From Hyaloraphidium curvatum (Eukaryota > Monoblepharomycota > Hyaloraphidiomycetes > Hyaloraphidiales > Hyaloraphidiaceae), in contig JAIVFI010000003.1 in the NCBI GenBank assembly GCA_025558095.1, positions 124,001-188,000 of the forward strand: a DNA stretch of 64,000 nucleotides, in the 5' to 3' direction. The notes beneath the pieces were generated by a model, which saw only the letters and a program-made list of their open reading frames with translations, was not told where the DNA came from and ran no database searches. Below, piece after piece: positions 1 to 64,000 of this stretch; position 1 is the first letter of the stretch; every line of letters starts with the position of its first letter. The translations under genes and the position numbers were made by a program.

Positions 1-2087
1 AACTGGACATCGGAGGCGCCGCACGGAGCATTTCCATCTCGGGCACCCGTGGGCTGGCGCTGCTCGAGAACGGGACGGCTGTTGCTTTCGGGGAGGGCGA
101 GCCTCTGGGAGCCCCGCCCGCCGTTCCGCTCCGGCACGCGGCTGCGGGTTTCAACCACGCCGTGGGCCTTACCCGGGACGGCAAAGTCGTTGCCTGGGGT
201 CCCAATGCCTCGGTGCCGCTGGACGTTGCCTCCGAGAAGGTCGTCTCGGTCTCGGCCGGCGACGGGTTCTCGACGGCGGTGACGGAGGACGGCCGGCTGC
301 TCGTCTTTGGCAGCAACGCGGTGGTTGTGAACATCGCGCCGGCGGATTTGCGCAATAACCGACCCGGGCCCGTGGCACATTGCGATGGCGGCTACAGCCA
401 CGTGGTGTGCCTGCTCCGAAACGGCACCGTCGTTGCCTTCGGGGACAATGCCTTCGGCCAGTCGAGTGTTCCCAACAACGGGCAGCTGTTCGGCAATTTC
501 ACCACCTTCCCCGACCCCAACCCTCCAAAGCCGACTGGCGACGAGGCAATGAAGCCCCCTTCGGCCACGAGGACGACCGAACTTATCCTGGCGACCGGCA
601 GCGTCGTGAGCCCCACGACGGCTCCGCCCGAACCCACCCCTCTCCCGCCACCGACGCCCGTCGATCCCAACGTCCCGATTTACCGCTTCGGCGTGCGCAG
701 GGTGGTTGCGGGGCCCCGCTGGAGCTTCGCCGTGATGGACGACGGCACGGTGCGCTCCTGGGGCCGCTACGCTGGCAATGCGACCTCGTGGATCCGCATC
801 AAGGACCTTGCCTCGTCGGACCGCGGGGCTACTTATGCGCTGACGACCGACAACACCATCCGCGCGGACTCGCCGCAAGGCGGTCTCCTGGGGGAGTTCG
901 CGTACCCCGCGATGCTCGAGGTCGAGGACGACAACGTGTTCGTGCAGCAGATCGCGGCGGGCGGTTCCTTTGCCATTGCCGTCACCTTCGACGGCCGCCT
1001 CTTTGCGTGGGGCGACTACACCGACGACCCGAAGGCGGTGCTGCCCGTGTCGGGCGTCCGCTCCGTCTCGGCGGGGCTGAACCACGCCCTGGTGCTCCTC
1101 CGCAACGGCACCGTGCGCGCCTTCGGGTTCAGGAGCAGGGTGTCGATCGACGTGCCCCCCGGCCTGAACGCGACCGCCGTCGCCGCGGGCACCTCGCACT
1201 CCCTCGCGGTGCTTGCTGACGGTCGGGTCGAGGCCTGGGGCAGCAACACATTCGGCGAGCGCGAGGTTCCCGCGGAGCTGAGGAACGGCACCGCGCGCGC
1301 AAGGTCGGTGCATGCCGGGACGGGCTACTCGCTCGCGCTGCTGGACGACGGGCGGCTGCTCGGGTGGGGCGCGCAGGGGATGGGGCCCCGGCTACCGCCG
1401 GCGGAGCTGCAGGAGGAAGGAAACGTGCGCTACGTGTCGGCAGGACAGGTGCACGCGCTCGCGCTGCTGCAGAACGGCACCGTCGTGGCGTTCGGATCCG
1501 ACGAGTATGGCGCCGTGAGGGTGCCTTCGTCTCTTGGCGGCCAGCCTGACCCGGCGCCATCTTCCGGACTTTCTGGCGGCGCCATCGCGGGCATCGTGAT
1601 CGGCTGCGTGGCCGGCCTCGCCCTGCTGGCGGGCCTGGCGATGTTCCTCGCGCGTCGGCGGAGGCGCGCCGGCGCCGACCCGTCCAAGAGCATCGCCTCC
1701 TCCCCCGCCTCGACCCTGCACCCGGAGATGGAATCCGCCCCCGTGCTCCGCTCCAAATCTTCGGGCTCGGGCGCAGGCTCCTCCTCCTCCGCCGCGGACT
1801 GCGACACCTCGACGCTCTCCCTGGCCCCCGAATCCCCCCTCAGCCCCGCCCCGCCGAGCGTCAACCCCGGCGACCTGCTGGTGGCGCTGATGCCGTTCGC
1901 GCCGCAGAACGTGGACGAGGTGATCGTCAACCGCGGGGACTACCTGCTCGTGCACGAGGTGTTTGCCGACGGGTGGGCGAGCGGGGAGAACGGGACGACC
2001 AAGGCCAAGGGGCTGTTCCCGCTGGCGGTGGCGATGAAGGCCGAGGACACGTGGACGGTGGAGGGGGCGGAGAGGTTGTCGCCGTGA
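1..2087 (+). CDS. RCC1-repeat membrane protein with cytoplasmic SH3 domain (5' partial)
   Basis: The frame is open from base 3, so the true start and any signal peptide lie upstream; 694 residues are visible. Most of it is a run of RCC1-like blades of about 45-50 residues with the pattern G..H..AL...G.V.AWG.N..G...VP, expected to fold as a beta-propeller. A Gly/Ala/Val-rich membrane segment (about nt 1575-1650) follows and ends in a basic RRRRR stop-transfer stretch. Then comes a Ser/Pro-rich linker, and the last ~60 residues (nt ~1875-2040) match an SH3 domain (ALMPF, the DE/RGD region, DGW, GLFP). The topology implies an outside propeller and an inside adaptor domain. Its closest architectural relative in the window is the RCC1-kinase receptor at 40399-43420. 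SH3 domains bind proline-rich partners; the ligand of the propeller is unknown. Confident on domains; function is inferred. Confidence 0.85.
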   Translation, partial: LDIGGAARSISISGTRGLALLENGTAVAFGEGEPLGAPPAVPLRHAAAGFNHAVGLTRDGKVVAWGPNASVPLDVASEKVVSVSAGDGFSTAVTEDGRLLVFGSNAVVVNIAPADLRNNRPGPVAHCDGGYSHVVCLLRNGTVVAFGDNAFGQSSVPNNGQLFGNFTTFPDPNPPKPTGDEAMKPPSATRTTELILATGSVVSPTTAPPEPTPLPPPTPVDPNVPIYRFGVRRVVAGPRWSFAVMDDGTVRSWGRYAGNATSWIRIKDLASSDRGATYALTTDNTIRADSPQGGLLGEFAYPAMLEVEDDNVFVQQIAAGGSFAIAVTFDGRLFAWGDYTDDPKAVLPVSGVRSVSAGLNHALVLLRNGTVRAFGFRSRVSIDVPPGLNATAVAAGTSHSLAVLADGRVEAWGSNTFGEREVPAELRNGTARARSVHAGTGYSLALLDDGRLLGWGAQGMGPRLPPAELQEEGNVRYVSAGQVHALALLQNGTVVAFGSDEYGAVRVPSSLGGQPDPAPSSGLSGGAIAGIVIGCVAGLALLAGLAMFLARRRRRAGADPSKSIASSPASTLHPEMESAPVLRSKSSGSGAGSSSSAADCDTSTLSLAPESPLSPAPPSVNPGDLLVALMPFAPQNVDEVIVNRGDYLLVHEVFADGWASGENGTTKAKGLFPLAVAMKAEDTWTVEGAERLSP

Positions 2088-2185
2088 TGTTGCAACGGGG
2101 GGAGGATTGTGCTGTGCAGCCCTCGGTATCGTTATGTATTGCTGTCTGTTTGCTTTGGGAATGAATATCTGAATTGAAAGTGACT

Positions 2186-3379
2186 CTATTCGGCATTCAC
2201 TCCCTCGTTGTCTCGCGCAGCGAGCGCCTCTAGCTCTTCGAGCCCCTCGATCTCGGCCCCGTCCAGCGCACCAAGCCCCCTCCAAAACTCGACGACCTTG
2301 AGGGTTTTGCGCGCGTCCTTGGCCTTGTGACCCTCGCGTGGCCGGCAGTACATGCGTCTGGCCTCCACCATGATCGGCGGGTCTCGCACCAAGCTCCGGC
2401 GCAAGGGGCCGAAATCGGTTCCTCGGGGAAGGAGAGTGAGCAAGAGCCGCTTGATCTCCAGGCGCCTGAGAGCAGGGGGGAATCTGGCGCCCTTGAAGCA
2501 CCTGGGGTTGAAGTTGTTGTCCTCGATGACCAGCTCCTCTACACTGGGGATGTTTGGCAGGGCACGCCAGAGGGGCCTGTAACACTGTTCGTCCTCCCTG
2601 TCGGTTCTGATGCAGTCAACACGAATTATCCTGGGCCTGAACTCTTGCTGCCGGGCGAGGCTTTCCAAATGATCGGGGCCTGCGTCGACGTGCCATGACA
2701 CCGTCTTGGCAAGCAAAGACTTCGGGAACCGCTCTGCATCTCGGAGCTCGAGGAGGTTAACCTTCATGTGAGCTTCCTCGAGCGCGGGAAACGCGGTTTC
2801 CAACTGTTCGAAGATGTGGGAATCGTATCCCGCGACCAGTGATAGCTTCCTCACCCGCGGGAACTTTGGGACCAGAAACTCCGTCCGCCCAAACCACAAC
2901 GTGCCCATCAGAATCACATTCATGCTCAGTTTCTCGAGGCAGGGGAAATAGGCGTCCGAGAACACCCAGAAATCTTCGAGCTGGTAAACGTCTATCTCCA
3001 AGCTGGTCAGGCGCGAGCAGCATTCGCGCAAGAGCGTCTCCATGACATGCTCCATTTGCAAAGGATATGCAGTCGTGAGATCCAGCTCCTTCACGTGTTT
3101 CCAGATGCCGCCGTCGGGGAACGCGTTCACGATGGCATGTGCCCAGACTCGGTTACCTCGCAGCCACGCGACGCAGAAGCGCGACATGTGGTGCGGAAGC
3201 AGCAGCTCGTGGAGCGTCCGACAGCCAAGCATCATGTTCAGAAGGGTACGAGATCCAGGCGCGAGGTACGAGCCAACGTTCAGGAGCAGCTCGGGCGGAA
3301 GGAGCGGCGCGTCGTCCGCGGCCTCCGCGTCCGGGGACGCGCTTTCCGACTCCGCCGAACGCTGGGCCGCGGAAGCCAT
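2186..3379 (-). CDS. F-box/LRR-like protein
   Basis: Single-exon, 397 residues. After an acidic N-terminus the segment around residues 25-70 (LPPELLLNVGSYL, then CRTLHELLLP) fits a divergent F-box, which would bind Skp1. The rest has irregular leucine-rich repeats (VKELDLT, LTSLEIDV, LEKLSMNV, VRKLSLV, VEELVIE, LRRLEIKR), the usual substrate-binding module of F-box/LRR proteins in SCF ubiquitin ligases. It is not closely related to the three F-box-like paralogues at 24.6, 34.2 and 38.8 kb. Its start codon lies next to the retrotransposon fragment on its upstream side, so that insert may now supply its promoter and 5' UTR. The 3' end is about 100 bp from the convergent RCC1/SH3 gene. Confidence 0.75.
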   Translation of the reverse strand: MASAAQRSAESESASPDAEAADDAPLLPPELLLNVGSYLAPGSRTLLNMMLGCRTLHELLLPHHMSRFCVAWLRGNRVWAHAIVNAFPDGGIWKHVKELDLTTAYPLQMEHVMETLLRECCSRLTSLEIDVYQLEDFWVFSDAYFPCLEKLSMNVILMGTLWFGRTEFLVPKFPRVRKLSLVAGYDSHIFEQLETAFPALEEAHMKVNLLELRDAERFPKSLLAKTVSWHVDAGPDHLESLARQQEFRPRIIRVDCIRTDREDEQCYRPLWRALPNIPSVEELVIEDNNFNPRCFKGARFPPALRRLEIKRLLLTLLPRGTDFGPLRRSLVRDPPIMVEARRMYCRPREGHKAKDARKTLKVVEFWRGLGALDGAEIEGLEELEALAARDNEGVNAE

Positions 3380-4891
3380 ATCTTGCTCTTCCGCAAGACG
3401 CGTTCGGGATCGGGTTTGACGCGGCTAAGGCGTGGGAGTTTGACAGCGAAACGCGTCGAGCTTGGTCCCTTTGCTCGACGTCTTGACAACGCGCTTTTCA
3501 CCACCTTCTTGCGCTTGCTGGGAGATCGGGCCGAGGATCTGGATCCGCTGTCGGTGGAGGGTCGGACTGTGCGGGAGCAGGTATTCTTGGGTCTGCACTA
3601 CTCGGGGATGGGGCTTCTGTCATCGGAGAAGGTGGCCTCGGCGGCTTACCTGTCTTCACTCAACCTCACGGCGGGCCCCTTGGACGCCATGCTTGGTCTT
3701 CCAACCTCGGCCCGGGGTGTGGGCGTGGAGCACGTGCGGGAACTGGTTCCCGTCATCGAGGCCCTCCGCCCCGCCTTTGAGCGTGTCGAGGATGACACGG
3801 CCGCAGCGTACGCCGAGGCTGCGCGTGCTGGGCAACCGGTGGGCGCCGCGCCCGCCCGCCGTACGCTCCCTGCGGACGCCAGTTTCTTCGCCCAGCCGGT
3901 CTGGCACGGCCTGCAGAGCGACCTTACGCGTCTCGAGGACCAGCGCCGCCTCGCGGCTCTGATTGCCTTGCAACCCGCCACTTCCGCTGGTCTGGAGCGC
4001 CGCAAGCGGCTCGTCCAGGCGCAGGACGGCCTGTCGGCTTTCCTGACTGCCTCTCCCGCGCTGCTTGCCAACCACATTCGCAACAACTTTTTCCGCTTAC
4101 TTGTACGCTTCCGGCTTTGCCTCCCGCTCCTGCACGAGGCCGACTACCCTGGTCTTTCCTTGCCCTGCCGGCGGGGCTGCAAGCGATCGGCCATGTCGCT
4201 GACGGGGGAGCACGCGTTCTCGGGCTGCTATGGCCGGGATCTCTTCAGTCCTGGTCACGACGACATTTGCGCGGCCATCCGCGCGGCGCTTCGCTCCATC
4301 CCGCTCCTCCGCATGCACCCCATGCCGCCAAACCTCCTTGCGCATGGCTACGAGACTGTCACCCCGCCCACGCCTGCGGATGCTGGCCGCCTTGGCGACG
4401 TTCTCATCACGCACCGCGAAACCCGGAAACGGTGGTTGCTCGAGATCAAGACCCTCACCTCTATGGCCCATTTGCACACGGGCCTGGTCTTCTCGGTCCC
4501 GGGCCACGCAGTCGGACGGCGGGTCGAGGCCGCCAGGAAGGACTACTCCCGTTTCGTCTTCAACGCCAACTTCTACCCTCTGATCGTGCTTGCTTTTGAT
4601 TCGTACAGCGCTGTCTCTGCCACTTTCTCGCGCTTCTCCTCGGAGATGGGGCGCATCCAGTCTCCCGGGATCGTCGGCCGCGATGGGCAGCCCGTGGACC
4701 TCGATGGCCTTTACTCTCGTTTTGTGCGGCGCTTCCGCGAACGGATCGCGGTGGCCTGGGCTCTTGGCGTCGCGGCCCAACTCCAACACTGGCTTCAGCT
4801 GTGCACCGAAGCCGCCGCTGTCAACGCTCCGGCCCCCGCGCCGGTCGCATTTGGTTTGAATGTAGATGAGGAGCTGATTCTTGGGGCGTAG
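3380..4891 (+). mobile_element. 5'-truncated non-LTR retrotransposon, C-terminal Zn knuckle plus REL endonuclease region
   Basis: An open frame ends at 4891 and runs without stops through this segment. It also continues antisense into the F-box gene, which I treat as chance. First in-frame ATG in the segment is 3608. No reverse transcriptase motifs (such as YxDD) are present. The C-terminal part has the layout seen after the RT domain of R2/CRE/Dualen-type elements: LLVRFRLCLPL, a Cys-x3-Cys...His...Cys knuckle (nt ~4171-4235), the GHDDICAAIRAAL block equivalent to the usual RHDALRDAL, then a PD-(D/E)xK-like nuclease core with RLGDVLI and LEIK (nt ~4400-4455). Loss of the 5' part is typical of incomplete target-primed reverse transcription. 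The intact frame means either a recent copy or a retained one. No poly(A) tail or target-site duplication could be recognised. Confidence 0.65.
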
Positions 4892-5586
4892 GGGGATTTC
4901 TAAGTGTACGGTGGGATTGCTAGCTCCTCATTACACGCATCAAAGCGTCGAGCCCTTTGGACCTGCACCCTCTGGGCAAACTTCGGCCCAGATGGTTTTC
5001 TGAGCAGAATGTTTTCGCTGCTCCTCGGGAGGCTCTCCGGCCCAGCTGCGGCTCAGCGAATCTGCGACTTTTCCCGCACTCCGAGCTTCCTCGAGAATCG
5101 GGCGTGACGATGAGTTTCTCTAACAACCAGTGCACCGGCAACTCGGCGTCGGACCAGGGCGGCACGGGACGGATAACGACGAGATCTACTCGTTCGATTC
5201 GCTCCCGGGCACCTTCTGCACAGTGTAGATCATAGATCGTAGACATAGTAGGTTTTATTGTTCGAAAGCAAAAGCAAAAGGCGACGGAAACCACCCAGGT
5301 GGCGATTCCCGCCGGACCCTGTCCTTGCCGCATCGCCGCTCCTTCGAGAGGCCCCCTCGCCCTCCCCAAAACCTGCCGGGAGTTTTGCAGATCAATATTG
5401 GTTCCACTTCCGCCAGCTCCATGCACAGCCGCTGCCGTGCGGTGCACAGCATGCCGTCCGCCTGGAGGCGGAAATCGAGCGGAGGTGGCGAATGGCAGCA
5501 GGGGAGTCGCCGCTCGGGCGGGGTCCGCTTCAGGCCCGAAGAACGTACGCCTGCCTGTTCCGGGCAGATACCAGCGGTGGGCCGCC
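4892..5586. other. Intergenic, no gene recognised
   Basis: About 695 bases between the retrotransposon end and the small RVxF-motif gene. Open frames exist on both strands but show no recognisable domain or consistent coding character. The stretch 5225-5290 is locally A-rich (AGATCGTAGACATAGT, then AAAGCAAAAGCAAAAGG). It probably holds residual 3' sequence of the element and the promoter of the next gene. Confidence 0.5.
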
Positions 5587-5967
5587 ATGGCCGCGGCGGC
5601 GTGCGCGACGCCTGCCGCGCCGCTGTCCCCCGCGCCGCGGCACCCCTCGCGCGCGCCGTCGCTCCTCCTCGTCCCCTCGGCCGCGCTCCCCCGCTTCCTC
5701 GCGGCGCACGGACTTCCCTCGCCGGAATCCCGGGATCCGATTCCCGCGGACGCCTCCGCGATCCCGCGGCCGTCCGACGCGCCGCGGAAGCGCGTGCGGT
5801 TCTTCGAGCACGTCCTCGTGCGGCAGACGTGGCACCCCGAGGATTACGACCGCACACCCGGGGAGGACTCGGTGGGGGCATGGATGGCGTGGAAGGCGGG
5901 TTTCGGCGGGGCAGTTTGGCAGGACCCGCAGCGGGAGGCGGCACCCGAACTGGTCGCGCAGAGCTGA
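5587..5967 (+). CDS. Small protein with RVxF-type motif
   Basis: 126 residues from an ATG in an ideal Kozak setting (GCCGCCATGG). The first ~80 residues are Pro/Ala/Ser-rich and likely disordered. The C-terminal half holds KRVRFFEHVLV followed by TWHPEDYDRTP. The block V.F...v.v..TW.PeDYDR occurs in a group of small fungal proteins of unknown role, and KRVRF also fits the RVxF docking motif for protein phosphatase 1; both links are from memory of families, not from a search. The open frame extends upstream without a better ATG. No introns. A regulator-type role is inference only. Confidence 0.6.
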   Translation: MAAAACATPAAPLSPAPRHPSRAPSLLLVPSAALPRFLAAHGLPSPESRDPIPADASAIPRPSDAPRKRVRFFEHVLVRQTWHPEDYDRTPGEDSVGAWMAWKAGFGGAVWQDPQREAAPELVAQS

Positions 5968-6199
5968 ACGGCGTCGTGGGAAACTCGGACGAGGAGGGCA
6001 CAAAATAGGACAGAGGAGCAGTACGGGCAAGGAAACCATGGCAACGATTTTGACGTTATGTTGTGTACAACTGATACCAAGCAACACGGCAACTGTAGGG
6101 GCTTCGCGTCGAGGGCTGAAGGGCAGCGGCGGCCGCCAGTTGACCATTTCGAAGTCACGAAGGGGAGGATAGGGGAGGTCATCAGGTGGAGGAGATTGA

Positions 6200-6474
6200 T
6201 GGTTGAGAACGTCGCTCTTTGAACCTGATTCTGGAGCGCCGCGGGTTCCTGAGGGAAGCCTGGACAAGCATCTGGCGCGCACCAGCAGCAAGGTCACCAT
6301 CACCGAGGCCGCCGACTGCTGCGACCGGTGCGGGAAGCAGCAGGGCGAGGTGAAGCTCCGCCGCTGCGGGCGGTGCGGGATCGCGAGGTACTGCGCACCG
6401 AGTGCCAGCGCGCGGCGTGGAAGGAGCACAGGAAGGACTGCATCCCCAGGAGCTCGGGGAGGAAAGCGTTGTAG
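6200..6474 (+). pseudogene. MYND zinc-finger fragment with frameshift
   Basis: The frame from 6200 contains the first half of a MYND finger (CDRCGKQ, then RRCGRCGIARYC, ending at 6394). The second half, TECQRAAWKEHRKDC, lies in the next frame starting at about 6397 and stops at 6474. Restoring a full finger would need one base added near 6395, so this is a one-base deletion or an assembly error. There is no in-frame ATG before the finger, so this looks like the 3' end of a lost gene or a last exon whose upstream exons I cannot find. The finger resembles those of the MYND genes at 49.4 and 50.9 kb. Confidence 0.55.
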
Positions 6475-6549
6475 GGCAAGCAAGATGAGCGCCGTCTCGG
6501 GAGGCACGGCCTTGATCGACACACGCAGTACGTGCTACGTCCGGGAGGC

Positions 6550-7524
6550 CTAGCTGCCGTCTCCCAGCATCCCCCCGGCCCCGCCCGACAAAGAACCATC
6601 TGCCCAACACCCATCCACCAGCCTGCCCGCATACCGAAACACATGGCTGTACGCGTGCGTCCAAGCGACCACGTACTGCCTTGCGCTGTCCGATACCCTC
6701 CCCTTCATCAGGTCCTCCGCCGTCTCGGTGCCCGCGCACGAATCATGCCGCCGCAGGTGGAACAGCGTCGTGTCCCGGCCGCCGAAAACGCCCGCCGCGC
6801 TGTCGAGGTACCGCGAGCGGGCCGACATGTCGAAGACGTGGCCGAGGACGGCCGTCAGTTCCGGGTTGGATTCCAGCTCCGCGCAGGTGAACTCCTTGCC
6901 TCCTTCCGGGGGCACAAAGGGCGGCGGGTCCGGGTCGGGAAGGCAGGGTTGCCGCCGCAAAGCGTCCAGGTAGGCGTCCGAGAGCCCCGCCGCCTCGGCC
7001 CCCTTCAGCAGGAGCGACAGATAGCGCCGCGAAGGCACCATCGAATCGTCCTTGCCGTAATCGGTCCCGGCATAGACGTGCGCCTCCACGGGCCCCTCGT
7101 CCGTCTCCACCACGACCTCGGTCCGCAGGTAGCCGGTCCCGTTGGCCTCGAGGAAGTCCAGCTTCTCGACCGCCCCGTCCCCGCAAAAGTGCACCACGCC
7201 CTCCACCGCGTCCTCCGCGGCGCCGGGGCGCACGGTGGCCATCCCGCCGTCGATCTCGGGGAACCACGAGACGAGGTCGAACCGCAGCCGCCACCCGCGG
7301 AGCGTGCCGCGGACGGAGCGGAGGGGGACGATGCCCTTGGCCTGGAGCGCCGGGAGGAAGACGTTGGAGCCGTAGGCGAAGTAGACGAACATGGCGCGGC
7401 GGGTTGCGGCCCGCGATGGGCCAGAGCACGCGAGGACGCGCCTGTCGACGCGGGTCGTCCCCCGGTCCCCACTGCCGTCCCTTGCCACCGTCAGCTCCAC
7501 TCCCCACAGCCGATTCGATCCCAT
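6550..7524 (-). CDS. Gamma-glutamylcyclotransferase-like protein
   Basis: Single-exon, 324 residues from 7524 (AAGATGG context), or 280 if translation starts at 7392 directly before the core fold. The core begins FVYFAYGSN, the YGSN substrate-binding signature of the GGCT/AIG2 fold. The block VEKLDFLEANGTGYLR carries the conserved Glu that acts as acid/base in this family. Members release 5-oxoproline from gamma-glutamyl amines or peptides, including glutathione breakdown. The C-terminal ~120 residues extend beyond the minimal fold and include FVPPEGGKEFTC. The 44 extra N-terminal residues are Arg-rich and could be a targeting presequence or simply 5' UTR. It is head-to-head with the MFS gene at 7724 across 199 bp. 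The exact substrate is unknown. Confidence 0.75.
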   Translation of the reverse strand: MGSNRLWGVELTVARDGSGDRGTTRVDRRVLACSGPSRAATRRAMFVYFAYGSNVFLPALQAKGIVPLRSVRGTLRGWRLRFDLVSWFPEIDGGMATVRPGAAEDAVEGVVHFCGDGAVEKLDFLEANGTGYLRTEVVVETDEGPVEAHVYAGTDYGKDDSMVPSRRYLSLLLKGAEAAGLSDAYLDALRRQPCLPDPDPPPFVPPEGGKEFTCAELESNPELTAVLGHVFDMSARSRYLDSAAGVFGGRDTTLFHLRRHDSCAGTETAEDLMKGRVSDSARQYVVAWTHAYSHVFRYAGRLVDGCWADGSLSGGAGGMLGDGS

Positions 7525-7723
7525 CTTGAAAGGGCGTCACAGCCACGTATAGAGAAGCAAGGAAATATCTCTAGAAAGCTGGATGGCCGCGATGCTCTGT
7601 CGAGAAGGGCTCAGAGACATCACTAAGATTAGGCGTAAAGTGGCGCCCAGTACGAGCTGACTATAGGGTGGCAAGGGCCGCCTATTGCCTCCAGCGGAAT
7701 AATCAAGCTTCAAGGAATGCCGG

Positions 7724-9672
7724 ATGTCTTCAATCAAGGCTGCCTCCTTGATGAAACGTGAGCCCGAGTCCGAATGCCGGTTTAGCCTCAAAGGGCTAAG
7801 CAGGTGCTCTTCCGACTGTCGGCTCAATCTCGATCCCGCTCTGACCTCCGCCGGACCTGCCGATAGCTATCGGGCGGACGCGTTTCCGCCGCCTGTGGGC
7901 GGATATCCCTTTCTTGAACCGCTTTCCGCGATGGCAACGCGGTCGGGCGACCCGCCGGCACCGTCTCCCGCGGCGGCCGTGCTCGATGGATCGGCCCCGC
8001 CCGATTCCGCCCCGCCGCCGAACGACCCGCCGACGCCGTCTCCCACGGCGGCTGCGCTGGAAACATCGGTTCCCCCCAATTCTGCCCTGGTGCCGGACGA
8101 CCCGGCGACCTCACCCGCCAACGGGACCGCCGATCCTGAGGGCGCCTACGCCGAGGACGTGCTGCCGCACGACGACGTGCCGGAGCTGCCCGCAAAGGAC
8201 AAGGCGGAACGGAAGGCGGAACTGGGCGACGATTCGGTTGTCAAGTGGGAGCCGGGCGAGCCGAGCAACCCGCACAACTGGGGCAAGAGGCGGAACTGGA
8301 TCCTGACGGTGTCCAACGTGGGTGTTCTTCCCGATTCGACGGTTCCCAACGTGCCGACACATTTCCACGCCAGTCTATCCTCGTGCTCAACGCGACTCTG
8401 GCGTCGTCGGCCCCCTCGGGTGTCGTACGGCCGATCCTCGCGGAGCTGGGAGGGACGGTGCTGCAGGGCACCATGCTGATCGCACTCTTCGTTCTCGGCT
8501 ACGTCGTCGGCCCCCTTTTCTGGGCGCCGGCGTCCGAGGTGCTCGGCCGCCGCCCCGTCAACGTCGTGTCGGGCGTGGGCTTCTTCTTCTTCAACCTCGG
8601 CTGCGCGCTGGTCCACAGCATGGGCGGCATGCTCGCCCTCCGCTTCCTGGCCGGCACCTTTGCCGCCGCCGCCCTGACCAACGCCGGCGGCATCATCGCC
8701 GACGTCTGGATGCCGCAGGACCGCGCGATGCCCATGTCGGTCTTTTCCATGATGCCCTTCCTCGGCCCAGTGCTCGGCCCCGTCATCTCTGGGTACATGG
8801 GCCTCTCCTACGGGTGGCGCAGCGTCTTCTACTTCCTCGTCACCTTCTCGGGGCTCTGCGCCGTGGCCACCTTCTTCATGCCCGAGACCTACCACCCCGT
8901 GCTGCTCACCGCCAAAGCGCGCGCGATCCGCAAGGCCACCGGCAATACCGTGGCCGAGTGCGCGAGCCCGGTCGAAAAGGCCGGCCGCAGCGTGCGGCAG
9001 CTTCTGCTGCTCTCCCTCACACGGCCGCTCATGTTCCTCTTCACCGAGCCCATCGTGCTGCTGACCTCGGTCTACGCTGCCATCTGCTACGGCGTGCTGT
9101 ACCTCCTCTTCACCGCCTTCCCCATCATCTTCCAGGGGGTCTACGGGTTCAGCTCGGGCGAGGTTGGCCTCGTCTTCCTCGGCATCTGGCTGGGCTCCGT
9201 GATTGGCCTTTTCGGCATCATGCCGTGGGCAAACAAGAAGTACGTTGCCAAAAAGGACAGCAACGGCAAGTTCGTCCCCGAGGAGCGGCTGTGGCCGGCG
9301 TTTGTCGGCGGCCCCTTGTTCGTGATCGGCATGTTCTGGCTCGGGTGGACGTCCTACCCCAGCATCCACTGGATCGTGCCCGCGCTCGCCGGGCTGCCGA
9401 TCGGTGCCGGGATCATGGTCATATTCATGAGCACGGGATCCTATGTCGTCGACGCCTACTTCATCTACGCCGCCTCGGCGCTGGCCGCGCAGACCGTCTC
9501 GCGGTCGCTGCTGGGCTTCGTATTCCCGCTCTTCTCAGTGAGCATGTTCCAGGCCATGGGGATCCACTGGGCCTGCACGCTGCTGGCGTGCCTGGCGCTG
9601 CTCATGGTGCCGGTGCCGTTCGTGTTCTACAGGCGGGTCTCGCGGATCGGACGGAAGGTCGGACGGCGCTGA
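7724..9672 (+). CDS. MFS transporter, fungal DHA1 (drug/polyamine) type
   Basis: Two exons, 7724-8317 and 8374-9672, joined across a 56-bp GTGGGT...CAG intron in phase 0, giving about 630 residues. The first ~190 residues are a disordered Pro/Ala/Ser/Asp-rich cytoplasmic tail ending in EPSNPHNWGKRRNW, the hallmark preceding TM1 in fungal DHA1 proton antiporters. Downstream are about 12 membrane segments, the motif-A-like loop PLFWAPASEVLGRRPV between TM2 and TM3, and PVISGYMGLSYGWRSVFYF near TM5. This subclass exports drugs or polyamines at the plasma membrane; substrate cannot be told from sequence. An internal ATG at 7931 would shorten the tail by 69 residues. Confidence 0.85.
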
Positions 9673-9870
9673 CTGGTTCGCTCATCCTGCAGGTACGGGA
9701 CCAACATCCGGCTCAAGTCCGAGTACGCGCGCATCAGTGTGGGATGAGCATCGCCGTCCGTGTACTTCGGTCGACGCAGTCGAACACGGGGACCTCTTAT
9801 CGACCGCATCGAATCTAGTCGGCGAACCTGGTCGGCGCAGGATTCGGCACGGGACCGCTCTGGTGTTGCG

Positions 9871-12800
9871 TCATGCCTCCTCAACATAGTTGGCAGGCAG
9901 CAATCCTTCCCGCGTCGTGCCCTCCTTGAAGCCCTGCCACCACCCGTCCTCTGCGAACCAGAGTCAGGTCTACACCCGGAGCCCAACAACAGATGCCACC
10001 CACCGAGCTTCTTGGTGACAAAGATGATGTCGTCCGCCGCAAAGGTCAGCTCGTCCGCCTCCTGCGCCTGGTAGTCGTACAGCGCGCGGACCTTGATCCC
10101 CTTCTTCTTTGGCGGGGGCGGCGGCGGCGCCTTTTTCTTGGCCGCGATGGCGGCTAGGTCCGAGGCGGGGAGGGCGGCGGCGGGGATCGGCGCCGGGGCC
10201 GGAGGAGGGGCGGCGACCGGCGGCGGGGGAACGTACGGCTGCGGGGGCGCAAAGGAGGAGGGAGCTGCGGGAGGTGGGGAGAAGGACGGCGGGGCTGGTT
10301 GCCGCGGCCCGGCAGGGCCGCCTGGCCTCGCGACGGGACGCAGGTTCGCCGCAGCTGCAGCCACTCCGGCGGCGGCCATCGGAGGCGCCGATGGTGCAGA
10401 AGGTGGCGGCGGGGGCGGGGGCGGTCCAGAGGGCGCCCCGTTGTAGGGCGGGAAACCCCCTGGGGGCGGCGGCGGGGGAGGCGGCACGCCCGCAGGGAAG
10501 CCCGGGGGCTGAGGCGGCCGCGGGGGGGCAAAGTCCGGGTTGATCGGGGGCGGAGGCACCCCCGGAGCGTCCACCGGCGGCCGGAACATGGACGGCGGCG
10601 CCGGGTAACCACCATTCGCCGCCGGAGAGTAGACGTCCTGGGGCGCCGGAGCGTAGACGTCCTGGGGCGCCGGCGGTGCGGTCGGCCTCGCGGCGCCGTG
10701 CCGCTGCTGAACGGCCAGGTCCTTTGCGCCCAATACCGCGGTCTCCCACGTCACAGTCCTGGGGCGCGAGTCCGGCGGCAGGCCGGGGGCGATGCGGACC
10801 TCCGCCTTGTCCCCCGGCTTGATGATGGCCTTGACGGCCGCGGGATCGGGAATGAAGATGATGTTTTGCGACCCCGCGCGTGACCAGAAGGTCTTCTTGA
10901 CCGCGTAACTGATCTGGTCCGAGAAGTTTAGCATCAGATTGCGGCCCGTCATCTTGCGGTACTGGTCCGAGAGCACTGCGCGGGGTCGGGAATCAGCACC
11001 GACTCCAGGCAAGTTCGCAGCCTCGTACCGGTAACAAACTCGGTCTTCAACGGCGTGCTCACGACCGTGTCGTACTCGGGCGCGTGGAGCACCACAAAGT
11101 CGTCCGCACGCGTGCTCAGCGAGACGCCGGAGACGGCATTGAGCGGGATCTTGCGCTTGATGACCTTGACCATCTTGCCCTTGAGCGGGCCGTCCTTGGC
11201 CTTGTCCACGCCCATGATCATGACGCTCTTGTCCGAAACCAGGAGCTCGCGCTCCTCGGTCTTGTAACGCCGGTCGTACTTGACCACGCGGTCGGCGTAG
11301 ATGACGCGCTCCTGCTTGCCCACCAGGTTCCGCAGCACGCCGTCGTCCATGTAGCCGATGTAGTCCCCCACGAACTCGCGCGAGAGGGAGAAGCGCCGGC
11401 GCTCCTTCTTGCCGTACACGATGGCCACGGCCTGCTCGCGCAGCTCCACGAACTGCTTGCGGGACTTCCAGCGGCGGTAGGCGCGCTGGATGACGCGGGC
11501 TGCGGACCGAAGTCGGCAGCCGAACATCAAAGGAACGCGCGGGGAAACCCACCGTACTGGTCGTACTTGCGCTCGCGGGCCTCCTCGCACATGAACAGGC
11601 TCTCGGGCGCCTTGATGAACACCTTGGTCCGGCCCATCTGGTACTGGTCCGGCGCCATCTGCACCGTCTGCATGATGATCTGGATGCCCTGCCGCGGGTC
11701 GCCGGTCCACTGCGGGTAGGTCTGCTTGGAGATGATGCCGTAGCGCCGGAGGAACTTGTCGAAGGGGTAGCGCGCGCAGAAGCCGGCGCGCCGGATCTTG
11801 ATGTTCTCCTTGAGGTTGAGGTAGACGACCTGGTGGTTGACGATCATCTGGTCGAACTCCTTGGGCTTCTTGTGCTCGTTGGGCTTGATGCCTGGCGAGC
11901 GGGTCAGTCCGTGCGCGACGAAACGGGCGGAGCGACCCACATCGGACGTAGCTCGGCACGCATTTCATAAGCGTGTCCACGAGCGCCTGGCTCTGCCCGC
12001 GGATCTTGATGCTGGCGGTCGGCGGCCTCTTCTTGTCGCTCTCGGCCACGTTCTCCGGGAACAGCCCCGTGACAAAGGGCCGCGTGCTGGTCTGCATGAT
12101 CATGACCAGGTCCTTGGTCAGCGTGTCCTTGTTGGACTCGACGAAGCCGTCGCAGGTGTAGGTCACGGCCCCGGCGTAGTGCTGGATGACGAACTGCCGC
12201 CCGCGGCCCTCGTAGTGCTTGTTGCCCGAGACGGTCATGTCAAGCCGCTGGACAAAGGTCTCGTCCGCGCCGTCCGAGACGGCGTGCATGGTCGCGCAGA
12301 CGTCGTCAAGGACGGACATGACGCCCGGCGGGCGCTTGGCCTCGATGAGCTCAACGACGACCTTGTTGTTGAAAAAGTCGATGGGTGTCCACTTGATGCC
12401 CTCGTCCTGGTACTCCTGCTGCTCATTCTGGAGCGTGAGGGAGATGAAGATCTGCTGCAGGCGTTCTGTGGGTGGGACATGGAGTGCATTTGATTGGCCG
12501 GCGATCCAATCCGAACTCAATCCCGCCCACCGTTGATGTAGTTGATGCACAGCTGCTCGAACCCGTTCTTCTCAAAGATCTCGAACCCGTAGATGTCCAG
12601 CACGCCCAGCTGCAGCTCCTTGCCGCCGCTCTGGGCCTTGACCGACTCGGGCGGCTTCATGGCGTCGTTGACGCGCTCGACGATGAAGTCGAACATGCGC
12701 GAGTAGAGCGCCTTGGCGAGGGCGTCGCGGGTGCCGCGGGCCTGCTCGTTGTTGAGGGGGACCGCGTACTCTTCGCGGCGGCCGTAGCCGGCTGATGTCT

Positions 12801-14107
12801 CCATGTAGCGGGACGTGAGCTGTGGGAGCACATGTTCGACCCACGTCAGCTTCATGAAAGCGACGAGCGGTCCGTCGGCGCCCACCTTTTCGGCCAACGC
12901 CCCCTCCTCCACGCCCAGCAAGCTCGCCGCCCACTGCAAACTCGGCCTCGCGGCCGCCTGCACCGACGCCTGGTTGTTCTCCTCGTCGAACGCCACATTC
13001 CCCAGGTGCAGCACCGCCGCCAGCATCCTCATCAGGTCCATCTGCATCCCATCCGGCATCCCGCACACCCCCATCGCCCTCCGCATCTCGGCGAACCCGC
13101 GCGCGTCGTCCTGCCCCACGGCCTCGAAGGTGCCGCTCGACGCGAGGTAGGCGAACTGCTTCGGCCCCGCGCCCGGGACCAGCCCGAGCTCCGCCTGTTC
13201 GCGCTGCGGAGCGGCGGTGCAGAGCTGGTAGAAGGCGTGGAAGTTGCGCTCGCCGCGGCCTGGGGCCACCACGCGGGAGGCCTCGAGGAGGAAGTTGGTG
13301 ATGGTGCCGCCGACGGGCTGGGCGCCGCGGGTGAAGTTGATCTCGAAATCTGTCGTCGGCGGGCCGGGAACGGGATCAGGGGGGCGGGAAAGGGCCGGGA
13401 TCGTGACCCACATTTGCCGAACCGCGACGAGTTCTCGTTCCGCAGCGTCTTGGCGTTCCCGAACGCCTCCAGCAGCGGGTTCGAGTCCAGGATGATCCGC
13501 TTGACGTTCTCCACGACGTCGCTCCCCTTTCCCGACGCCGCGGCGATGTACCCCATGATGAGCTTTGCCGACTCGGTCTTGCCCGCCCCGGACTCGCCCG
13601 AGATGATGACGGCCTGGGACTCCTCGTCCGTGATGAGGTTCTGGAACATCTCTTCGGCCACGGCGAAGATGTGCGGCGGGTTGGCGATCTGCTGGCCCTG
13701 GCCGCGGTACTGCTGCATCTTGTCGGGGGTGTAGAGCGCGGGGAGCTTCTGGTACGGGTTGATGGCGACCAGCGTGGAGCCGACTGAAAGGAGGCGGGCG
13801 CAAAGACCCGAGATGAGCTCGAGAAAGGGAGAGAAGCGGCCGGAGACACGCACTGTAGGTGTAGATTTGGTCCGCCGCGTAGCGCTTCTGCAGGTTGGTC
13901 GTGATCGCGTCGTCCGTGACCTTTGGCAGCAGCACCATGTCGTCGACCCCCTGGACGCGATGAGAGACGGGTTAGAAGGGCCGAGGGGGTGTGAAGGCGC
14001 GTCTGCTGGGTGCCGGTCGGTGCCAACTCCGTCCGGCCCTGTCCGCGCGTCCCCGCCGTCCAGAGACTGACCTGGGTCGACGACCCGCGCGAAGACCAGA
14101 ACGCCAT
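9871..14107 (-). CDS. Class I myosin (long-tailed, TH1-TH2-SH3)
   Basis: Nine exons on the minus strand: 14107-14072, 13950-13854, 13783-13412, 13349-12531, 12465-11941, 11891-11553, 11499-11029, 10975-10004 and 9950-9871. All junctions keep phase and give 1236 residues, typical for the family. The motor has P-loop GESGAGKT (residues 107-114), switch I NENSSRFGKYF, switch II DIYGFEIF and the INERLQQIF segment. One IQ motif (IQRAYRRWKSRKQF) is followed by a basic TH1 lipid-binding tail, a long poly-proline TH2 and an SH3 (ALYDYQAQEADELTF...EDGWWQGF...GLLPANYVEEA). Fungal myosin-I drives actin patches and endocytosis. Two oddities: the TEDS-site residue is Glu (nt 12772-12774), not the phosphorylated Ser of ascomycete proteins, and the protein stops just after SH3, with no acidic Arp2/3-activating tail. 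The N-terminal extension is only 12 residues. Confidence 0.95.
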
Positions 14108-14429
14108 CTCCGATAGGATTTAAGTCCTCAATGCGCCGAATAAAATGGGTATCGGGGGAACGCAGAGTGGTCGGTGCTTCGCCGCAGCCGAGCGGGGTAG
14201 CGCCGTTCCCCCGCGGCGACACGGCAGCCGGCCGGCTGTCCGTTCAGCACGGGTAGCCCAATAGATGTCCTGACTGGAGCGGTGCGAAGCCGCCTCCGAC
14301 AGCGCCCCGCGCCCTCCGAGCCCGGCAAGGGTGCACTGCTATGCGAACGCTCAGCAAGGGATTGGGCGGCCAGACCTGATCGACCACAATAGTCCGTCGT
14401 CCAGGTCTAGAACGCCTCGTTCGTGAGAA
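14108..14429. promoter_or_regulatory. Divergent intergenic region between myosin-I and SIM protein
   Basis: 322 bases separate the divergent starts of the myosin gene (14107, minus) and the nuclear protein (14430, plus), so it should hold both promoters. It includes AATAAAATGGG near 14137. No clear TATA box or repeated motif was seen. Confidence 0.5.
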
Positions 14430-15719
14430 ATGCCGAAATTGGGAGGCTCCGGCGCCGACGCGCTCGCGGTGCACGCGTCGGGCGGCACCGGCGCGGCGTC
14501 GGGGAAGCAGGTCAAGTCGCTGCTGGGCGACATCGTCGCGGCGCAGTTCGGCCAGTTCGCGCCGGAAAAGATCGCGGAGCTGCCGGCCGTGCGGAGCAGG
14601 AAGACCGTGCTGCCGCCGCAGCCGCCCAAGCCGCCGCGGAAGAAGAAGGAGAAGGCGGCGGGCGGAGCTGCCGGACCCGAGGCGCCCGAGGGAGCCTCTG
14701 CAGGCGCCTCCTCGGCCCAGGCCTCGCCAGAACGGCAGCCTGGCGATGCTATCGTCATTGACCTCGAGGAAGGCGAGGCGTCGGCGGTGACCGGGCCTGC
14801 TGGAGACGTTGGACAACCTTCGCCGTCGCCGACCTCGCCCGCCAAGCGGTCCGCCGAGGAAGCCGAGCTGGAAGCACCTGGAGACCACGCTGAGACACTT
14901 CAGGAGGATTCTACCACTTCCGAAGCAGTGGAACCGAAGAAGGCCATCCCGCCGTCGTCTTCGAAAAAGGGAAAGGGCAAGCAGCGTGCACCTGCCGGCC
15001 CGAGCCCCGCCAAGAAGGCCAAGACGGAAGTGCCTGCTGCTCCCGAGGAGCCGACACCCGATGAGCCGATGGACACCACCGAACCCACGGTCCTCGACGG
15101 AACGCCGACCGAGAACGCTCAGCCCCAGCCTGACGAGGGCCCGCTCGACCCCTCCCTCCTCCTCCCCACCTCGGACCTCCCCTTCGACCGGCCCCCGCTT
15201 CCCTACACCGACAACCCCATGTCATCCGCCACCGCGCAGCTCGTCTCCCGCCTCCTCCCCACCCCCTCGTCGATCCCCTACGGCCACCAGGACGCCGCCA
15301 CGCTGCACACCCTCGCCCTGGACCTCAAACGGATCGGCCCCCGCGCCGTCCTCTCGCAGGAGAAGCACTACCTCCGCCTCCTCTTCGCCCTGCGCAACGC
15401 CGCGGACCGGATCGCGCGGAGCCTGCGGCGGGCGCGGGAGGGCTTCCTGGGCGCGTACGTGGACGAGCTGGTCATGGGCCCCGACGGCAAGGCGACGCTG
15501 TTCGACGACGCGGAGGCGGTGGCGGCCGTGTTTGACGGGAAGCGCAAGGAAGAGGGGGGGTTCAGGGCGTGGGAGGACGAGAACGACCTGTGCGTGGATC
15601 TGAGGGCGGCGCTGGCGGCGATCGAGGAGATGGCGGCGGGGGCGGGGAGCGACGAGGATGGGGAGGAGAAGGAAGGATGGGGGGAGGAAATCGGGGCCGG
15701 GGCGGGCGGGAGCTCGTGA
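14430..15719 (+). CDS. Disordered nuclear-type protein with SUMO-interaction motif
   Basis: Single-exon, 429 residues, family not recognised. The N-terminal ~250 residues are low-complexity (Pro, Ala, Glu, Lys) with basic clusters (PPRKKKEK, KKGKGKQR, PAKKAKTE) that look like nuclear localisation signals. AIVIDLEEGE (nt ~14750-14778) is a textbook SUMO-interaction motif: a short Val/Ile core with Asp/Leu followed by acidic residues. The C-terminal ~150 residues are predicted helical and more conserved-looking (PYGHQDAATLHTLALDLKRIG, HYLRLLFALRNAADRIARSLRRAREGFL), ending in an acidic Gly-rich tail. Chromatin, transcription or SUMO-pathway work is plausible but inferred. It is convergent with the amine oxidase gene, with 53 bp between them. 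Confidence 0.65.
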   Translation: MPKLGGSGADALAVHASGGTGAASGKQVKSLLGDIVAAQFGQFAPEKIAELPAVRSRKTVLPPQPPKPPRKKKEKAAGGAAGPEAPEGASAGASSAQASPERQPGDAIVIDLEEGEASAVTGPAGDVGQPSPSPTSPAKRSAEEAELEAPGDHAETLQEDSTTSEAVEPKKAIPPSSSKKGKGKQRAPAGPSPAKKAKTEVPAAPEEPTPDEPMDTTEPTVLDGTPTENAQPQPDEGPLDPSLLLPTSDLPFDRPPLPYTDNPMSSATAQLVSRLLPTPSSIPYGHQDAATLHTLALDLKRIGPRAVLSQEKHYLRLLFALRNAADRIARSLRRAREGFLGAYVDELVMGPDGKATLFDDAEAVAAVFDGKRKEEGGFRAWEDENDLCVDLRAALAAIEEMAAGAGSDEDGEEKEGWGEEIGAGAGGSS

Positions 15720-15772
15720 GCAGACTCTTAAAGCACTGCAGTCTTCTCATATCGCAAACATCCTCTTTCGTC

Positions 15773-17492
15773 TCAGCCCTTGAAGTGTAGCCCGCCCTGC
15801 ACCGACGCCTCCCTCATCCACGCCTCATCCACATTCCACCCCAGCGCCTCCACCACCCCTCTCGCCTCCCTCATCCCCGCATTGAACGCCCCGTGCACGG
15901 AGCTCCTCGCGTCCGGCGACGTGTGCTCCCCCGCGAAGCGCACCCGGCCCACCGGCGCCGCCAGCGCCTCCGTGTGCCGCAGCACGTCCAGCGGGCCGCC
16001 GGCGCCGACGGGGACATGCGAGTACGATCCGCACGAGAAGGGGTCAGAGGTCCAGCCCCCCGACAGGCTGTGCTCGCAGTCCGGCGGGGGGTCCAGGCCG
16101 AACATGTGCCCCAGCTGGCGGCAGAGCAGATCCACGACTGCCGCCTGCCCCGCGCGCTCGAAGAGCTCCGTCGTTTTACCGTAGTGGAAGCACACGAGCA
16201 CGGGGACGTCGCGCCCGGAGTGCATGGCCTGGAGGTTGATGAAAGCGAGAACGTGCAGGGATCGGGGATCCAAGGGTGTGGATGCGGGGATCGGACCCGG
16301 GGAGGGGAGGAGGGCACCGTCCGCGGCGGGGGGGAGGAAAGCGAGGAACCAGTCCACGTCCCTGGGCCCTGCAAGCAGCAGTTTGAGCCTTAAATATCCC
16401 GATGCTGATGCAGGAGACCCACAGAAACAGTTCGCGAACCTCAGGTAGAGCTTGTCCACCGAGCCCATCCGGAACTTGCCCAGCGCCTCCACCTTGGCCG
16501 GCGGCAGGGAGGGCGAGAACATGCCCTCGTGTTGCCTCTGCAGGACGCCCAGCGGGAACGTGATCACCGCTGCCTCGGCCTCGTAGCTCCCCCGCGTCGT
16601 GGTCACCCTGACTGTCTCGCCGCCGTGCTCGATCCTCAGCACCTGCTCGGCCAGCTTGATGGACGTGCCGACCTCGAGCCCGCCCAGCCTAACAAGGTTC
16701 TCGAGGATGGATCGGTGGCCCTCCACGAGGTACCAGTCGGGCGTCTCGGATTCGTAAATTGGGTTCCAGTCGGCGTCGACGCACGAGAGGGAGCCCCAGT
16801 CCGCGGCCATCTCGATCGCGAGGACTGGAGGCGAGGAATCAGCTTCCTATCCATCGGGACAGGCCGGCGACCCACTCTCGGGCGCGATGCGGAGCATTTC
16901 CATCCCGCGCTCGTCGTCGACCCCCGCCGCCTCCTTCATCGATTCGATGCGGGCTTCCCATACCCCCCTTCGCGGCACGTCGAGGTCCCCGCCCTCGCCG
17001 TCCTCCCCTTTGCCCCGGTCCAGTTTGATCCTCTGGCACTTCGCCGCCAGCTCCTCGTACGGCAAGTAAACCGCCTTCCTGATCGCCCGGCTCAGGTCCT
17101 CCGGCATCGCCCCCCCACGAGGGTGGTGCATGACGATCCGCTCCGTCTCGTGGGTGCGGCCGGCATACAGCCCGCGCGCGATCAGCTCGGGGTTGTTCGT
17201 CCCGTGGGCCCACGAGCCGCCGAGGTCGACGGCGACCGAGGTGCCGTCGGCGAGCGGGAAGTCGGCCGTGTGCGTGCGCCCGCCGATGCGGTCGCGGGCC
17301 TCGAGGACCGTCACGCGGAGGCCCGCGCGGGCGAGCTGCGAGGCTGCGGGCCGACGGGGCGCCGAAATACGTGCAAGTGAGGTCAAGGAATAGACGGGAG
17401 GCACGCCGATGTCCCCCACCGCACGCGAGCCCAGATATTCCTGCGCCGAGCACAAGCACCCGCGGGGGTTCGGCGCCTCCGCTGCTCCCCAT
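15773..17492 (-). CDS. Flavin amine oxidase, polyamine oxidase type
   Basis: Four exons (17492-17420, 17343-16876, 16824-16423, 16368-15773) with three GT-AG introns of 76, 51 and 54 bp give 512 residues in frame. The N-terminus RVLVLGAGISGLACASQLARAG followed by VTVLEARDRIGGRTHT is the FAD-binding Rossmann GxGxxG and GG-R-T signature. DLGGSWAHG and FWPRDVDWF are typical of polyamine oxidase/LSD1-like enzymes. Near the C-terminus VGRVRFAGEHTSPDA and HGAFNAGMREA form the second FAD-contact block. The enzyme oxidises secondary or primary amines (spermine/spermidine being the usual substrates) to aldehyde and H2O2. There is no obvious signal peptide or peroxisomal C-terminus (ends HFKG). No SWIRM domain is present, so a histone demethylase is unlikely. 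Confidence 0.88.
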
Positions 17493-17688
17493 CGCAAGAG
17501 CCCTTCCGGGGTGGCCAGCGCTCGCCGTTTGGTGGTGCGCAAGGTCGCCATCAAGCGGACCGAATTTCAGCGCCGTTGCTCCGCTCCGCACTGGCTGAAT
17601 GCAAGGCTTCCAAAGAAGAGAAGGCGCTAATTCGGCATCCGTGAGCCAAAGGCAGATCCTCTATCTACGTGAGCAAGGGTTCAACAGT

Positions 17689-20099
17689 CTACTTGAAGTA
17701 GTTCCTCGCGCCCAACGACTCGTACAGCGGCTTCAGATCCCAGCTCGCCAGGTGCACCGGCAGCGGCTCCGCCAGGCGCTCCAGCGCCCCGACCACGGGC
17801 TCCACGTCCCTGCCGTCCCTCGGCGCTGTGGGCCCGTCCAAGGTCGTCCCAGAGAGCTTGCCGTCGGCCACGCCAAGGATCTTGGCCTTGCCGTGCTTGG
17901 CCAGGATGTCGGAGAGGAAAGAGATCTCGTTCGCCGGGTCGGGGTACTGTAGGCAGGCGCGGAAGCCGAACTTGACGAGCCCGTTGAAGAAGGCGTCGTG
18001 CTTCTCGTCCAGGGCGTCCTCAAAGTCCGCCGCGCTGATCCCGCCGGGGACGCGGGCCAGCACCTTGAACGGGTCGAGGCAGCTGCCGCGCTTGCACAGT
18101 CCGAGGATCGAGAGCAGCGCGTCGGCGCGGCTGGCGACGCGGACAAGGGGGGCGGGCAGGTCGGCGATGCCGGTGCCAGGGGGCAGCAGGTTGTTGATCT
18201 CGTAGGGGTCCGCCTTGAGGTCGTACAGCTCGCGGTCGCCGGAGCAGCGGACGGCGTACTTGAAGCTGCGCGACGGGGTGGTGATCTTGACGGCCTTCCA
18301 AGTGTTGTTTTGGAAGAATCTCCCCGTGAGCTCGTCAAGGCCGTCCTCCCTGTCGCGGGCGCGTGGATGTCAGCGGAGATCGCTTCTCAGCCGTCTGTGG
18401 TCCCACCAGAACTCGATCGGGAAGATGTCGCGGCGGGGTTTGCGGGCGGCGACGTCGTCCAGGTCCGAAAGTGGCTTCACCTCGTCCGAGGCGGCTGCCA
18501 GCCCGCTCTGGCGGCGGATGTCCTCCTCGAAGCCCTTCCACAGCGGGAGCGGCTTGCCGTCCGAGATGCGCGGCAGTCCCTGGCCCGCGAGGGCAGTGAA
18601 GGTCGTGGCGAGGTCCACGTGGAGGGTGAGGTCGGGGACCTTGGTGTTCTTCTCGACGCCCGGGCCGCGCACGACCTGGTCGGAGATGTCAATTTATCGG
18701 CTTCGGTAGATGTGCCCCCAGGGATCCTACCAGCGGGACCCGGATGTCCTCCTCGTACGGGAACTCCTTGCCCATGCCGAGCCGGTGCGCGCCGAGGTGG
18801 TACCCGTTGTCGGTGGTGTAGAAGATGTACGTGTTGTCCAGCTCGCCCGCGTCGTCGAGGATGGTGACAATCTTCTCCACCAGCTCGTCGACACCCTGCA
18901 GGGACCGCAGGCGCTGGCGATAGGCCTCGTCCAGGCGCACGATCTCGTCGTCCTTGAGCTGCGGAATTAGGTCCTGCATCCACAGCGGCTTCTTCGAAAA
19001 GTCGGGCTCTGTCGAAGGAACGGTCAACGAGGCGTTGCGGGACCGACCGAGCGGCCGTACCGTTGAAGTTGGGAGTCCGCGGCACAGTCACGTTGGGGAA
19101 CAGGTGGGCGTGGCGAGGGAGAGGAATGGGCGGGGCAATCTTGAGCCCGCTCGGGTCGCTGACGTTGAGGCTGCTGACCTTGATGGTCGTGTGGCAAGCT
19201 GGAGGCGGTCTTCGTCAGCACAACAAGCCAGGAAGCCCGCCGGCGGCGGCGCTACGAACCGGAGGGCGCGGTATAGAGGAAGAAGGGTTGGTCCTTCTTG
19301 AGCGCCGTCTTCAGGAACGACTCGGTCTTCTCGATGACCACGTCGGTCTGGTGGGCGCCCCAGTAGATCTTGGGCCAGCCGCCGTCCCGGGCAAAGACGG
19401 GGAACTCGTAGTCGAACGTCCAGGGCCACACGAGCCCGTCAAAGATGTCCCAGCCCGCGGGGTGCTTCTTGTAGTTGAGCAGCGAGTACTCGACCACGAA
19501 CTTGCCCGTGAAGTAGGTCTGGTAGCCGGCCTGCTTGAGCCAGAGCGGCAGGTAGTCGTCGTCGAGGTTGTCCTCGCGGAACTTTGTGTATCCGCCATAC
19601 GGCGGGAAAACAGAAGACAGGTTGTGGTTGTGGACGAACTGGGACCGCAGCACGCTAGTCCGCGAGGGGCAGCAGACGGGAGTGGTAACGTGATCTGCTC
19701 GGCGCGTAAGGATCCCCATCACGGCAACTCTACAATCTCACTCACGGTTGACAAAGTTCGCTCCCTGCTTGATGAGATGTTTCTGGAGGCTGGGCATGTA
19801 CTCGAGCGAATCGTATGTGGCGTCCTGGCGGCAAGCCCGTCAGAACCCAGCACGGCACTGCGGCGACGTTCCAAACTGACCTGATCATCGGTAATGATGA
19901 AGATGATATTCGGGAGCTTGTCTTTTGCCGACGCAGGCGCGTCCACGGACGCGTCGGAGAACCAGAGGTGGCGCAGGTGGAGCGACGCCCAGGCCAGAAG
20001 GCCAAGCGCAATCGCAACGTGTGCGAAGCGGTGCTTCGAGCCTGTGCGAGGCTGCTGCTCCGCCGGCGCAGTCGCGATGGGCTGCTTGCTGTCCGACAT
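17689..20099 (-). CDS. Arylsulfatase, type II membrane protein
   Basis: Seven exons (20099-19881, 19824-19746, 19694-19260, 19198-19061, 19008-18731, 18675-18407, 18349-17689) with six phase-consistent introns of 51-61 bp; 692 residues. A single N-terminal hydrophobic segment (HVAIALGLLAWASLHL) follows a short cytoplasmic tail, so it is a signal-anchored enzyme facing the secretory lumen. NIIFIITDDQ is the metal-binding Asp-Asp block. CCPSR is the formylglycine signature, with Cys107 (nt 19672-19674) the residue to be converted. PPIPLPRHAHLFPN, VPRTPNFN, YTTDNGYHLG and GMGKEFPYEEDIRVPL match the N-acetylglucosamine-6-sulfatase/arylsulfatase clan. It would cleave sulfate esters from phenols or sugars. 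Some borders use weak donors (GTTCGT, GTACGG, GTAGGA), so those junctions are less sure than the others. Confidence 0.88.
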
Positions 20100-20263
20100 G
20101 TTCGCGTGTTTTGTTATCCTCGGATTCCACCCGGTTGTTTGTTGGGCGGGCGGGGTCGCGCATGGCTGTGTGGTGCCATCGCGCCATTCCACCATCGGGA
20201 TTGTGCCACCGGCCACCCCCGAAAATCACCGGGGCAGCCGAACGGAGTGCTCAAAACGCCGCC

Positions 20264-22201
20264 ATGGCCAACGAAGAAGAGTCTCCGAACGTTTCCGATG
20301 GAGCCCGTGAAGCGCTCGCCCAGGATGGCGACGACTCGGACTCTACAGCCGGCCGCTCCAGCCAGTCCGGAGCAACAGATGCAGAAACGGAGAATGCCAA
20401 GGGCGCGGATGCACCCAAAGCATTGCTGGAAGACACGGACGAAGACTACGGGGAGCCGCTGCCCACGCAGCCCCTCCTTGGGCCGCCGGGTGACCCCGAG
20501 CCGACCAAAGTGTCTATCTCGAGCTGCATCTTCTTCTTCGTCGCTTGTGCGCTCGTTGCCATGAACCTGGCCTACCTGCAACCCTTATTGGATCTTTTGG
20601 GGAAACTTTTCGACGTTGGGGTCTCGGAAGCGGGCTTCATTGCGACGGCGTCGTCTGTCGGCTACATGTTTGGCTTAATCAACGTCTCTCCGCTTGGCGA
20701 CGTTCTTGAGAAGAAGTGGGTCCGATCGTGAGCTTGTTCTTTTCCTTGCATTGACTCGGGGCATGTTCCAGGGTCGTAGTGGTCGCGGTCCTCCTGCTGG
20801 TCGGGATTAACATCGCCTTGGGGTTGGTGCGCAACTACGCTGCCTTCGTTGGCGTCACCTTCGGCATGGGCGTGCTCGCTGGGACCGTGAGTCAATTTCA
20901 GCTTCAGTGATGTTCGTGTCCTCTGACATTCGGCCCGATCAGCTGAACATCATGTTCTCCATGGGCGTCGAGATCGCCCCGCCCGCGCACCGGGGGGCCG
21001 TCCTCGGCTCGATGGTCTCGGGCAACATGTTTGGGGCCCTCGCCGCCCGGCTTGTCGCCGGCGCCGTGACGGACCGCTTCGGCTACCAATGGGTCTTCTT
21101 CCTGGCCGCGACGGAGATGTTCCTGCTCTCCATCGCGCTGCACTTCTTCCTTCCTACCCCGAAGCCCGCCCCGCCGCAGGCGAAAAGAGAAACCGAGGGC
21201 GAACCTACGAGCGGTTTCCGCAGGTTTGCTGCCTCGTATTGGGAGGTATTTTCATCCATGGGCACGCTGCTGGTGCAACATCCCCTCCTATTGAAAGGCA
21301 AGTTCTGGGCACCCAACCGACTTCGCTTCTGAACGGTCACCGCGAGCAGTGTGCACGATGGCCTTCCTGACCTTCACCGCCTTCTCCACCTTCTGGGTGA
21401 CCTCGACCTTTCTCCTTGCCGGGCCCCCGTACTTCCTCACCCCGCAGGGGATCGGCATGCTCGGCCTCGCGGGCATCGCCGGCATCCTTGTCACTCCAGT
21501 GCTGGGTTACCTCGCGGACAGGGTCCGCTACTACTTCGTGAGCTCCCCGCACGGGGTCGTCCCCGCCTCGTTTAGAAGCTGACCCCTTCCGGCAAAGCTG
21601 AACGCGATTGGCACGACCTTCAGCGTGCTCATATGGACCAGCCTATTCTTGTTTGGGAGCCGGTCGCTCGCCGTGGTCTTCCTCGGCGCCTTCTTCCTGG
21701 ACGTCGCCACCTTCTCCGTCACCCTGGTCAACCGTACCGTGGCGCTGAAGCACCTGCCGCACGCCCTGGCCCGCGTGAACGCAATCTGTGGGTGCATGCA
21801 CGGAACCGCCGGCGAGGATCCCGTTGACCCGCCCCCGTCCCGCAGACAGCGTCTCCTTCTGCATCGGCAACTCGCTGGGATCCGCGCTCGGCCCATGGCT
21901 CTGGGCGTCGTACGGATGGCTCGGCACCGCCGCGGTGGGGATCGGGTGCGCCGTCGCGGTGCAGATCCTCGGGCTGTGGCGGGTCGCGGAGGAGCGGGCA
22001 CCGCTGCAGCCGAAGGCCGACGTCGAGACCGGATCGGAATCGCGGTACGGGGCGACCGACGTGGCCGTCCGAAGACCGTCGGGGGCGGGCGAGGTACCGG
22101 AGGTCGCGCAGGTTGCAAACGGGAAGAACCCGGGGAGAGTCGACAGCGACACCAGCGTGGAGAGCGATAGCGGTGTCTGTGACATTGGAAACGCAGCATA
22201 G
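20264..22201 (+). CDS. MFS-type multi-pass transporter
   Basis: Six exons (20264-20715, 20772-20886, 20943-21297, 21350-21537, 21598-21787, 21846-22201), 551 residues; start in CGCCGCCATGG. A ~85-residue acidic N-tail precedes about 12 membrane segments. FIATASSVGYMFGLINVSPLGDVLEKK holds the TM2-TM3 motif A in degraded form. MFSMGVEIAPPAHRGAVLGSMVSGN and FGYQWVFFLAATEM fit TM4-TM5/6 of the superfamily, and GLAGIAGILVTPVLGYLADR is the second-half motif. One intron (21298-21349) starts GC rather than GT (AAAG|GCAAGT). The acceptor of the next intron (AAAG at 21597) is less certain. No sugar or drug signature was recognised, so the substrate is open. It is head-to-head with the arylsulfatase gene, 164 bp apart. 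Confidence 0.82.
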
Positions 22202-22302
22202 AGCTGATAGACTGGCTCACATTCAACGCACGAAAACACACGTGCAACGACCGTTCGTAGGCTTACTGCTTTGCCCACTCTCCACAAGCACCGGCATCCA
22301 AA

Positions 22303-23230
22303 TCAGAGCCTGGCCTCGGCGCCCCTCGCCTTCTCCTCCTGCCTCGCCATGTGCATCCCCACCCACTTGTCCATCACCGCAGCGCACCCGGCGTCGTCCC
22401 TGTACGCGCCACCGTGCATCGTCGCCAGCATGCGCGGCTCCTTGCCCCGCAGCGCATCGAAGTACGAGCGCACGCGGGGGTCAGAGAAGTCGAAGTCGAA
22501 CTGCGAGTCCGGGGCGAGGAGCTGCTGCGCGGTGATGAGCGGGGAGGGGAAGGCGCCGGTGTGGGAGAAGAGGTCGCCGCAGAAGAGGGTGCGGGAGGAG
22601 CGCTCGAAGAGGAAGCCACACTGCGGGAGCGGAGGGATGAGATACCGTTGAATACGGACTAACGGAAGGGAAGCGTACCTCGGGGGCTCCGTTGAAGTGG
22701 TTCGGGCAGTCGATCCAGTCGAGGACCTTGCCGCCGCCGAGGTCCAGGGTCTCGCCGTTCTTCAAGGACTGTAACGGACCGATTCAGGTCAGGGCAGATC
22801 AGACGAACGGCCAGCAACGCCCCACCTTGACCCTCTTGATCCCCTTCGGCCCGGTCCGCGTCTCCACCATCTTCTCGGAGCAGACGACCTCGAGCTGCGG
22901 GCACTCCTCGAGCCACAGCCTCAGCGCGCCCATCTGGTCGCGCGCCCACAGGGTAACCGCGAGGTAGCGCAGCTTCCGCGGGTCGACCACGGTGGCCACG
23001 GCATCGCGCAGCGCGGCCCAGCCGCCCTTGAACCCCGTCAGGTACAGCAGCGGGGACGGCGCCTCGATCAGGTACGCGTTGTTGGAGAACGGGTTGGCGG
23101 GCTTGACGTCGATGACGGGCGAGCGCACGTCGGCGCCCACGGGCTGCGAGATGCGGTGAAGGCCGGGCGCGACTTCGGCGATGGTTGTGCCCGTGGCGGC
23201 GTCGACCAGGCGGGGGGTCGGGGCGGCCAT
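22303..23230 (-). CDS. Metallo-beta-lactamase-fold protein with degraded metal site
   Basis: Three exons (23230-22826, 22768-22679, 22620-22303), 270 residues; an upstream in-frame ATG at 23374 would add 48 residues that could target an organelle. The order of strands and loops follows the MBL fold: PVIDVKPANPFSNNAYLIEA, a central VTLWARDQMGALRLW, CPNHFNGAPE, LFCGDLFS and MLATMHGG. In active members the central loop reads HxHxDH or HxExDH; here only Asp remains (LWARDQ). The later His (NHF), Asp (GDLF) and His (MHGG) positions look kept. So the usual two-metal centre is probably absent or altered. It may be a scaffold, a one-metal enzyme or a binding protein. Introns are 57 and 58 bp. Confidence 0.7.
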
Positions 23231-23527
23231 TGTGCGCGAAACAGAGGAGGAAAGGGCGGCAAGAAAGTGGATATCGGAGGCCGGCTGCCTCGGGACAAAA
23301 GGGGAAAGGGTGGCGAGAGATTGGATCTGGGAGACAGGCGGCCGCGTGCGGGAGAAAGGGTTGATCCAGCGCAAGGCCCCTATGCGCTCAAGTGATCTGC
23401 ATCAAAATGGCATTCGTTCATCATTGAAATGTTCCTCCGATGTGGAGCAACATCCGAGCGAGGCTGCACGGCCACCACTTGGGCGGTCCGAATGTCCTCG
23501 AGCCACCATGGCCTCCCACCGGCGCAC

Positions 23528-24488
23528 CTAGTGCCTTCCGATGCCGTAGAGCCCTGACCTCAGCCCGTTCACCGCCAGCAGCCCTCCGTCGGCCACGATC
23601 CCCGCTCCCGTGACGTAAGACGATTCGTCGCTGGCGAGGAAGGTGACGACCCGCGCCATCTCGTCGGGGTCCGCCATGCGGCCAATGGGCTCCATCCCGG
23701 CGACGGCGTCCATGGCGGCCTTGTTCTGGCTGAGGTTCAAACCGTCGAAGATGTCTAGCGGGGGCCGGGGGAACGGACGATCAGCAGCCATCCGCCTCCC
23801 CGAATCCAAGCCACCCACTGGTATCGATGGCACCGGGCTGGAGCGCATTGACACGGATGTTGCGCGTCGACAGGTCGATCGCGGCCCACTTGACAAGCCC
23901 CATGCACGCGTGCTTGCTCATCGTGTAGGCGAAGGGTCCGAGGGTGCCGCTGGCTCCGGCGACCGACGCGGTGACGATGATGCTCGCCGTCTCCTTGATG
24001 CGCTTGTCCCGCTTGGCCATGCTCCGCACGACGGCTTTCATCCCGTAGTAGACGCCCGTCACGTTGACGGCCATGATCCTTTCGTAGACGTCGGTCGGGT
24101 GGTTTTCCATTGCCACCTCCCACTGCGGCTCCGAACCGATGCCGGCGTTCAGGAAAGCAACGTCCAGGGGGCCGAACTCCTTCTCCGCCGCCGCCACCGC
24201 GTCGCCCCACTGCGCCTCCCGGGTCACATCCAGCGGCACGAACACCGCCTTGGCGCCGGAGCCGTTGGCCTTGCTCTCCGCTTCGATCTTGGAGACGAGC
24301 TCCCGCCCGAGCCTTTCGTTGGCCGGGACGTCCGTGACGACCACGTTGGCGCCTTCCTGCGCGAGCCGGAGCGCGGTGGCGCGGCCCATGCCCTTGGGCG
24401 ACGCGGCGCCCGAGATGAGCGCCGTGCGCGGGAGGCCGACGCTGTGGTTGAACAGGCGCGGCGCGCGGCTGAGCATCTTGCTGGCCAT
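23528..24488 (-). CDS. Short-chain dehydrogenase/reductase (SDR)
   Basis: Two exons, 24488-23819 and 23754-23528, with a 64-bp GTGGGT...TAG intron; 298 residues, normal for classical SDRs. [18 protein letters not shown] is the dinucleotide-binding loop. DVT (LDVTRE) contacts the adenine, LNAGIG is the NAG motif, and TASVAGASG with YTMSKHA supply the catalytic Ser and the Tyr-x3-Lys pair. The C-terminus [20 protein letters not shown] is typical of the family. [10 protein letters not shown] after strand 2 (Asp in TDV) suggests NAD preference, as expected for classical SDRs with an acidic residue there. Substrate unknown. The first ~15 residues ([12 protein letters not shown]) could be a weak mitochondrial signal. 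Confidence 0.88.
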
Positions 24489-24626
24489 TGCAGGCGGTCG
24501 ATAATTCCGCGGCAAATTCGCTCGTTGGTGTACAGGAGTTGGGATTCGGCAGTGGGAGACGGTCGTTGCCACGCGCCACCACAGCCCCACCCGGCACGAC
24601 CAGCGTCATCCTGTGTGGAGTCGTGA

Positions 24627-26044
24627 ATGAATACCAAAGTCGCTCCCATTGCAAGCATCACATCATCCGGTTATCGCCTCCTAAATCCGATTGTACGGCA
24701 CGAAAAGGCATTAACGCAATCGAGTGCGGGGACGAGCGTCCCCTGTCAAGTTCTTCGACCGCAAAGATGTCCTTCCGCCACACTTTCCACGCTGCCGCCC
24801 GAGCTCCTGCGCCAGATCACGGCCCGGCTCTCGCTATGCGACCTGTACCGGCTCCGGGGGCTCTGTCGCGGCCTGTGCCGCGCCGCATCGGAGCTCTTCC
24901 TCAAGCGCGTCGCGTCGCGCGACTGGGCCGCTTTCGAAGGGGAGCTGCTGCTCGAAGAGCGCGGGTCGTTCAGGGTGACGCCGGCCAAGACCGCGTGCCA
25001 CCTCGATTTCGGACCGCTGCGCCCGTTTTCGGTCGGCAGGCTGCTCCGCAGGGCCGGCTTCGCGCCGCAATCGCAGAGGGCGGACGAGGCCATCAGCTGG
25101 TTCATGGAGGAGTCGGCCGCCGCCGCCGGACGCGTCGCAATCGGACTCGGCATGACGGAAGACGAAGTCGCTGAAGAGGCCGTTCGGCGCTTCTTCGTAC
25201 TGCAGGAGTGCGACGACCAAAAGGACATCGCCAGGCTCTCGGACCTGGCCCAAAAGATGAGGATCTTTGTGCGCCACGCCGGTTTCCCGGATGGAGACGC
25301 CCTGGTCTGGAAAATGGTGGAAGCTGCGTGGACAACGGCCGAGACGTACGACCACTTCGGCTCTGGTTACGCCCTGACGGTCCTCCTCCACGGAAGCGAT
25401 CTCCTGTCCTGGTGCCGCGAGGAGCTCGCCTCGGGTGCACGTCGCTTCTACAAGTGGGCCGGCATTTGTGGCAGCGAAGCTCTCACGGGCTTCACCAGAT
25501 CACTCATGTGGATGGCCTACGCGGTCGACGGGATCGAGTACCGTGACATCGGGCGTTTCCTTGCTCTTACCGAGGATCTTCAGCTGGCGGATAAGGTCCG
25601 TGTTCTGGACCTCATCCGCGGAGACTGGACCGACACCCGAATGTCGCCGTCGAGGTCCTGCAGGGAGCCCTGGCCGAAGCGAACGAGGATGCCGCCCGTG
25701 CTCTCTTCGACGCCATCGCGTCGGAACCGCTGCTGCTGTGCCATGCCGTCGTGCACGTGCTGCTTCGCAACCCCTCGCTCCCCGGCATCGACCTGCAATC
25801 CCCCTTGGGCCCCCTGGGAAGCGCCGAGAAACCCATTGCCGAGGACATCGTGTTTGCCGAACGGTTCGCAGCCCTCACCCTGCAGTCGGATCCTCCCCGG
25901 GAGAACGTCGAGGCGTTCGTGGCTGCGAACGGGCTCCGCGGTGCGCCGGTGTGGAAGGAGGTGGCCGCCGCCGTCGCGGAACGGGCCCGTCGGCGGGGCA
26001 TCGAGGCGGCGGGCACGTGGAAGCTGGAAGAGCTGCTAAGCTGA
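24627..26044 (+). pseudogene. F-box-like family protein, copy 1 (one-base frameshift)
   Basis: The first reading frame (ATG 24627) encodes LPPELLRQITARLSLCDLYRLRGLCR, an F-box-like N-terminus, and the family body (HLDFGPLRPFSVGRLLRRAGF, WCREELASGARRFYKWAG, LADKVRVLDLI). After GDWTDT (about nt 25635) homology moves to another frame (NVAVEVLQGALAEANEDAARALFDAI from nt 25640, on to LEELLS at 26041). One missing A in the CCCGAATGTC stretch explains it. Compared with the intact copy at 38808-40103, both parts are colinear, so the gene was recently whole. It is either a young pseudogene or an assembly indel. The start is also unclear: another ATG (24767), placed like those of the other copies, lies in a different frame from the F-box. 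Confidence 0.65.
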
Positions 26045-26314
26045 TGCGGATCCGCGAAGCTTTGGGAGGCGGCCGGCCGGGGCGAGCCTGCTGTTGCGAT
26101 GCCGCCACCGTCTCGAAGCGTGTCTGACCGAGGGCGGTTGAAGAGAATATCTGTAGCGTGGGATGGGCTTGATCGATGATACCAAGAGCCACCTTTCTGC
26201 AGTCAAATCCAGCTCCGCCGCCTCGGCTGCTGTGCAGCGGGGGCACCGGCGGAAAATCCGTCGCGCCCGACAAGAACCCCGAATCGTCCTCCCTGCCGCG
26301 CCTCCTCCACCGCC

Positions 26315-27805
26315 ATGCCGCCCAGACGGAGGCGCGTAGCAGGCGACAATGCCGCTGCGGACGACGTTCCCGGCCCGGCACCGGCGGAACCCACCGGCGA
26401 GGCGGTCCTTTGCGAGCTCCGCCGTTCCGGCCCCTCGCGCAGCAACGCCCTCCTCCAGGCCGCGCTATTCCTGTGCCTCGTCGGCTTCACGTGGCTTCTG
26501 GCCGTTGCTCCGCCCGCGGCACATGGCCTTGCCCGCACAGCGCGGCTCCCGCAGCCGCTGACGGCCATCGGCGTCTCCCACTGGACCCGCGCCGCGCCGC
26601 TGCACGCCGCAAACAGGACGCACGCGTGGCAGCTGGGCGAGATCGAGGGACGGCTGGCCGCGGCCATCGAGAACGCGGGCAAGGGTCCCGTCCTGGACGC
26701 AATTTTGGGCAGGGTGAGGGAGCTGGCCGGGCAGACCGTCGACGGAGACGCAGAAGCGGTGCTGGCCGCGCTCAGGGCGGCCAGGGCGACGACCGCGGAC
26801 CTGGACAGGGGCAGAGGCTCCCTGTCGTTCCTCAAGCGCGTGTTCAACCTCGTCAACGCCATGTGGGCCGTCGGCATCATCGGCGTCACCATCTCTCTCG
26901 CGCCGGTCCTGGCCGCGTTCCTGCCCACGATCATCGGCGCCTTGATCGGCATCCTGCGGAGCCTGTGGAGCGTGTTCGGCCCCATCATCATTCTACTCTT
27001 TGTTTACGGTTGGCGGCCTGCACTCTACCTGCTCGCGGCCTCGTCCTTTGGTTCCGTCGACGACCAAGACATCTCGGTGGACGTTCGGATCTACTCGGCC
27101 ATGCTCGTGGCCCTCCTTTCGTCGAGCGCCGCGTCGTGGACCATGGCAGAGCTGTATTCCGTCGCGGTGCTGGAACGGGAGCCGGCCAACGCCTTGGCGA
27201 TGCTCGCCCCGGGCGCGCTGCTCGCGCCGCTGGCCCACATCACCGGCTCCCGCCTCCTCGGCTTCCTCACAGTCGTCTCCATATTCTCCGCCCTCGGTGC
27301 CGGCATGCAGGCCTTCCCCGGCGGATACGTTGTCGGCTTCGGCTCCAAGAGCGCGCTTAACCGCAGCCTGGCCGCCGCCTGCATGCTCACCGTCGCCACG
27401 GCCGCGATCCAGGCCCTCGGCACCGACGCCCACCGCGCCCTCCTCGCCCCCTTCTCCCCGGGCCTGCAGACGTTCGGCGCCTCGGTGTACTACCTCGCCC
27501 TCCTCATCCGCTCCTCCTCGGTCTACATGGGCTTCCAACCTCAATTCGCGGGCGGCATGCTGGCCTCCCTCGTCCTGGGCGCGCTCGCCGGCACCGTGGG
27601 CACCGGCCTGTCGTACCTGCAGAACACCGCGTTCGTGTTCGCCTACCTGTTCGCGCTGGACGCGGCCATGTGGCTCGGGTCGGGGGTGAGCTTCTGGCTG
27701 GGGGTGCTGGTGGCCAGCTGCGGGATGGTGGGGGCCGCGTACGCCGCGCATAGGTATCCGGCGGTGCTCGAGGCGTTGTACGGCATGGTGCCGGGGTCGG
27801 GATAG
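26315..27805 (+). CDS. Multi-pass membrane protein, family unknown
   Basis: Single-exon, 496 residues. One N-terminal membrane segment (LLQAALFLCLVGFTWLLAVA) is followed by about 110 hydrophilic residues including an N-glycosylation sequon (NRT) and a helical stretch. From about residue 190 to the end there are roughly 9-10 further hydrophobic segments (for example MWAVGIIGVTISLAPVLAAF, IIGALIGILRSLWSVFGPII, MLASLVLGALAGTVGTGL). No transporter, channel or enzyme motif was recognised. The luminal or extracellular placement of the first loop is inferred from the charge pattern. The start at 26315 follows CGCC. It lies between F-box copy 1 and the first of two paralogous membrane proteins but shows no clear similarity to them. 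Confidence 0.65.
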   Translation: MPPRRRRVAGDNAAADDVPGPAPAEPTGEAVLCELRRSGPSRSNALLQAALFLCLVGFTWLLAVAPPAAHGLARTARLPQPLTAIGVSHWTRAAPLHAANRTHAWQLGEIEGRLAAAIENAGKGPVLDAILGRVRELAGQTVDGDAEAVLAALRAARATTADLDRGRGSLSFLKRVFNLVNAMWAVGIIGVTISLAPVLAAFLPTIIGALIGILRSLWSVFGPIIILLFVYGWRPALYLLAASSFGSVDDQDISVDVRIYSAMLVALLSSSAASWTMAELYSVAVLEREPANALAMLAPGALLAPLAHITGSRLLGFLTVVSIFSALGAGMQAFPGGYVVGFGSKSALNRSLAAACMLTVATAAIQALGTDAHRALLAPFSPGLQTFGASVYYLALLIRSSSVYMGFQPQFAGGMLASLVLGALAGTVGTGLSYLQNTAFVFAYLFALDAAMWLGSGVSFWLGVLVASCGMVGAAYAAHRYPAVLEALYGMVPGSG

Positions 27806-28089
27806 GGGGACCGAGCGTATCGACTCTGCTGTTGTGGTCGGGCGAGGATGAACGAGGCCACTCCAGGTCAAAGCCCTGTCTCTCTGCACCCCTGACTGGC
27901 ATGATGCGGGATCAGGATAGGGAAAGCTGAGGTATACGATCACGGTTGTGGCTGGCGAGGCGAGGCTGCACCGATCCGAGCCCGATCGGTGCCCTGTCTC
28001 CCCGCACCCCGTCCAACCTTCCAAACGCGAGAAACGCCGAGTTCGACCCCGCCTGCGCGCGCGACGGCACTTCTCCGCACCCCGCCGCC

Positions 28090-29648
28090 ATGTTCACGGA
28101 ACGGGAATGGCTGGTCATGTTCCCTCGGGAGCCTGCCCCCTTCGCGGGGCCGTCCCTCGTCGACCGCCCCGCCGACCCCGCCAAAGCCCTCCGTGAAAGC
28201 GACCCGCTGACCCGCCGCAATTTCCTCGCTGCACTGGCGCCCTGGCCGCTCGTGCGGAACCTTGTGCGGGTGCAGCTCGCGCTGACGCCGTACGTCTCGC
28301 GCGTCGCCCTGCGGTTCGGCCCCTCGGCCCTGTTCACGGGCACCGTGCTGGCGGGTACGGTGGTCCTCAACGCGGGGACCTTCCGTGCGTTCCATACGGC
28401 GCAGCTCGCCGTCGGCATCGCGTCGGTGAGCCTCTTCTTCCTCACCACCCTGGTGATTGCCTTGTATTCGCGCGGGTTCCAGAGCCTGATCACGCTGCCG
28501 ACCTTTCGGGGGACCAGAGGGACCTCCGGGACTTCCGGATCGGCATCGGCGGAATACGGGTGGCATCCGTTTGCCACCATGGCCCGTTATCAGCAGTTGC
28601 TCTCGGACGGCTCGAAAGGACCCGTCGACAGCGATCCGGAAGCAAAAGAAAGCTCGCTCATAAATGAATCCGGAGCGTCTCTTCTCTTCCAGCACGATTC
28701 CGACGACTCCCATTGCCCTTGCTCGGATTGTACGCGAGCGCTGACGGATCGTGCCGGTCCGTTCCAGCTTCTTGAAATCAGCCTTCGGGTCTTGACCCTC
28801 GACGTCTTGGTTATGTTTGCGGTTTGGACGCCGTTTGTTTCTTTTGGGGCCGAATACTGGAGAATTTGGTGGTGTGCCCTGTTCGGCGCGTTCTTTGTTC
28901 TGAACGTGCTCGACCTGAACACCCTGAACGCTCTTGTTCGCTTCACGGACAACGTCGCCGTCATCCTTCTGAAGCAGCGGGTGCGACGCAGGGCCGTCGT
29001 CCTGGCACTGCGCGACTTCTACCGCCGGCTGAGGGCCTCGCTCGACGGAGAGGAGTCTGAGCTCGCCGATCCGGCCTCCGAACCCCATGTGGTGCTCCAC
29101 GCATTCCTGGCGGACGCTTGGCAGCGCGGATTCGTGACTTTCTCGTCGGGCGGGCTGTCGACCATAGTGATCTACTGCGTCGCGCCGACCGTTGGCGCCA
29201 TGGCCAACCTGGTGGGTGGATCGCGGACCCCGGCCCTCCGTTTCCGACCCCGTTCCAGATCGCAGGCAACTGCATCCCGGTTTGGATTCCACTCGCCTGG
29301 CTCCGATACCTCCTCCTCCTCGCCATCGACCTCGTCAACCACTCCGTGGCCAACAACGAGCTCGACGTCGTCCGCAGCATGTACGTCGACGCCCGCGCAT
29401 CCCTCCGTCTCGCGATACCGCGGGCCAAGGGCGACCTCCGTTCCCTCATGGAGGACCACGACCGCATCCTGGCCTCGCTGGAGCGCAACGAGCGCTACAG
29501 GGCGCGGTTCCTCGGGTTCGCGGTGGACTTTGCGGTTGCGAGGACGGTCGCGCTGACGCTGTTCACGGTGGGGATCGGGCTGTGGAGCGTGCTGCGGTCG
29601 TCGGGGGTGTACCTGACGGTGGAGATGGCGTGTTCATCCGATCGGTGA
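28090..29648 (+). CDS. Multi-pass membrane protein, paralogue A
   Basis: Two exons, 28090-29211 and 29259-29648, around a very short 47-bp intron (GTGGGT...CAG), 503 residues. There are about 7 hydrophobic segments with a long hydrophilic loop in the middle that includes CPCSDC. An amphipathic region (KQRVRRRAVVLALRDFYRRLRASL) precedes the last segments. The C-terminus LFTVGIGLWSVLRSSGVYLTVEMAC aligns directly with AFTIGVGMWSVLRGAGIGVTIEMAC of the protein at 35856-37470, and both genes carry one intron at an equivalent place before the last third. They are thus paralogues. The middle loop Cys pairs (CPCSDC here, CSCPKAGC there) also correspond. No known family was recognised; chemosensory-receptor-like or channel-like roles are pure speculation. 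Confidence 0.72.
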
Positions 29649-29696
29649 GCGGGAACAATAGAAGGTATTTACAGTATTGAGCGGGCAATCTGGGCT

Positions 29697-30963
29697 TTAC
29701 ACGGCAATGCTGGCTGCCAGGACAAAGACGGCGAGGGCGAGGGGAGCGGAGAAGGTTCCGGCTCCCCGGCGCCCGCTGCTCGGCACACTGCTTGCGGATG
29801 CCGACGCCGTAGCAGACGCGGTCGAAGCAGCCGCAGCAGAAGAAGAAGCCGTCGTCGACGCCGCCACGATCGTGGTCTCCGTCCCCTCCACCGCCGCGAA
29901 CGCGTTCACGTCCGCCACGGCGTACCCCAGCTTCCCCGTCAGCGTCGCCCAGAACGCCGCGTCCGTCCCCGGCTGCACGCAGACCTTGCCCCCGCACCCT
30001 TTGGTGCACTGCAGCGTCGCGTCGGTGTTCACATCGGCGCACTGCCCGTTCGCCGGCCCCGTGCAGCCCAGGTAGTACGGGGCCGCCTTGCGCGCGTGGT
30101 AGTGGTACACGATCCGGCCCTCCGTTTCGCCGAGGTTTGGGTTGCCGGCGGGGACGGGGCCCCAGTGGCCGCCGCATTCGTCGACGACGGGGGTGCTGCC
30201 GTTGATGTCGAAGTAGCCGTAGATCCCGTGGCCGTCAGAGGCGTAGCCGATGAGGGGGGAGTGGGTGGTCGAGGTGATGTTCGGGAAGTAGCAGTCGGCG
30301 GCCTGCGGCAAGGCGTCAGTGGGAGAGAACCGGGCTGCGGCGTGGCGGAATCACCTTGTGGTAGTGCTGCACGGAGTCAATGAACCCCGGGGTGACGTGG
30401 CCGCCGCACGTGAACGGGAACCCCGTATCGTCGACATCGACCCCTCCGGCGTCCGTAGGTCCGTAGATGGGCGTCCCGGCAACGAGGTACCCCAAGTCCC
30501 CGGCCTTTCCCACGGGCACGTGGTCCGCGCCGCCCGTCTCGGGGGCGATGGGCACGGAAAACGTCGCGGTCTTGGGCGACGGGCAGTCGCCGGGGTAGGC
30601 GCACAGGCACGAGCTCCACCCGAGCTTGGAGCACTCGGAGTCGGTCACGCAGTACGACTCGTTGTAGCCTTTGGGACAATAAGGATATACGGCGTAGTCC
30701 GGCAGGCTGTTTGTCGTCAGCGTCCTGTGCGTCGCGTTGGTCGACCAGACGGCCACGCGCGCGGGGAGGTCGCAGGGGTCCGTGTGCAGCCCGGACTTGG
30801 GGAGGTACGCGCGGCCGGCCCAGCTCGACACGTTGGCGGAGCACGAGGCGCCGCCCGCGCCGCCCATGCCGCCGGGGCCGCCGGGTGGCGGACCGACGGG
30901 TTGGGCGGCGGCGGCGGCGGCGAGGGCGAGGACGAGGACGCCGGCGAGTTTGAACGAAGCCAT
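29697..30963 (-). CDS. Secreted YHYH-domain protein, probably GPI-anchored
   Basis: Two exons, 30963-30355 and 30302-29697, with a 52-bp intron (GTGATT...CAG) in phase 0; 404 residues. A signal peptide (LAGVLVLALAAAAAAQ) starts the protein. The body is rich in Cys and has DHVPVGKAGDLGYLVAGTPIYG and HGIYGYFDINGSTPVVDECGGHWG, with HYHK and YHYH tetrads, matching the YHYH domain family found in secreted proteins of microbes. Several N-glycosylation sequons (NVS, NAT, NES, NIT, NGS) are visible. A Ser/Ala/Thr-rich stalk and a final hydrophobic tail (APLALAVFVLAASIAV) after SSGRRG suggest a GPI anchor and a cell-wall or surface location. Molecular function of the family is not known; the His-rich tetrads could bind metal. 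Confidence 0.8.
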
Positions 30964-31220
30964 GGCGGTTCGGAAGGCGTTGCGGACCTGCGCCGGTCGT
31001 TCGAGCCCCGCCTTTTTGAGCCGGGACGTTGCTGATGCTTCGGGTCCAGCGATTGTTCCCGGCTGGACTCAGCGTCCGTGCACAGCACCCGTCACCGCGC
31101 TCCCCCGAGGGTTTCCGCGCCGTCCCCCACACGTCATGCACTCAGCGACCTCTCCTCCGAAGCTATTGGGTTTTTGACGTGGCGGGCGTCGCAGGACCTG
31201 GAATGGGAGTTGACTGCTCG

Positions 31221-31250
31221 CTTTTATATCTGTGGGATGTGGCTGTGCGC
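31221..31250 (-). promoter_or_regulatory. Candidate TATA promoter for the YHYH gene
   Basis: Read on the minus strand this is GCGCACAGCCACATCCCACA followed by GATATAAAAG, a TATA-like box about 260 bp upstream of the YHYH start codon at 30963. The same upstream motif and a TATATAAAG box occur in the opposite orientation on the other side. Confidence 0.45.
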
Positions 31251-31259
31251 TCCCCTCGG

Positions 31260-31369
31260 GGAGTCCCCAGGGAGTCCCCAGGGAGTCGCCAGGGAGTCCC
31301 CAGGGAGTCGCCAGGGAGTCCCCAGGGAGTCGCCAGGGAGTCGCCAGGGAGTCTCCGGGGAGTCGCTTA
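31260..31369. repeat. 11-bp minisatellite, left arm
   Basis: About ten head-to-tail copies of GGAGTCSCCAG; the third base from the TC varies C/G and the last two units are degenerate (GGAGTCTCCGG, GGAGTCGCTTA). It lies inside the left arm of the inverted repeat. Confidence 0.9.
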
Positions 31370-31579
31370 CGAAGCAAGCAATAATCACGCGCGTGGGCGA
31401 GGGCGTCGATCCCCAACAGGAGGCGACGGAGGCGACGGAGGCGAGTGATGGAGGCGATGGAAACGACGGGCGGATTGTTGGGGATCAGACGCCCTCGCCC
31501 ACGCGGGCTCTCGTTTTGGGATCGCCGGGGCTAGTGTGGAGGAACTGCGCAGTCGTTTGCTGCGCAGTCGGCTAAAGCA

Positions 31580-31623
31580 GTCGCGACGGCGTCGCAACGG
31601 CGTCGCAACGGCGTCGCGACGGC
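31580..31623. repeat. 11-bp minisatellite, right arm
   Basis: Four copies of GTCGCRACGGC (31580-31590, 31591-31601, 31602-31612, 31613-31623). It has the same period as the left-arm array but an unrelated unit, and an equivalent position relative to the outer arm. Confidence 0.88.
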
Positions 31624-31651
31624 GCACAGCCACATCCCACACATATATAAA
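31622..31651 (+). promoter_or_regulatory. Candidate TATA promoter for the RING gene
   Basis: GCGCACAGCCACATCCCACA followed by CATATATAAAG on the plus strand, about 340 bp upstream of the RING-protein ATG at 31990. It is the mirror copy of the minus-strand site at 31221-31250. Confidence 0.45.
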
Positions 31652-31989
31652 GCGCGCAGCTGCGCACGTAGAATCTTTACCGAAGTCACTCATCTCTGAG
31701 CCCGCCGTGCGAAAGGCCGCAGCCGTCACTCCGAACCCTTGAGCTACACGTCGCCAAGCGCGGTCCCGCGCTGTCACGGATACCAGCCCGCGCCCGGACC
31801 ATAAAGGGCCGCCAGCTTGTAGAGGCGAAATCACCGTAGTCAGAGAGGCTGCCCTCACTCTTGCTGTGACCGACGATCGGCGAGGCCGTGGCGACGCTGT
31901 GGCCGAGGACGGGTTCCAGTTGAGACGGTCCGCCAAATCGTCACTCCATAAGACCCCCATTCCGGCCTTCCCGGCCCGCGGGCCCGGCA

Positions 31990-34122
31990 ATGGACGGCTC
32001 CTCGCCTTGGGGCTCGCCCAGCGGCGCGGGCGGGGCGGGCGGCGGGCGGCCGCCGGGGTCGCCGGGCGGGCGCGGAGGGCGACGTGCCCCGCCGCGGCCG
32101 CCATCGAGGGATCACCCGCTCGACCGGTTCTACAACGCGGCCCGCCCGCATGTTCCGAGCCCGTTAAATACCCCGGCAAGTGGCGGAGCGGCATTCGTAG
32201 GAACCGGCGGCGGGAGCGGGGCCGATGGGTCGCCCCCCCCGCGCCCCCAGAACCCGGCGCCGCAGACGGCAGCGGGCCCCTCGAACGCCCCGCGACCGTC
32301 AATTTTTGGTCTGCAAGGACGGACCGCGGCCGCTCCCGCGCGCATGGGGCTGCAGCCGGACCTGGGGCCGGCGGAAGGGGCAGACGGCCCGCCGGCAAAG
32401 CGCCGCAAGGCAAGCGGCGGGCTGCGCGTGGATATCGACCTCTCCGACGATGACTTCGACGCGGGAGCGGCACAGCCACTATCGGCCCCGGTGACCGGGC
32501 CCGCTCCGCCGGCGGGCCCTCTTCCGTTGGCCCGGAGCGCGACGACCGGCGCCCTCCCCAGGCCCTCCATCGCCACGCGGACATCCAGCGCCCCGGTCAT
32601 TACCTCGTCGGGCGCGGTGCTTAACTTGCAGCGGGGTTACGGCGGCAGGGACGGCCTCCTGGTCGCGATCCGGAGCGGGAGCCTGTTGGCGGCCGAGCAG
32701 ATCATGCTGCTGCTGCGAGAGCACTGCCCGGAGGCGGACCCGGCGCTGCTCCAGGAAGCCGAGGCCGCGTACGCGTCGCAGATCGTTCCCACCAACCCCG
32801 CGGGATCCCCCACCGCCCGCCCACCAGCCACCAAGAGGTCGGCGTCCCTCAACCTTCTCGGCAATCTCGGCAAGAGGGATACCGCGGCCCTTTCGGCAAG
32901 CGCCGCCCGGGCAGGGCTCGTTGTCCAGCCTGCGCCGGTGGTTCCGGCGCCAAACGGCGCTGCCGTTCCCAACGCGCGTACCCTCGGTACTTTGCCGGCG
33001 TTCTTTGTTTCCCCACTGGGACGGCAGCTCGCTGCGATGAGCACGGCAACCCCCCCTGCCGGCGCCGGTCGGAAGGATCCCGCGCCTCCTTCAGCCGCCT
33101 TTGCTCCGGCCGGGCTCTTCAACCGGCAGGCTGCGCAGGCCGTTCCCGCGCCGGCCGCCGATGCCCCGCACCTAGCTCTGGCTCTGGCGGGCGGCGGCGC
33201 GGCGCGGCACGTTGCCCCCGCGGTGGACCTGAGCTCTTTGCGGCAGGCCCGTGCGGGGAACGCGGCGGCAGGCGGCGCGGTTGCTTCGCCGGCAAAGCAG
33301 GGTGCCGCGGCGGGCGGTTCCGCGAACGCCGACCCGCAGCGCGCCGTGCCTTTCGACATCGACTCTTACATGTCGCAGGTTCGCGCGGCTCGATCCGCGG
33401 GCCGCAACGCGGCGGCTGGCGGAGCACAGCCGGCGGCGGCAAACCAGGGGACCGTGGCGCCCGCAGCCTTGCAGCTTGGCCCCCCCGCTCAGGTCCAGGG
33501 CAAGGCGCCCGCGCAGCAGCAGCTTCCGAGGAGTGCCCAGCTGCAGCACCTGCAGACGCAGCTGAGCCCGTTTCAGGTGGAGGTAGCTGCGCAGGCGTCG
33601 CAGCATGCGCGCCTGGCGCAGCGGCAGGGTACCGCCAAGGGAGGCACCGCGGGGCATGCTACGGCACCTGCCGCTCGCCCCGCCGCCCCCGCCGCCCCCA
33701 ACCCCGCTCCCGGCCCATCCGACCCGCACCGCGAGCTCCGCCACCTCCTGGACGAATCGCACCAGCCGCACGCCGAAGCCATCGCGAGCCTCCGCTCCAT
33801 GGGCTTCCCCCTCGTCCGCATCCTCGCGGTGCTGGACTCCATCCTCGCCCGCGGGGCGCACCCGGGCCTGGAGGCGGTGCTGGACGGCCTCACCGAGCCG
33901 GCACCGGCGGAACAGGAGGCCCCCGCCCCTCCCCCGCCGGAACCGGCAAAGGAAGCGCGGAACGAGTGCGTGATCTGCCTCTCGGCGCCGTGCACCCGCG
34001 CGGTGATCCCGTGCGGACACCAGTCGCTGTGCGAGGACTGCGTGGGGATGGCGGCGGGGATGGGGGAGTGCCCCGTGTGCAGGGGGGAGTGGAAGGGGAC
34101 GCTGAGGATATTCCAGGCATGA
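31990..34122 (+). CDS. RING E3 ligase with UBA-like and SIM-like motifs
   Basis: Single-exon, 710 residues, mostly Ala/Pro/Gly-rich disorder. Near residues 135-155 a nuclear signal (PPAKRRKA) precedes VDIDLSDDDFD, a SUMO-interaction-like core with a trailing acidic patch. Close to the C-terminus AIASLRSMGFPLVRILAVLDS with HPGLEAVLDGL fits a UBA domain (the MGF loop). The last ~53 residues are a C3HC4 RING of the IAP/MDM2/MUL1 style (ECVICLSAPCTRAVIPCGHQ...CPVC...GTLRIF) placed at the extreme C-terminus. Such RINGs recruit E2 enzymes and often dimerise. SIM plus RING suggests a SUMO-targeted ubiquitin ligase, but that is inference. The start at 31990 is the first ATG in a frame with a low-complexity N-terminus. 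Confidence 0.8.
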   Translation: MDGSSPWGSPSGAGGAGGGRPPGSPGGRGGRRAPPRPPSRDHPLDRFYNAARPHVPSPLNTPASGGAAFVGTGGGSGADGSPPPRPQNPAPQTAAGPSNAPRPSIFGLQGRTAAAPARMGLQPDLGPAEGADGPPAKRRKASGGLRVDIDLSDDDFDAGAAQPLSAPVTGPAPPAGPLPLARSATTGALPRPSIATRTSSAPVITSSGAVLNLQRGYGGRDGLLVAIRSGSLLAAEQIMLLLREHCPEADPALLQEAEAAYASQIVPTNPAGSPTARPPATKRSASLNLLGNLGKRDTAALSASAARAGLVVQPAPVVPAPNGAAVPNARTLGTLPAFFVSPLGRQLAAMSTATPPAGAGRKDPAPPSAAFAPAGLFNRQAAQAVPAPAADAPHLALALAGGGAARHVAPAVDLSSLRQARAGNAAAGGAVASPAKQGAAAGGSANADPQRAVPFDIDSYMSQVRAARSAGRNAAAGGAQPAAANQGTVAPAALQLGPPAQVQGKAPAQQQLPRSAQLQHLQTQLSPFQVEVAAQASQHARLAQRQGTAKGGTAGHATAPAARPAAPAAPNPAPGPSDPHRELRHLLDESHQPHAEAIASLRSMGFPLVRILAVLDSILARGAHPGLEAVLDGLTEPAPAEQEAPAPPPPEPAKEARNECVICLSAPCTRAVIPCGHQSLCEDCVGMAAGMGECPVCRGEWKGTLRIFQA

Positions 34123-34198
34123 TGGCCGGGGGCGGGAGTCTATTCGGTGTGCGGTTGCGGGAATGGGAACACGCGCTGTGCCTTTCGTCCGTTTTGGG

Positions 34199-35463
34199 TC
34201 AACGGAACAGGCCCTCCAGGAACCGGTTTCCCGCACCGTGGCGCGCTGCCGCGTCCTGCCAGACGGGGCTTCTGCGCAGGCCGTTGGCCGTGGCGAAGGC
34301 TTCCACCTTGGCTTTCGGCGCGTTCGCCCGTATCACCGCGTCGGTAAAGTGGTGGGCGGAGCGGGCGCTCTGCGCCACCGGAACAGGGTCGTTGCGAGGT
34401 CCGACGGGGCCGAGCGGGGCCAGAGGGTCGACGAGGGGGATCGGTCCCTTGCGGAACAGGAGGAAGACTATGACGTAGCTCAGGAGAAAGGGCCGCTGCC
34501 TGAAGGCGTCGTAAAGGGTCCGCGCCGCCGATGCGCCGGCCCTGTAGAGGGCGCCGTGGAACAGTTCCAAGGCATCCTTGGGGGAGTCGGCGTACGCGCG
34601 GATATCGTCCAGCACGAGGACCTTGTCGTCCAGCGAAAGCACGCCGGAAAGTGCCAGGGAGCGGCCGACCTCCTGGGCATCACCGAGGGGGTGTTGGATC
34701 ATCCACTCGAGGGCCAGGGCGAGGAAGCGGATGCGCGTCCAGCCGTCGGTTGTCGAACCGCCCGCCCAGGCGTGGATGGTGGCAAGCCCGGACGCGAGCT
34801 CGTCCCTGCGAAACTGGTTCACGTCCCCGCGGTGCAGGTGGGCGGCGACGTCGAGGCCCACGTGGAGGTGTGAGGGGGCGTTCCAACTGCTCCACAGGGC
34901 CGCGCGAGCCACTGTCTCGACCAGGACATCCCCGGAGAGGCCAGATCGGCGCATGAGCACCCGAAGCTTGCCCGCCAGTGCCGACGGCAGGGTTCGGCCG
35001 ATGGCATCCGGTGCCTGCCCTGCAAACACGACCCGGGCTGCCGCACCGGCGAGCTCCTCCTCGTCCATCGCCATCCCGGCCACCAGCCGCGATGCTGCCG
35101 CAATCGACTCGTCCGGGAAAAAAGCCAGAGCGGCGTCGGCCTTTTCCGAGCCCGGCGGGACGCCCGCCGCGCGGAGCAGCCTTCCGAGCGAAAACGGCCG
35201 CACCGGGCCGAGGTCCAGGTGCACACGGCGCCGGGGGGCTCCACGCGGAACGCGCCGCGCTCGCCGCGCAGCAGGTCGAGCAGCTCGGCGGGGGAGGGGA
35301 GCGATTTGACGTGTTCAATAAAGAGGTCCGAAGCGGCGGGGCCGACGGCGCGGCAGAGGGAACGCAGGCGGTACAGCGCGCGTAGGGACAAACGGGATGC
35401 AATCTGACGGAAAATCTCGGGCGGGAGTGACGCGAGGGTAGTCGATTCCTCGACGGCGGCCAT
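34199..35463 (-). pseudogene. F-box-like family protein, copy 2 (one-base frameshift)
   Basis: From ATG 35463 the frame gives LASLPPEIFRQIASRLSLRALYRLRSLCR (F-box-like) up to FRVEPPGAVC. At about nt 35222 the family sequence jumps frame to HLDLGPVRPFSLGRLLRAAG and continues to the stop at 34199 (RFLEGLFR). Copies 1 and 3 have an uninterrupted [C/W]HL[D/H] here (CHLDFGPLRP and WHLHCGPLRP), so one base (a C in the TGCACCTGG stretch) is missing. All else is colinear, including LDDKVLVLDDI and ATANGLRRSPVW. As with copy 1, this is either fresh decay or an assembly indel. It is head-to-head with membrane paralogue B. Confidence 0.65.
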
Positions 35464-35855
35464 CGCTGCAGCTTCGGATGGGAGAACGCGTCGGGGACGG
35501 TTGTCCCATTGTTCAGACGGCCCACGAAAGGAAGTGATGCGATGAGATTCGATGGCACTTGCCCTCGGCGTCTCCATCAGAATGGCTTGATGACTCGAGC
35601 ACCATGAATGGGCTGATGAGCCGATCGATTCTCGGCGCCCCAGGAGGGTCGAGCCGGAACAATCCATGATCAGCTTCCCTCGGGACCTTCTTCCCATCCA
35701 TCACCCTAGAATTCGTACGTCATGAGATCAACAGGAAGGCGAACTAGCAGGCTCGAAGATGATGAAGGGGGAAACGTGGGCACATCTCCGATCCGTGCGC
35801 AATCCCTACTAGAGGATCAGCCATCATTCGTCCCCACCCGTGCCCGCCGCTCGCC
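35464..35855. promoter_or_regulatory. Divergent intergenic region, F-box copy 2 / membrane paralogue B
   Basis: 392 bases between divergent starts. It is less GC-rich than its surroundings. No TATA box, repeat or RNA gene was recognised; it should contain both promoters. Confidence 0.4.
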
Positions 35856-37470
35856 ATGGCCTCCGAAACAACCGACCCATTGTGGCCCGCGGACTTTACA
35901 CCTTCCGTCTGGGCCGCCCTGTTCCCCGCGTACCCGTCCCCCCCGCCGCCGCCCGACATGCCCGCTGAGCTCGCGCGCGTCGCGTCGCCCGCGGTTGCCG
36001 CGCAGGCCCGCGCCGAACGGCCCATGACGCTCGAGCAGCTGCTGGCTGGGATCCCGGACGCGCCGTTGCAGCGGGCCGTGGTGCGGCTGCAGCTCGCGGT
36101 CGTGGGCAGCTCCGGCGGGGACTCGGGGTTCTTCTTCGCCACGGTGGTCTACGTGGCGCTGCACGTGGGGCTCATGCCCGCCCTGGCTTGGGTGGGCAAC
36201 TGGTATTATGGGCTGTTCGGCACGAGGCAGCTGGTGGCAATGACGGTGGGGTACGTCGTGCAGGACGCGCTCTGGGAGGTCGCGCTCCTGCGCGGCCGCG
36301 CCTTTGCGAGGAAGGAGGAAAAGGTCCTCGTGGGCACCCTCCAAGAGCGGTTAGCGCTGGACAACCATCTCCTGGCCGGCGTCGCGAGGTACCGCCTCCT
36401 GCTTGAGGATTCCTCGGACCCCGAAGCCGCCTCGGGCGAACTTGCCCGCTCGCTCTTGCGGCACGAGCCGGGCGACCCGCTGTGTTCCTGTCCGAAAGCC
36501 GGGTGCGCGGGCTGGCATCTGCATGCGGCGCCGGCGCTTAGCCTGGCCACCTTCGTCGGGGTCCAGTGCGGCAAGCTGCTCGCCTACGTGGTCATCTCCT
36601 TCTGGACCGTTCTGGTGACGTTCCAGGGATTCACGTGGAGCTCTCCCTGGGCTGCCGCTCTCGCGGCGTGCTCGGTCGCCTACTGCGCCCTCTACGTGTT
36701 CTCCGTCGGGGTAGCCTTCAACGGCGCCATGTCCAACGTGGCGGTCTTCGGGCTGGAGATGCGGCTCCGGCGCCGCGCGATGAAGCGCTGCCTGGACGGG
36801 CTAATCGCGCGGATGGAAGCCCAGGCGGCGGGTTCCGAACCGCCGGGCAAGCAGGTTGTCGAATCCGAGCCGTACGTCGTGCTCCACGCGGCTCTCGCGG
36901 CGGCGTGGAGCTCGAGGCTCTCGGTATCGGAAAGCAACCGCTTCGTCGTCACCATGGGATTCCTGGGGGACTTTGTCGCCATTGCCATCGTGATGGTCGG
37001 TCGCGTTCCATCTCTGCTTGTCTTCCGCCCCGCCGGCCCAGCCAACTGACCCCTTCACTCCGGCGCCCATCCAGTTTGCTTCTTCCTGCATCACCGCCCC
37101 CTTCCTCGCCTCCTTCCTCCTCAACGCGGCCCTAATCTTCGTTTTCGACCTCGCCAACCTCGCCGCGGCCTACTCCGAGACCTCCCGCATCGCGGCGCTC
37201 TACTCCTCCGCGGCCTACAGCCTGCGCTCCCTCGCCCTGCGCGCCGGCCCGGGGTCGGCGCTGGCGGCCGCGGCCGGGCTGCACGAACGGATCCTGCGCG
37301 GGTTCGCGGACGTCGACGCGTACAGGGCGACGTTCTTCGGGGTGCCGGTGACGCCGGGGCTGGTGCGGACGGCGGCGGTGACGGCGTTCACGATCGGGGT
37401 GGGCATGTGGAGCGTGCTCAGGGGGGCGGGGATCGGGGTCACGATCGAGATGGCGTGCCCGGGTGTGTAG
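35856..37470 (+). CDS. Multi-pass membrane protein, paralogue B
   Basis: Two exons, 35856-36995 and 37075-37470, with a 79-bp intron (GTCGGT...CAG) in phase 0; 511 residues from a CGCCATGG start. There are about 7 hydrophobic segments (ATVVYVALHVGLMPALAWVG, LLAYVVISFWTVLVTF, AALAACSVAYCALYVFSVGV, among others), a central Cys-containing loop (LCSCPKAGCAGWH) and a basic amphipathic stretch (LEMRLRRRAMKRCLDGLIARM). The last ~90 residues, ending AFTIGVGMWSVLRGAGIGVTIEMAC, align with paralogue A at 28090. VVESEPYVVLHAALAAAW here matches PASEPHVVLHAFLADAW there. The family appears specific to this lineage; I cannot name it. Confidence 0.72.
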
Positions 37471-37651
37471 GCTGGGAAAGTGGAATGAGAAATTGAACAC
37501 CGTTTTGCAGTGTAGGAGGGGGGTGGCACTCGACGGGTCACCGATCAACACGGGTCACAACCGAACGATTCACACTTCCCCACGACCGGGGGCCCGCCCT
37601 TCTCTCTTCTTGCTCTCTCGAAGCGCGCCTTCGCTCATTCCAGACGCCAAG

Positions 37652-38719
37652 ATGTCCGCCCAGACCGAGCTCGTCGCGTCTGCAGCCGACGGTTCGCGTC
37701 CGCCACCAACCCGCCCTTTCCCGCGGCCCCTGACCGCCCCTCGCCGCAGTCCTCGGTGGAAACTCCCCGATCTGGACGCTCTCCGTCGCGCGCTCCGCCG
37801 ACGCCCGCGTGCTCGCCTCGGGCCTCCGCGGCACCCCCGCGCTGCTCTCCCCGTCCCTCGCCCCCGAGCCCTCAGCCCCCGCGGCGCACCGCCTCGGCGT
37901 CACTTCCGCGTCGTTCTCCCCCGAGGGCTTCTACCTCGCCACCCTCTCCTTCGACCGCAAATTGAAGTTCTCCTCCGCGGTCCCCGGGCTCCCGCCCGCG
38001 CCGATCGTCGCGCTGGAGGTGCCGCGGGGGGAGCGCGGTCTGGCGTTCGATCCCGGGTTCGGGGGGGATGGAAGGAGACTGGCAAGCGTGGGGATGGAGG
38101 GGGTGAGGGTGTGGAACCTGGACACGGGGGAGGGGGAAGTGGGGAAGTTCGGGGGGGAGGGAGGGGCGGGGATCGGGATGGCGTGCGATTGGGTGGGTCG
38201 ATCAGACACCGGATCATCTGCGGCTACTGGTTGAATGCTCTGCTGATGCGTTCCGACGTGCAGTCGCCGTTCGCATCCACGATCGCCGCCGCCCACGCCA
38301 CCGGCCACGTCACCCTCTTCCCCCTCCCCGCCCTCTCCCCTCCCTCGACCGTCCGCCCGCACCGCGGCCAGATCCGCGCGCTGCAGTTCCTCTCCCCCAC
38401 CCTGCTCGCCTGCGCGGGCGACGACCGCCTCCTAACCCTCGTCGACACGCGCGCCCCCGGCGTCCAGGCGTCGCTCGCGGGCCACGCGGACTGGGTCACC
38501 TCCGTCCGCGGGCGGCCCGGGGATCAGAACTGCGTGGCGACGGGGTCGGCGGACGGGACGGTGAGGGTGTGGGACCTGCATGCGGGGGCGGCGAGGGCGA
38601 CGATCGCGGCGGGGGAGGGGGTGGGAGGGGTGTGGGCGTGCGATTGGGACAGCGAGGGGGGGAGGCTGTTTGTTGGGGGTGAGAAGGGCGGGGTCGAGGT
38701 GTACGCTGTCGAAAAGTGA
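37652..38719 (+). CDS. WD40 protein, Ski8/Rec14-like
   Basis: Three exons, 37652-37691, 37750-38192 and 38264-38719 (introns 58 and 71 bp), 312 residues. WD-type blades run throughout: SPIWTLSVARSADARVLASG, VTSASFSPEGFYLATLSFD, GRRLASVGMEGVRVWNLD, ACDWSPFASTIAAAHATGHV, RALQFLSPTLLACAGDDR, GHADWVTSVRGRPG and VATGSADGTVRVWDLH. The ACDWSP...A.GH..G.V segment and the short total length resemble Ski8/Rec14, the WD40 subunit of the Ski mRNA-decay complex that also works in meiotic recombination. The generic nature of WD40 repeats keeps that assignment tentative. The first exon encodes only 13 residues and its donor (GTTCGC) is weak. Confidence 0.7.
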   Translation: MSAQTELVASAADGSRPPPTRPFPRPLTAPRRSPRWKLPDLDALRRALRRRPRARLGPPRHPRAALPVPRPRALSPRGAPPRRHFRVVLPRGLLPRHPLLRPQIEVLLRGPRAPARADRRAGGAAGGARSGVRSRVRGGWKETGKRGDGGGEGVEPGHGGGGSGEVRGGGRGGDRDGVRLGGSIRHRIICGYWLNALLMRSDVQSPFASTIAAAHATGHVTLFPLPALSPPSTVRPHRGQIRALQFLSPTLLACAGDDRLLTLVDTRAPGVQASLAGHADWVTSVRGRPGDQNCVATGSADGTVRVWDLHAGAARATIAAGEGVGGVWACDWDSEGGRLFVGGEKGGVEVYAVEK

Positions 38720-38807
38720 CGTGATCGGGTGCGCGTGCCCGGAGACGGGAACGTGACAACGGTCCCCGCCAACAACATCAATTTCGTGCGAATCCAGAGC
38801 CCCTCCA

Positions 38808-40103
38808 ATGGCCTCCCGCACCGCCGCCGCCGGCCTCGCGTCGCTCCCGTACGAGCTCCTGCGGCTCGTCGCGCGCGGGCTGTCCCTGCGCGACCTGTTC
38901 CGCCTGCGGGGCCTCTGCCGCTCCGTCGGCCCCGCCTTCTCGCACCTCTTTGTCGAGCGCCTCAAAATGCAAGCCGCCCCCAAGGAGCTCGTCGATCTGC
39001 TGCGGAGCGAGCGCGGGGCACTCCGAGTCGTGTCGGGCGGCACGTCGTGGCACCTGCACTGCGGCCCGCTGCGCCCCGTCTCGGCCGGCCGGCTGCTCCG
39101 CGCCGCGGGGTTCGGACCGCACTCGGAAACGGCGCGCGCCGTGCTCGGCTGGTTCATGGACGAGTCGGTCGCCGCGGCATCGCTCGTCGCCGACGGGATG
39201 GGCATGCAAAGGGGCGACTCGCAGCTGGCGGGCGCGCGTGCGCTGTTCCCCGCGCAGCTTCCCGCCCCGGGCGCCGACCTCGCCGAGATCTCGGACACGG
39301 CCGCCCGTTTGCGCACGCTCATGCGCCGCGCCGGCTTCCCGGAGGCGGACGCGCCGGTCGGACAGCTAGTCGAGGCGGCGCTCGCCAACGCGGACGCGCG
39401 CGTCGGCGCCGGCGCGATCCTCGATGCCCTCGGCGTCAAGGGCCGCGATGCAGCCAAATGGTGCCGCGAGGAGCTGGCCTCGGGCGCGGTCCGGATCTTC
39501 GCCTGGGCCGGGCTGGCCGGCCCCGCGCGCTGCAAGACCGCCGCCGAGGTGCTCATGTGGATGGTCGAGCGCAACGGGGCCTTCCCGCACGAGGTCGGCC
39601 GCTGCGTCGCTCGCTCGAACGAGCTGACGGCGGAGGACAAAGCCCGCGTGCTGGCGGCCGTGCTGGCGGGGTGGAAGCACTACGCCGTCGGGGCCATCCG
39701 GGAGTCCCTCGACCAGGCCGGCACCCGCGACGCCGCGCGCGCCATTTACAACGCCATGCGATCGGAACCCGCCTTGCTCTCCTACGCCATCATCCACGTG
39801 CTCCTCCACCGCCCCGACGGCTCCGTCAACGGCATCGACCTGCGCCGCCCCCTCGGCCCGGTCGGTGAACCGCCCGGCCGTGTGCCCGCCGCCGCTCACG
39901 CCGCCTTTGCCGAGAGCTTCGCGAGCTTCCTCCTGCACGCCAAGAACAAGCCCTGCGGCTTCCGCATCCGGGAGTTCCTGCGGGCGAACGGGCTATGCGG
40001 CGCGCCGGTCTGGATCGCGGCCGCCGCCGCCGCCAGGGTGAAGGCGCGCGGGGAGGGGATCAAGGTGCCGGAGGAGTCGGAGCTGGAGGTGCTGCTGCGC
40101 TGA
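38808..40103 (+). CDS. F-box-like family protein, copy 3 (intact)
   Basis: Single-exon, 431 residues, the only unbroken member of the three paralogues in this window. The N-terminus LASLPYELLRLVARGLSLRDLFRLRGLCR is F-box-like. The body shares fixed blocks with copies 1 and 2: WHLHCGPLRPVSAGRLLRAAGF, GWFMDESVAAASLVADGMGM, WCREELASGAVRIFAWAG, VLMWMVERNG, VLAAVLAGW, AARAIYNAM, ANGLCGAPVW. It ends in LEVLLR. The body is predicted all-helical and matches no domain I know. If the F-box is real, it links the unknown helical domain to SCF ubiquitin ligases. Divergence among copies suggests an expanding, fast-evolving family. Confidence 0.72.
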   Translation: MASRTAAAGLASLPYELLRLVARGLSLRDLFRLRGLCRSVGPAFSHLFVERLKMQAAPKELVDLLRSERGALRVVSGGTSWHLHCGPLRPVSAGRLLRAAGFGPHSETARAVLGWFMDESVAAASLVADGMGMQRGDSQLAGARALFPAQLPAPGADLAEISDTAARLRTLMRRAGFPEADAPVGQLVEAALANADARVGAGAILDALGVKGRDAAKWCREELASGAVRIFAWAGLAGPARCKTAAEVLMWMVERNGAFPHEVGRCVARSNELTAEDKARVLAAVLAGWKHYAVGAIRESLDQAGTRDAARAIYNAMRSEPALLSYAIIHVLLHRPDGSVNGIDLRRPLGPVGEPPGRVPAAAHAAFAESFASFLLHAKNKPCGFRIREFLRANGLCGAPVWIAAAAAARVKARGEGIKVPEESELEVLLR

Positions 40104-40398
40104 GGAGAGACGTCGCGCGAGACGCTGATCGGCTCGAAAGGCCCGAGGTTCCTGGCTGGCAAGGGAGCCGGTGCGATGCAGGGTCGGGTGAAATACTCTC
40201 GATCTACTTTGTGACGCTCTCAATGTCGGCACGCTGCTAATTTACCTCGTATCGGGAACAAGAACACGGTCCGAGTCCGAAAAGCCACAGTTTTCAGTCA
40301 GTCAGTCAACGAGCTCAGCCACACGTCCCAAAGCCAATTTTGAGCCGACTCCCTGCTGGACCGGGCGCGACGCAGAGGCCGCGTTTCCGGGCTGAACA

Positions 40399-43300
40399 AT
40401 GGGCGGCCCTCCAAAGGGCGGCCGCTGGACCGCGTCCGGGCGGGGACCGGTGTTCTGCGGGCGGCTGGGTATTGTTTCGAGCTTCCTGTTCCTGCTCATA
40501 CCCTTCTGCTGCCGGGGACCTGTGGACGGAGCAGTTGTGCAAATTGCAGCAGGATATACCCATACTTTGGCACTTCTGGACGATGGGACAGTCCGGGTTT
40601 GGGGCGGCAATGGGGACGCTCCCGCCGGCCTTTCCAATGTGCGCAGCGTTGCAACTAAGGGATGGCACAACCTCGCGCTGCTCCAGGATGGCACCGTTCG
40701 AGCTTGGGGCTCCAACACGAATGGACAGACGGACGTTCCCGCGGGGCTGTCGAATGTAAAGCAGGTTGCTACAGGAAGTGACCATTCTTTGGCTTTGTTG
40801 CAAGACGGCACGATCCGCGCTTGGGGATTTGAAGGCTACGGACAAATCAATGTACCGGTGGACCTTGGCAAGGTGGCCAAAGTGGCTGCAGGAAAGCTGC
40901 ACTCAGTTGCTTTACTGGAGGACGGCACGGTTCGTGCATGGGGCATTAGCCCTGGATATGGACAGATCAATGTTCCTCAAGGACTGAACGACGTCAGAGA
41001 CATTGTTTCCGGATGGGACTTCACTGTGGCTATTCTGCGAAACGGTAGCTTGCGGGCTTGGGGCGACGACCGTTTCCGACAGGTTCGTGATCTTCCCAAA
41101 GGTTTCGTTGATCCCATCTCCCTCGATGGCTGCGAAGATATCAATCTGGCCGTTTTACCCAATGGCACTACTGTAGGATGGGGGGATGACAGTGCTGTAC
41201 CAAAGGGTCTTGCCAGGGCGAAACAGGTTGCCACCGGCGTAGGTCACGCTGTTGTGCTGCTGCAGGATGGGACAATACGCGTATGGGGAAGCAACTATAC
41301 TGGACAACTCGCCGTACCGAGCTACCTTGGATCCGTCATCTCGAGCACCACGACGAGTACGATCAAGCCCGGATACGGCACTTCTCAAGCCAACAGCAGC
41401 TCCACCCCGGCCGGTGCAATCATTGGCGGGATACTCGGAGGTGTCTTGGCTCTCATGCTCATCATTGGGGGCACGATCTATTACCGGCGGCGCAAAGGGT
41501 CAGCTGCAGCACCGTCTGAAGACTCGGTGTCCGAGGAGGACGGCATCCACGCCGAAAGGGAAGCAAAGCAGCGAAAGGCGGCCGCGGACGCTGCTGATGA
41601 GGAGCGACGGCAACAAGAGGCCAAAAGCGAACGCCGGAAGCAGGAGGCAGCAGCAGCTGCAGCAGAAGCAGAAAGTCGGCGGAAAGAGGCTGCGCAGGCC
41701 GCGGAGGCGGAACGTCGTCGGCAGGAGGCGCTCCACGCCGCGGAGGCTGAACATCGACGCCGGGAGGCGGCTGCTGCCGCGGAAGCCGAACGTCTGCGAA
41801 AGGAGGCCGCCCAGGCGACAGAAGCAGAACGCCGCAGGCAAGAGGCGGTCAAGGCCGCGGATGCCGAACGCCGACGTCGGGAGGCGGCCGAACTTGCGGC
41901 AGCAGAGGCAGAGCGCAAGCTGCGGGAGGCCGCCAGGATCGCCGAGATCGAGCGTCGCCAGCGTGAGGAAGCCGAAGCCGAGCGTCAACGTCGGGCAGCT
42001 GAACAGGCTGAAGCTGAGCGCCAACGTCATGCGGCTGCCGCGGAATCCGAACGCCGACGCCGGGAGGCGGCCGAACTTGCAGCAGCGGAGGCAGTGCGTA
42101 AGCTGCAGGAGGCCGCCAGGATCGCCGAGATCGAGCGTCGCCAGCGGGAACAAGCCGAAGCCGACCATCAACGTCGTGCAGCTGAGCAGGCTGAAGCGGA
42201 ACGTCAACGGCTCGCGGCCGCGGCGGACGCCGAACGCCGGCGTCGGGAGGCCGCCGAGATCGCGGTTGCAGAGGCGGAACGCAAGTTGCAAGACGCTGCC
42301 AGAAATGCGGACCTCGAACGCCGCCACAGGGAAGAAGAAGATATGCGGCGGCTGGAGGAGGAACAGCGCCGTGCGGACCAGCAGCGCCAGGAAGAGGAAG
42401 CCCGCCGCGCCCAGCAGGCCCTGCGCGAGCGCGAGGCGGCCTTCCTCTCCAAGCTGCGTATCACAAAGGAAGAGCTCAGCTACTCGGAGGACGCGGTCCT
42501 CGGCCAGGGCACTTTTGGGACCGTTTACAAGGGCGTGCTGCGCGGGGCTACACCTGTCGCAGTCAAAACGATCAGGGGCAGTGTGACGCCACGGACGGTC
42601 AAGATGTTCCTGGACGAGATCCGGGTGTGGGACGGGCTGACCCAGCGCAACAGTGGGGCCGCTTGGACGCCATGGCAAATGGTATCGTGCTGACAGCTGC
42701 CGCTTGCAGTCCTCCCCCTACTGGCATTCTGCGAGGACCCACCTCTCATGATTTCGGAGCTCGTCGACGGCAGCATGCGCGACGTGCTCGACAAACGCCG
42801 GTGGGATCAGGTGCTCGGACTAAAGTACCTCCGCGGGGTGGCAGCGGGCATGGCCTACCTCCACTCGTATAGGGTGCTTCACGGGGACCTCAAGTGCGCC
42901 AACATCATGATCGGTGGGCTCGCGTGGCCCGTGGGCCCGGTAGGCATGCACATCTCACCCCGGGCCACGTCAGACCACGACATCCCCAAGATCGCCGACT
43001 TTGGCCTCGCCAAGGTCCGCACGCACCTCTCTCTGGGCACCACCAGCGGCGATGGCGATGCCGGGGGCTCCGCAAGCGGCACCCCGCCCTTCATGGCCCC
43101 GGAGCTGTGGCGCGGAGGCAAGCTCCGCCCGCCTGTGGACGTGTACGCATTCGCCATGGTGTGCTACGAGGTCGTCGACGAAGGTGGGTACCCCTTTCAA
43201 GGGCTGGGTGCACTGCTGGTGGGTGGCTTGCGCCGTCTGGGTCCGGCCGGGTCTTCACTGATCTCGGCAGATCCGGGAGGCTGTCAAGCAAGGAGATCGG

Positions 43301-43420
43301 CCCGAGCGCCCCGATGCCGTCGACGACAGGATGTGGACTCTCATGCAGCGCATGTGGGCGCAAAACCAGGCGGAAAGGCCGACCTTTGTCGAGGTGTGCG
43401 CGGAAATGGAGGGGTGGTAG
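40399..43420 (+). CDS. Receptor-like kinase: RCC1 ectodomain, TM, coiled coil, TKL-type kinase
   Basis: Three exons (40399-42652, 42710-43218, 43271-43420; introns 57 and 52 bp) give 970 residues. A signal peptide (LGIVSSFLFLLIPFCC) precedes about seven RCC1-type blades (repeats of H.LALL.DGTVRAWG...GQ..VP; residues ~45-320). One membrane segment (AIIGGILGGVLALMLIIGG, ~340-360) follows and a very long Ala/Glu/Arg helix (~385-690) with 61-residue repeats. The kinase (~693-968) has GQGTFGTVYKG, AVKTI, HGDLKCAN, DFGLAKV, GTPPFMAPE, DVYAFAMVCYEV and ERPTF. All core residues are kept, but the catalytic loop is HGD rather than HRD, a non-RD kinase. The layout recalls plant receptor kinases. It probably senses an extracellular ligand through the propeller. 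Confidence 0.9.
41881..42370 (+). repeat. 183-bp coding repeat (61 residues) in the receptor's helix
   Basis: The units start at 41881, 42064 and 42247, each 183 bp (REAAELAAAEAERKLREAAR and its variants); the third is incomplete. Upstream (about 41640-41880) are shorter AEAERRRQEA-type units of roughly 18 residues. The result is an E/A/R-rich stretch predicted as a long single helix or coiled coil. Confidence 0.85.
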
Positions 43421-43756
43421 CCATGGGCCGTCCTGGAACCGAGCGCGATTCCTGCCAGGGCCGGAAACCGCGATGCTCCGAAGGGACGCGGCGCGGAGAA
43501 GGGGGGGCGTCGAGAGGTATCTATAGACACCTTGGCCGGCTTCTGCGCCGCGATACAGAATGCAAATTTTCGTTCTCCTCAAGATCCCTCCGCGCTGGGT
43601 CTTGCTGGCCCTCGAACGCGCACGCCCGGATCTACCACGACGGCTGCACCCTGACCCCGGCCCCCTCGACGATCCTGCGGATTTGCCGGGGGGGGGGGGG
43701 GGGGGGGGCGGGGGGGGGGGGGGTAGGGGAAAAAGGAGGGGAGAAAGCAGGGGAGG
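43421..43756. other. Convergent intergenic region
   Basis: 336 bases between the stops of the receptor kinase (+) and the UNC-93-like gene (-). Apart from the poly-G tract nothing was recognised; it should hold both 3' UTRs. Confidence 0.5.
43688..43723. repeat. Poly-G tract
   Basis: 21 G, one C, then 14 G on the plus strand, followed by TAGGGGAAAAAGGAGGGG. It lies just past the 3' end of the convergent UNC-93-like gene, in the gap after the receptor kinase. It could form a G-quadruplex. Its exact length is doubtful because such runs are error-prone. Confidence 0.8.
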
Positions 43757-45376
43757 CTAGTTCTGCGCTTCCCCGTCCTTCCGGGCCTCGTTCTCTTCCC
43801 TCGCGAGCTCCCGGTGCACCATCACCGCACACCCCGCGTACGCGAGGAACGCCGCAGCGTTGAAGACCATCAGCGCCGCCCACCACCCCTCGCTCCCCTG
43901 CCACGGCTCCGTAGGCCTCGTCATCCGCGCCGCGATGCTCATCGGCACGAATCCCAGCAGGCAGTTTGCCGCCTTGTACGTCGCGAAGAGCGTCGACGCC
44001 TTGGGCGCCGGGAAACCCCCTGGGCGGGGGCGGCGCCGGGAGGACAGCAGCATGAGGAGGATGTTGAGGGCATTGTTGAGGGTGGCGTCGAACAGGCCGC
44101 CAAAGACGCCGGCAAAGGCGAGCGCGGCGACGCGGGAGGGGGAACCGCCGGGGCCCAGGAGGCCTGAGGTGAGGGAGCCCACGAGGGCGTATTCGCCGGC
44201 CAGGAAGACGGCGAGGAAGGGGAGAGCGACGGCCCAGCCGATGGGCCAGCCGAGCATGCGCGCCGAGAAGGGCGCCGAGACGGTCGAGGCGGCCGAGTAG
44301 CAGAGGAAGACGATGCTGAGCGTCCGGGGCCCGCCATCGCCGGGGGCCAGCGCGTAAGGGAGCACGCCAAAGTTGAAAACCTGCGTGCAGGATTGGAGGA
44401 TAAAGAGGGGGAGGAGGAGCGCGATCAGGCGGGTGAAGATGAGGCGGCGGAGGGCGGCCATGTCCCGCTGGAGGTCCGCAATGGCCTGTGCCGCGCGGCC
44501 GGGCTGCTTGCCGTCTGTCGCGGCAGCTGAGAGCCGCGCGTCCTCCCGGTACGCCGGATCCGCGAGGAAGAGAAGGACGAGCGCGACGACGCTGATCCCG
44601 ACAAAGGTCCACACCATGACGTCGGTCGACGAGCCGCTGCCGAGGATGGCTAGCCCGATCGAGTTGCCCAGGATTCCCGAGACGTTGAACAGCGCCCAAA
44701 AGGTGCCGTTGGCCGTCGACACGGCCTTTTGGATGGCCTGGTCGGCGCTGTCCGCCTCACCGTCCTGTACGCCGGCGTTCTTCCTCGCGACCGAGCCCAA
44801 GAACACGCCCTGGTTCACCCATAGGAGCGCTGCGCCGATGCCCATGGTCGCGCTCGAGGCCAGCAGGAACGCCGAGTTCTTGACGCCGACGCTAACCATG
44901 AACAGCACATACAAGGACGCCCCCACGACCATGGCCAGCCTCGAGTCGCCGCCCAGAGGCGGTAGCGAGCTCAGCGTCGGCGCAAGCAATGACGCGACAC
45001 CGAAGAACCCGTAAATCAAGGCCAGTGAGAAGAAGCCGTCATCGGGGAACAGCGTCGTGAGGAAGGCCTGCACGATCCCATATGCCAGGAAAAGCAGGCA
45101 GAACGCCGCACCGAGGTGGGCAGAGTCAAAAATCAACGGCCGCACGCCGCATTTTGTCCGCAAGCAGGTTCGCCGTTTCTCCGGTGGCGGTGGGGCGGGC
45201 AGCTCGGTGGCGAAGCTCTCGGATTTCCTCCGGCCGTCATTTGCGTCGTCCACGCCGACCAGCGCACGGCTGTCTTCCGAGTCCCGCCGCGATCCCGGCC
45301 GGCTCGAACGGGGCGAGACGGCGCCGAGGGCCTCGGTGAGCGAGGGAATGAGGATTGAGGATGGTCGCCGCTCCAT
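43757..45376 (-). CDS. UNC-93-like MFS membrane protein
   Basis: Single-exon, 539 residues. A ~75-residue Ser/Arg-rich cytoplasmic tail precedes about 12 membrane segments. FLAYGIVQAFLTTLFPDDGF and ALIYGFFGVASLLAPTLSS match the start of UNC-93/MFSD11 proteins. MGIGAALLWVNQGVFLGSVA is the family signature after TM4, and NGTFWALFNVSGILGNSIG is also characteristic. GVFGGLFDATLNNALN and GFVPMSIAARM fall in the C-terminal half. UNC-93 relatives are regulators of ion channels or trafficking chaperones in animals; fungal members have no settled role. It is head-to-head with the GT34 gene, 168 bp apart, so the two may share a promoter. Confidence 0.85.
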   Translation of the reverse strand: MERRPSSILIPSLTEALGAVSPRSSRPGSRRDSEDSRALVGVDDANDGRRKSESFATELPAPPPPEKRRTCLRTKCGVRPLIFDSAHLGAAFCLLFLAYGIVQAFLTTLFPDDGFFSLALIYGFFGVASLLAPTLSSLPPLGGDSRLAMVVGASLYVLFMVSVGVKNSAFLLASSATMGIGAALLWVNQGVFLGSVARKNAGVQDGEADSADQAIQKAVSTANGTFWALFNVSGILGNSIGLAILGSGSSTDVMVWTFVGISVVALVLLFLADPAYREDARLSAAATDGKQPGRAAQAIADLQRDMAALRRLIFTRLIALLLPLFILQSCTQVFNFGVLPYALAPGDGGPRTLSIVFLCYSAASTVSAPFSARMLGWPIGWAVALPFLAVFLAGEYALVGSLTSGLLGPGGSPSRVAALAFAGVFGGLFDATLNNALNILLMLLSSRRRPRPGGFPAPKASTLFATYKAANCLLGFVPMSIAARMTRPTEPWQGSEGWWAALMVFNAAAFLAYAGCAVMVHRELAREENEARKDGEAQN

Positions 45377-45544
45377 GGCGGAAACCGGCTCCTCCCCGGC
45401 GGACCGCCCGGCCGACGAATCGGAGAGGTTCGAAACGAGATAAAAGCAGCCCTAGAGCATCAAGCAGGCCCTGCGCCGTACACAGGAGTGGTCCACGAAG
45501 CGTCCCAGAAAGTCCCTTTCAAATTCCCAGCTCCGCTTCCGCTG

Positions 45545-46931
45545 ATGCGGAGACCGCGGTGGACGCGTCCCCGCCACGGCGTCCTCCGCATGCTTTTGGC
45601 ATTCTTCACGCGGCTGCTGAGCCTGCGGAGGTGGCCGCCGCTGGCGCTCTTTCGGCGGATAGCCGCGCTGCTGAACCTGCTGCCCGAACGGAGGCGACAC
45701 CGCGAAGGCCTGCTTTCAAAGGACAAACACGACGATCAAGACGACGATGAGAGCACATTCTCGCTGTCGCTCATGTCTTTTGCGTGGCTTGCCGGACTGC
45801 TCTTTGCCTTTTTCGCGATCCGCGGATGGCTGTCTCCCGCGTTGCCGCCGATCCTCCCCGGCGACGCGGCCTGGGCCGAGAAGCTCTTCCCCGCCGGCGT
45901 GCCGAACATGGTGATCGTCACCCCGGTGCTCTTCCCCAAGGGCGCCCCGGAGCACGTGGAACGGACGCTCGCAAACCACGAGGCCTACGCGCAAAGGCAC
46001 GGCTACGGCCGCGTGGTGCTGTCGGAGGACATGGTGCCGCATTTCGCGCACGCGGACGAGATGGTCGCGCGGCCGAGGCACCCCGTGTGGTACAAGATCA
46101 CCGGGGCCATGTTCGTCCTGCGTGCGCTGCGGGCCGCAGAGGGCCGGGACCCGGCCAAGCGGACGTGGCTCTGGCTCCTGGACTCGGACACGGTCTTCAC
46201 CAACATGTCCATGTCTTTCTTTGACGCGCTGCCGGAGCTAAAGGAGCGTCCACGGCGGTGGGAGACGGTCCTGAGCAAGGACATGAACGGGCTGAACGCG
46301 GGGAGCTGGATCGTGGCGGCGGACGGGTGGAGCGAGCTGCTGCTGGACAGGGTGTGGAAGAACGAGGTCACGGGGAGTCTGTTCCGGGGTGGGCTGCCCG
46401 CTGTGCGCGCTGGCGGGGACCGGGCTCCTGACAGCGTACACGCGAGCAGAGCAGGAGGCGCTGAAGCAGATCTACGCCAACGATGCCAACGTCGGGTACA
46501 GGTTTCTGATCGTCGCGCAGCACCGCATCAACGCCTGTAGGCACACGAGGCTGCTCTTGTCGGGGACCTTCTTGCCTAGCGGCGCCCAAACCCCCCAGAT
46601 CCGGCAGACTACTGGAACATGATCGACTCGCGCAACTCCCGTCCTTGGAAGCCCGGAGACTACAGTGGGCTCCCGGATTCCCCCTTTCCCCGCCCATTGT
46701 CTCACGCGCTTCCCAGTCGTCCACTTCCCCAACTGCGACGGCCAACCCCCTCCCCGCCCCAACTGCACCGAGCGCACGCGGTACTACCTCCTCTCGGACG
46801 CCGAGCGGGTTGCGGACGACCAGAAGACGGGGAGGGCTGACAGGTGGGAGATGCAGAAGGCGGCGGCGGCGATGGTGGCCAAGGGTTTCAACCTGGAGGG
46901 GTTGTTGCCGAACAAGATCCCATTCAACTGA
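45545..46931 (+). CDS. Glycosyltransferase family 34 (GMA12/MNN10-like)
   Basis: Four exons (45545-46388, 46450-46536, 46608-46664, 46717-46931; introns 61, 71, 52 bp), 400 residues. It is a type II membrane protein: basic N-tail, then a membrane segment (SFAWLAGLLFAFFAIRGWL, ~residues 75-95), then the Golgi-luminal catalytic domain. MVIVTPVLFP, HPVWYKITGAMFVLRAL, WLWLLDSDTVFTNM (the DxD metal/UDP-sugar site), DMNGLNAGSWIV and GDYIVHFPNC are the conserved blocks of the alpha-1,2-galactosyl/alpha-1,6-mannosyltransferase family. It likely adds mannose or galactose to cell-wall glycans. The four-exon model restores QHRINAYYWN and DYIVHF across junctions, which supports it. An upstream open frame without ATG was not included. 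Confidence 0.88.
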
Positions 46932-47033
46932 TGCGTCGTTGCGGTGCGGGGGACCGTTGTCGTTCCATAATCCAAGGACAAGGCTAGGGCCCCATCTCTA
47001 GCTCTAAATCGGCCCCTCCGAATGCGTCGGCCA

Positions 47034-48752
47034 CTATACCTTGGCCTCCGACGAGGGGACTGCTCCTAGCTTCTCCGCTTTCTCACCGTAGAGCGCCTCG
47101 TAGCGCATCTCGAGCTCCGCTGCCTCTTCGTGCGACACGAGCCGCTGCGGCCCGCGGAACCACTTGCGGCCTGACGCGAACCAGCCGAGCACCGAAAGCA
47201 GCGTGATGGCGCCGATCATGACCGGAGCGACTGCGGGCGGTTAGCTGCCGGCTCGCGGCGGCATGCCAGAACGTCACTTACAGTTGAAGTTGGCCGGCGT
47301 GACGGGCCAGTACTGGGGCAAGCACAGCACGACGAACAGCACCGAGATCCAAAGGCACACGAACCACCCCAGCGGCTCGGATAGCTTGCCCAGGTTCCAC
47401 TCGCCCGGCTTGAACGCTGCACGTCCGACGGTGAGCTTGCCGAGCACGGGAATGATGTAGGAGGTGTCGACGGCGATCGTCGCGGCCGACGCGAGGGCGT
47501 AGAAGGCGATCGGCGAGCCCAGCACTGGCAGAAGGAGGAGGATGGAGAGCGCCGCGCACAGCCACTGAGCGCGGACGGGGAGCTTGGCGGCCGACATTTT
47601 GTGCCAGTAGTCGGAGAAGGGCAAGATCCGGTCCCGCGAGACGGCGTAGGTGATGCGGGAGATACTCATGGCGCAGGCCACGGTGCACATCCACGAGACC
47701 AGGAAGAGGAAGCACATGAAGGCCGCGGCGCCCTGCTGCCCCACGGTCTGAACAAAGAGCGTCGCGATGGGCTGGGGGTACTGGTAGGCGATGATCTCGT
47801 CCATGTCCTGGATGGAAAAGAGGAGCACGAGCAGCAGGGAAAAGGAGCCGATGAAGGCCATCCCTACGGCGGTGTACATGCCGCGGGAAGCCGTCTTGGC
47901 GGCGCCCTCGGTCTCTTCAGCGACGTGGGCCGAGGCGTCGTAGCCGTAGCTGGGCGAACGCGGTGATCAGCGGCTCCGTCATTGTGTGCGGCGGAGTTCG
48001 AGCACTTACAAGGTCCAGGCGGGGAACAGGAGGGCGATCAGCCACACGTAGGCCTTCCCGTTGGCCTCGCCGAACTGCTCCGTCGCCCCCGTGTAGTCCT
48101 GAAACTGCAGCATGATGGAGGCCGGCTGCCACTGGGGCACCTTGGCGGGCAGCCAGGTCATGAGCAGCACGAAGACGAGGATGTTCAATCCGGAGGAAAT
48201 GCGATAGAACCAGACCAGGAACTCCTCCGAAATCACGTTCATCAGGGTGGTCGTTACGCACCACACGCAGTCCAGGAGGAACTGCTTCCACAGAGCGTTG
48301 TCGTAGTCCGGGTTCAGGATCATGATGGCCGAGACGAGAAAGGTCGTGGCATTGTGGCACATGGCCGGGAAGGTGACGAGCCAGCCGCACCAGGACCACC
48401 AGGCGGTGAGCCACGAGAGGAAGGGGCCCCAGCGGTCGCCGCCGAGGCGCGCCGACCAGAAGTAAATTCCGCCGGCGGTGGGCATGGAGGAGCAGATTTC
48501 CGCGAGCACGAGGGCCGTGCACATCGCGCAGCAGCCGATGAGGATCCAGTTGATCCAGGCGGCCATGGGGCCGCCGGCAACCATGGCAAAGCCGAACATG
48601 GCCGGCAGGCCGTTGACAAAGGCGATAGTGGAGAAGGACGCGGCGAAGTTTTCGAAGACGCCGAGTTTGCGCTCGAATTCCTGCCGGTAGCCCAGTTTCG
48701 CGAGCTGCAGGGCGTCCTTGTCGACGTGCGCCGGCGTGTCGACGGGCTCCAT
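47034..48752 (-). CDS. APC-family amino acid/GABA/choline permease
   Basis: Three exons (48752-48010, 47949-47282, 47230-47034; introns 60 and 51 bp), 535 residues, the usual size. QEFERKLGVFENFAASFSTIA and AEICSSMPTAGGIYFWSARL are the fungal ACT-subfamily hallmarks around TM1-TM3. FPAWTFYGYDASAHVAEET lies across intron 1 and is the TM6-TM7 signature (usually WTISGFDA...HLSEE). SRDRILPFSDYWHKM precedes TM9. This group includes GABA (Uga4), choline (Hnm1) and general amino-acid carriers; the substrate is not determined. Both introns use GTAAGT donors, unlike almost all others in the window. Confidence 0.9.
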
Positions 48753-49381
48753 GTCTTCAGGCCGCGTTCGCTGTTCCGGGAACGCTTCGAGAGTTGGGGT
48801 CGCGTGCGCTTGCGTGCGCGAACTGTATACGTCCGCACGGCCGCTGGGTGTTCCGGCGGGCGGAGAGGCGATTCAGCTCCACGTGCGCCGGTGCGTTCGC
48901 GCGCTGCAATGTGTTTGTGGTGTTCCCGGTGGCGTTCGGGGGATTGGGGATTCGGGGCCGACAGAAAACCGTGGACGGCTCCCGGATTTTTCCGACTGAC
49001 TTTGACTCGCAAAATTGCAGCACTTGACCTCCAACACCACACTTATTCAACTCTCAATGCTCTCACGACCTCAAGTAATGTTTTCCGCTTGCCGCCGAAG
49101 CGGCTTGTGCGGGATCTGGGCCTTCTGATTGGATTGAGTCAAGTGCCGAAGTTGTTGGGGGCAAAGCCAAATCACAAGCGAACTTGAAGGCACGGAGGTT
49201 AACATCGGAGGCAGTGGATGGATGCAACGCACATGAGAAGCCGGATGCTTCGGCTGGCAGCCTGTTCCGTACTTCGAAGCTAGAAGTCTGGGCTGTCGCG
49301 GCCGGATTGTTTGTTCTTTGTTTACAAGGCACCGTCTCCCTCAACAACTCCCTGTCCTTCTTCCAGCCCCCGGCAAAAGCG
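48753..49381. promoter_or_regulatory. Divergent intergenic region, permease / MYND gene
   Basis: 629 bases between the permease start and the MYND protein start. The part near 49020-49200 is AT-richer than its surroundings. An open frame runs through 49184-49381 without ATG and joins the MYND frame. No TATA box, repeat or RNA gene was recognised. Confidence 0.4.
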
Positions 49382-50698
49382 ATGGAGGCCAAGTCTCATG
49401 CCGCCGACATCATGTCCTCGGTTCCTGCGGGCTCACCCTGGGCGCGCTTCGACGTGGAGCGGTTCCTGGGCGACGTGAAGACCGTTGACCGCAAGGCTCG
49501 GAAGCTCGCGGACAAGGTCGTCGGCGCTTCGCCGGCGATCAAGCCGGCCCGCGACGTACTCATTGCCTCTGCGACGCTCGCCGAAGATCTCCGCGGGCTC
49601 GAGCTGCTGTGTGCCGCGTTCACGGGCCGGGTGAAGGACACGCCGCGTGCCGCGGTGGCCCACTGCTTCGCAGGGGCGGTGCCGAACGGCCCTGCGCCGC
49701 CCGAGCTGCAGAGCCGTGTGCTGCTCGCCGCATACCGCATCGTGGGGGGCACGGCGATCCGGCTCCTGTGCGCATACACAGACCCTGTGCTGCGCAAGCA
49801 TTGGGGCCTGGACGACCTTCGGGCTTGGTCCTACAAGGGCACCGACCAGGCCGCCGCAACCGCCAATTTTGACGTGGCTCGCCGCTCCTACAGCAAGGCG
49901 AGGTTGGACCGCGAGAACGCCTTTTTCGGCTGCTTCCGCAACCCCGCCCTGTTCTCCGCGCACCTGCTGCTCCAGCTCACCTGGTCGCCAGCTGTCAAGC
50001 AGCGGCTAGCAGAAAGCCCTGGACTGTTGGATCGCCTCGCGCTGGCTCCGCTCGCGGACCCTTCCTACTACGAGGTGACGATCCTCGCGGACCCGACCCT
50101 GAGCCAGCCATCGCTCGGTCCGGGGGGCATCATGCGCATCCCGGCCCGCGCCATCTGGGAAATGAGCGTTGGAACGGTGCAGCAAAACTCGCAGGTGTTC
50201 CTGGCCTTCTTTACGGATTTGGTGCGGCGAAAGGGCAAATCTTACCGGGCCCACCACGCCTCCCTGGTGCAGCGGGGCCTCACCCCGGCAGGAACCCTCG
50301 CCGCAGCCGTGCTGATGCGCTTTGCCTCGGCGGTGACCGAGTCCGGCCTCAAAGGCCACGACCTCCCCGTGGCGGGCATAACCGCCCAGTTTACCGCGGT
50401 CAGCATACTGCAGGCCCTCGCAGACGAGGGCGCCAGTGTGGACGCCAAAGCGGCTGACATGTTCGCGGGAGCGGCTCGGATGATCAAGCAGAACGACAGG
50501 GATGAGAACGGGGAGGCGATGGCGATGGACTGGTGCGACGCGTGCGGTGCAGGGGGGAAAGACGAGGAGCTCAAGCGCTGCGTGAGGTGCAAGGTCGCGC
50601 GATACTGCTCGCCGGCGTGCCAGAAGGCGGATTGGATCAAGGGGCACAGGGACGAGTGCGCGGACGCGATGTTGCCGGAACCGGCGCTGGGTTCTTGA
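49382..50698 (+). CDS. MYND zinc-finger protein, intact copy
   Basis: Single-exon, 438 residues from ATG 49382. The tandem copy downstream starts at the equivalent ATG before SSVP..SPWARFDV, which supports a start near here (alternative 49412). The body is helical with no known domain (LLAAYRIVGGTAIRLLCAYTDPVL, LLLQLTWSPAVKQRLAES, RRKGKSYRAHHASLVQRGLTPA). The C-terminal MYND finger (nt ~50531-50655) has WCDACG, RCVRCKVARYCSPACQ, ADW and HRDEC, with all eight ligands. MYND fingers bind proline-rich peptides and occur in many fungal signalling and chromatin proteins. Such body-plus-MYND genes are often expanded in fungi; the role here is unknown. Confidence 0.78.
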   Translation: MEAKSHAADIMSSVPAGSPWARFDVERFLGDVKTVDRKARKLADKVVGASPAIKPARDVLIASATLAEDLRGLELLCAAFTGRVKDTPRAAVAHCFAGAVPNGPAPPELQSRVLLAAYRIVGGTAIRLLCAYTDPVLRKHWGLDDLRAWSYKGTDQAAATANFDVARRSYSKARLDRENAFFGCFRNPALFSAHLLLQLTWSPAVKQRLAESPGLLDRLALAPLADPSYYEVTILADPTLSQPSLGPGGIMRIPARAIWEMSVGTVQQNSQVFLAFFTDLVRRKGKSYRAHHASLVQRGLTPAGTLAAAVLMRFASAVTESGLKGHDLPVAGITAQFTAVSILQALADEGASVDAKAADMFAGAARMIKQNDRDENGEAMAMDWCDACGAGGKDEELKRCVRCKVARYCSPACQKADWIKGHRDECADAMLPEPALGS

Positions 50699-50914
50699 GG
50701 ACATCATATTGAGGAATCACATCGATGTGGAGTTGAATTTTGTTGATCATTGTTGCATCTCATTGTCGAGCCAAATCGTTTCGTTGGTGTCGGACTCCCT
50801 GAGCGCCCCGAGGTCTCCGAGTGATGAGTTGACACGGCCAGCTTGTCGGAGTCCCCGCCCACAAACACGAGCAGGACATGAGCTTCTGTCAGCTTCAACT
50901 CGGCTGACACGGAC

Positions 50915-52281
50915 ATGCTCTCCTCGGTGCCCACAAACTCACCTTGGGCGCGTTTCGACGTGGCGCTGTCCCTCCGCGACGTCCGGGGACCGACCGGCGC
51001 GTCCGCTCCCAGCTCGAAACTCTCCTGGGCGCCCTGCCTGCCATGGACTTTCCGATGGCGGTCCCTCCCCATGCACGCACAGCCTCTGATGACATTGCGA
51101 GGGAGATGGACTACCTGTCGGGCCTCGTCGCGGCGGTGTTCGGGGGCCTTTCCGGAGACGCCTCCCGGCTTCCTGTCGCGCACTGCTTCCCCGACGGCGT
51201 TGCGCCGGACGATCCCGCACCGCCCTCGTTGCTCAGCCGTCTGCTTCTGGCCGCGTTCCGCATCGTCGGCTTAGTCGCCATCAGGGTGTTTTGCGCCTGG
51301 ACCGATCCGGATCTTCGGAGCAAGTGGGGGTGCGAGGACCTCCGCATCTGGAGCCTGCACGGCGCCGAACGCGACATCATCGCTTCTAACCTCGAGGCCA
51401 AGCGCAAGTCCTACGACGGGTCCCAGTGGGGACCCATGATGCGCTTCACGGGTGCTACAAGCTCCCGCCCGCCACCCACTCGTGCAGCCTGCTGGCGCAG
51501 CTCGCCCATTCGCCAGCAGTGAAGCAGAGGCTCGCGGAGAACACGGGCCTGATGGACCGTCTCATCCTCGCGCCGCTTGGCGACGTGAACTTCGTGACCG
51601 TCACCCTGCTTGCCGATCCCAGCTACGACGGCCCTCACAGCACTAATTCGGACGTGCGGGTCCCCGCGCGCGCCACCTGAGCCTCGCAGAAGGACCTGGA
51701 CGCGGTCTCTGGACCGCCAACTCCTTCATCACCCCCTTCCGCGACCTCCTGCTCCGCAAGGGCAAGACCTACAGGGCGCACTGCTGTGCGAAGGTGGCGC
51801 GGGGCCAGACGCCGGCCGCATACATCACCCCCTCGGCGCTCATGCGGTTCGGTGCGGCGGCCATGGTCATTTCCACGGAGGATGACGACGACGAACCCGT
51901 CCTAATGGATGCAGTGCCGCTGCGGCTCCTTGCCGTTGGGCTTCTGCAGTACCTGGGGGACGAATCGCAGTCCGATCGGGATCCCGCGAAGGAGTTCACC
52001 CGCTATGATCCCGACCACGACCTCGTGAAGGATTTCGTCGACGTGGATCTCGACATGCGCGAGGAGGAGAGGGCGGCTGGTGCGACGCGTGTGACGTGGG
52101 GGAGAGGGCTGAGAAGCTCAAGCGATGCGCGAGATGCAAGGTCGCGCGATACTGCTCGGCGGCCTGTCAGAAGGCGGACTGGGGGAAGAGGCACAAGGTG
52201 GAGTGCGTGGATGCCACGTTGCCGGATCCGGTCGAAGATTGGGGTGCGGCCGACGCCGCCCGCTGGGAGTTTCCGCAGTAG
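50915..52281 (+). pseudogene. Decayed tandem copy of the MYND gene
   Basis: The order of homologous blocks matches the intact neighbour but they sit in different frames: LSSVPTNSPWARFDV (50915 frame), then VAHCFPDGV...LLLAAFRIVG (another frame, to ~51440), LLAQLAHSPAVKQRLAENTG (third, stop at 51678-51680), TPAAYITPSALMRFGAAAMV (~51800-52090), and the finger RCARCKVARYCSAACQ in the frame ending 52281. At least four frameshifts or stops separate them, so a simple sequencing error does not explain it. It is a tandem duplicate turned pseudogene. Only 216 bp separate it from the parent. Confidence 0.85.
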
Positions 52282-53070
52282 AGCCCTCTTGAAAATCCGA
52301 AGCGTACTTTCTGTCAGCAGTCAATAATGATAGCAGATTTGATTTGCCGGACCAAGACGCAGCTAGATACAAGAAGATTGATCAACTCCACTGCACTGTC
52401 CATCCGATCGGCAATTCCTCCAATCGGGCTCGATCCACTTGGTCGCCCGCCTTATTCAAGACGATGTGGCAGGACCCTTCGACAATGCTGGAGGATGAGC
52501 GCCTGCCCCCCCGGACTCGGATATGGGTAGCGTCCTTCGTGGCTTCGGCCTTGAAGGTGCGCGAGAAGAAGACCGATCCGGAGCTCTGAAACGCCAAGCG
52601 GCGATGGCGAAATGGATTTGACGGAAAGGAAATGACGGCGGAAACAGCGCTTTGGCGCGATAACCTAGTGGCATCGATCTACCTCGTGTATTGCGACGCC
52701 GACGGAAAATACCAGACCAGACCAGACCAGATCCACGGCAGCGGCACCAGATCGCGCTCGCAATATGTGGCGTTGACGTTCGATTTCCCGGCAGCGTCTG
52801 GCGCCCAGCAGAAGGCCGGCTGCAGGCTGGGTGGGGAAGCAGGGGTATTCAAGTTATTATGTATAGCGACCGAAAAGACCGATGATCGGGCTTCGCACCA
52901 GCTTTCAGTTCGCCGCACTCACGCTTTCAACCCTCTCTACTTGGCTCTAGCCTGCACAGATTTCTGATTCGTAGGACGCCGTGCAAATCGGAAAGGGGAA
53001 ATGGGTGACGTCAACCTTCACTTCTACTCTCCTGGGGCTACAGACCTCATCCAGAAACCATCACGACTTT
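52282..53070. other. Gene-poor region
   Basis: 789 bases between the MYND pseudogene and the 3' end of the AT-hook-like gene. It has a short (ACCAG)n run near 52713-52733, and a possible small minus-strand frame (listed separately). Otherwise nothing was recognised. Confidence 0.4.
52382..52597 (-). CDS. Possible small protein (71 residues)
   Basis: An ATG-started frame with alternating polar and hydrophobic residues (VFFSRTFKAEATKDATHIRVRGG, HIVLNKAGDQVDRARLEELP) that looks more protein-like than the shadow frames nearby. No family, promoter or exon partner was found. It could be an orphan gene or a chance frame. Codon use agrees only weakly with neighbours. Confidence 0.25.
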   Translation of the reverse strand: MAFQSSGSVFFSRTFKAEATKDATHIRVRGGRRSSSSIVEGSCHIVLNKAGDQVDRARLEELPIGWTVQWS

Positions 53071-54026
53071 CTACTCGTGAGACAACATCTTCGAGACAAA
53101 CTCGTCGACGGCGTCGAAAAAGCTCGGCCCACGCAGCTCGTCCTCCTCCTGGAGCAATCAAGCGCATCAGATCATGGTGAAGCCCCTTCAGCGCCGATCC
53201 CACCTCGATCCCGGCGAGGTCGGGCTTGACGTCGACGGGCTCCCCGACGTCGCGCACTGGGCCGAGCAGCTCGGGGAAGCAAGGCACGATGCGCGAGGAC
53301 CATTCCTCGAACTCGGCAGGGTAGAGGATCGAGGTGGCAGCCCTGTCGCCCAGATCGACGTCCGAACCCCTGAAGACGGAGGCGGTCGGCATTGGAGAGA
53401 GCACGGCGCGGGAGCAGATCGCATTACCTGGTCTCCATGACGAACTTGATCGTCAGCCTCACGATATCCCCGAGGTGATCGGACCCCAGCAGCTTCTCCC
53501 CGACCACCAGCTTCCTCTCCCGCGAGCCGGCGCCGTACACGCGGCGGTTGACGAGCAGCTCCACGGCTTTGGTGATCGGGATGGGCCGCGAGCGGAGGTG
53601 CACGGACGAGGGGGCCGGGAGGGGGAGGTCGTGTGGCTCGAGGGGGTCGATCGCGCGGCGGCGGGGCCGGGCGGGCTGGGGCGCGTGGCCCATCGTCGGC
53701 GTCTCGGCTGCGTGATTGGATGCCGTCACCGCGGCGGAGCTCCTTGTCGAGCGGCGGATGGGCGGCGCCGCGTTGCCGGCCAGGGCGGATGCCACCGCCG
53801 CTGCCCTCCTCGGCCGGCCGCGGTTCCCCTTTGCCGTCTGCTTCTCCTCCACCTCCGTACCCTGTGTCGCCGCGCCGACAAACGCTCCAGGCGAGCTTCC
53901 GTACAGGAGCAGTCCCGCCGCCAGCGCCTTGTCGGCCTCCGGGACGGGCTTGCCGGCCTGGACCAGCCGGTGCAGCTTTTCGAGCTGGTTGCTGAGCAGG
54001 GCGGCGACGTGGTCTTGCGGAGACAT
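53071..54026 (-). CDS. Unknown protein with AT-hook-like motif
   Basis: Three exons (54026-53428, 53369-53204, 53148-53071; introns 58 and 55 bp), 280 residues. An upstream in-frame ATG at 54125 or 54329 is possible. The N-terminal helix (HVAALLSNQLEKLHRLVQAGK) is followed by a disordered basic region with KGNRGRPRRAA, an AT-hook-like GRP core that would bind the minor groove of AT-rich DNA, plus further basic clusters (PARPRRRA). The C-terminal ~110 residues look folded: ITKAVELLVNRRVYGAGSRERK, DIVRLTIKFVMETRGSDV, SILYPAEFEEWSSRIVPCFPELL and a final FFDAVDEFVSKML helix. I do not recognise the family. A chromatin role is a guess from the motif. Confidence 0.6.
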
Positions 54027-54484
54027 GGACAGCCTCGGATGCGCTTCGGAGGTGGAAGGTGGGGCGGGTGGCGTGATGGGGGACAGTCGGAACGTCGAGC
54101 CGATACACTGGGGATGCCACGTCATCCTCACTTTGAAGGCTCGACGGTCGGACTCTCGCCTTGAATAATCAATCTGGCAAAGATTCGCAAGGACATATCT
54201 TAGTGCAAAGGCGTCCGGCTGGCGGCGACAATTCTGGCGGCCGGATGGATGGCCTCGCCGCACCCCCAGCGAGCGACAGGGGGAAGAACCGGATTTGCCT
54301 CGCACAAGGCCGGCGGAGGTACGTCCCACTAGGATTCCGTGTCCAGCTCATTCATCCGTATCAATGCGGAGTCCAATCCAGACTGCGCTCAGTAAAATTG
54401 TGCCGTGCTCTGCTGGTGGTCGTCGGAGTCCTTCCGCAGTTGTTCCGCGGTCGGCCACCACGGTGTCCCCCACATCGTTCCAAC

Positions 54485-55127
54485 ATGGAGTCCCTCGTCG
54501 ACCGCTACGAGAGCGCACTCGCGTCGCACGACTTCCTCGTCGTGACGTTCTACCGCGGGCGCTGGTGACCCTGGTGCATCGTGCGCTCTCCGGGTTGCCC
54601 TTCCCCCCACGCCGCTGACCGCACCGCCGCAGATGTTCCTCCGGCTGCTGGACCGCGAACGCGCGGCCATCGAGGCGGTCGGCGGGCACATCTTTGCCGC
54701 CGTGTCGTCCGAGCCTCTGGCGCGCGTCGAGCGGGCCCGCGGGGAGTTCGCTGTCGGCTTCCCGCTCGAGTCGGACCCGGCGCACGCGCTGGCCGCGCAC
54801 CTCCGCGCCAAGGGCGTGATCGACCTCGTTATTTCCCCGCCGCCCGCCGTGCTCTCGGAGAAAATCAGGGCGGAATACGAGCACGGGATGGTGCAGCCCG
54901 GGATCGCCTTTGTGGCGCGGGACGGCACCGTGATCCTGGCCGAGGCCATAGTGCCCGCCTCGGAGAACAGGGGCGGTGCATCGCACCGTCCGCTGCCCGC
55001 GGACCTGTGGAAGGCCGCGAAGGAGGCGATCGAGGCGTACAGGGCCGACCCCGTGGGGTTCAAGGCCGCGCCGCTGCGCGAGGTGAGGAGGATCGAGGTG
55101 CTGGACAAAGCTCTGAGTCGGCTGTGA
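54485..55127 (+). CDS. AhpC/TSA-type peroxiredoxin-like protein, candidate selenoprotein
   Basis: Two exons, 54485-54580 and 54633-55127 (52-bp intron GTGCGC...CAG, phase 0), 196 residues if the TGA at 54566-54568 is read through. Exon 1 ends FYRGRW-TGA-PWCI; homologues have W-C-P-W-C or W-C-P-F-C here, so the TGA sits exactly at the first redox Cys (residue 28), with Cys31 as partner (UxxC). The following exon (FLRLLDRERAAIEAVGGHIFAAVSSEP, HALAAHLRAKGVIDLV, GIAFVARDGTVILAE) is clean and colinear with the thioredoxin-fold family. Stopping at TGA would give a 27-residue peptide. So the reading is recoding to selenocysteine, or a Cys-to-stop mutation. A hairpin with SECIS-like features lies 70-135 bp past the stop codon. 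Family members reduce peroxides or disulfides. Confidence 0.7.
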
Positions 55128-55195
55128 TCGGATCGCCTGGCTCGGTGGGATGATAAGACGGGCCGCGTGCATGTCGTGGTTCCCGTGTCGAGCGG

Positions 55196-55261
55196 ACTGC
55201 AGGCTTATGATCGCCGTTCCGGAGACCTACTAGGACGGGGCGCGCGGGATGGAAAAGCAGT
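55196..55261 (+). promoter_or_regulatory. SECIS-like hairpin in the 3' UTR
   Basis: Lower helix ACTGC (55196-55200) / GCAGT (55257-55261). Then an internal loop and ATGA at 55207-55210. Upper stem 55211-55220 (TCGCCGTTCC) pairs with 55237-55247 (one bulged C; some G-T pairs). The apical loop is 16 nt (55221-55236), and GA at 55248-55249 faces the TGA. This gives the UGA/GA core and helix I-loop-helix II order of eukaryotic SECIS elements. The apical loop lacks the usual AA and has only a CC. Drawn by eye; no folding energy calculated. Confidence 0.4.
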
Positions 55262-55563
55262 GCGGCCGTGCTCCGGGAAACACGATGGCATGCAGGTCAT
55301 GTGCGCACACAGCTGTTTTTTTGGCTTTAGGGGCGAGAAAATCGCTCGAGCGGAGTTGGAAAACGAGACGAGCGGAGTCACCAGGCGTCCCCGCTCTCCC
55401 AATCCGTTCCTGCCCACCCCATCAAACGGACACGGTCGGGCCGGCGGGAGCAGCGACGCCGTCTCCGCCATCACCCGTCATTGGACGTCGCGCCCGCGGC
55501 ACGCGCTCTCCGCCGCGGCCGCCGCCTGTCGGACTTTTCGAGGTTGCACGGGTCCGAACCGCG

Positions 55564-57242
55564 ATGTCTCCCGGCGGCCCAAACCCGCAGGCCACGGCCG
55601 GCCCGCTGCGGAACGTCGGCGTCGCCTTCATCGACGTCAATTTTCCGCGGGAGGAGCTTTTGGAGCTGCGGAAGAAGGTCGTCGAGGGAGGCGAGTAACT
55701 CTGCGGAGCGGCGTTCGGACACGTCACTGACCACCAAAACCAGGCGGTCAGCTCAAGCCGGCCGGCGAAGCCGACGTCCTCGTCACCGCGCTCAAGTCTC
55801 CCTCGCGCATTGGCCGGCACATCCCCGCCGAGGCACCCAGCGTACCCGTCGTCCAGCCAAAGTGGATCTCCGAAACCATCGACGCCGGCTTCACCCTGCC
55901 GTTCGGGGAATACTCAATCGAGATCCCCGACGATCTGCGCCCGCGCAAGCGCCCTCGGATTGCGCCTCCTCCCCACCCTGCCCCCGCCATCGCGAGCCCG
56001 CCGGCCCGATCGGACGACGAGTCGGAGCGCAACACCACGGACGACGAGAGGCGCCTTCCCCCCGGCGCCGGCAACCTCGACCCCCGCTTCCGCAACACCA
56101 AGTACGCCTGCCAGCGGCACACGCCCCTGGAGCACCGCAACCGCGCGCTGATCGCCGAGCTCGAGGTCGTCGCGCGCCAGCGCGAGCTGGCCTCGGAGGA
56201 CGAGCGCGCGCTGGCGTACCGCAAGGCCGCCGCCGCGCTGAGGGCCTACCCGCGCGACATCCTCACCGCGATCGAGGCGGGTAAGATCCGCTGCATCGGG
56301 CCAAAGATCGGAGCGGCGATCAGGGAGTTCCTCCGCAGGGGCCACGTGCCCGAAGCCAAGGAGCTGCGCGCGGATCCCGAGTTCCGGGCCGCGGAGCTGT
56401 TCCTCGGCGTCTACGGCGCCGGGCCTGCGGCGGTCAGGGCGTGGATTGCCAAGGGGTACCGCTCGCTGGACGAGCTCAAGGAAGGGGAAGGGTACGACTC
56501 CGAGGAGGAGGAGGCCGGGCAGAGCAAGCGCAAGAAGGGGCACGACGGACATGATCGGCACTACCGTGGCCTCACCGAGAAGCAGAAGAAGGGCCTCAAG
56601 TGGTACGATGCCCTCCGCGAGACCATGTCGGGCGCGGACGCCGAGGAGATCCACGACCTGGTAGCCGCCGAGGTCGAACGGATCGTCCCGGGCTCGATCG
56701 TGGAGCACCTCGACAAGTACCGTCGCGGCAAGCGCGAGGGCATCAAGAACGTGGACCTGCTCGTCACGCCGCCGTCGATCGAGCGCTTCGACCGCCTGCT
56801 CTCCAAGCTGCTCTCCGTCCTCGACAAGAAGGGCCTCATCCTCGACGTGTTCATGCTCAAGGATGACGACGAGGATGACGCCCCCAGGACGCTCCCCGGC
56901 AGCGCCATCCTCGCGCGCCTCAAGACCCTGCCCCCCGAAGCCGACCCCACGCGCCGCGCAAGCCTGATCCTCCGGCAGCCCTCGTCGGGCAGGCCCCGCG
57001 CGGTGCACATCGTCGTCTGCCCCACCCCCTGCCGGCCATACGCCCTCGCCTGCCTGACCGGATCGACGATCTTCGTCCGGTCGATGCGCGAGTACCTTGA
57101 CAAGGAGAAGGGGTACAAGATCAGCAACCACGGCCTGTTCGACCTCGTGACGGGGGCCAGGGTCGCGGAGTGCGAGACCGAGAGGGACGTGTTCGACAAG
57201 ATGGGGCTGCCGTGGATCGAGCCCGAAGGGAGGAACTGCTGA
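55564..57242 (+). CDS. BRCT-containing family X DNA polymerase (Pol lambda/Pol IV-like), degenerate active site
   Basis: Two-exon model 55564-55677 and 55752-57242, 534 residues. The exon 1 end is uncertain: a GTCGTC donor keeps frame but drops a VVEGG piece expected in the BRCT; a donor at 55686 would not. After the BRCT (VGVAFIDVNFPREELLELRKK...PVVQPKWISETIDAG) come a nuclear signal (RPRKRPRI), the 8-kDa region (YRKAAAALRAYPRDI, helix-hairpin-helix RCIGPKIGAAI), a second hairpin (FLGVYGAGPAAVRAWIAKG), KYRRGK and the thumb (YALACLTGSTIFVRSM, YKISNHGLFD). Active enzymes have GS at the nucleotide site, GDVD, and a later Asp. Here these read DK, NVD (Asn at nt 56748-56750) and His (57006-57008), so only one of three metal Asp remains. 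Polymerase activity is doubtful. Confidence 0.8.
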
Positions 57243-57313
57243 TCCGCGTGATGACACCGGGGAGGCGATCGCGCCGATATTCATGTCTTCGCTCAGTCTT
57301 GCTTTGTTCGATC

Positions 57314-57877
57314 ATGGTTTGGGGACGAAAAGATGACCAGTTCGCCGTCGTCACCGTGCCGCCGCGGGCGGTGCTGGACGTGCTGGCCACCGCCGAGTTC
57401 CCCACCACCGTGGCGGGGCTGATGCTGCTCGCCGGCCGCGTCTGCGCCCGCGACGCGGAGCTGCCGCTGCCGCCGGTCCCCGTCGCGCTGGCACACGCGC
57501 TGAAGGAGCTCAACGGCATCGCGAACGCCGCCGCGTCTCCGGCGACTCCGGCGGGGAGCGCGGGTGCCCGGGACGAGGTTGTCGAAGGTGCGGTGGAGCC
57601 CATGAACAGGGCGCTCCGCCACTGGACCCCCAGGTCCAGGGCCGGACGCGCGCGGATCCCCGCCGGTGCAAGTGGTGGGGCAGGAAAGGACGCGTGCGCC
57701 CCGACTCAGGGCGCGCGAGTGTCTCGCTTGGTCGGGCCGGAGCCGGAAGGCTCTGGTGGCCCTCGCGATCCCCGCGATTGGAACGATAGTCAGCATCGTG
57801 ATGGCTTTCCGCCGCACCGGTGGCTGATTGACCTCCTTCGGAGCTGGTTGCCCGGAGGGCATGACAAGGCGGACTGA
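57314..57877 (+). CDS. Hypothetical protein
   Basis: Single-exon, 187 residues. The first ~75 residues look folded (FAVVTVPPRAVLDVLATAEF, TTVAGLMLLAGRVCARDAEL, ALAHALKELNGI), alternating hydrophobic and polar, which shadow frames rarely show. The rest is Gly/Arg/Pro-rich with SQHRDGFPPHRWLIDLLRSW near the end. No family recognised. It starts 71 bp after the PolX stop, in the same direction. The opposite strand also has an open frame of similar length but with poorer composition. Confidence 0.45.
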   Translation: MVWGRKDDQFAVVTVPPRAVLDVLATAEFPTTVAGLMLLAGRVCARDAELPLPPVPVALAHALKELNGIANAAASPATPAGSAGARDEVVEGAVEPMNRALRHWTPRSRAGRARIPAGASGGAGKDACAPTQGARVSRLVGPEPEGSGGPRDPRDWNDSQHRDGFPPHRWLIDLLRSWLPGGHDKAD

Positions 57878-59190
57878 CGCGGCCCGCGGCAAGGCGAACG
57901 ATGGGGCACGGCGGCTCGGCTCGGACACGGACCAGCTCGGCATGGTTGTGGTTTCACTGAAGCGTTTTGTGGAGAATTGTACATGGTGGAGCGTCATTTC
58001 AATGCGTGGGCCCGGCGTTCGGTGGCTGTTCCTGGGTGCAGCGAGAGGGTCAGCTCGAGCGAGGCGTGCCGATCACTTTTGCATTCCAATTCGTCCGGCT
58101 TCGAATGAACTGGAGAAAATGAGAGGAACCTTTAAAGGGTATAGATCTTTTGCGAGTTTTGGCGATTCGGATACAGGAGGAAGGACTTTTAGCGAGATCA
58201 GCGACAGGTGTGAAGTCCACTCATAGCTCGACAACGTCGCACCGCTCCCGCAGTGACCGCTCCGCCCCTCCCGGACCGGGACCGCACAGGCGTCGGCCCA
58301 TTTCTCGCTCTGATGCCGTACCGTACAGTGGGACGGCGTCGAACAGAGTGAGAGCCCGCGCCGGCGCGGCTTCTTCCACCCCCGGCCGAGCACCCCGCCT
58401 TCCCGAGCGCAAACCGTCGCATCAACCCAGCCCGACGCGGGAAAGGACGGCACTATGGGTTCCGGGAGGGGCCGACAATGCAAGCGGGGCGTTAGGGACC
58501 GCCGATGGGTGGACGCGCGGTGTGCAGTGCCTGGCGGCCGGCGCAGCCATCGACGGGTTGTGCGGGGACGAGCTTCCGCGCGTTTCCTCGGAACTCAGCG
58601 GCCGCTTGACTCGTACGGTCTCTCGGCACCGACATGCCTATCTCCGATCGCGTGTCTAATGGCTGACTCATCCGGACGTCCGTTCGGCCGGGGACGAAAG
58701 GGCACCGCACGGACGAGAGACACGCGGAGCGGATGGGCTCGGCGGTGCAGATTCGGAGGCGCAGCGACTGAAGCTCGCTATCCGCTTCGCGTGATTCTGG
58801 CCGTGGTTCGCCATGGGGCCGGACGGCTTTGATCGACCGGACGGACCGCACGGCCGACTGCATGGCCCCTCTTTTCGAGCTTTAACCGAAAAAGCTGGAT
58901 GTTGGATCTTTCGTTGGCTTCTGATCGTGCACGGATGCCTGACTTTGCAAGGGCAGCACCCGGGAAGGTGGCGTCTTCCGAGACACACGACTGCGGGCTA
59001 CCGGAAACTGGCGGATTTCCACCATCTGCATGGATCGAACCGCGGGCAGCGTTTTTCTGGAGTCGATCAAGCTTATCCTGGGGCCTCGTGGGCGGATTGG
59101 GGGATGCGGCCGGAACGATCAGAACCGCACGGCCCGGCGGCGTGCCGCAGCGCACCACCACTCACCTCCGGCGATGGACGGCGCGCGGCA
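57878..59190. other. 1.3-kb gene-poor region
   Basis: The longest stretch without a convincing gene. Overlapping frames of up to 170 codons exist but are low-complexity with no domain. GC varies (AT-richer at about 57950-58190 and 58870-58930). I compared it by eye with rRNA and tRNA features and saw none. It probably holds the promoter and 5' UTR of the Golgi protein gene, and perhaps decayed sequence. Confidence 0.45.
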
Positions 59191-62100
59191 ATGAAGTCGT
59201 TCCTTTCGCGGCTCGCGCGGCCGCGCGACGCGGAGGACGATGCGCCGGCGCGGCGGCCCGACGGGTTCTTCCTCGAGCCGACGGCGCCGCCCGACTACTC
59301 GCCGTCGCTGAGCGCCGCGCCGAGCCCGTCGCCGACGCCGTCGCCGCGCGGCCGCTCGGTGTCGCCGTCGGAGCTGCCGCCGACGCCGTCGCGCGTGACG
59401 TCGGGTAGTTTGGCGCCGCCGGCCGCGCGGGGCAGCCGCTACTCGGACGTCGGCAGCGACCTGTCGGGCTCCGTCGGCTCGTCGCTGCCGCGGCCGGCCA
59501 GCGAGGACGTGCCCGGCAAGAAGAAGATCAAGGGCTACGCGTTCCCCGGCGCCGTCGACCCGCAGGCCGCCGCCGCAAAGGCAATGGCGAAGAACAGCAG
59601 GGCCGCCGTGAAGCAGGCCGCCGCCGCCCCGCCACCAGGCAAACCGCCCGCCGGCAGGACCGCTACCGCGCCTTTGCCCCCGCCCAGTGCCTCCGCGGCC
59701 TCTTCGGTGCCCAAGGGCGCCTCCGCGGCACCCCCGGCCGCCAAGGGCCCGCCAAAAATCAACACCAAGGCCAGCACCTCCATCACCGGCGCCCTCACGG
59801 ACTCGTTCATCCCCGCCTCGATCATCGAGGCCGCGACGAGGAACGCGCAGTCGCCCACGAGCCCCACGGGGTCCAAACCGCCGTCGGGCCCCTTGGGGCC
59901 CAAGCAGCCATCGGGCACGTTGGGCCCCAAGCCGCCCTCGGGCTCCTTTAATGCCACGGGAGGAATGACCTCGGTTCCGCCGAGGAAATCGCTGCCGGAC
60001 TTCAAGGCCGCGGCGACGGCGGCACGGCTGGCCATGGTTGGCTTTGGCAAGCGGGATCCCAAGGGCGCCGGGCCGCCCGCAGCGGAGGCGGACGCTCCGA
60101 TGCCCGCGCCGGCGTCGGGCAAGGTTACGGTGTTTGCCGACGATTCCGACGAGGAGCTGGAGGAAGAGCCCGTCGAAGTCAAGGCAGGGAGCAAGGGCTC
60201 CTCGACTCTGCCGGTTCCGGTTCGTGTCGATTGCTTCTGCGGCGTTGATCCGTTGGTCACTCACTCCTTCCCTCTCAGGTTACGAACGGCACGGCAGTGT
60301 CCGGCACCCCGTCGTCGCGCTCCCTGGCCGTCGTCAACGCCCCGACCGGCCCCTCGTACCTCGTCGCGCCCATTTTTGGCGCCCCTCCCGCATCCCCACT
60401 CACCCCCCCGCGCGCCGTGGACATCGATCCCTCTGCCGCCGTCAAGGCCGGCGCGCTGGGCACCGTCACGATCGCCAACGCCCCCGCGTCGCGCTCGGGC
60501 CTGTACCCCCCGAACCAGCTCGCCGGCCGCGCCTCGCCCACGCGGAGCGAGATCTCCTACGTCTCGGACGTCTCGGGCCTGGGCGCGCTGCCGCGGGAGC
60601 TCCGCGAGCTCTACGCATCCGTCGCGTGGGACATGTCCCCCGGCAAGGCGCCCGGGAAGGAGCCCGACCTGGCCTCGCTGGCCGAGTCGGTCGAGCCCGA
60701 GGAGGAGCTCATGGACGCAATCCTGCTCCTCGAATCCGCCAAGAACAAGCTCTCCCCCGTCCCCTCGGCCGTCGCCATGGACACCCCACCGCCGGAGCTC
60801 CCGACCGAGTTCCCCGCCCCGGACCTGTCGACCCCCTACGACCCCGCACCGACCGCGCAGTCCTCCGCCCGCGGGGCAACGGCGCACGCCCCCCCTCCCC
60901 TCCGCGAATCCCGCACCGCGCCCGCGATCCTGGGCCGCTTTCTCTCGCTCAACCGCGGCTCGGCCGGGCGCAGCCGCCCGCCCGCCGTCGCCCCCGCGCG
61001 CACCGAGCCCGGCGTGGAGACGCTGTTCGACGACGCCGAGGTCGACGGGGAGGGGGAGCAGCGCCCCAAATGGAAGATGCTGCTGCCGCCCTTCCAGAAG
61101 GGCCAGATGGTCCGCGACATCGGCTACTTCTGGTCCATGGCGCAGATGGTCATCATCACGGCGCTCGAGATCTCGCTCATGGTGATGCTCGTCGACATCA
61201 AGCGCAACTACCTGTACATCCTCGGGCCCAGCTCGCAGGGCGTCATCAACGCCGACAGCCTGCTGGTGTACCAGGCCATCTACATCTTTGGCCTCATCTT
61301 CCAGTTCATCCTCTACATCGATGCCGTGGGTTGCATGGCTGCAGCGCGCAAAAGGACCCCATGGCTCACCCCGTGCCCCCGAAACAGGACTTTTCCAAAT
61401 CCTCGATCCAGCTCCTCTCCTTCCTCGTCTTCGAGATCCTCCTCTGGGGCAACGCCCTCGTGCAGTTCTTCCAGGGCCAGACCCTCCTCACCCCGCAGGA
61501 ATCCGCCATCATCTCGCAGACCTTCCCCTCTCTCAACACCCGCCCCGCGCGCGGCGTCGAGGCGTCCATCCTGGCGCTCAACACGGTGTTCTTTGCGGGG
61601 TGGCCGTACCTGGTGTGGAAGCTGTACCAGGCGTACGGCTGGGAGATTTACAAGCAGTTCGGGGCGGACCTGGCGCTGAGGAAGCGGGTGATACTGCAGC
61701 ACATCTTCCTGACCCTGCTCAAGCTGGACGTGTTCTTCTACCTCGGCTTCGGTGGGTTGCGGCTCTGCTCGGGGGCCTTGTGCGAGTCGCACTGACCGCC
61801 CCGGCCCCACCAGACGTCCAGATCATCGCCCTTGTCTCGGGCAACACCCGCCCCCCGCAGACCGCCGACATCCTCCAGAACGCGCTCATCACCATCCCCC
61901 TGACGGTGCTGATCATCGTCTTTGGGTACTACGGCGCCGTGCGCAACTCGATCTGGATGACGTGCGTGTTCCTCGCGGGGACGGTGGCGGCCATCATCTA
62001 CGCCGTCCTGAAGCTGGTGGACGTGTACCGGAACCCGGGCAACTACGTGGGGGTGCAGAGGAGCTTGACGCTGTTCAGTGGGTTCCGTCGCGTCGCCCGA

Positions 62101-62281
62101 TGCGAGCCTCTGCTGACGCCCAGTGGCAGTCTGCATCACCATCGTCCTGGGCATCGCCACCTGGGTGGTCTCGGTGCTGAACCTCCTGCAGTACAAGGAG
62201 GGCAAGCTCAAGGACCTGGTGGAGCGCAACAAGGCCAACCTCGAGATGGCGAGGCAGCGCAAGTGGAGCATCGAGGACTAA
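59191..62281 (+). CDS. UPF0658-type Golgi membrane protein with long disordered N-terminus
   Basis: Five exons (59191-60219, 60279-61325, 61388-61751, 61814-62077, 62130-62281; introns 59, 62, 62, 52 bp), 951 residues, in frame throughout. The first ~620 residues are Pro/Ala/Ser-rich and disordered, with an acidic patch (DDSDEELEEEPVEV). About 8 membrane segments follow: ALEISLMVMLVDI, IYIFGLIFQFILYI, LLSFLVFEILLWGNALVQFF, LNTVFFAGWPYLVWKLYQAY, IFLTLLKLDVFFYLGFDVQ, ITIPLTVLIIVFGYYGAV, MTCVFLAGTVAAIIYAVLKL, and the last with QRSLTLFICITIVLGIATWV. YRNPGN before the last segment and this order of segments fit the fungal UPF0658 Golgi membrane family. The role is not established. The long N-tail is longer than I expect for the family. 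The first intron donor (GTTCGT) is one of several phase-0 options. Confidence 0.75.
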
Positions 62282-62485
62282 AGGGGGGAAGGGGCTGCAG
62301 CACGGTGATGGGGCGGTGGAACGGAGGCAGGGGAAGTTGCTTGAGTTGCGCATGCGTATTTGCCTGTTATTTGAAGATTATTCCGGGGCTCGTGGGCTGC
62401 GAAGGCTAGCTAAGCAGGCGCTCTGCCAACTGGTTCGACCGACGTGCGCTCCGCACGGTTCCCCGCCCACGTCAACCCCACTGCG

Positions 62486-62953
62486 ATGGCGCCCGTGCTC
62501 CCGGCGGTGGCGGCCGCGCTGGCGCCGAGCGCTTCTGAGGCGCGACGGAAGGCGCTGCGGCTGTACCGGCAGTACCTCAAATCGGTGGGTGGCGGCGGCC
62601 GCTCCGAGTGGACGCGCCCTGACCGCTCCTGTCCCACGGCTGAATCCCGCCTGAATCCCCATTATCTGCCCTTTAAATAGGCGCCGGACATCGTGCAGTT
62701 CCAGTTCCTCGACATCACCCCCGCGCAGCTGCGCGCGCGCGTGCGGCTCGAGTTCGAGCGCAACGCGGGCGCAACGGACCTCGGCGCCGCCAACAGGCTC
62801 ATCTTCCGCGGCGAGAAGGATTTGGAGGAGATGATGAACCAGTGGATGCAGAAGACGCACGTGATGCGGTTCTTCGAGAACGACTTCAGGGCCAAGGACG
62901 AGCAGGCCGCCGCCAAGCCGTTCCTGCAAAAGTTCTACGAGGGGAGGGACTAG
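62486..62953 (+). CDS. NDUFA6: Complex I LYR subunit NDUFA6 (B14)
   Basis: Two exons, 62486-62584 and 62681-62953 (96-bp intron GTGGGT...TAG), 123 residues, matching the family length. RRKALRLYRQYL carries the LYR motif that binds the acyl-carrier protein. PDIVQFQFLDITPAQLRARVRLEFERNA and the signature QKTHVMRFFENDF with FLQKFYEGRD at the C-terminus identify the B14/NDUFA6 subunit of mitochondrial NADH dehydrogenase. It sits at the matrix side of the peripheral arm with mitochondrial ACP and is needed for enzyme activity. Its presence means this organism keeps a proton-pumping complex I, unlike some yeasts. Confidence 0.92.
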
Positions 62954-63220
62954 GAACTCCCAGGCGAAAGGGACACTTGCTATCGCGTCGGGGACCCGCC
63001 CTGGATGATCGGGGCCGAGCGGGAGGGATCGGGAGGCAGGATGGGACGGAAGGCTGCTGGACGGACCATGCCGCGGACTGAAGCCCTTTGGCGGGAAGCT
63101 AGACACTGCAGCGACCAAGAAACGGGTCTGAGCACTTGCTTTCTTCGCAAAGACGGCAGGAGTGGGGCCAGGGGTGTCCATCTATTGGCAAGGCCCGATG
63201 GACTCCCTGTCCGGTCCCAT

Positions 63221-64000
63221 CTAGTCAACCGTGGCAAGCCACGCCTCGAACATGATCTCCTGGGCCACTTCGGGCGGCAGCCCCCCGATCGCTCCGCTCC
63301 CGATCCAGCGCTTCCACGCAGCCACCTCGAGCACGTCGTCCATCAGCCCGCGGTACCTGTCCGCGCCCGCATCGGCGAGCACCTTGGTGAGGAGGTGATT
63401 CGGGCCGCCGGCGCCGTAGAAGAGCAGGAGGAGGACGAAGCTCCGCCTGCCGTGGAGGGGCGAGCCGGGCCGCTGCACTTCGTTAAGGAGCGCAGCAAGC
63501 TCGCACGGGCCTGCGCCGGCACCGCCGGTGCTGCCGGCGAGCCTAGCAAGGATGAGGCGGACGGAGAGGAACATGTCGCGGAGGCCCGAAAAAGGGACGT
63601 CTTCGAGGTACTTGGTCGCGGCCTTGTTCACGTTGAGGCAGGATGAGAGCAGTTTGGCATCGCAGCGCAGGACTCCGAGCTCGATGAACTTAGCGTAGAC
63701 TCCCGGGTGCCTCCACCTCGGCAGAGCTCGGTTGCGGACCCAGCATGCGATTTCGCGCTGCATTGCGGGTGCGTCGCGGAAAAACTCGTCGAGCAGGTCC
63801 AGGAAGCGCCGGGCCTGGAACGCCGGCTTATCCCATGAGTTCAGAAAGGTCCTGAAATAGGGCTTCCAGTTGGCTTCTGTCGGACCGTGCCCGTACTCCT
63901 TCAAGGCAGCAGTGGTCACGGGGCCGTAAACTCCAAGGATCGCCACCGCTTCGTGCTCCGTTCGGCCGGGCCTCCTAATGCAGTCCTGGGGTGAAGGATA
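63221..64000 (-). CDS. Hypothetical helical protein (5' partial)
   Basis: An open frame enters from the window edge and stops at 63221; 259 residues are visible. It may continue upstream or begin at an exon border near 63975 (TTAG|GAGG). The sequence is predicted mostly helical (LLDEFFRDAPAMQREIACWVRN, YAKFIELGVLRCDAKLLSSCLNV, MFLSVRLILARLA, SFVLLLLFYGAGG) without known motifs. Composition resembles the bodies of the F-box-like and MYND genes, which may be related helical modules, but I could not align them. No F-box or finger is visible in this part. Confidence 0.5.
   Translation of the reverse strand, partial: YPSPQDCIRRPGRTEHEAVAILGVYGPVTTAALKEYGHGPTEANWKPYFRTFLNSWDKPAFQARRFLDLLDEFFRDAPAMQREIACWVRNRALPRWRHPGVYAKFIELGVLRCDAKLLSSCLNVNKAATKYLEDVPFSGLRDMFLSVRLILARLAGSTGGAGAGPCELAALLNEVQRPGSPLHGRRSFVLLLLFYGAGGPNHLLTKVLADAGADRYRGLMDDVLEVAAWKRWIGSGAIGGLPPEVAQEIMFEAWLATVD

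What the first reader, a model, noticed from the sequence alone, without database searches (positions are those of the whole stretch)
54485..55127. Peroxiredoxin-like gene with TGA at the redox cysteine: a candidate fungal selenoprotein
Seen: a single in-frame TGA (54566-54568) replaces the first Cys of the C-P-W-C active site, with clean colinear homology on both sides and a phase-correct intron after it. No splice choice I tried removes the TGA while keeping the motif. Known: Sec at UxxC sites occurs in AhpC-like proteins, and selenocysteine use has been reported in a few early-branching fungi, where standard SECIS signals are often missing. Inferred: this gene is recoded and the organism has Sec machinery. 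The main rival is a Cys-to-stop mutation or base-call error (TGC to TGA).
Basis: partly seen in the sequence, partly recalled or inferred. Interest (0 to 1): 0.9.

Follow-up and report, generated by a model that had tools for sequence, protein, structure and literature searches.

The report
Fungal selenoprotein gene, peroxiredoxin-like, UGA-recoded
A fungal antioxidant-type gene has a UGA 'stop' codon exactly where its relatives have their reactive cysteine, and the same genome carries all the machinery, plus at least five other genes, for reading UGA as selenocysteine, so this is very probably a new fungal selenoprotein rather than a broken gene.

Summary
One in-frame TGA (54566-54568) stands at the invariant first Cys of FYRGxW[C]PxC in a peroxiredoxin-like gene (exons 54485-54580 and 54633-55127), and no single-intron splice removes it while keeping the motif. 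The window's own genome (31.9 Mb; chitin synthases; opisthokont EF-1A insertion) has tRNA-Sec(UCA), PSTK, SepSecS, eEFSec, SBP2 and an SPS2 with its own in-frame TGA. SelenoW, SelenoH, SelenoK and a deiodinase-like gene also carry TGA at their family's Sec site and a canonical SECIS after the stop. The Prx 3'UTR holds one SECIS-like hairpin 79 nt after the stop, with the same ATGA-12-nt spacing as the genome's other SECIS elements, but with AGA for AAA and GGA for (T/C)GA: atypical and unproven. Best reading: UGA here encodes Sec, in a UxxC Prx-like selenoprotein (confidence 0.85). The rival, a Cys-to-stop mutation, is not excluded without reads, RNA or protein. Known kind: fungal selenoproteins were reported in 2019, and UxxC AhpC-like selenoproteins are known from prokaryotes and one alga. 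Here it is a new member, in a fungus whose species I could not name.

The parts
54485..54580 (+). Exon 1 of the peroxiredoxin-like selenoprotein candidate (MESLVDRYESALASHDFLVVTFYRGRW-U-PWCI)
   Evidence: single place in the genome
54566..54568 (+). In-frame TGA at the invariant redox Cys of FYRGxW[C]PxC, proposed Sec codon (U28 of UPWC)
54581..54632 (+). 52-bp intron, GTGCGC donor, CTGAC branch-like site, GCAG acceptor, phase 0
   Evidence: the SelenoH gene of this genome uses a GTGCGT donor
54633..55127 (+). Exon 2, 164 codons plus stop, ends in an ordinary TGA stop; GC by codon position 0.75/0.53/0.86 (measured on the stop-free frame 54546-55124) as in neighbouring coding frames
55196..55261 (+). 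SECIS-like hairpin in the 3'UTR: ATGA 55207-55210, 12 nt, AGAC 55223-55226, 10-11-bp helix II, GGAT quartet at 55247-55250, helix I ACTGC/GCAGT; atypical (AGA instead of AAA)

Best explanation
The gene encodes a peroxiredoxin-like (AhpC/TSA, PRX_like2-type) thiol oxidoreductase in which selenocysteine, encoded by UGA at 54566-54568, replaces the reactive first Cys of CxxC, giving UPWC. The UGA would be decoded by the standard eukaryotic route: tRNA-Sec is charged with Ser, converted by PSTK and SepSecS with selenophosphate from SPS2, and delivered by eEFSec guided by SBP2 bound to a 3'UTR SECIS. Shown: the gene structure, the complete machinery genes, other selenoprotein genes with canonical SECIS in the same genome, and a SECIS-like hairpin here. 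Inferred: that this hairpin works, that Sec is inserted, and that the protein reduces peroxides or disulfides through a selenenylsulfide with the PWC cysteine.
For: Sec machinery complete in the same assembly: tRNA-Sec 78 bits, anticodon TCA, followed by TTTTT; SepSecS 7e-58; SPS2 with KG[TGA]GCKV and a canonical SECIS 54 nt after its stop; eEFSec; PSTK; SBP2. Other genes with TGA at the family Sec site plus SECIS: SelenoW YCGA[TGA]G, deiodinase-like GSHS[TGA]PPFR, Pfam 1.2e-23, SECIS 32.8 bits, SelenoK GGGGS[TGA]GR*, SECIS 28.7 bits, SelenoH CNS[TGA]GTYRGRAN, SECIS 21.6 bits. TGA is at the invariant Cys; the reading frame and codon-position GC after it are intact. The 3'UTR has one SECIS-like hairpin 79 nt after the stop. 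7 of 1000 dinucleotide shuffles score as well, none with ATGA. Under a rule that all seven known SECIS of this genome meet, with AAA relaxed to ARA, it is one of three hits in 128 kb and the strongest.
Against: The hairpin departs from all seven canonical SECIS of this genome at AAA (AGA), at the base after ATGA (T instead of A/C) and at (T/C)GA (GGA). Rfam SECIS_1 does not report it at E<=10, and its folding energy alone is not unusual (z 0.15). The relaxation to ARA was made after seeing the candidate. The gene is single-copy, no other genome of the lineage is held, and there are no reads, RNA or protein data. One in five possible TGA nonsense changes would land at this site.
Confidence: 0.85

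Rival explanations
1. The gene is a young pseudogene or truncated allele: TGC (or TGT) mutated to TGA at the catalytic Cys, and translation stops after 27 residues.
For: No canonical SECIS, although the genome's other selenoprotein genes have one. About 1 in 5 TGA nonsense changes would hit this codon. Single-copy gene.
Against: No other disabling change; frame, splice sites and codon-position GC are intact. The genome decodes Sec, and the TGA is at the one residue where Sec is expected. A SECIS-like hairpin lies at the right distance. Rough estimate (mine): single-TGA pseudogenes in a redox gene at the redox Cys should number well under 0.1 per genome, against several real selenoproteins.
Confidence: 0.11
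2. Assembly or base-call error: the true codon is TGC/TGT and the protein is an ordinary CPWC peroxiredoxin-like protein.
For: Only one assembly is available; all homologues found have Cys.
Against: The contigs are long (C3 is 1.15 Mb) with otherwise intact frames. A random error at exactly this base is very improbable and would not explain the 3'UTR hairpin.
Confidence: 0.03
3. An alternative transcript splices out the TGA (for example donor GTGACG at 54542 to acceptor 54632, in frame), and that is the real product.
For: The splice is in frame and stop-free.
Against: It removes VTFYRGRWxPWCI, the strand and active site invariant in homologues. The donor lacks the G at +5 that the GTGCGC donor has.
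Confidence: 0.01

Closest known systems
AhpC_b selenoprotein of the diatom Thalassiosira oceanica (PMC7539508)
   Same: Eukaryotic AhpC-TSA domain protein with a UxxC motif, a SECIS, and Cys homologues found only in prokaryotes.
   Different: Alga, not fungus. Here the SECIS is atypical.
Prokaryotic selenoprotein families 'Prx-like thiol:disulfide oxidoreductase' (UxxC/UxxU, PF00578), 'Redoxin family protein' (UxxC) and 'Peroxiredoxin-like family protein' cd02970 (UxxS), as listed in PMC13188914
   Same: Sec replaces the first Cys of CxxC in a peroxiredoxin-like fold.
   Different: Bacterial or archaeal Sec decoding; the fungal gene has a spliceosomal intron and a eukaryotic 3'UTR.
Selenoproteins of early-branching fungi (Mariotti et al. 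2019, cited in PMC11378755, PMC10386755 and PMC12611240; the original was not readable here)
   Same: A fungus with the complete eukaryotic Sec machinery and selenoproteins including SelenoH.
   Different: Those nine species are mostly Harpellales (Zancudomyces is 35.6% GC); this genome is about 66% GC over the window and 31.9 Mb. As I recall, most of those selenoproteins lacked consensus SECIS; here seven genes have canonical ones.
Bacterial Cys 'peroxiredoxin-like family protein' (e.g. L023, L025, L027; nearest L047, an Acidimicrobiales MAG, 39% over 157 aa)
   Same: FYRGxWCPxC motif and colinear C-terminal half.
   Different: Cys where this gene has TGA.

Membership tests
Eukaryotic selenoprotein | In-frame UGA aligned with Cys (or Sec) of homologues, homology on both sides | tested here: met
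   Cys in 7 of 7 plasmid homologues
Eukaryotic selenoprotein | Genome encodes tRNA-Sec, PSTK, SepSecS, SPS, eEFSec, SBP2 | tested here: met
Eukaryotic selenoprotein | SECIS element in the 3'UTR (AUGA, 11-13 nt, AAR, GA quartet) | tested here: inconclusive
   SECIS-like hairpin at 55196-55261 with ATGA, right spacing and quartet, but AGA for AAR; not found by Rfam SECIS_1
Eukaryotic selenoprotein | Sec actually inserted (75Se label or mass spectrometry) | not testable with these tools
   No experimental data held
Peroxiredoxin-like AhpC/TSA (PRX_like2) family | FYRGxWCPxC active site and AhpC-TSA profile match | tested here: met
   Pfam AhpC-TSA E=1.4e-5, 25.4 bits vs cut-off 26 (just under) with Cys in place of U; FYRG, W and P of the motif and the Cys column invariant
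Peroxiredoxin-like AhpC/TSA (PRX_like2) family | Peroxidase or thiol-disulfide reductase activity | not testable with these tools
   No assay
Algal AhpC_b selenoprotein | Sequence homology to T. oceanica AhpC_b | not tested
   Sequence not in the collections held; only the paper's description (PMC7539508) was read

The most novel reading that the evidence does not exclude
A UxxC peroxiredoxin-like selenoprotein in a fungal lineage outside the nine species reported, recoded by a variant SECIS in which the apical AAR adenines are replaced by AGA, in a genome whose other selenoprotein genes keep canonical SECIS. That would be a natural test of how far the SECIS consensus can be relaxed.
Probability: 0.4. 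Interest if true: 0.75.

Novelty: new member of a known kind. Interest (0 to 1): 0.62.

Why it matters
Until 2019 fungi were thought to lack selenoproteins, and the known cases are few. This genome has the complete machinery and at least five selenoprotein genes besides this one (SPS2, SelenoW, SelenoH, SelenoK, deiodinase-like), with canonical SECIS. It is a rich fungal system for asking when Sec was lost in fungi. The Prx-like gene adds a UxxC redox family to fungi and a within-genome contrast between standard and non-standard SECIS. In practice, gene finders will have cut these genes at the TGA.

Tried and rejected
(1) TIGR00475 (SelB) hits in the genome turned out to be mitochondrial IF2, EF-Tu, EF-1A, eRF3 and eIF2-gamma, not EFsec; the eEFSec domain-IV model then found the real gene. 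(2) Rfam scans of the window and of the Prx 3'UTR found no SECIS. (3) My first SECIS scan was too strict: it missed the known SPS2 element and was discarded. (4) The single-sequence search for bacterial relatives found none; the profile search found 502 but demanded WCP in its pattern, so its Cys invariance is circular and is not used as evidence. (5) A search of phages found nothing and of viral contigs nothing. (6) GPx genes: no TGA in the matched stretches, and the one active site located reads NVASRCGY, so this is not a Sec-GPx genome as far as seen. (8) Structure prediction was not attempted, because the spliced protein is not a letter-for-letter translation. (9) Naming the species from literature on GC content failed. 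(10) UGA as an ordinary sense codon genome-wide was rejected: TGA is the normal stop of this gene, of SelenoW and of the deiodinase-like gene.

Full report
The observation. Exon 1 (54485-54580) and exon 2 (54633-55127) give a 196-residue frame with one internal stop, TGA at 54566-54568, and an ordinary terminal TGA. The intron (54581-54632) is phase-correct. Enumeration of single introns shows that every stop-free alternative removes the active-site motif. The gene is single copy: the only other match in the genome is insignificant, E=0.1.

What the protein is. With the TGA read as Cys, Pfam AhpC-TSA matches with E=1.4e-5, just under its curated cut-off. Bacterial homologues annotated 'peroxiredoxin-like family protein' match over most of the length at 23-35%. 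In an alignment of seven of them the FYRG, W and P around the site are invariant and the TGA column is Cys in all. In a second alignment with five of them, columns F22-G25, W27, C28 and P29 are invariant, while the second Cys is Ser in one homologue. The nearest relative found is in an Acidimicrobiales MAG, 39% over 157 residues, with WCPFC at the site. So the TGA replaces the more conserved cysteine of the CxxC.

Sec machinery in the same genome. The window lies at C3:124001-188000 of G000 (31.9 Mb, 55 contigs). Searches of G000 gave: tRNA-Sec, 78.2 bits, called tRNA-SeC(tca) by ARAGORN and followed by TTTTT; SepSecS, E=7e-58; SPS2 reading ELKG[TGA]GCKVQQ, the SPS2 Sec motif; eEFSec, by its domain-IV model and exons such as VDGYSVIGKGLFKRETVLQPFIGMFV; PSTK, weak by model (below the family's cut-off) but clear by exons LFIGLPGAGKSFARRAL, VLLVDDNMYYSSMR and LATPLETCLERN; SBP2, RRIVLGLREVLRHCMRGKLKSVIV followed by VPVVFSMTRRQLASAIV..VGILSYDG. 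The exon-level identifications of eEFSec, PSTK and SBP2 beyond the model hits rest on my knowledge of the human proteins.

Other selenoprotein genes. SelenoW: YCGA[TGA]G, Rdx 2e-13. Deiodinase-like: GSHS[TGA]PPFR, T4_deiodinase 1e-23. SelenoK: GGGGS[TGA]GR*, SelK_SelG 1e-10. SelenoH: CNS[TGA]GTYRGRANKALEALKA. A second SelenoW-like gene has TGA in VGVK[TGA]G. Each is followed by a SECIS: Rfam scores 36.2, 32.8 and 28.7 bits for C30, the deiodinase-like gene and SelenoK, and 21.9 and 21.6 bits for SelenoW-2 and SelenoH. The C30 element lies behind a PRXL2/SelenoU-like gene whose Sec site I did not resolve. So UGA recoding by canonical SECIS is active in this genome as far as sequence can show.

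The organism. EF-1A carries the GWKKEGKAGEVTGK insertion typical of opisthokonts (interpretation from my knowledge), and three chitin synthase division-1 loci are present. It is most likely an early-branching fungus. The nine Sec-using fungi known belong to Chytridiomycota, Zoopagomycota and Mucoromycota (PMC11378755), seven of them Harpellales (PMC10386755), with Zancudomyces at 35.6% GC (PMC12611240). About 66% GC over the window argues against Harpellales. The species is not established.

SECIS of this gene. The 3'UTR folds into helix I, AUGA, an 11-bp helix II, an apical GAGA plus a small CCU/AGG helix, and GAU. In all seven canonical SECIS, ATGA is followed 12-13 nt later by AAA(C/G), and the 3' strand has (T/C)GA. 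The Prx element has ATGA, 12 nt, AGAC and GGAT. Under a rule that finds all seven known elements, with ARA allowed, there are three hits in the 128 kb of both window strands, and this one is the strongest and lies 79 nt after the stop; SPS2 and SelenoW have theirs at 54 and 57 nt. By another score, 7 of 1000 shuffles of the 3'UTR do as well. Against it: Rfam does not report it, its energy is ordinary for its composition, and the ARA relaxation was post hoc. I count it as suggestive.

Weighing. A TGA nonsense change would hit this codon about one time in five, so position alone is modest evidence. But expecting a single-TGA pseudogene of a redox enzyme at its redox Cys, in a genome that has at least five other selenoprotein genes, is a far rarer case than one more selenoprotein. 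My estimate is 0.85 for Sec, 0.11 for a nonsense mutation, 0.03 for an error.

Place among known things. UxxC AhpC-like selenoproteins are known in prokaryotes (PMC13188914) and as AhpC_b in the diatom T. oceanica, whose homologues were all prokaryotic Cys forms (PMC7539508). The present gene fits that kind; direct homology to AhpC_b was not tested. The finding is a new member of a known kind, in an unusual host, with one open question: a non-standard SECIS.

Noticed in passing
L034 (G000:C30:527668-527729, minus): The strongest SECIS of the genome (36.2 bits) lies behind a PRXL2/SelenoU-like gene (VVRRAG-CCLCREDAARW, MGGALVVG) whose Sec codon I could not place; possibly another selenoprotein with a moved Sec.
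   Followed up: partly
L033 (G000:C20:442984-443287, plus): A second Rdx-family gene has CPKC (Cys) where SelenoW has CxxU; Cys and Sec members of one family coexist.
   Followed up: no
L037 (G000:C41, minus): A second SelenoW-like gene has VGVK[TGA]G, i.e. the usual Cys of CxxU is replaced by Gly while TGA and a SECIS are kept.
   Followed up: partly
L132 (G000:C31:198.3k): The SBP2-like gene is followed in the same open frame by ankyrin-like repeats; fusion or neighbouring gene not resolved.
   Followed up: no
L008 and L009 (G000:C31, 90.1k and 77.5k): Two AIR-synthase-like (SelD-related by profile) frames of equal length lie 12.5 kb apart on one strand, probably a recent duplication.
   Followed up: no
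window 55540-57242, plus: Next gene downstream looks like a BRCT-bearing family X DNA polymerase; its start near 55565 limits the 3'UTR of the Prx-like gene to about 440 nt.
   Followed up: no
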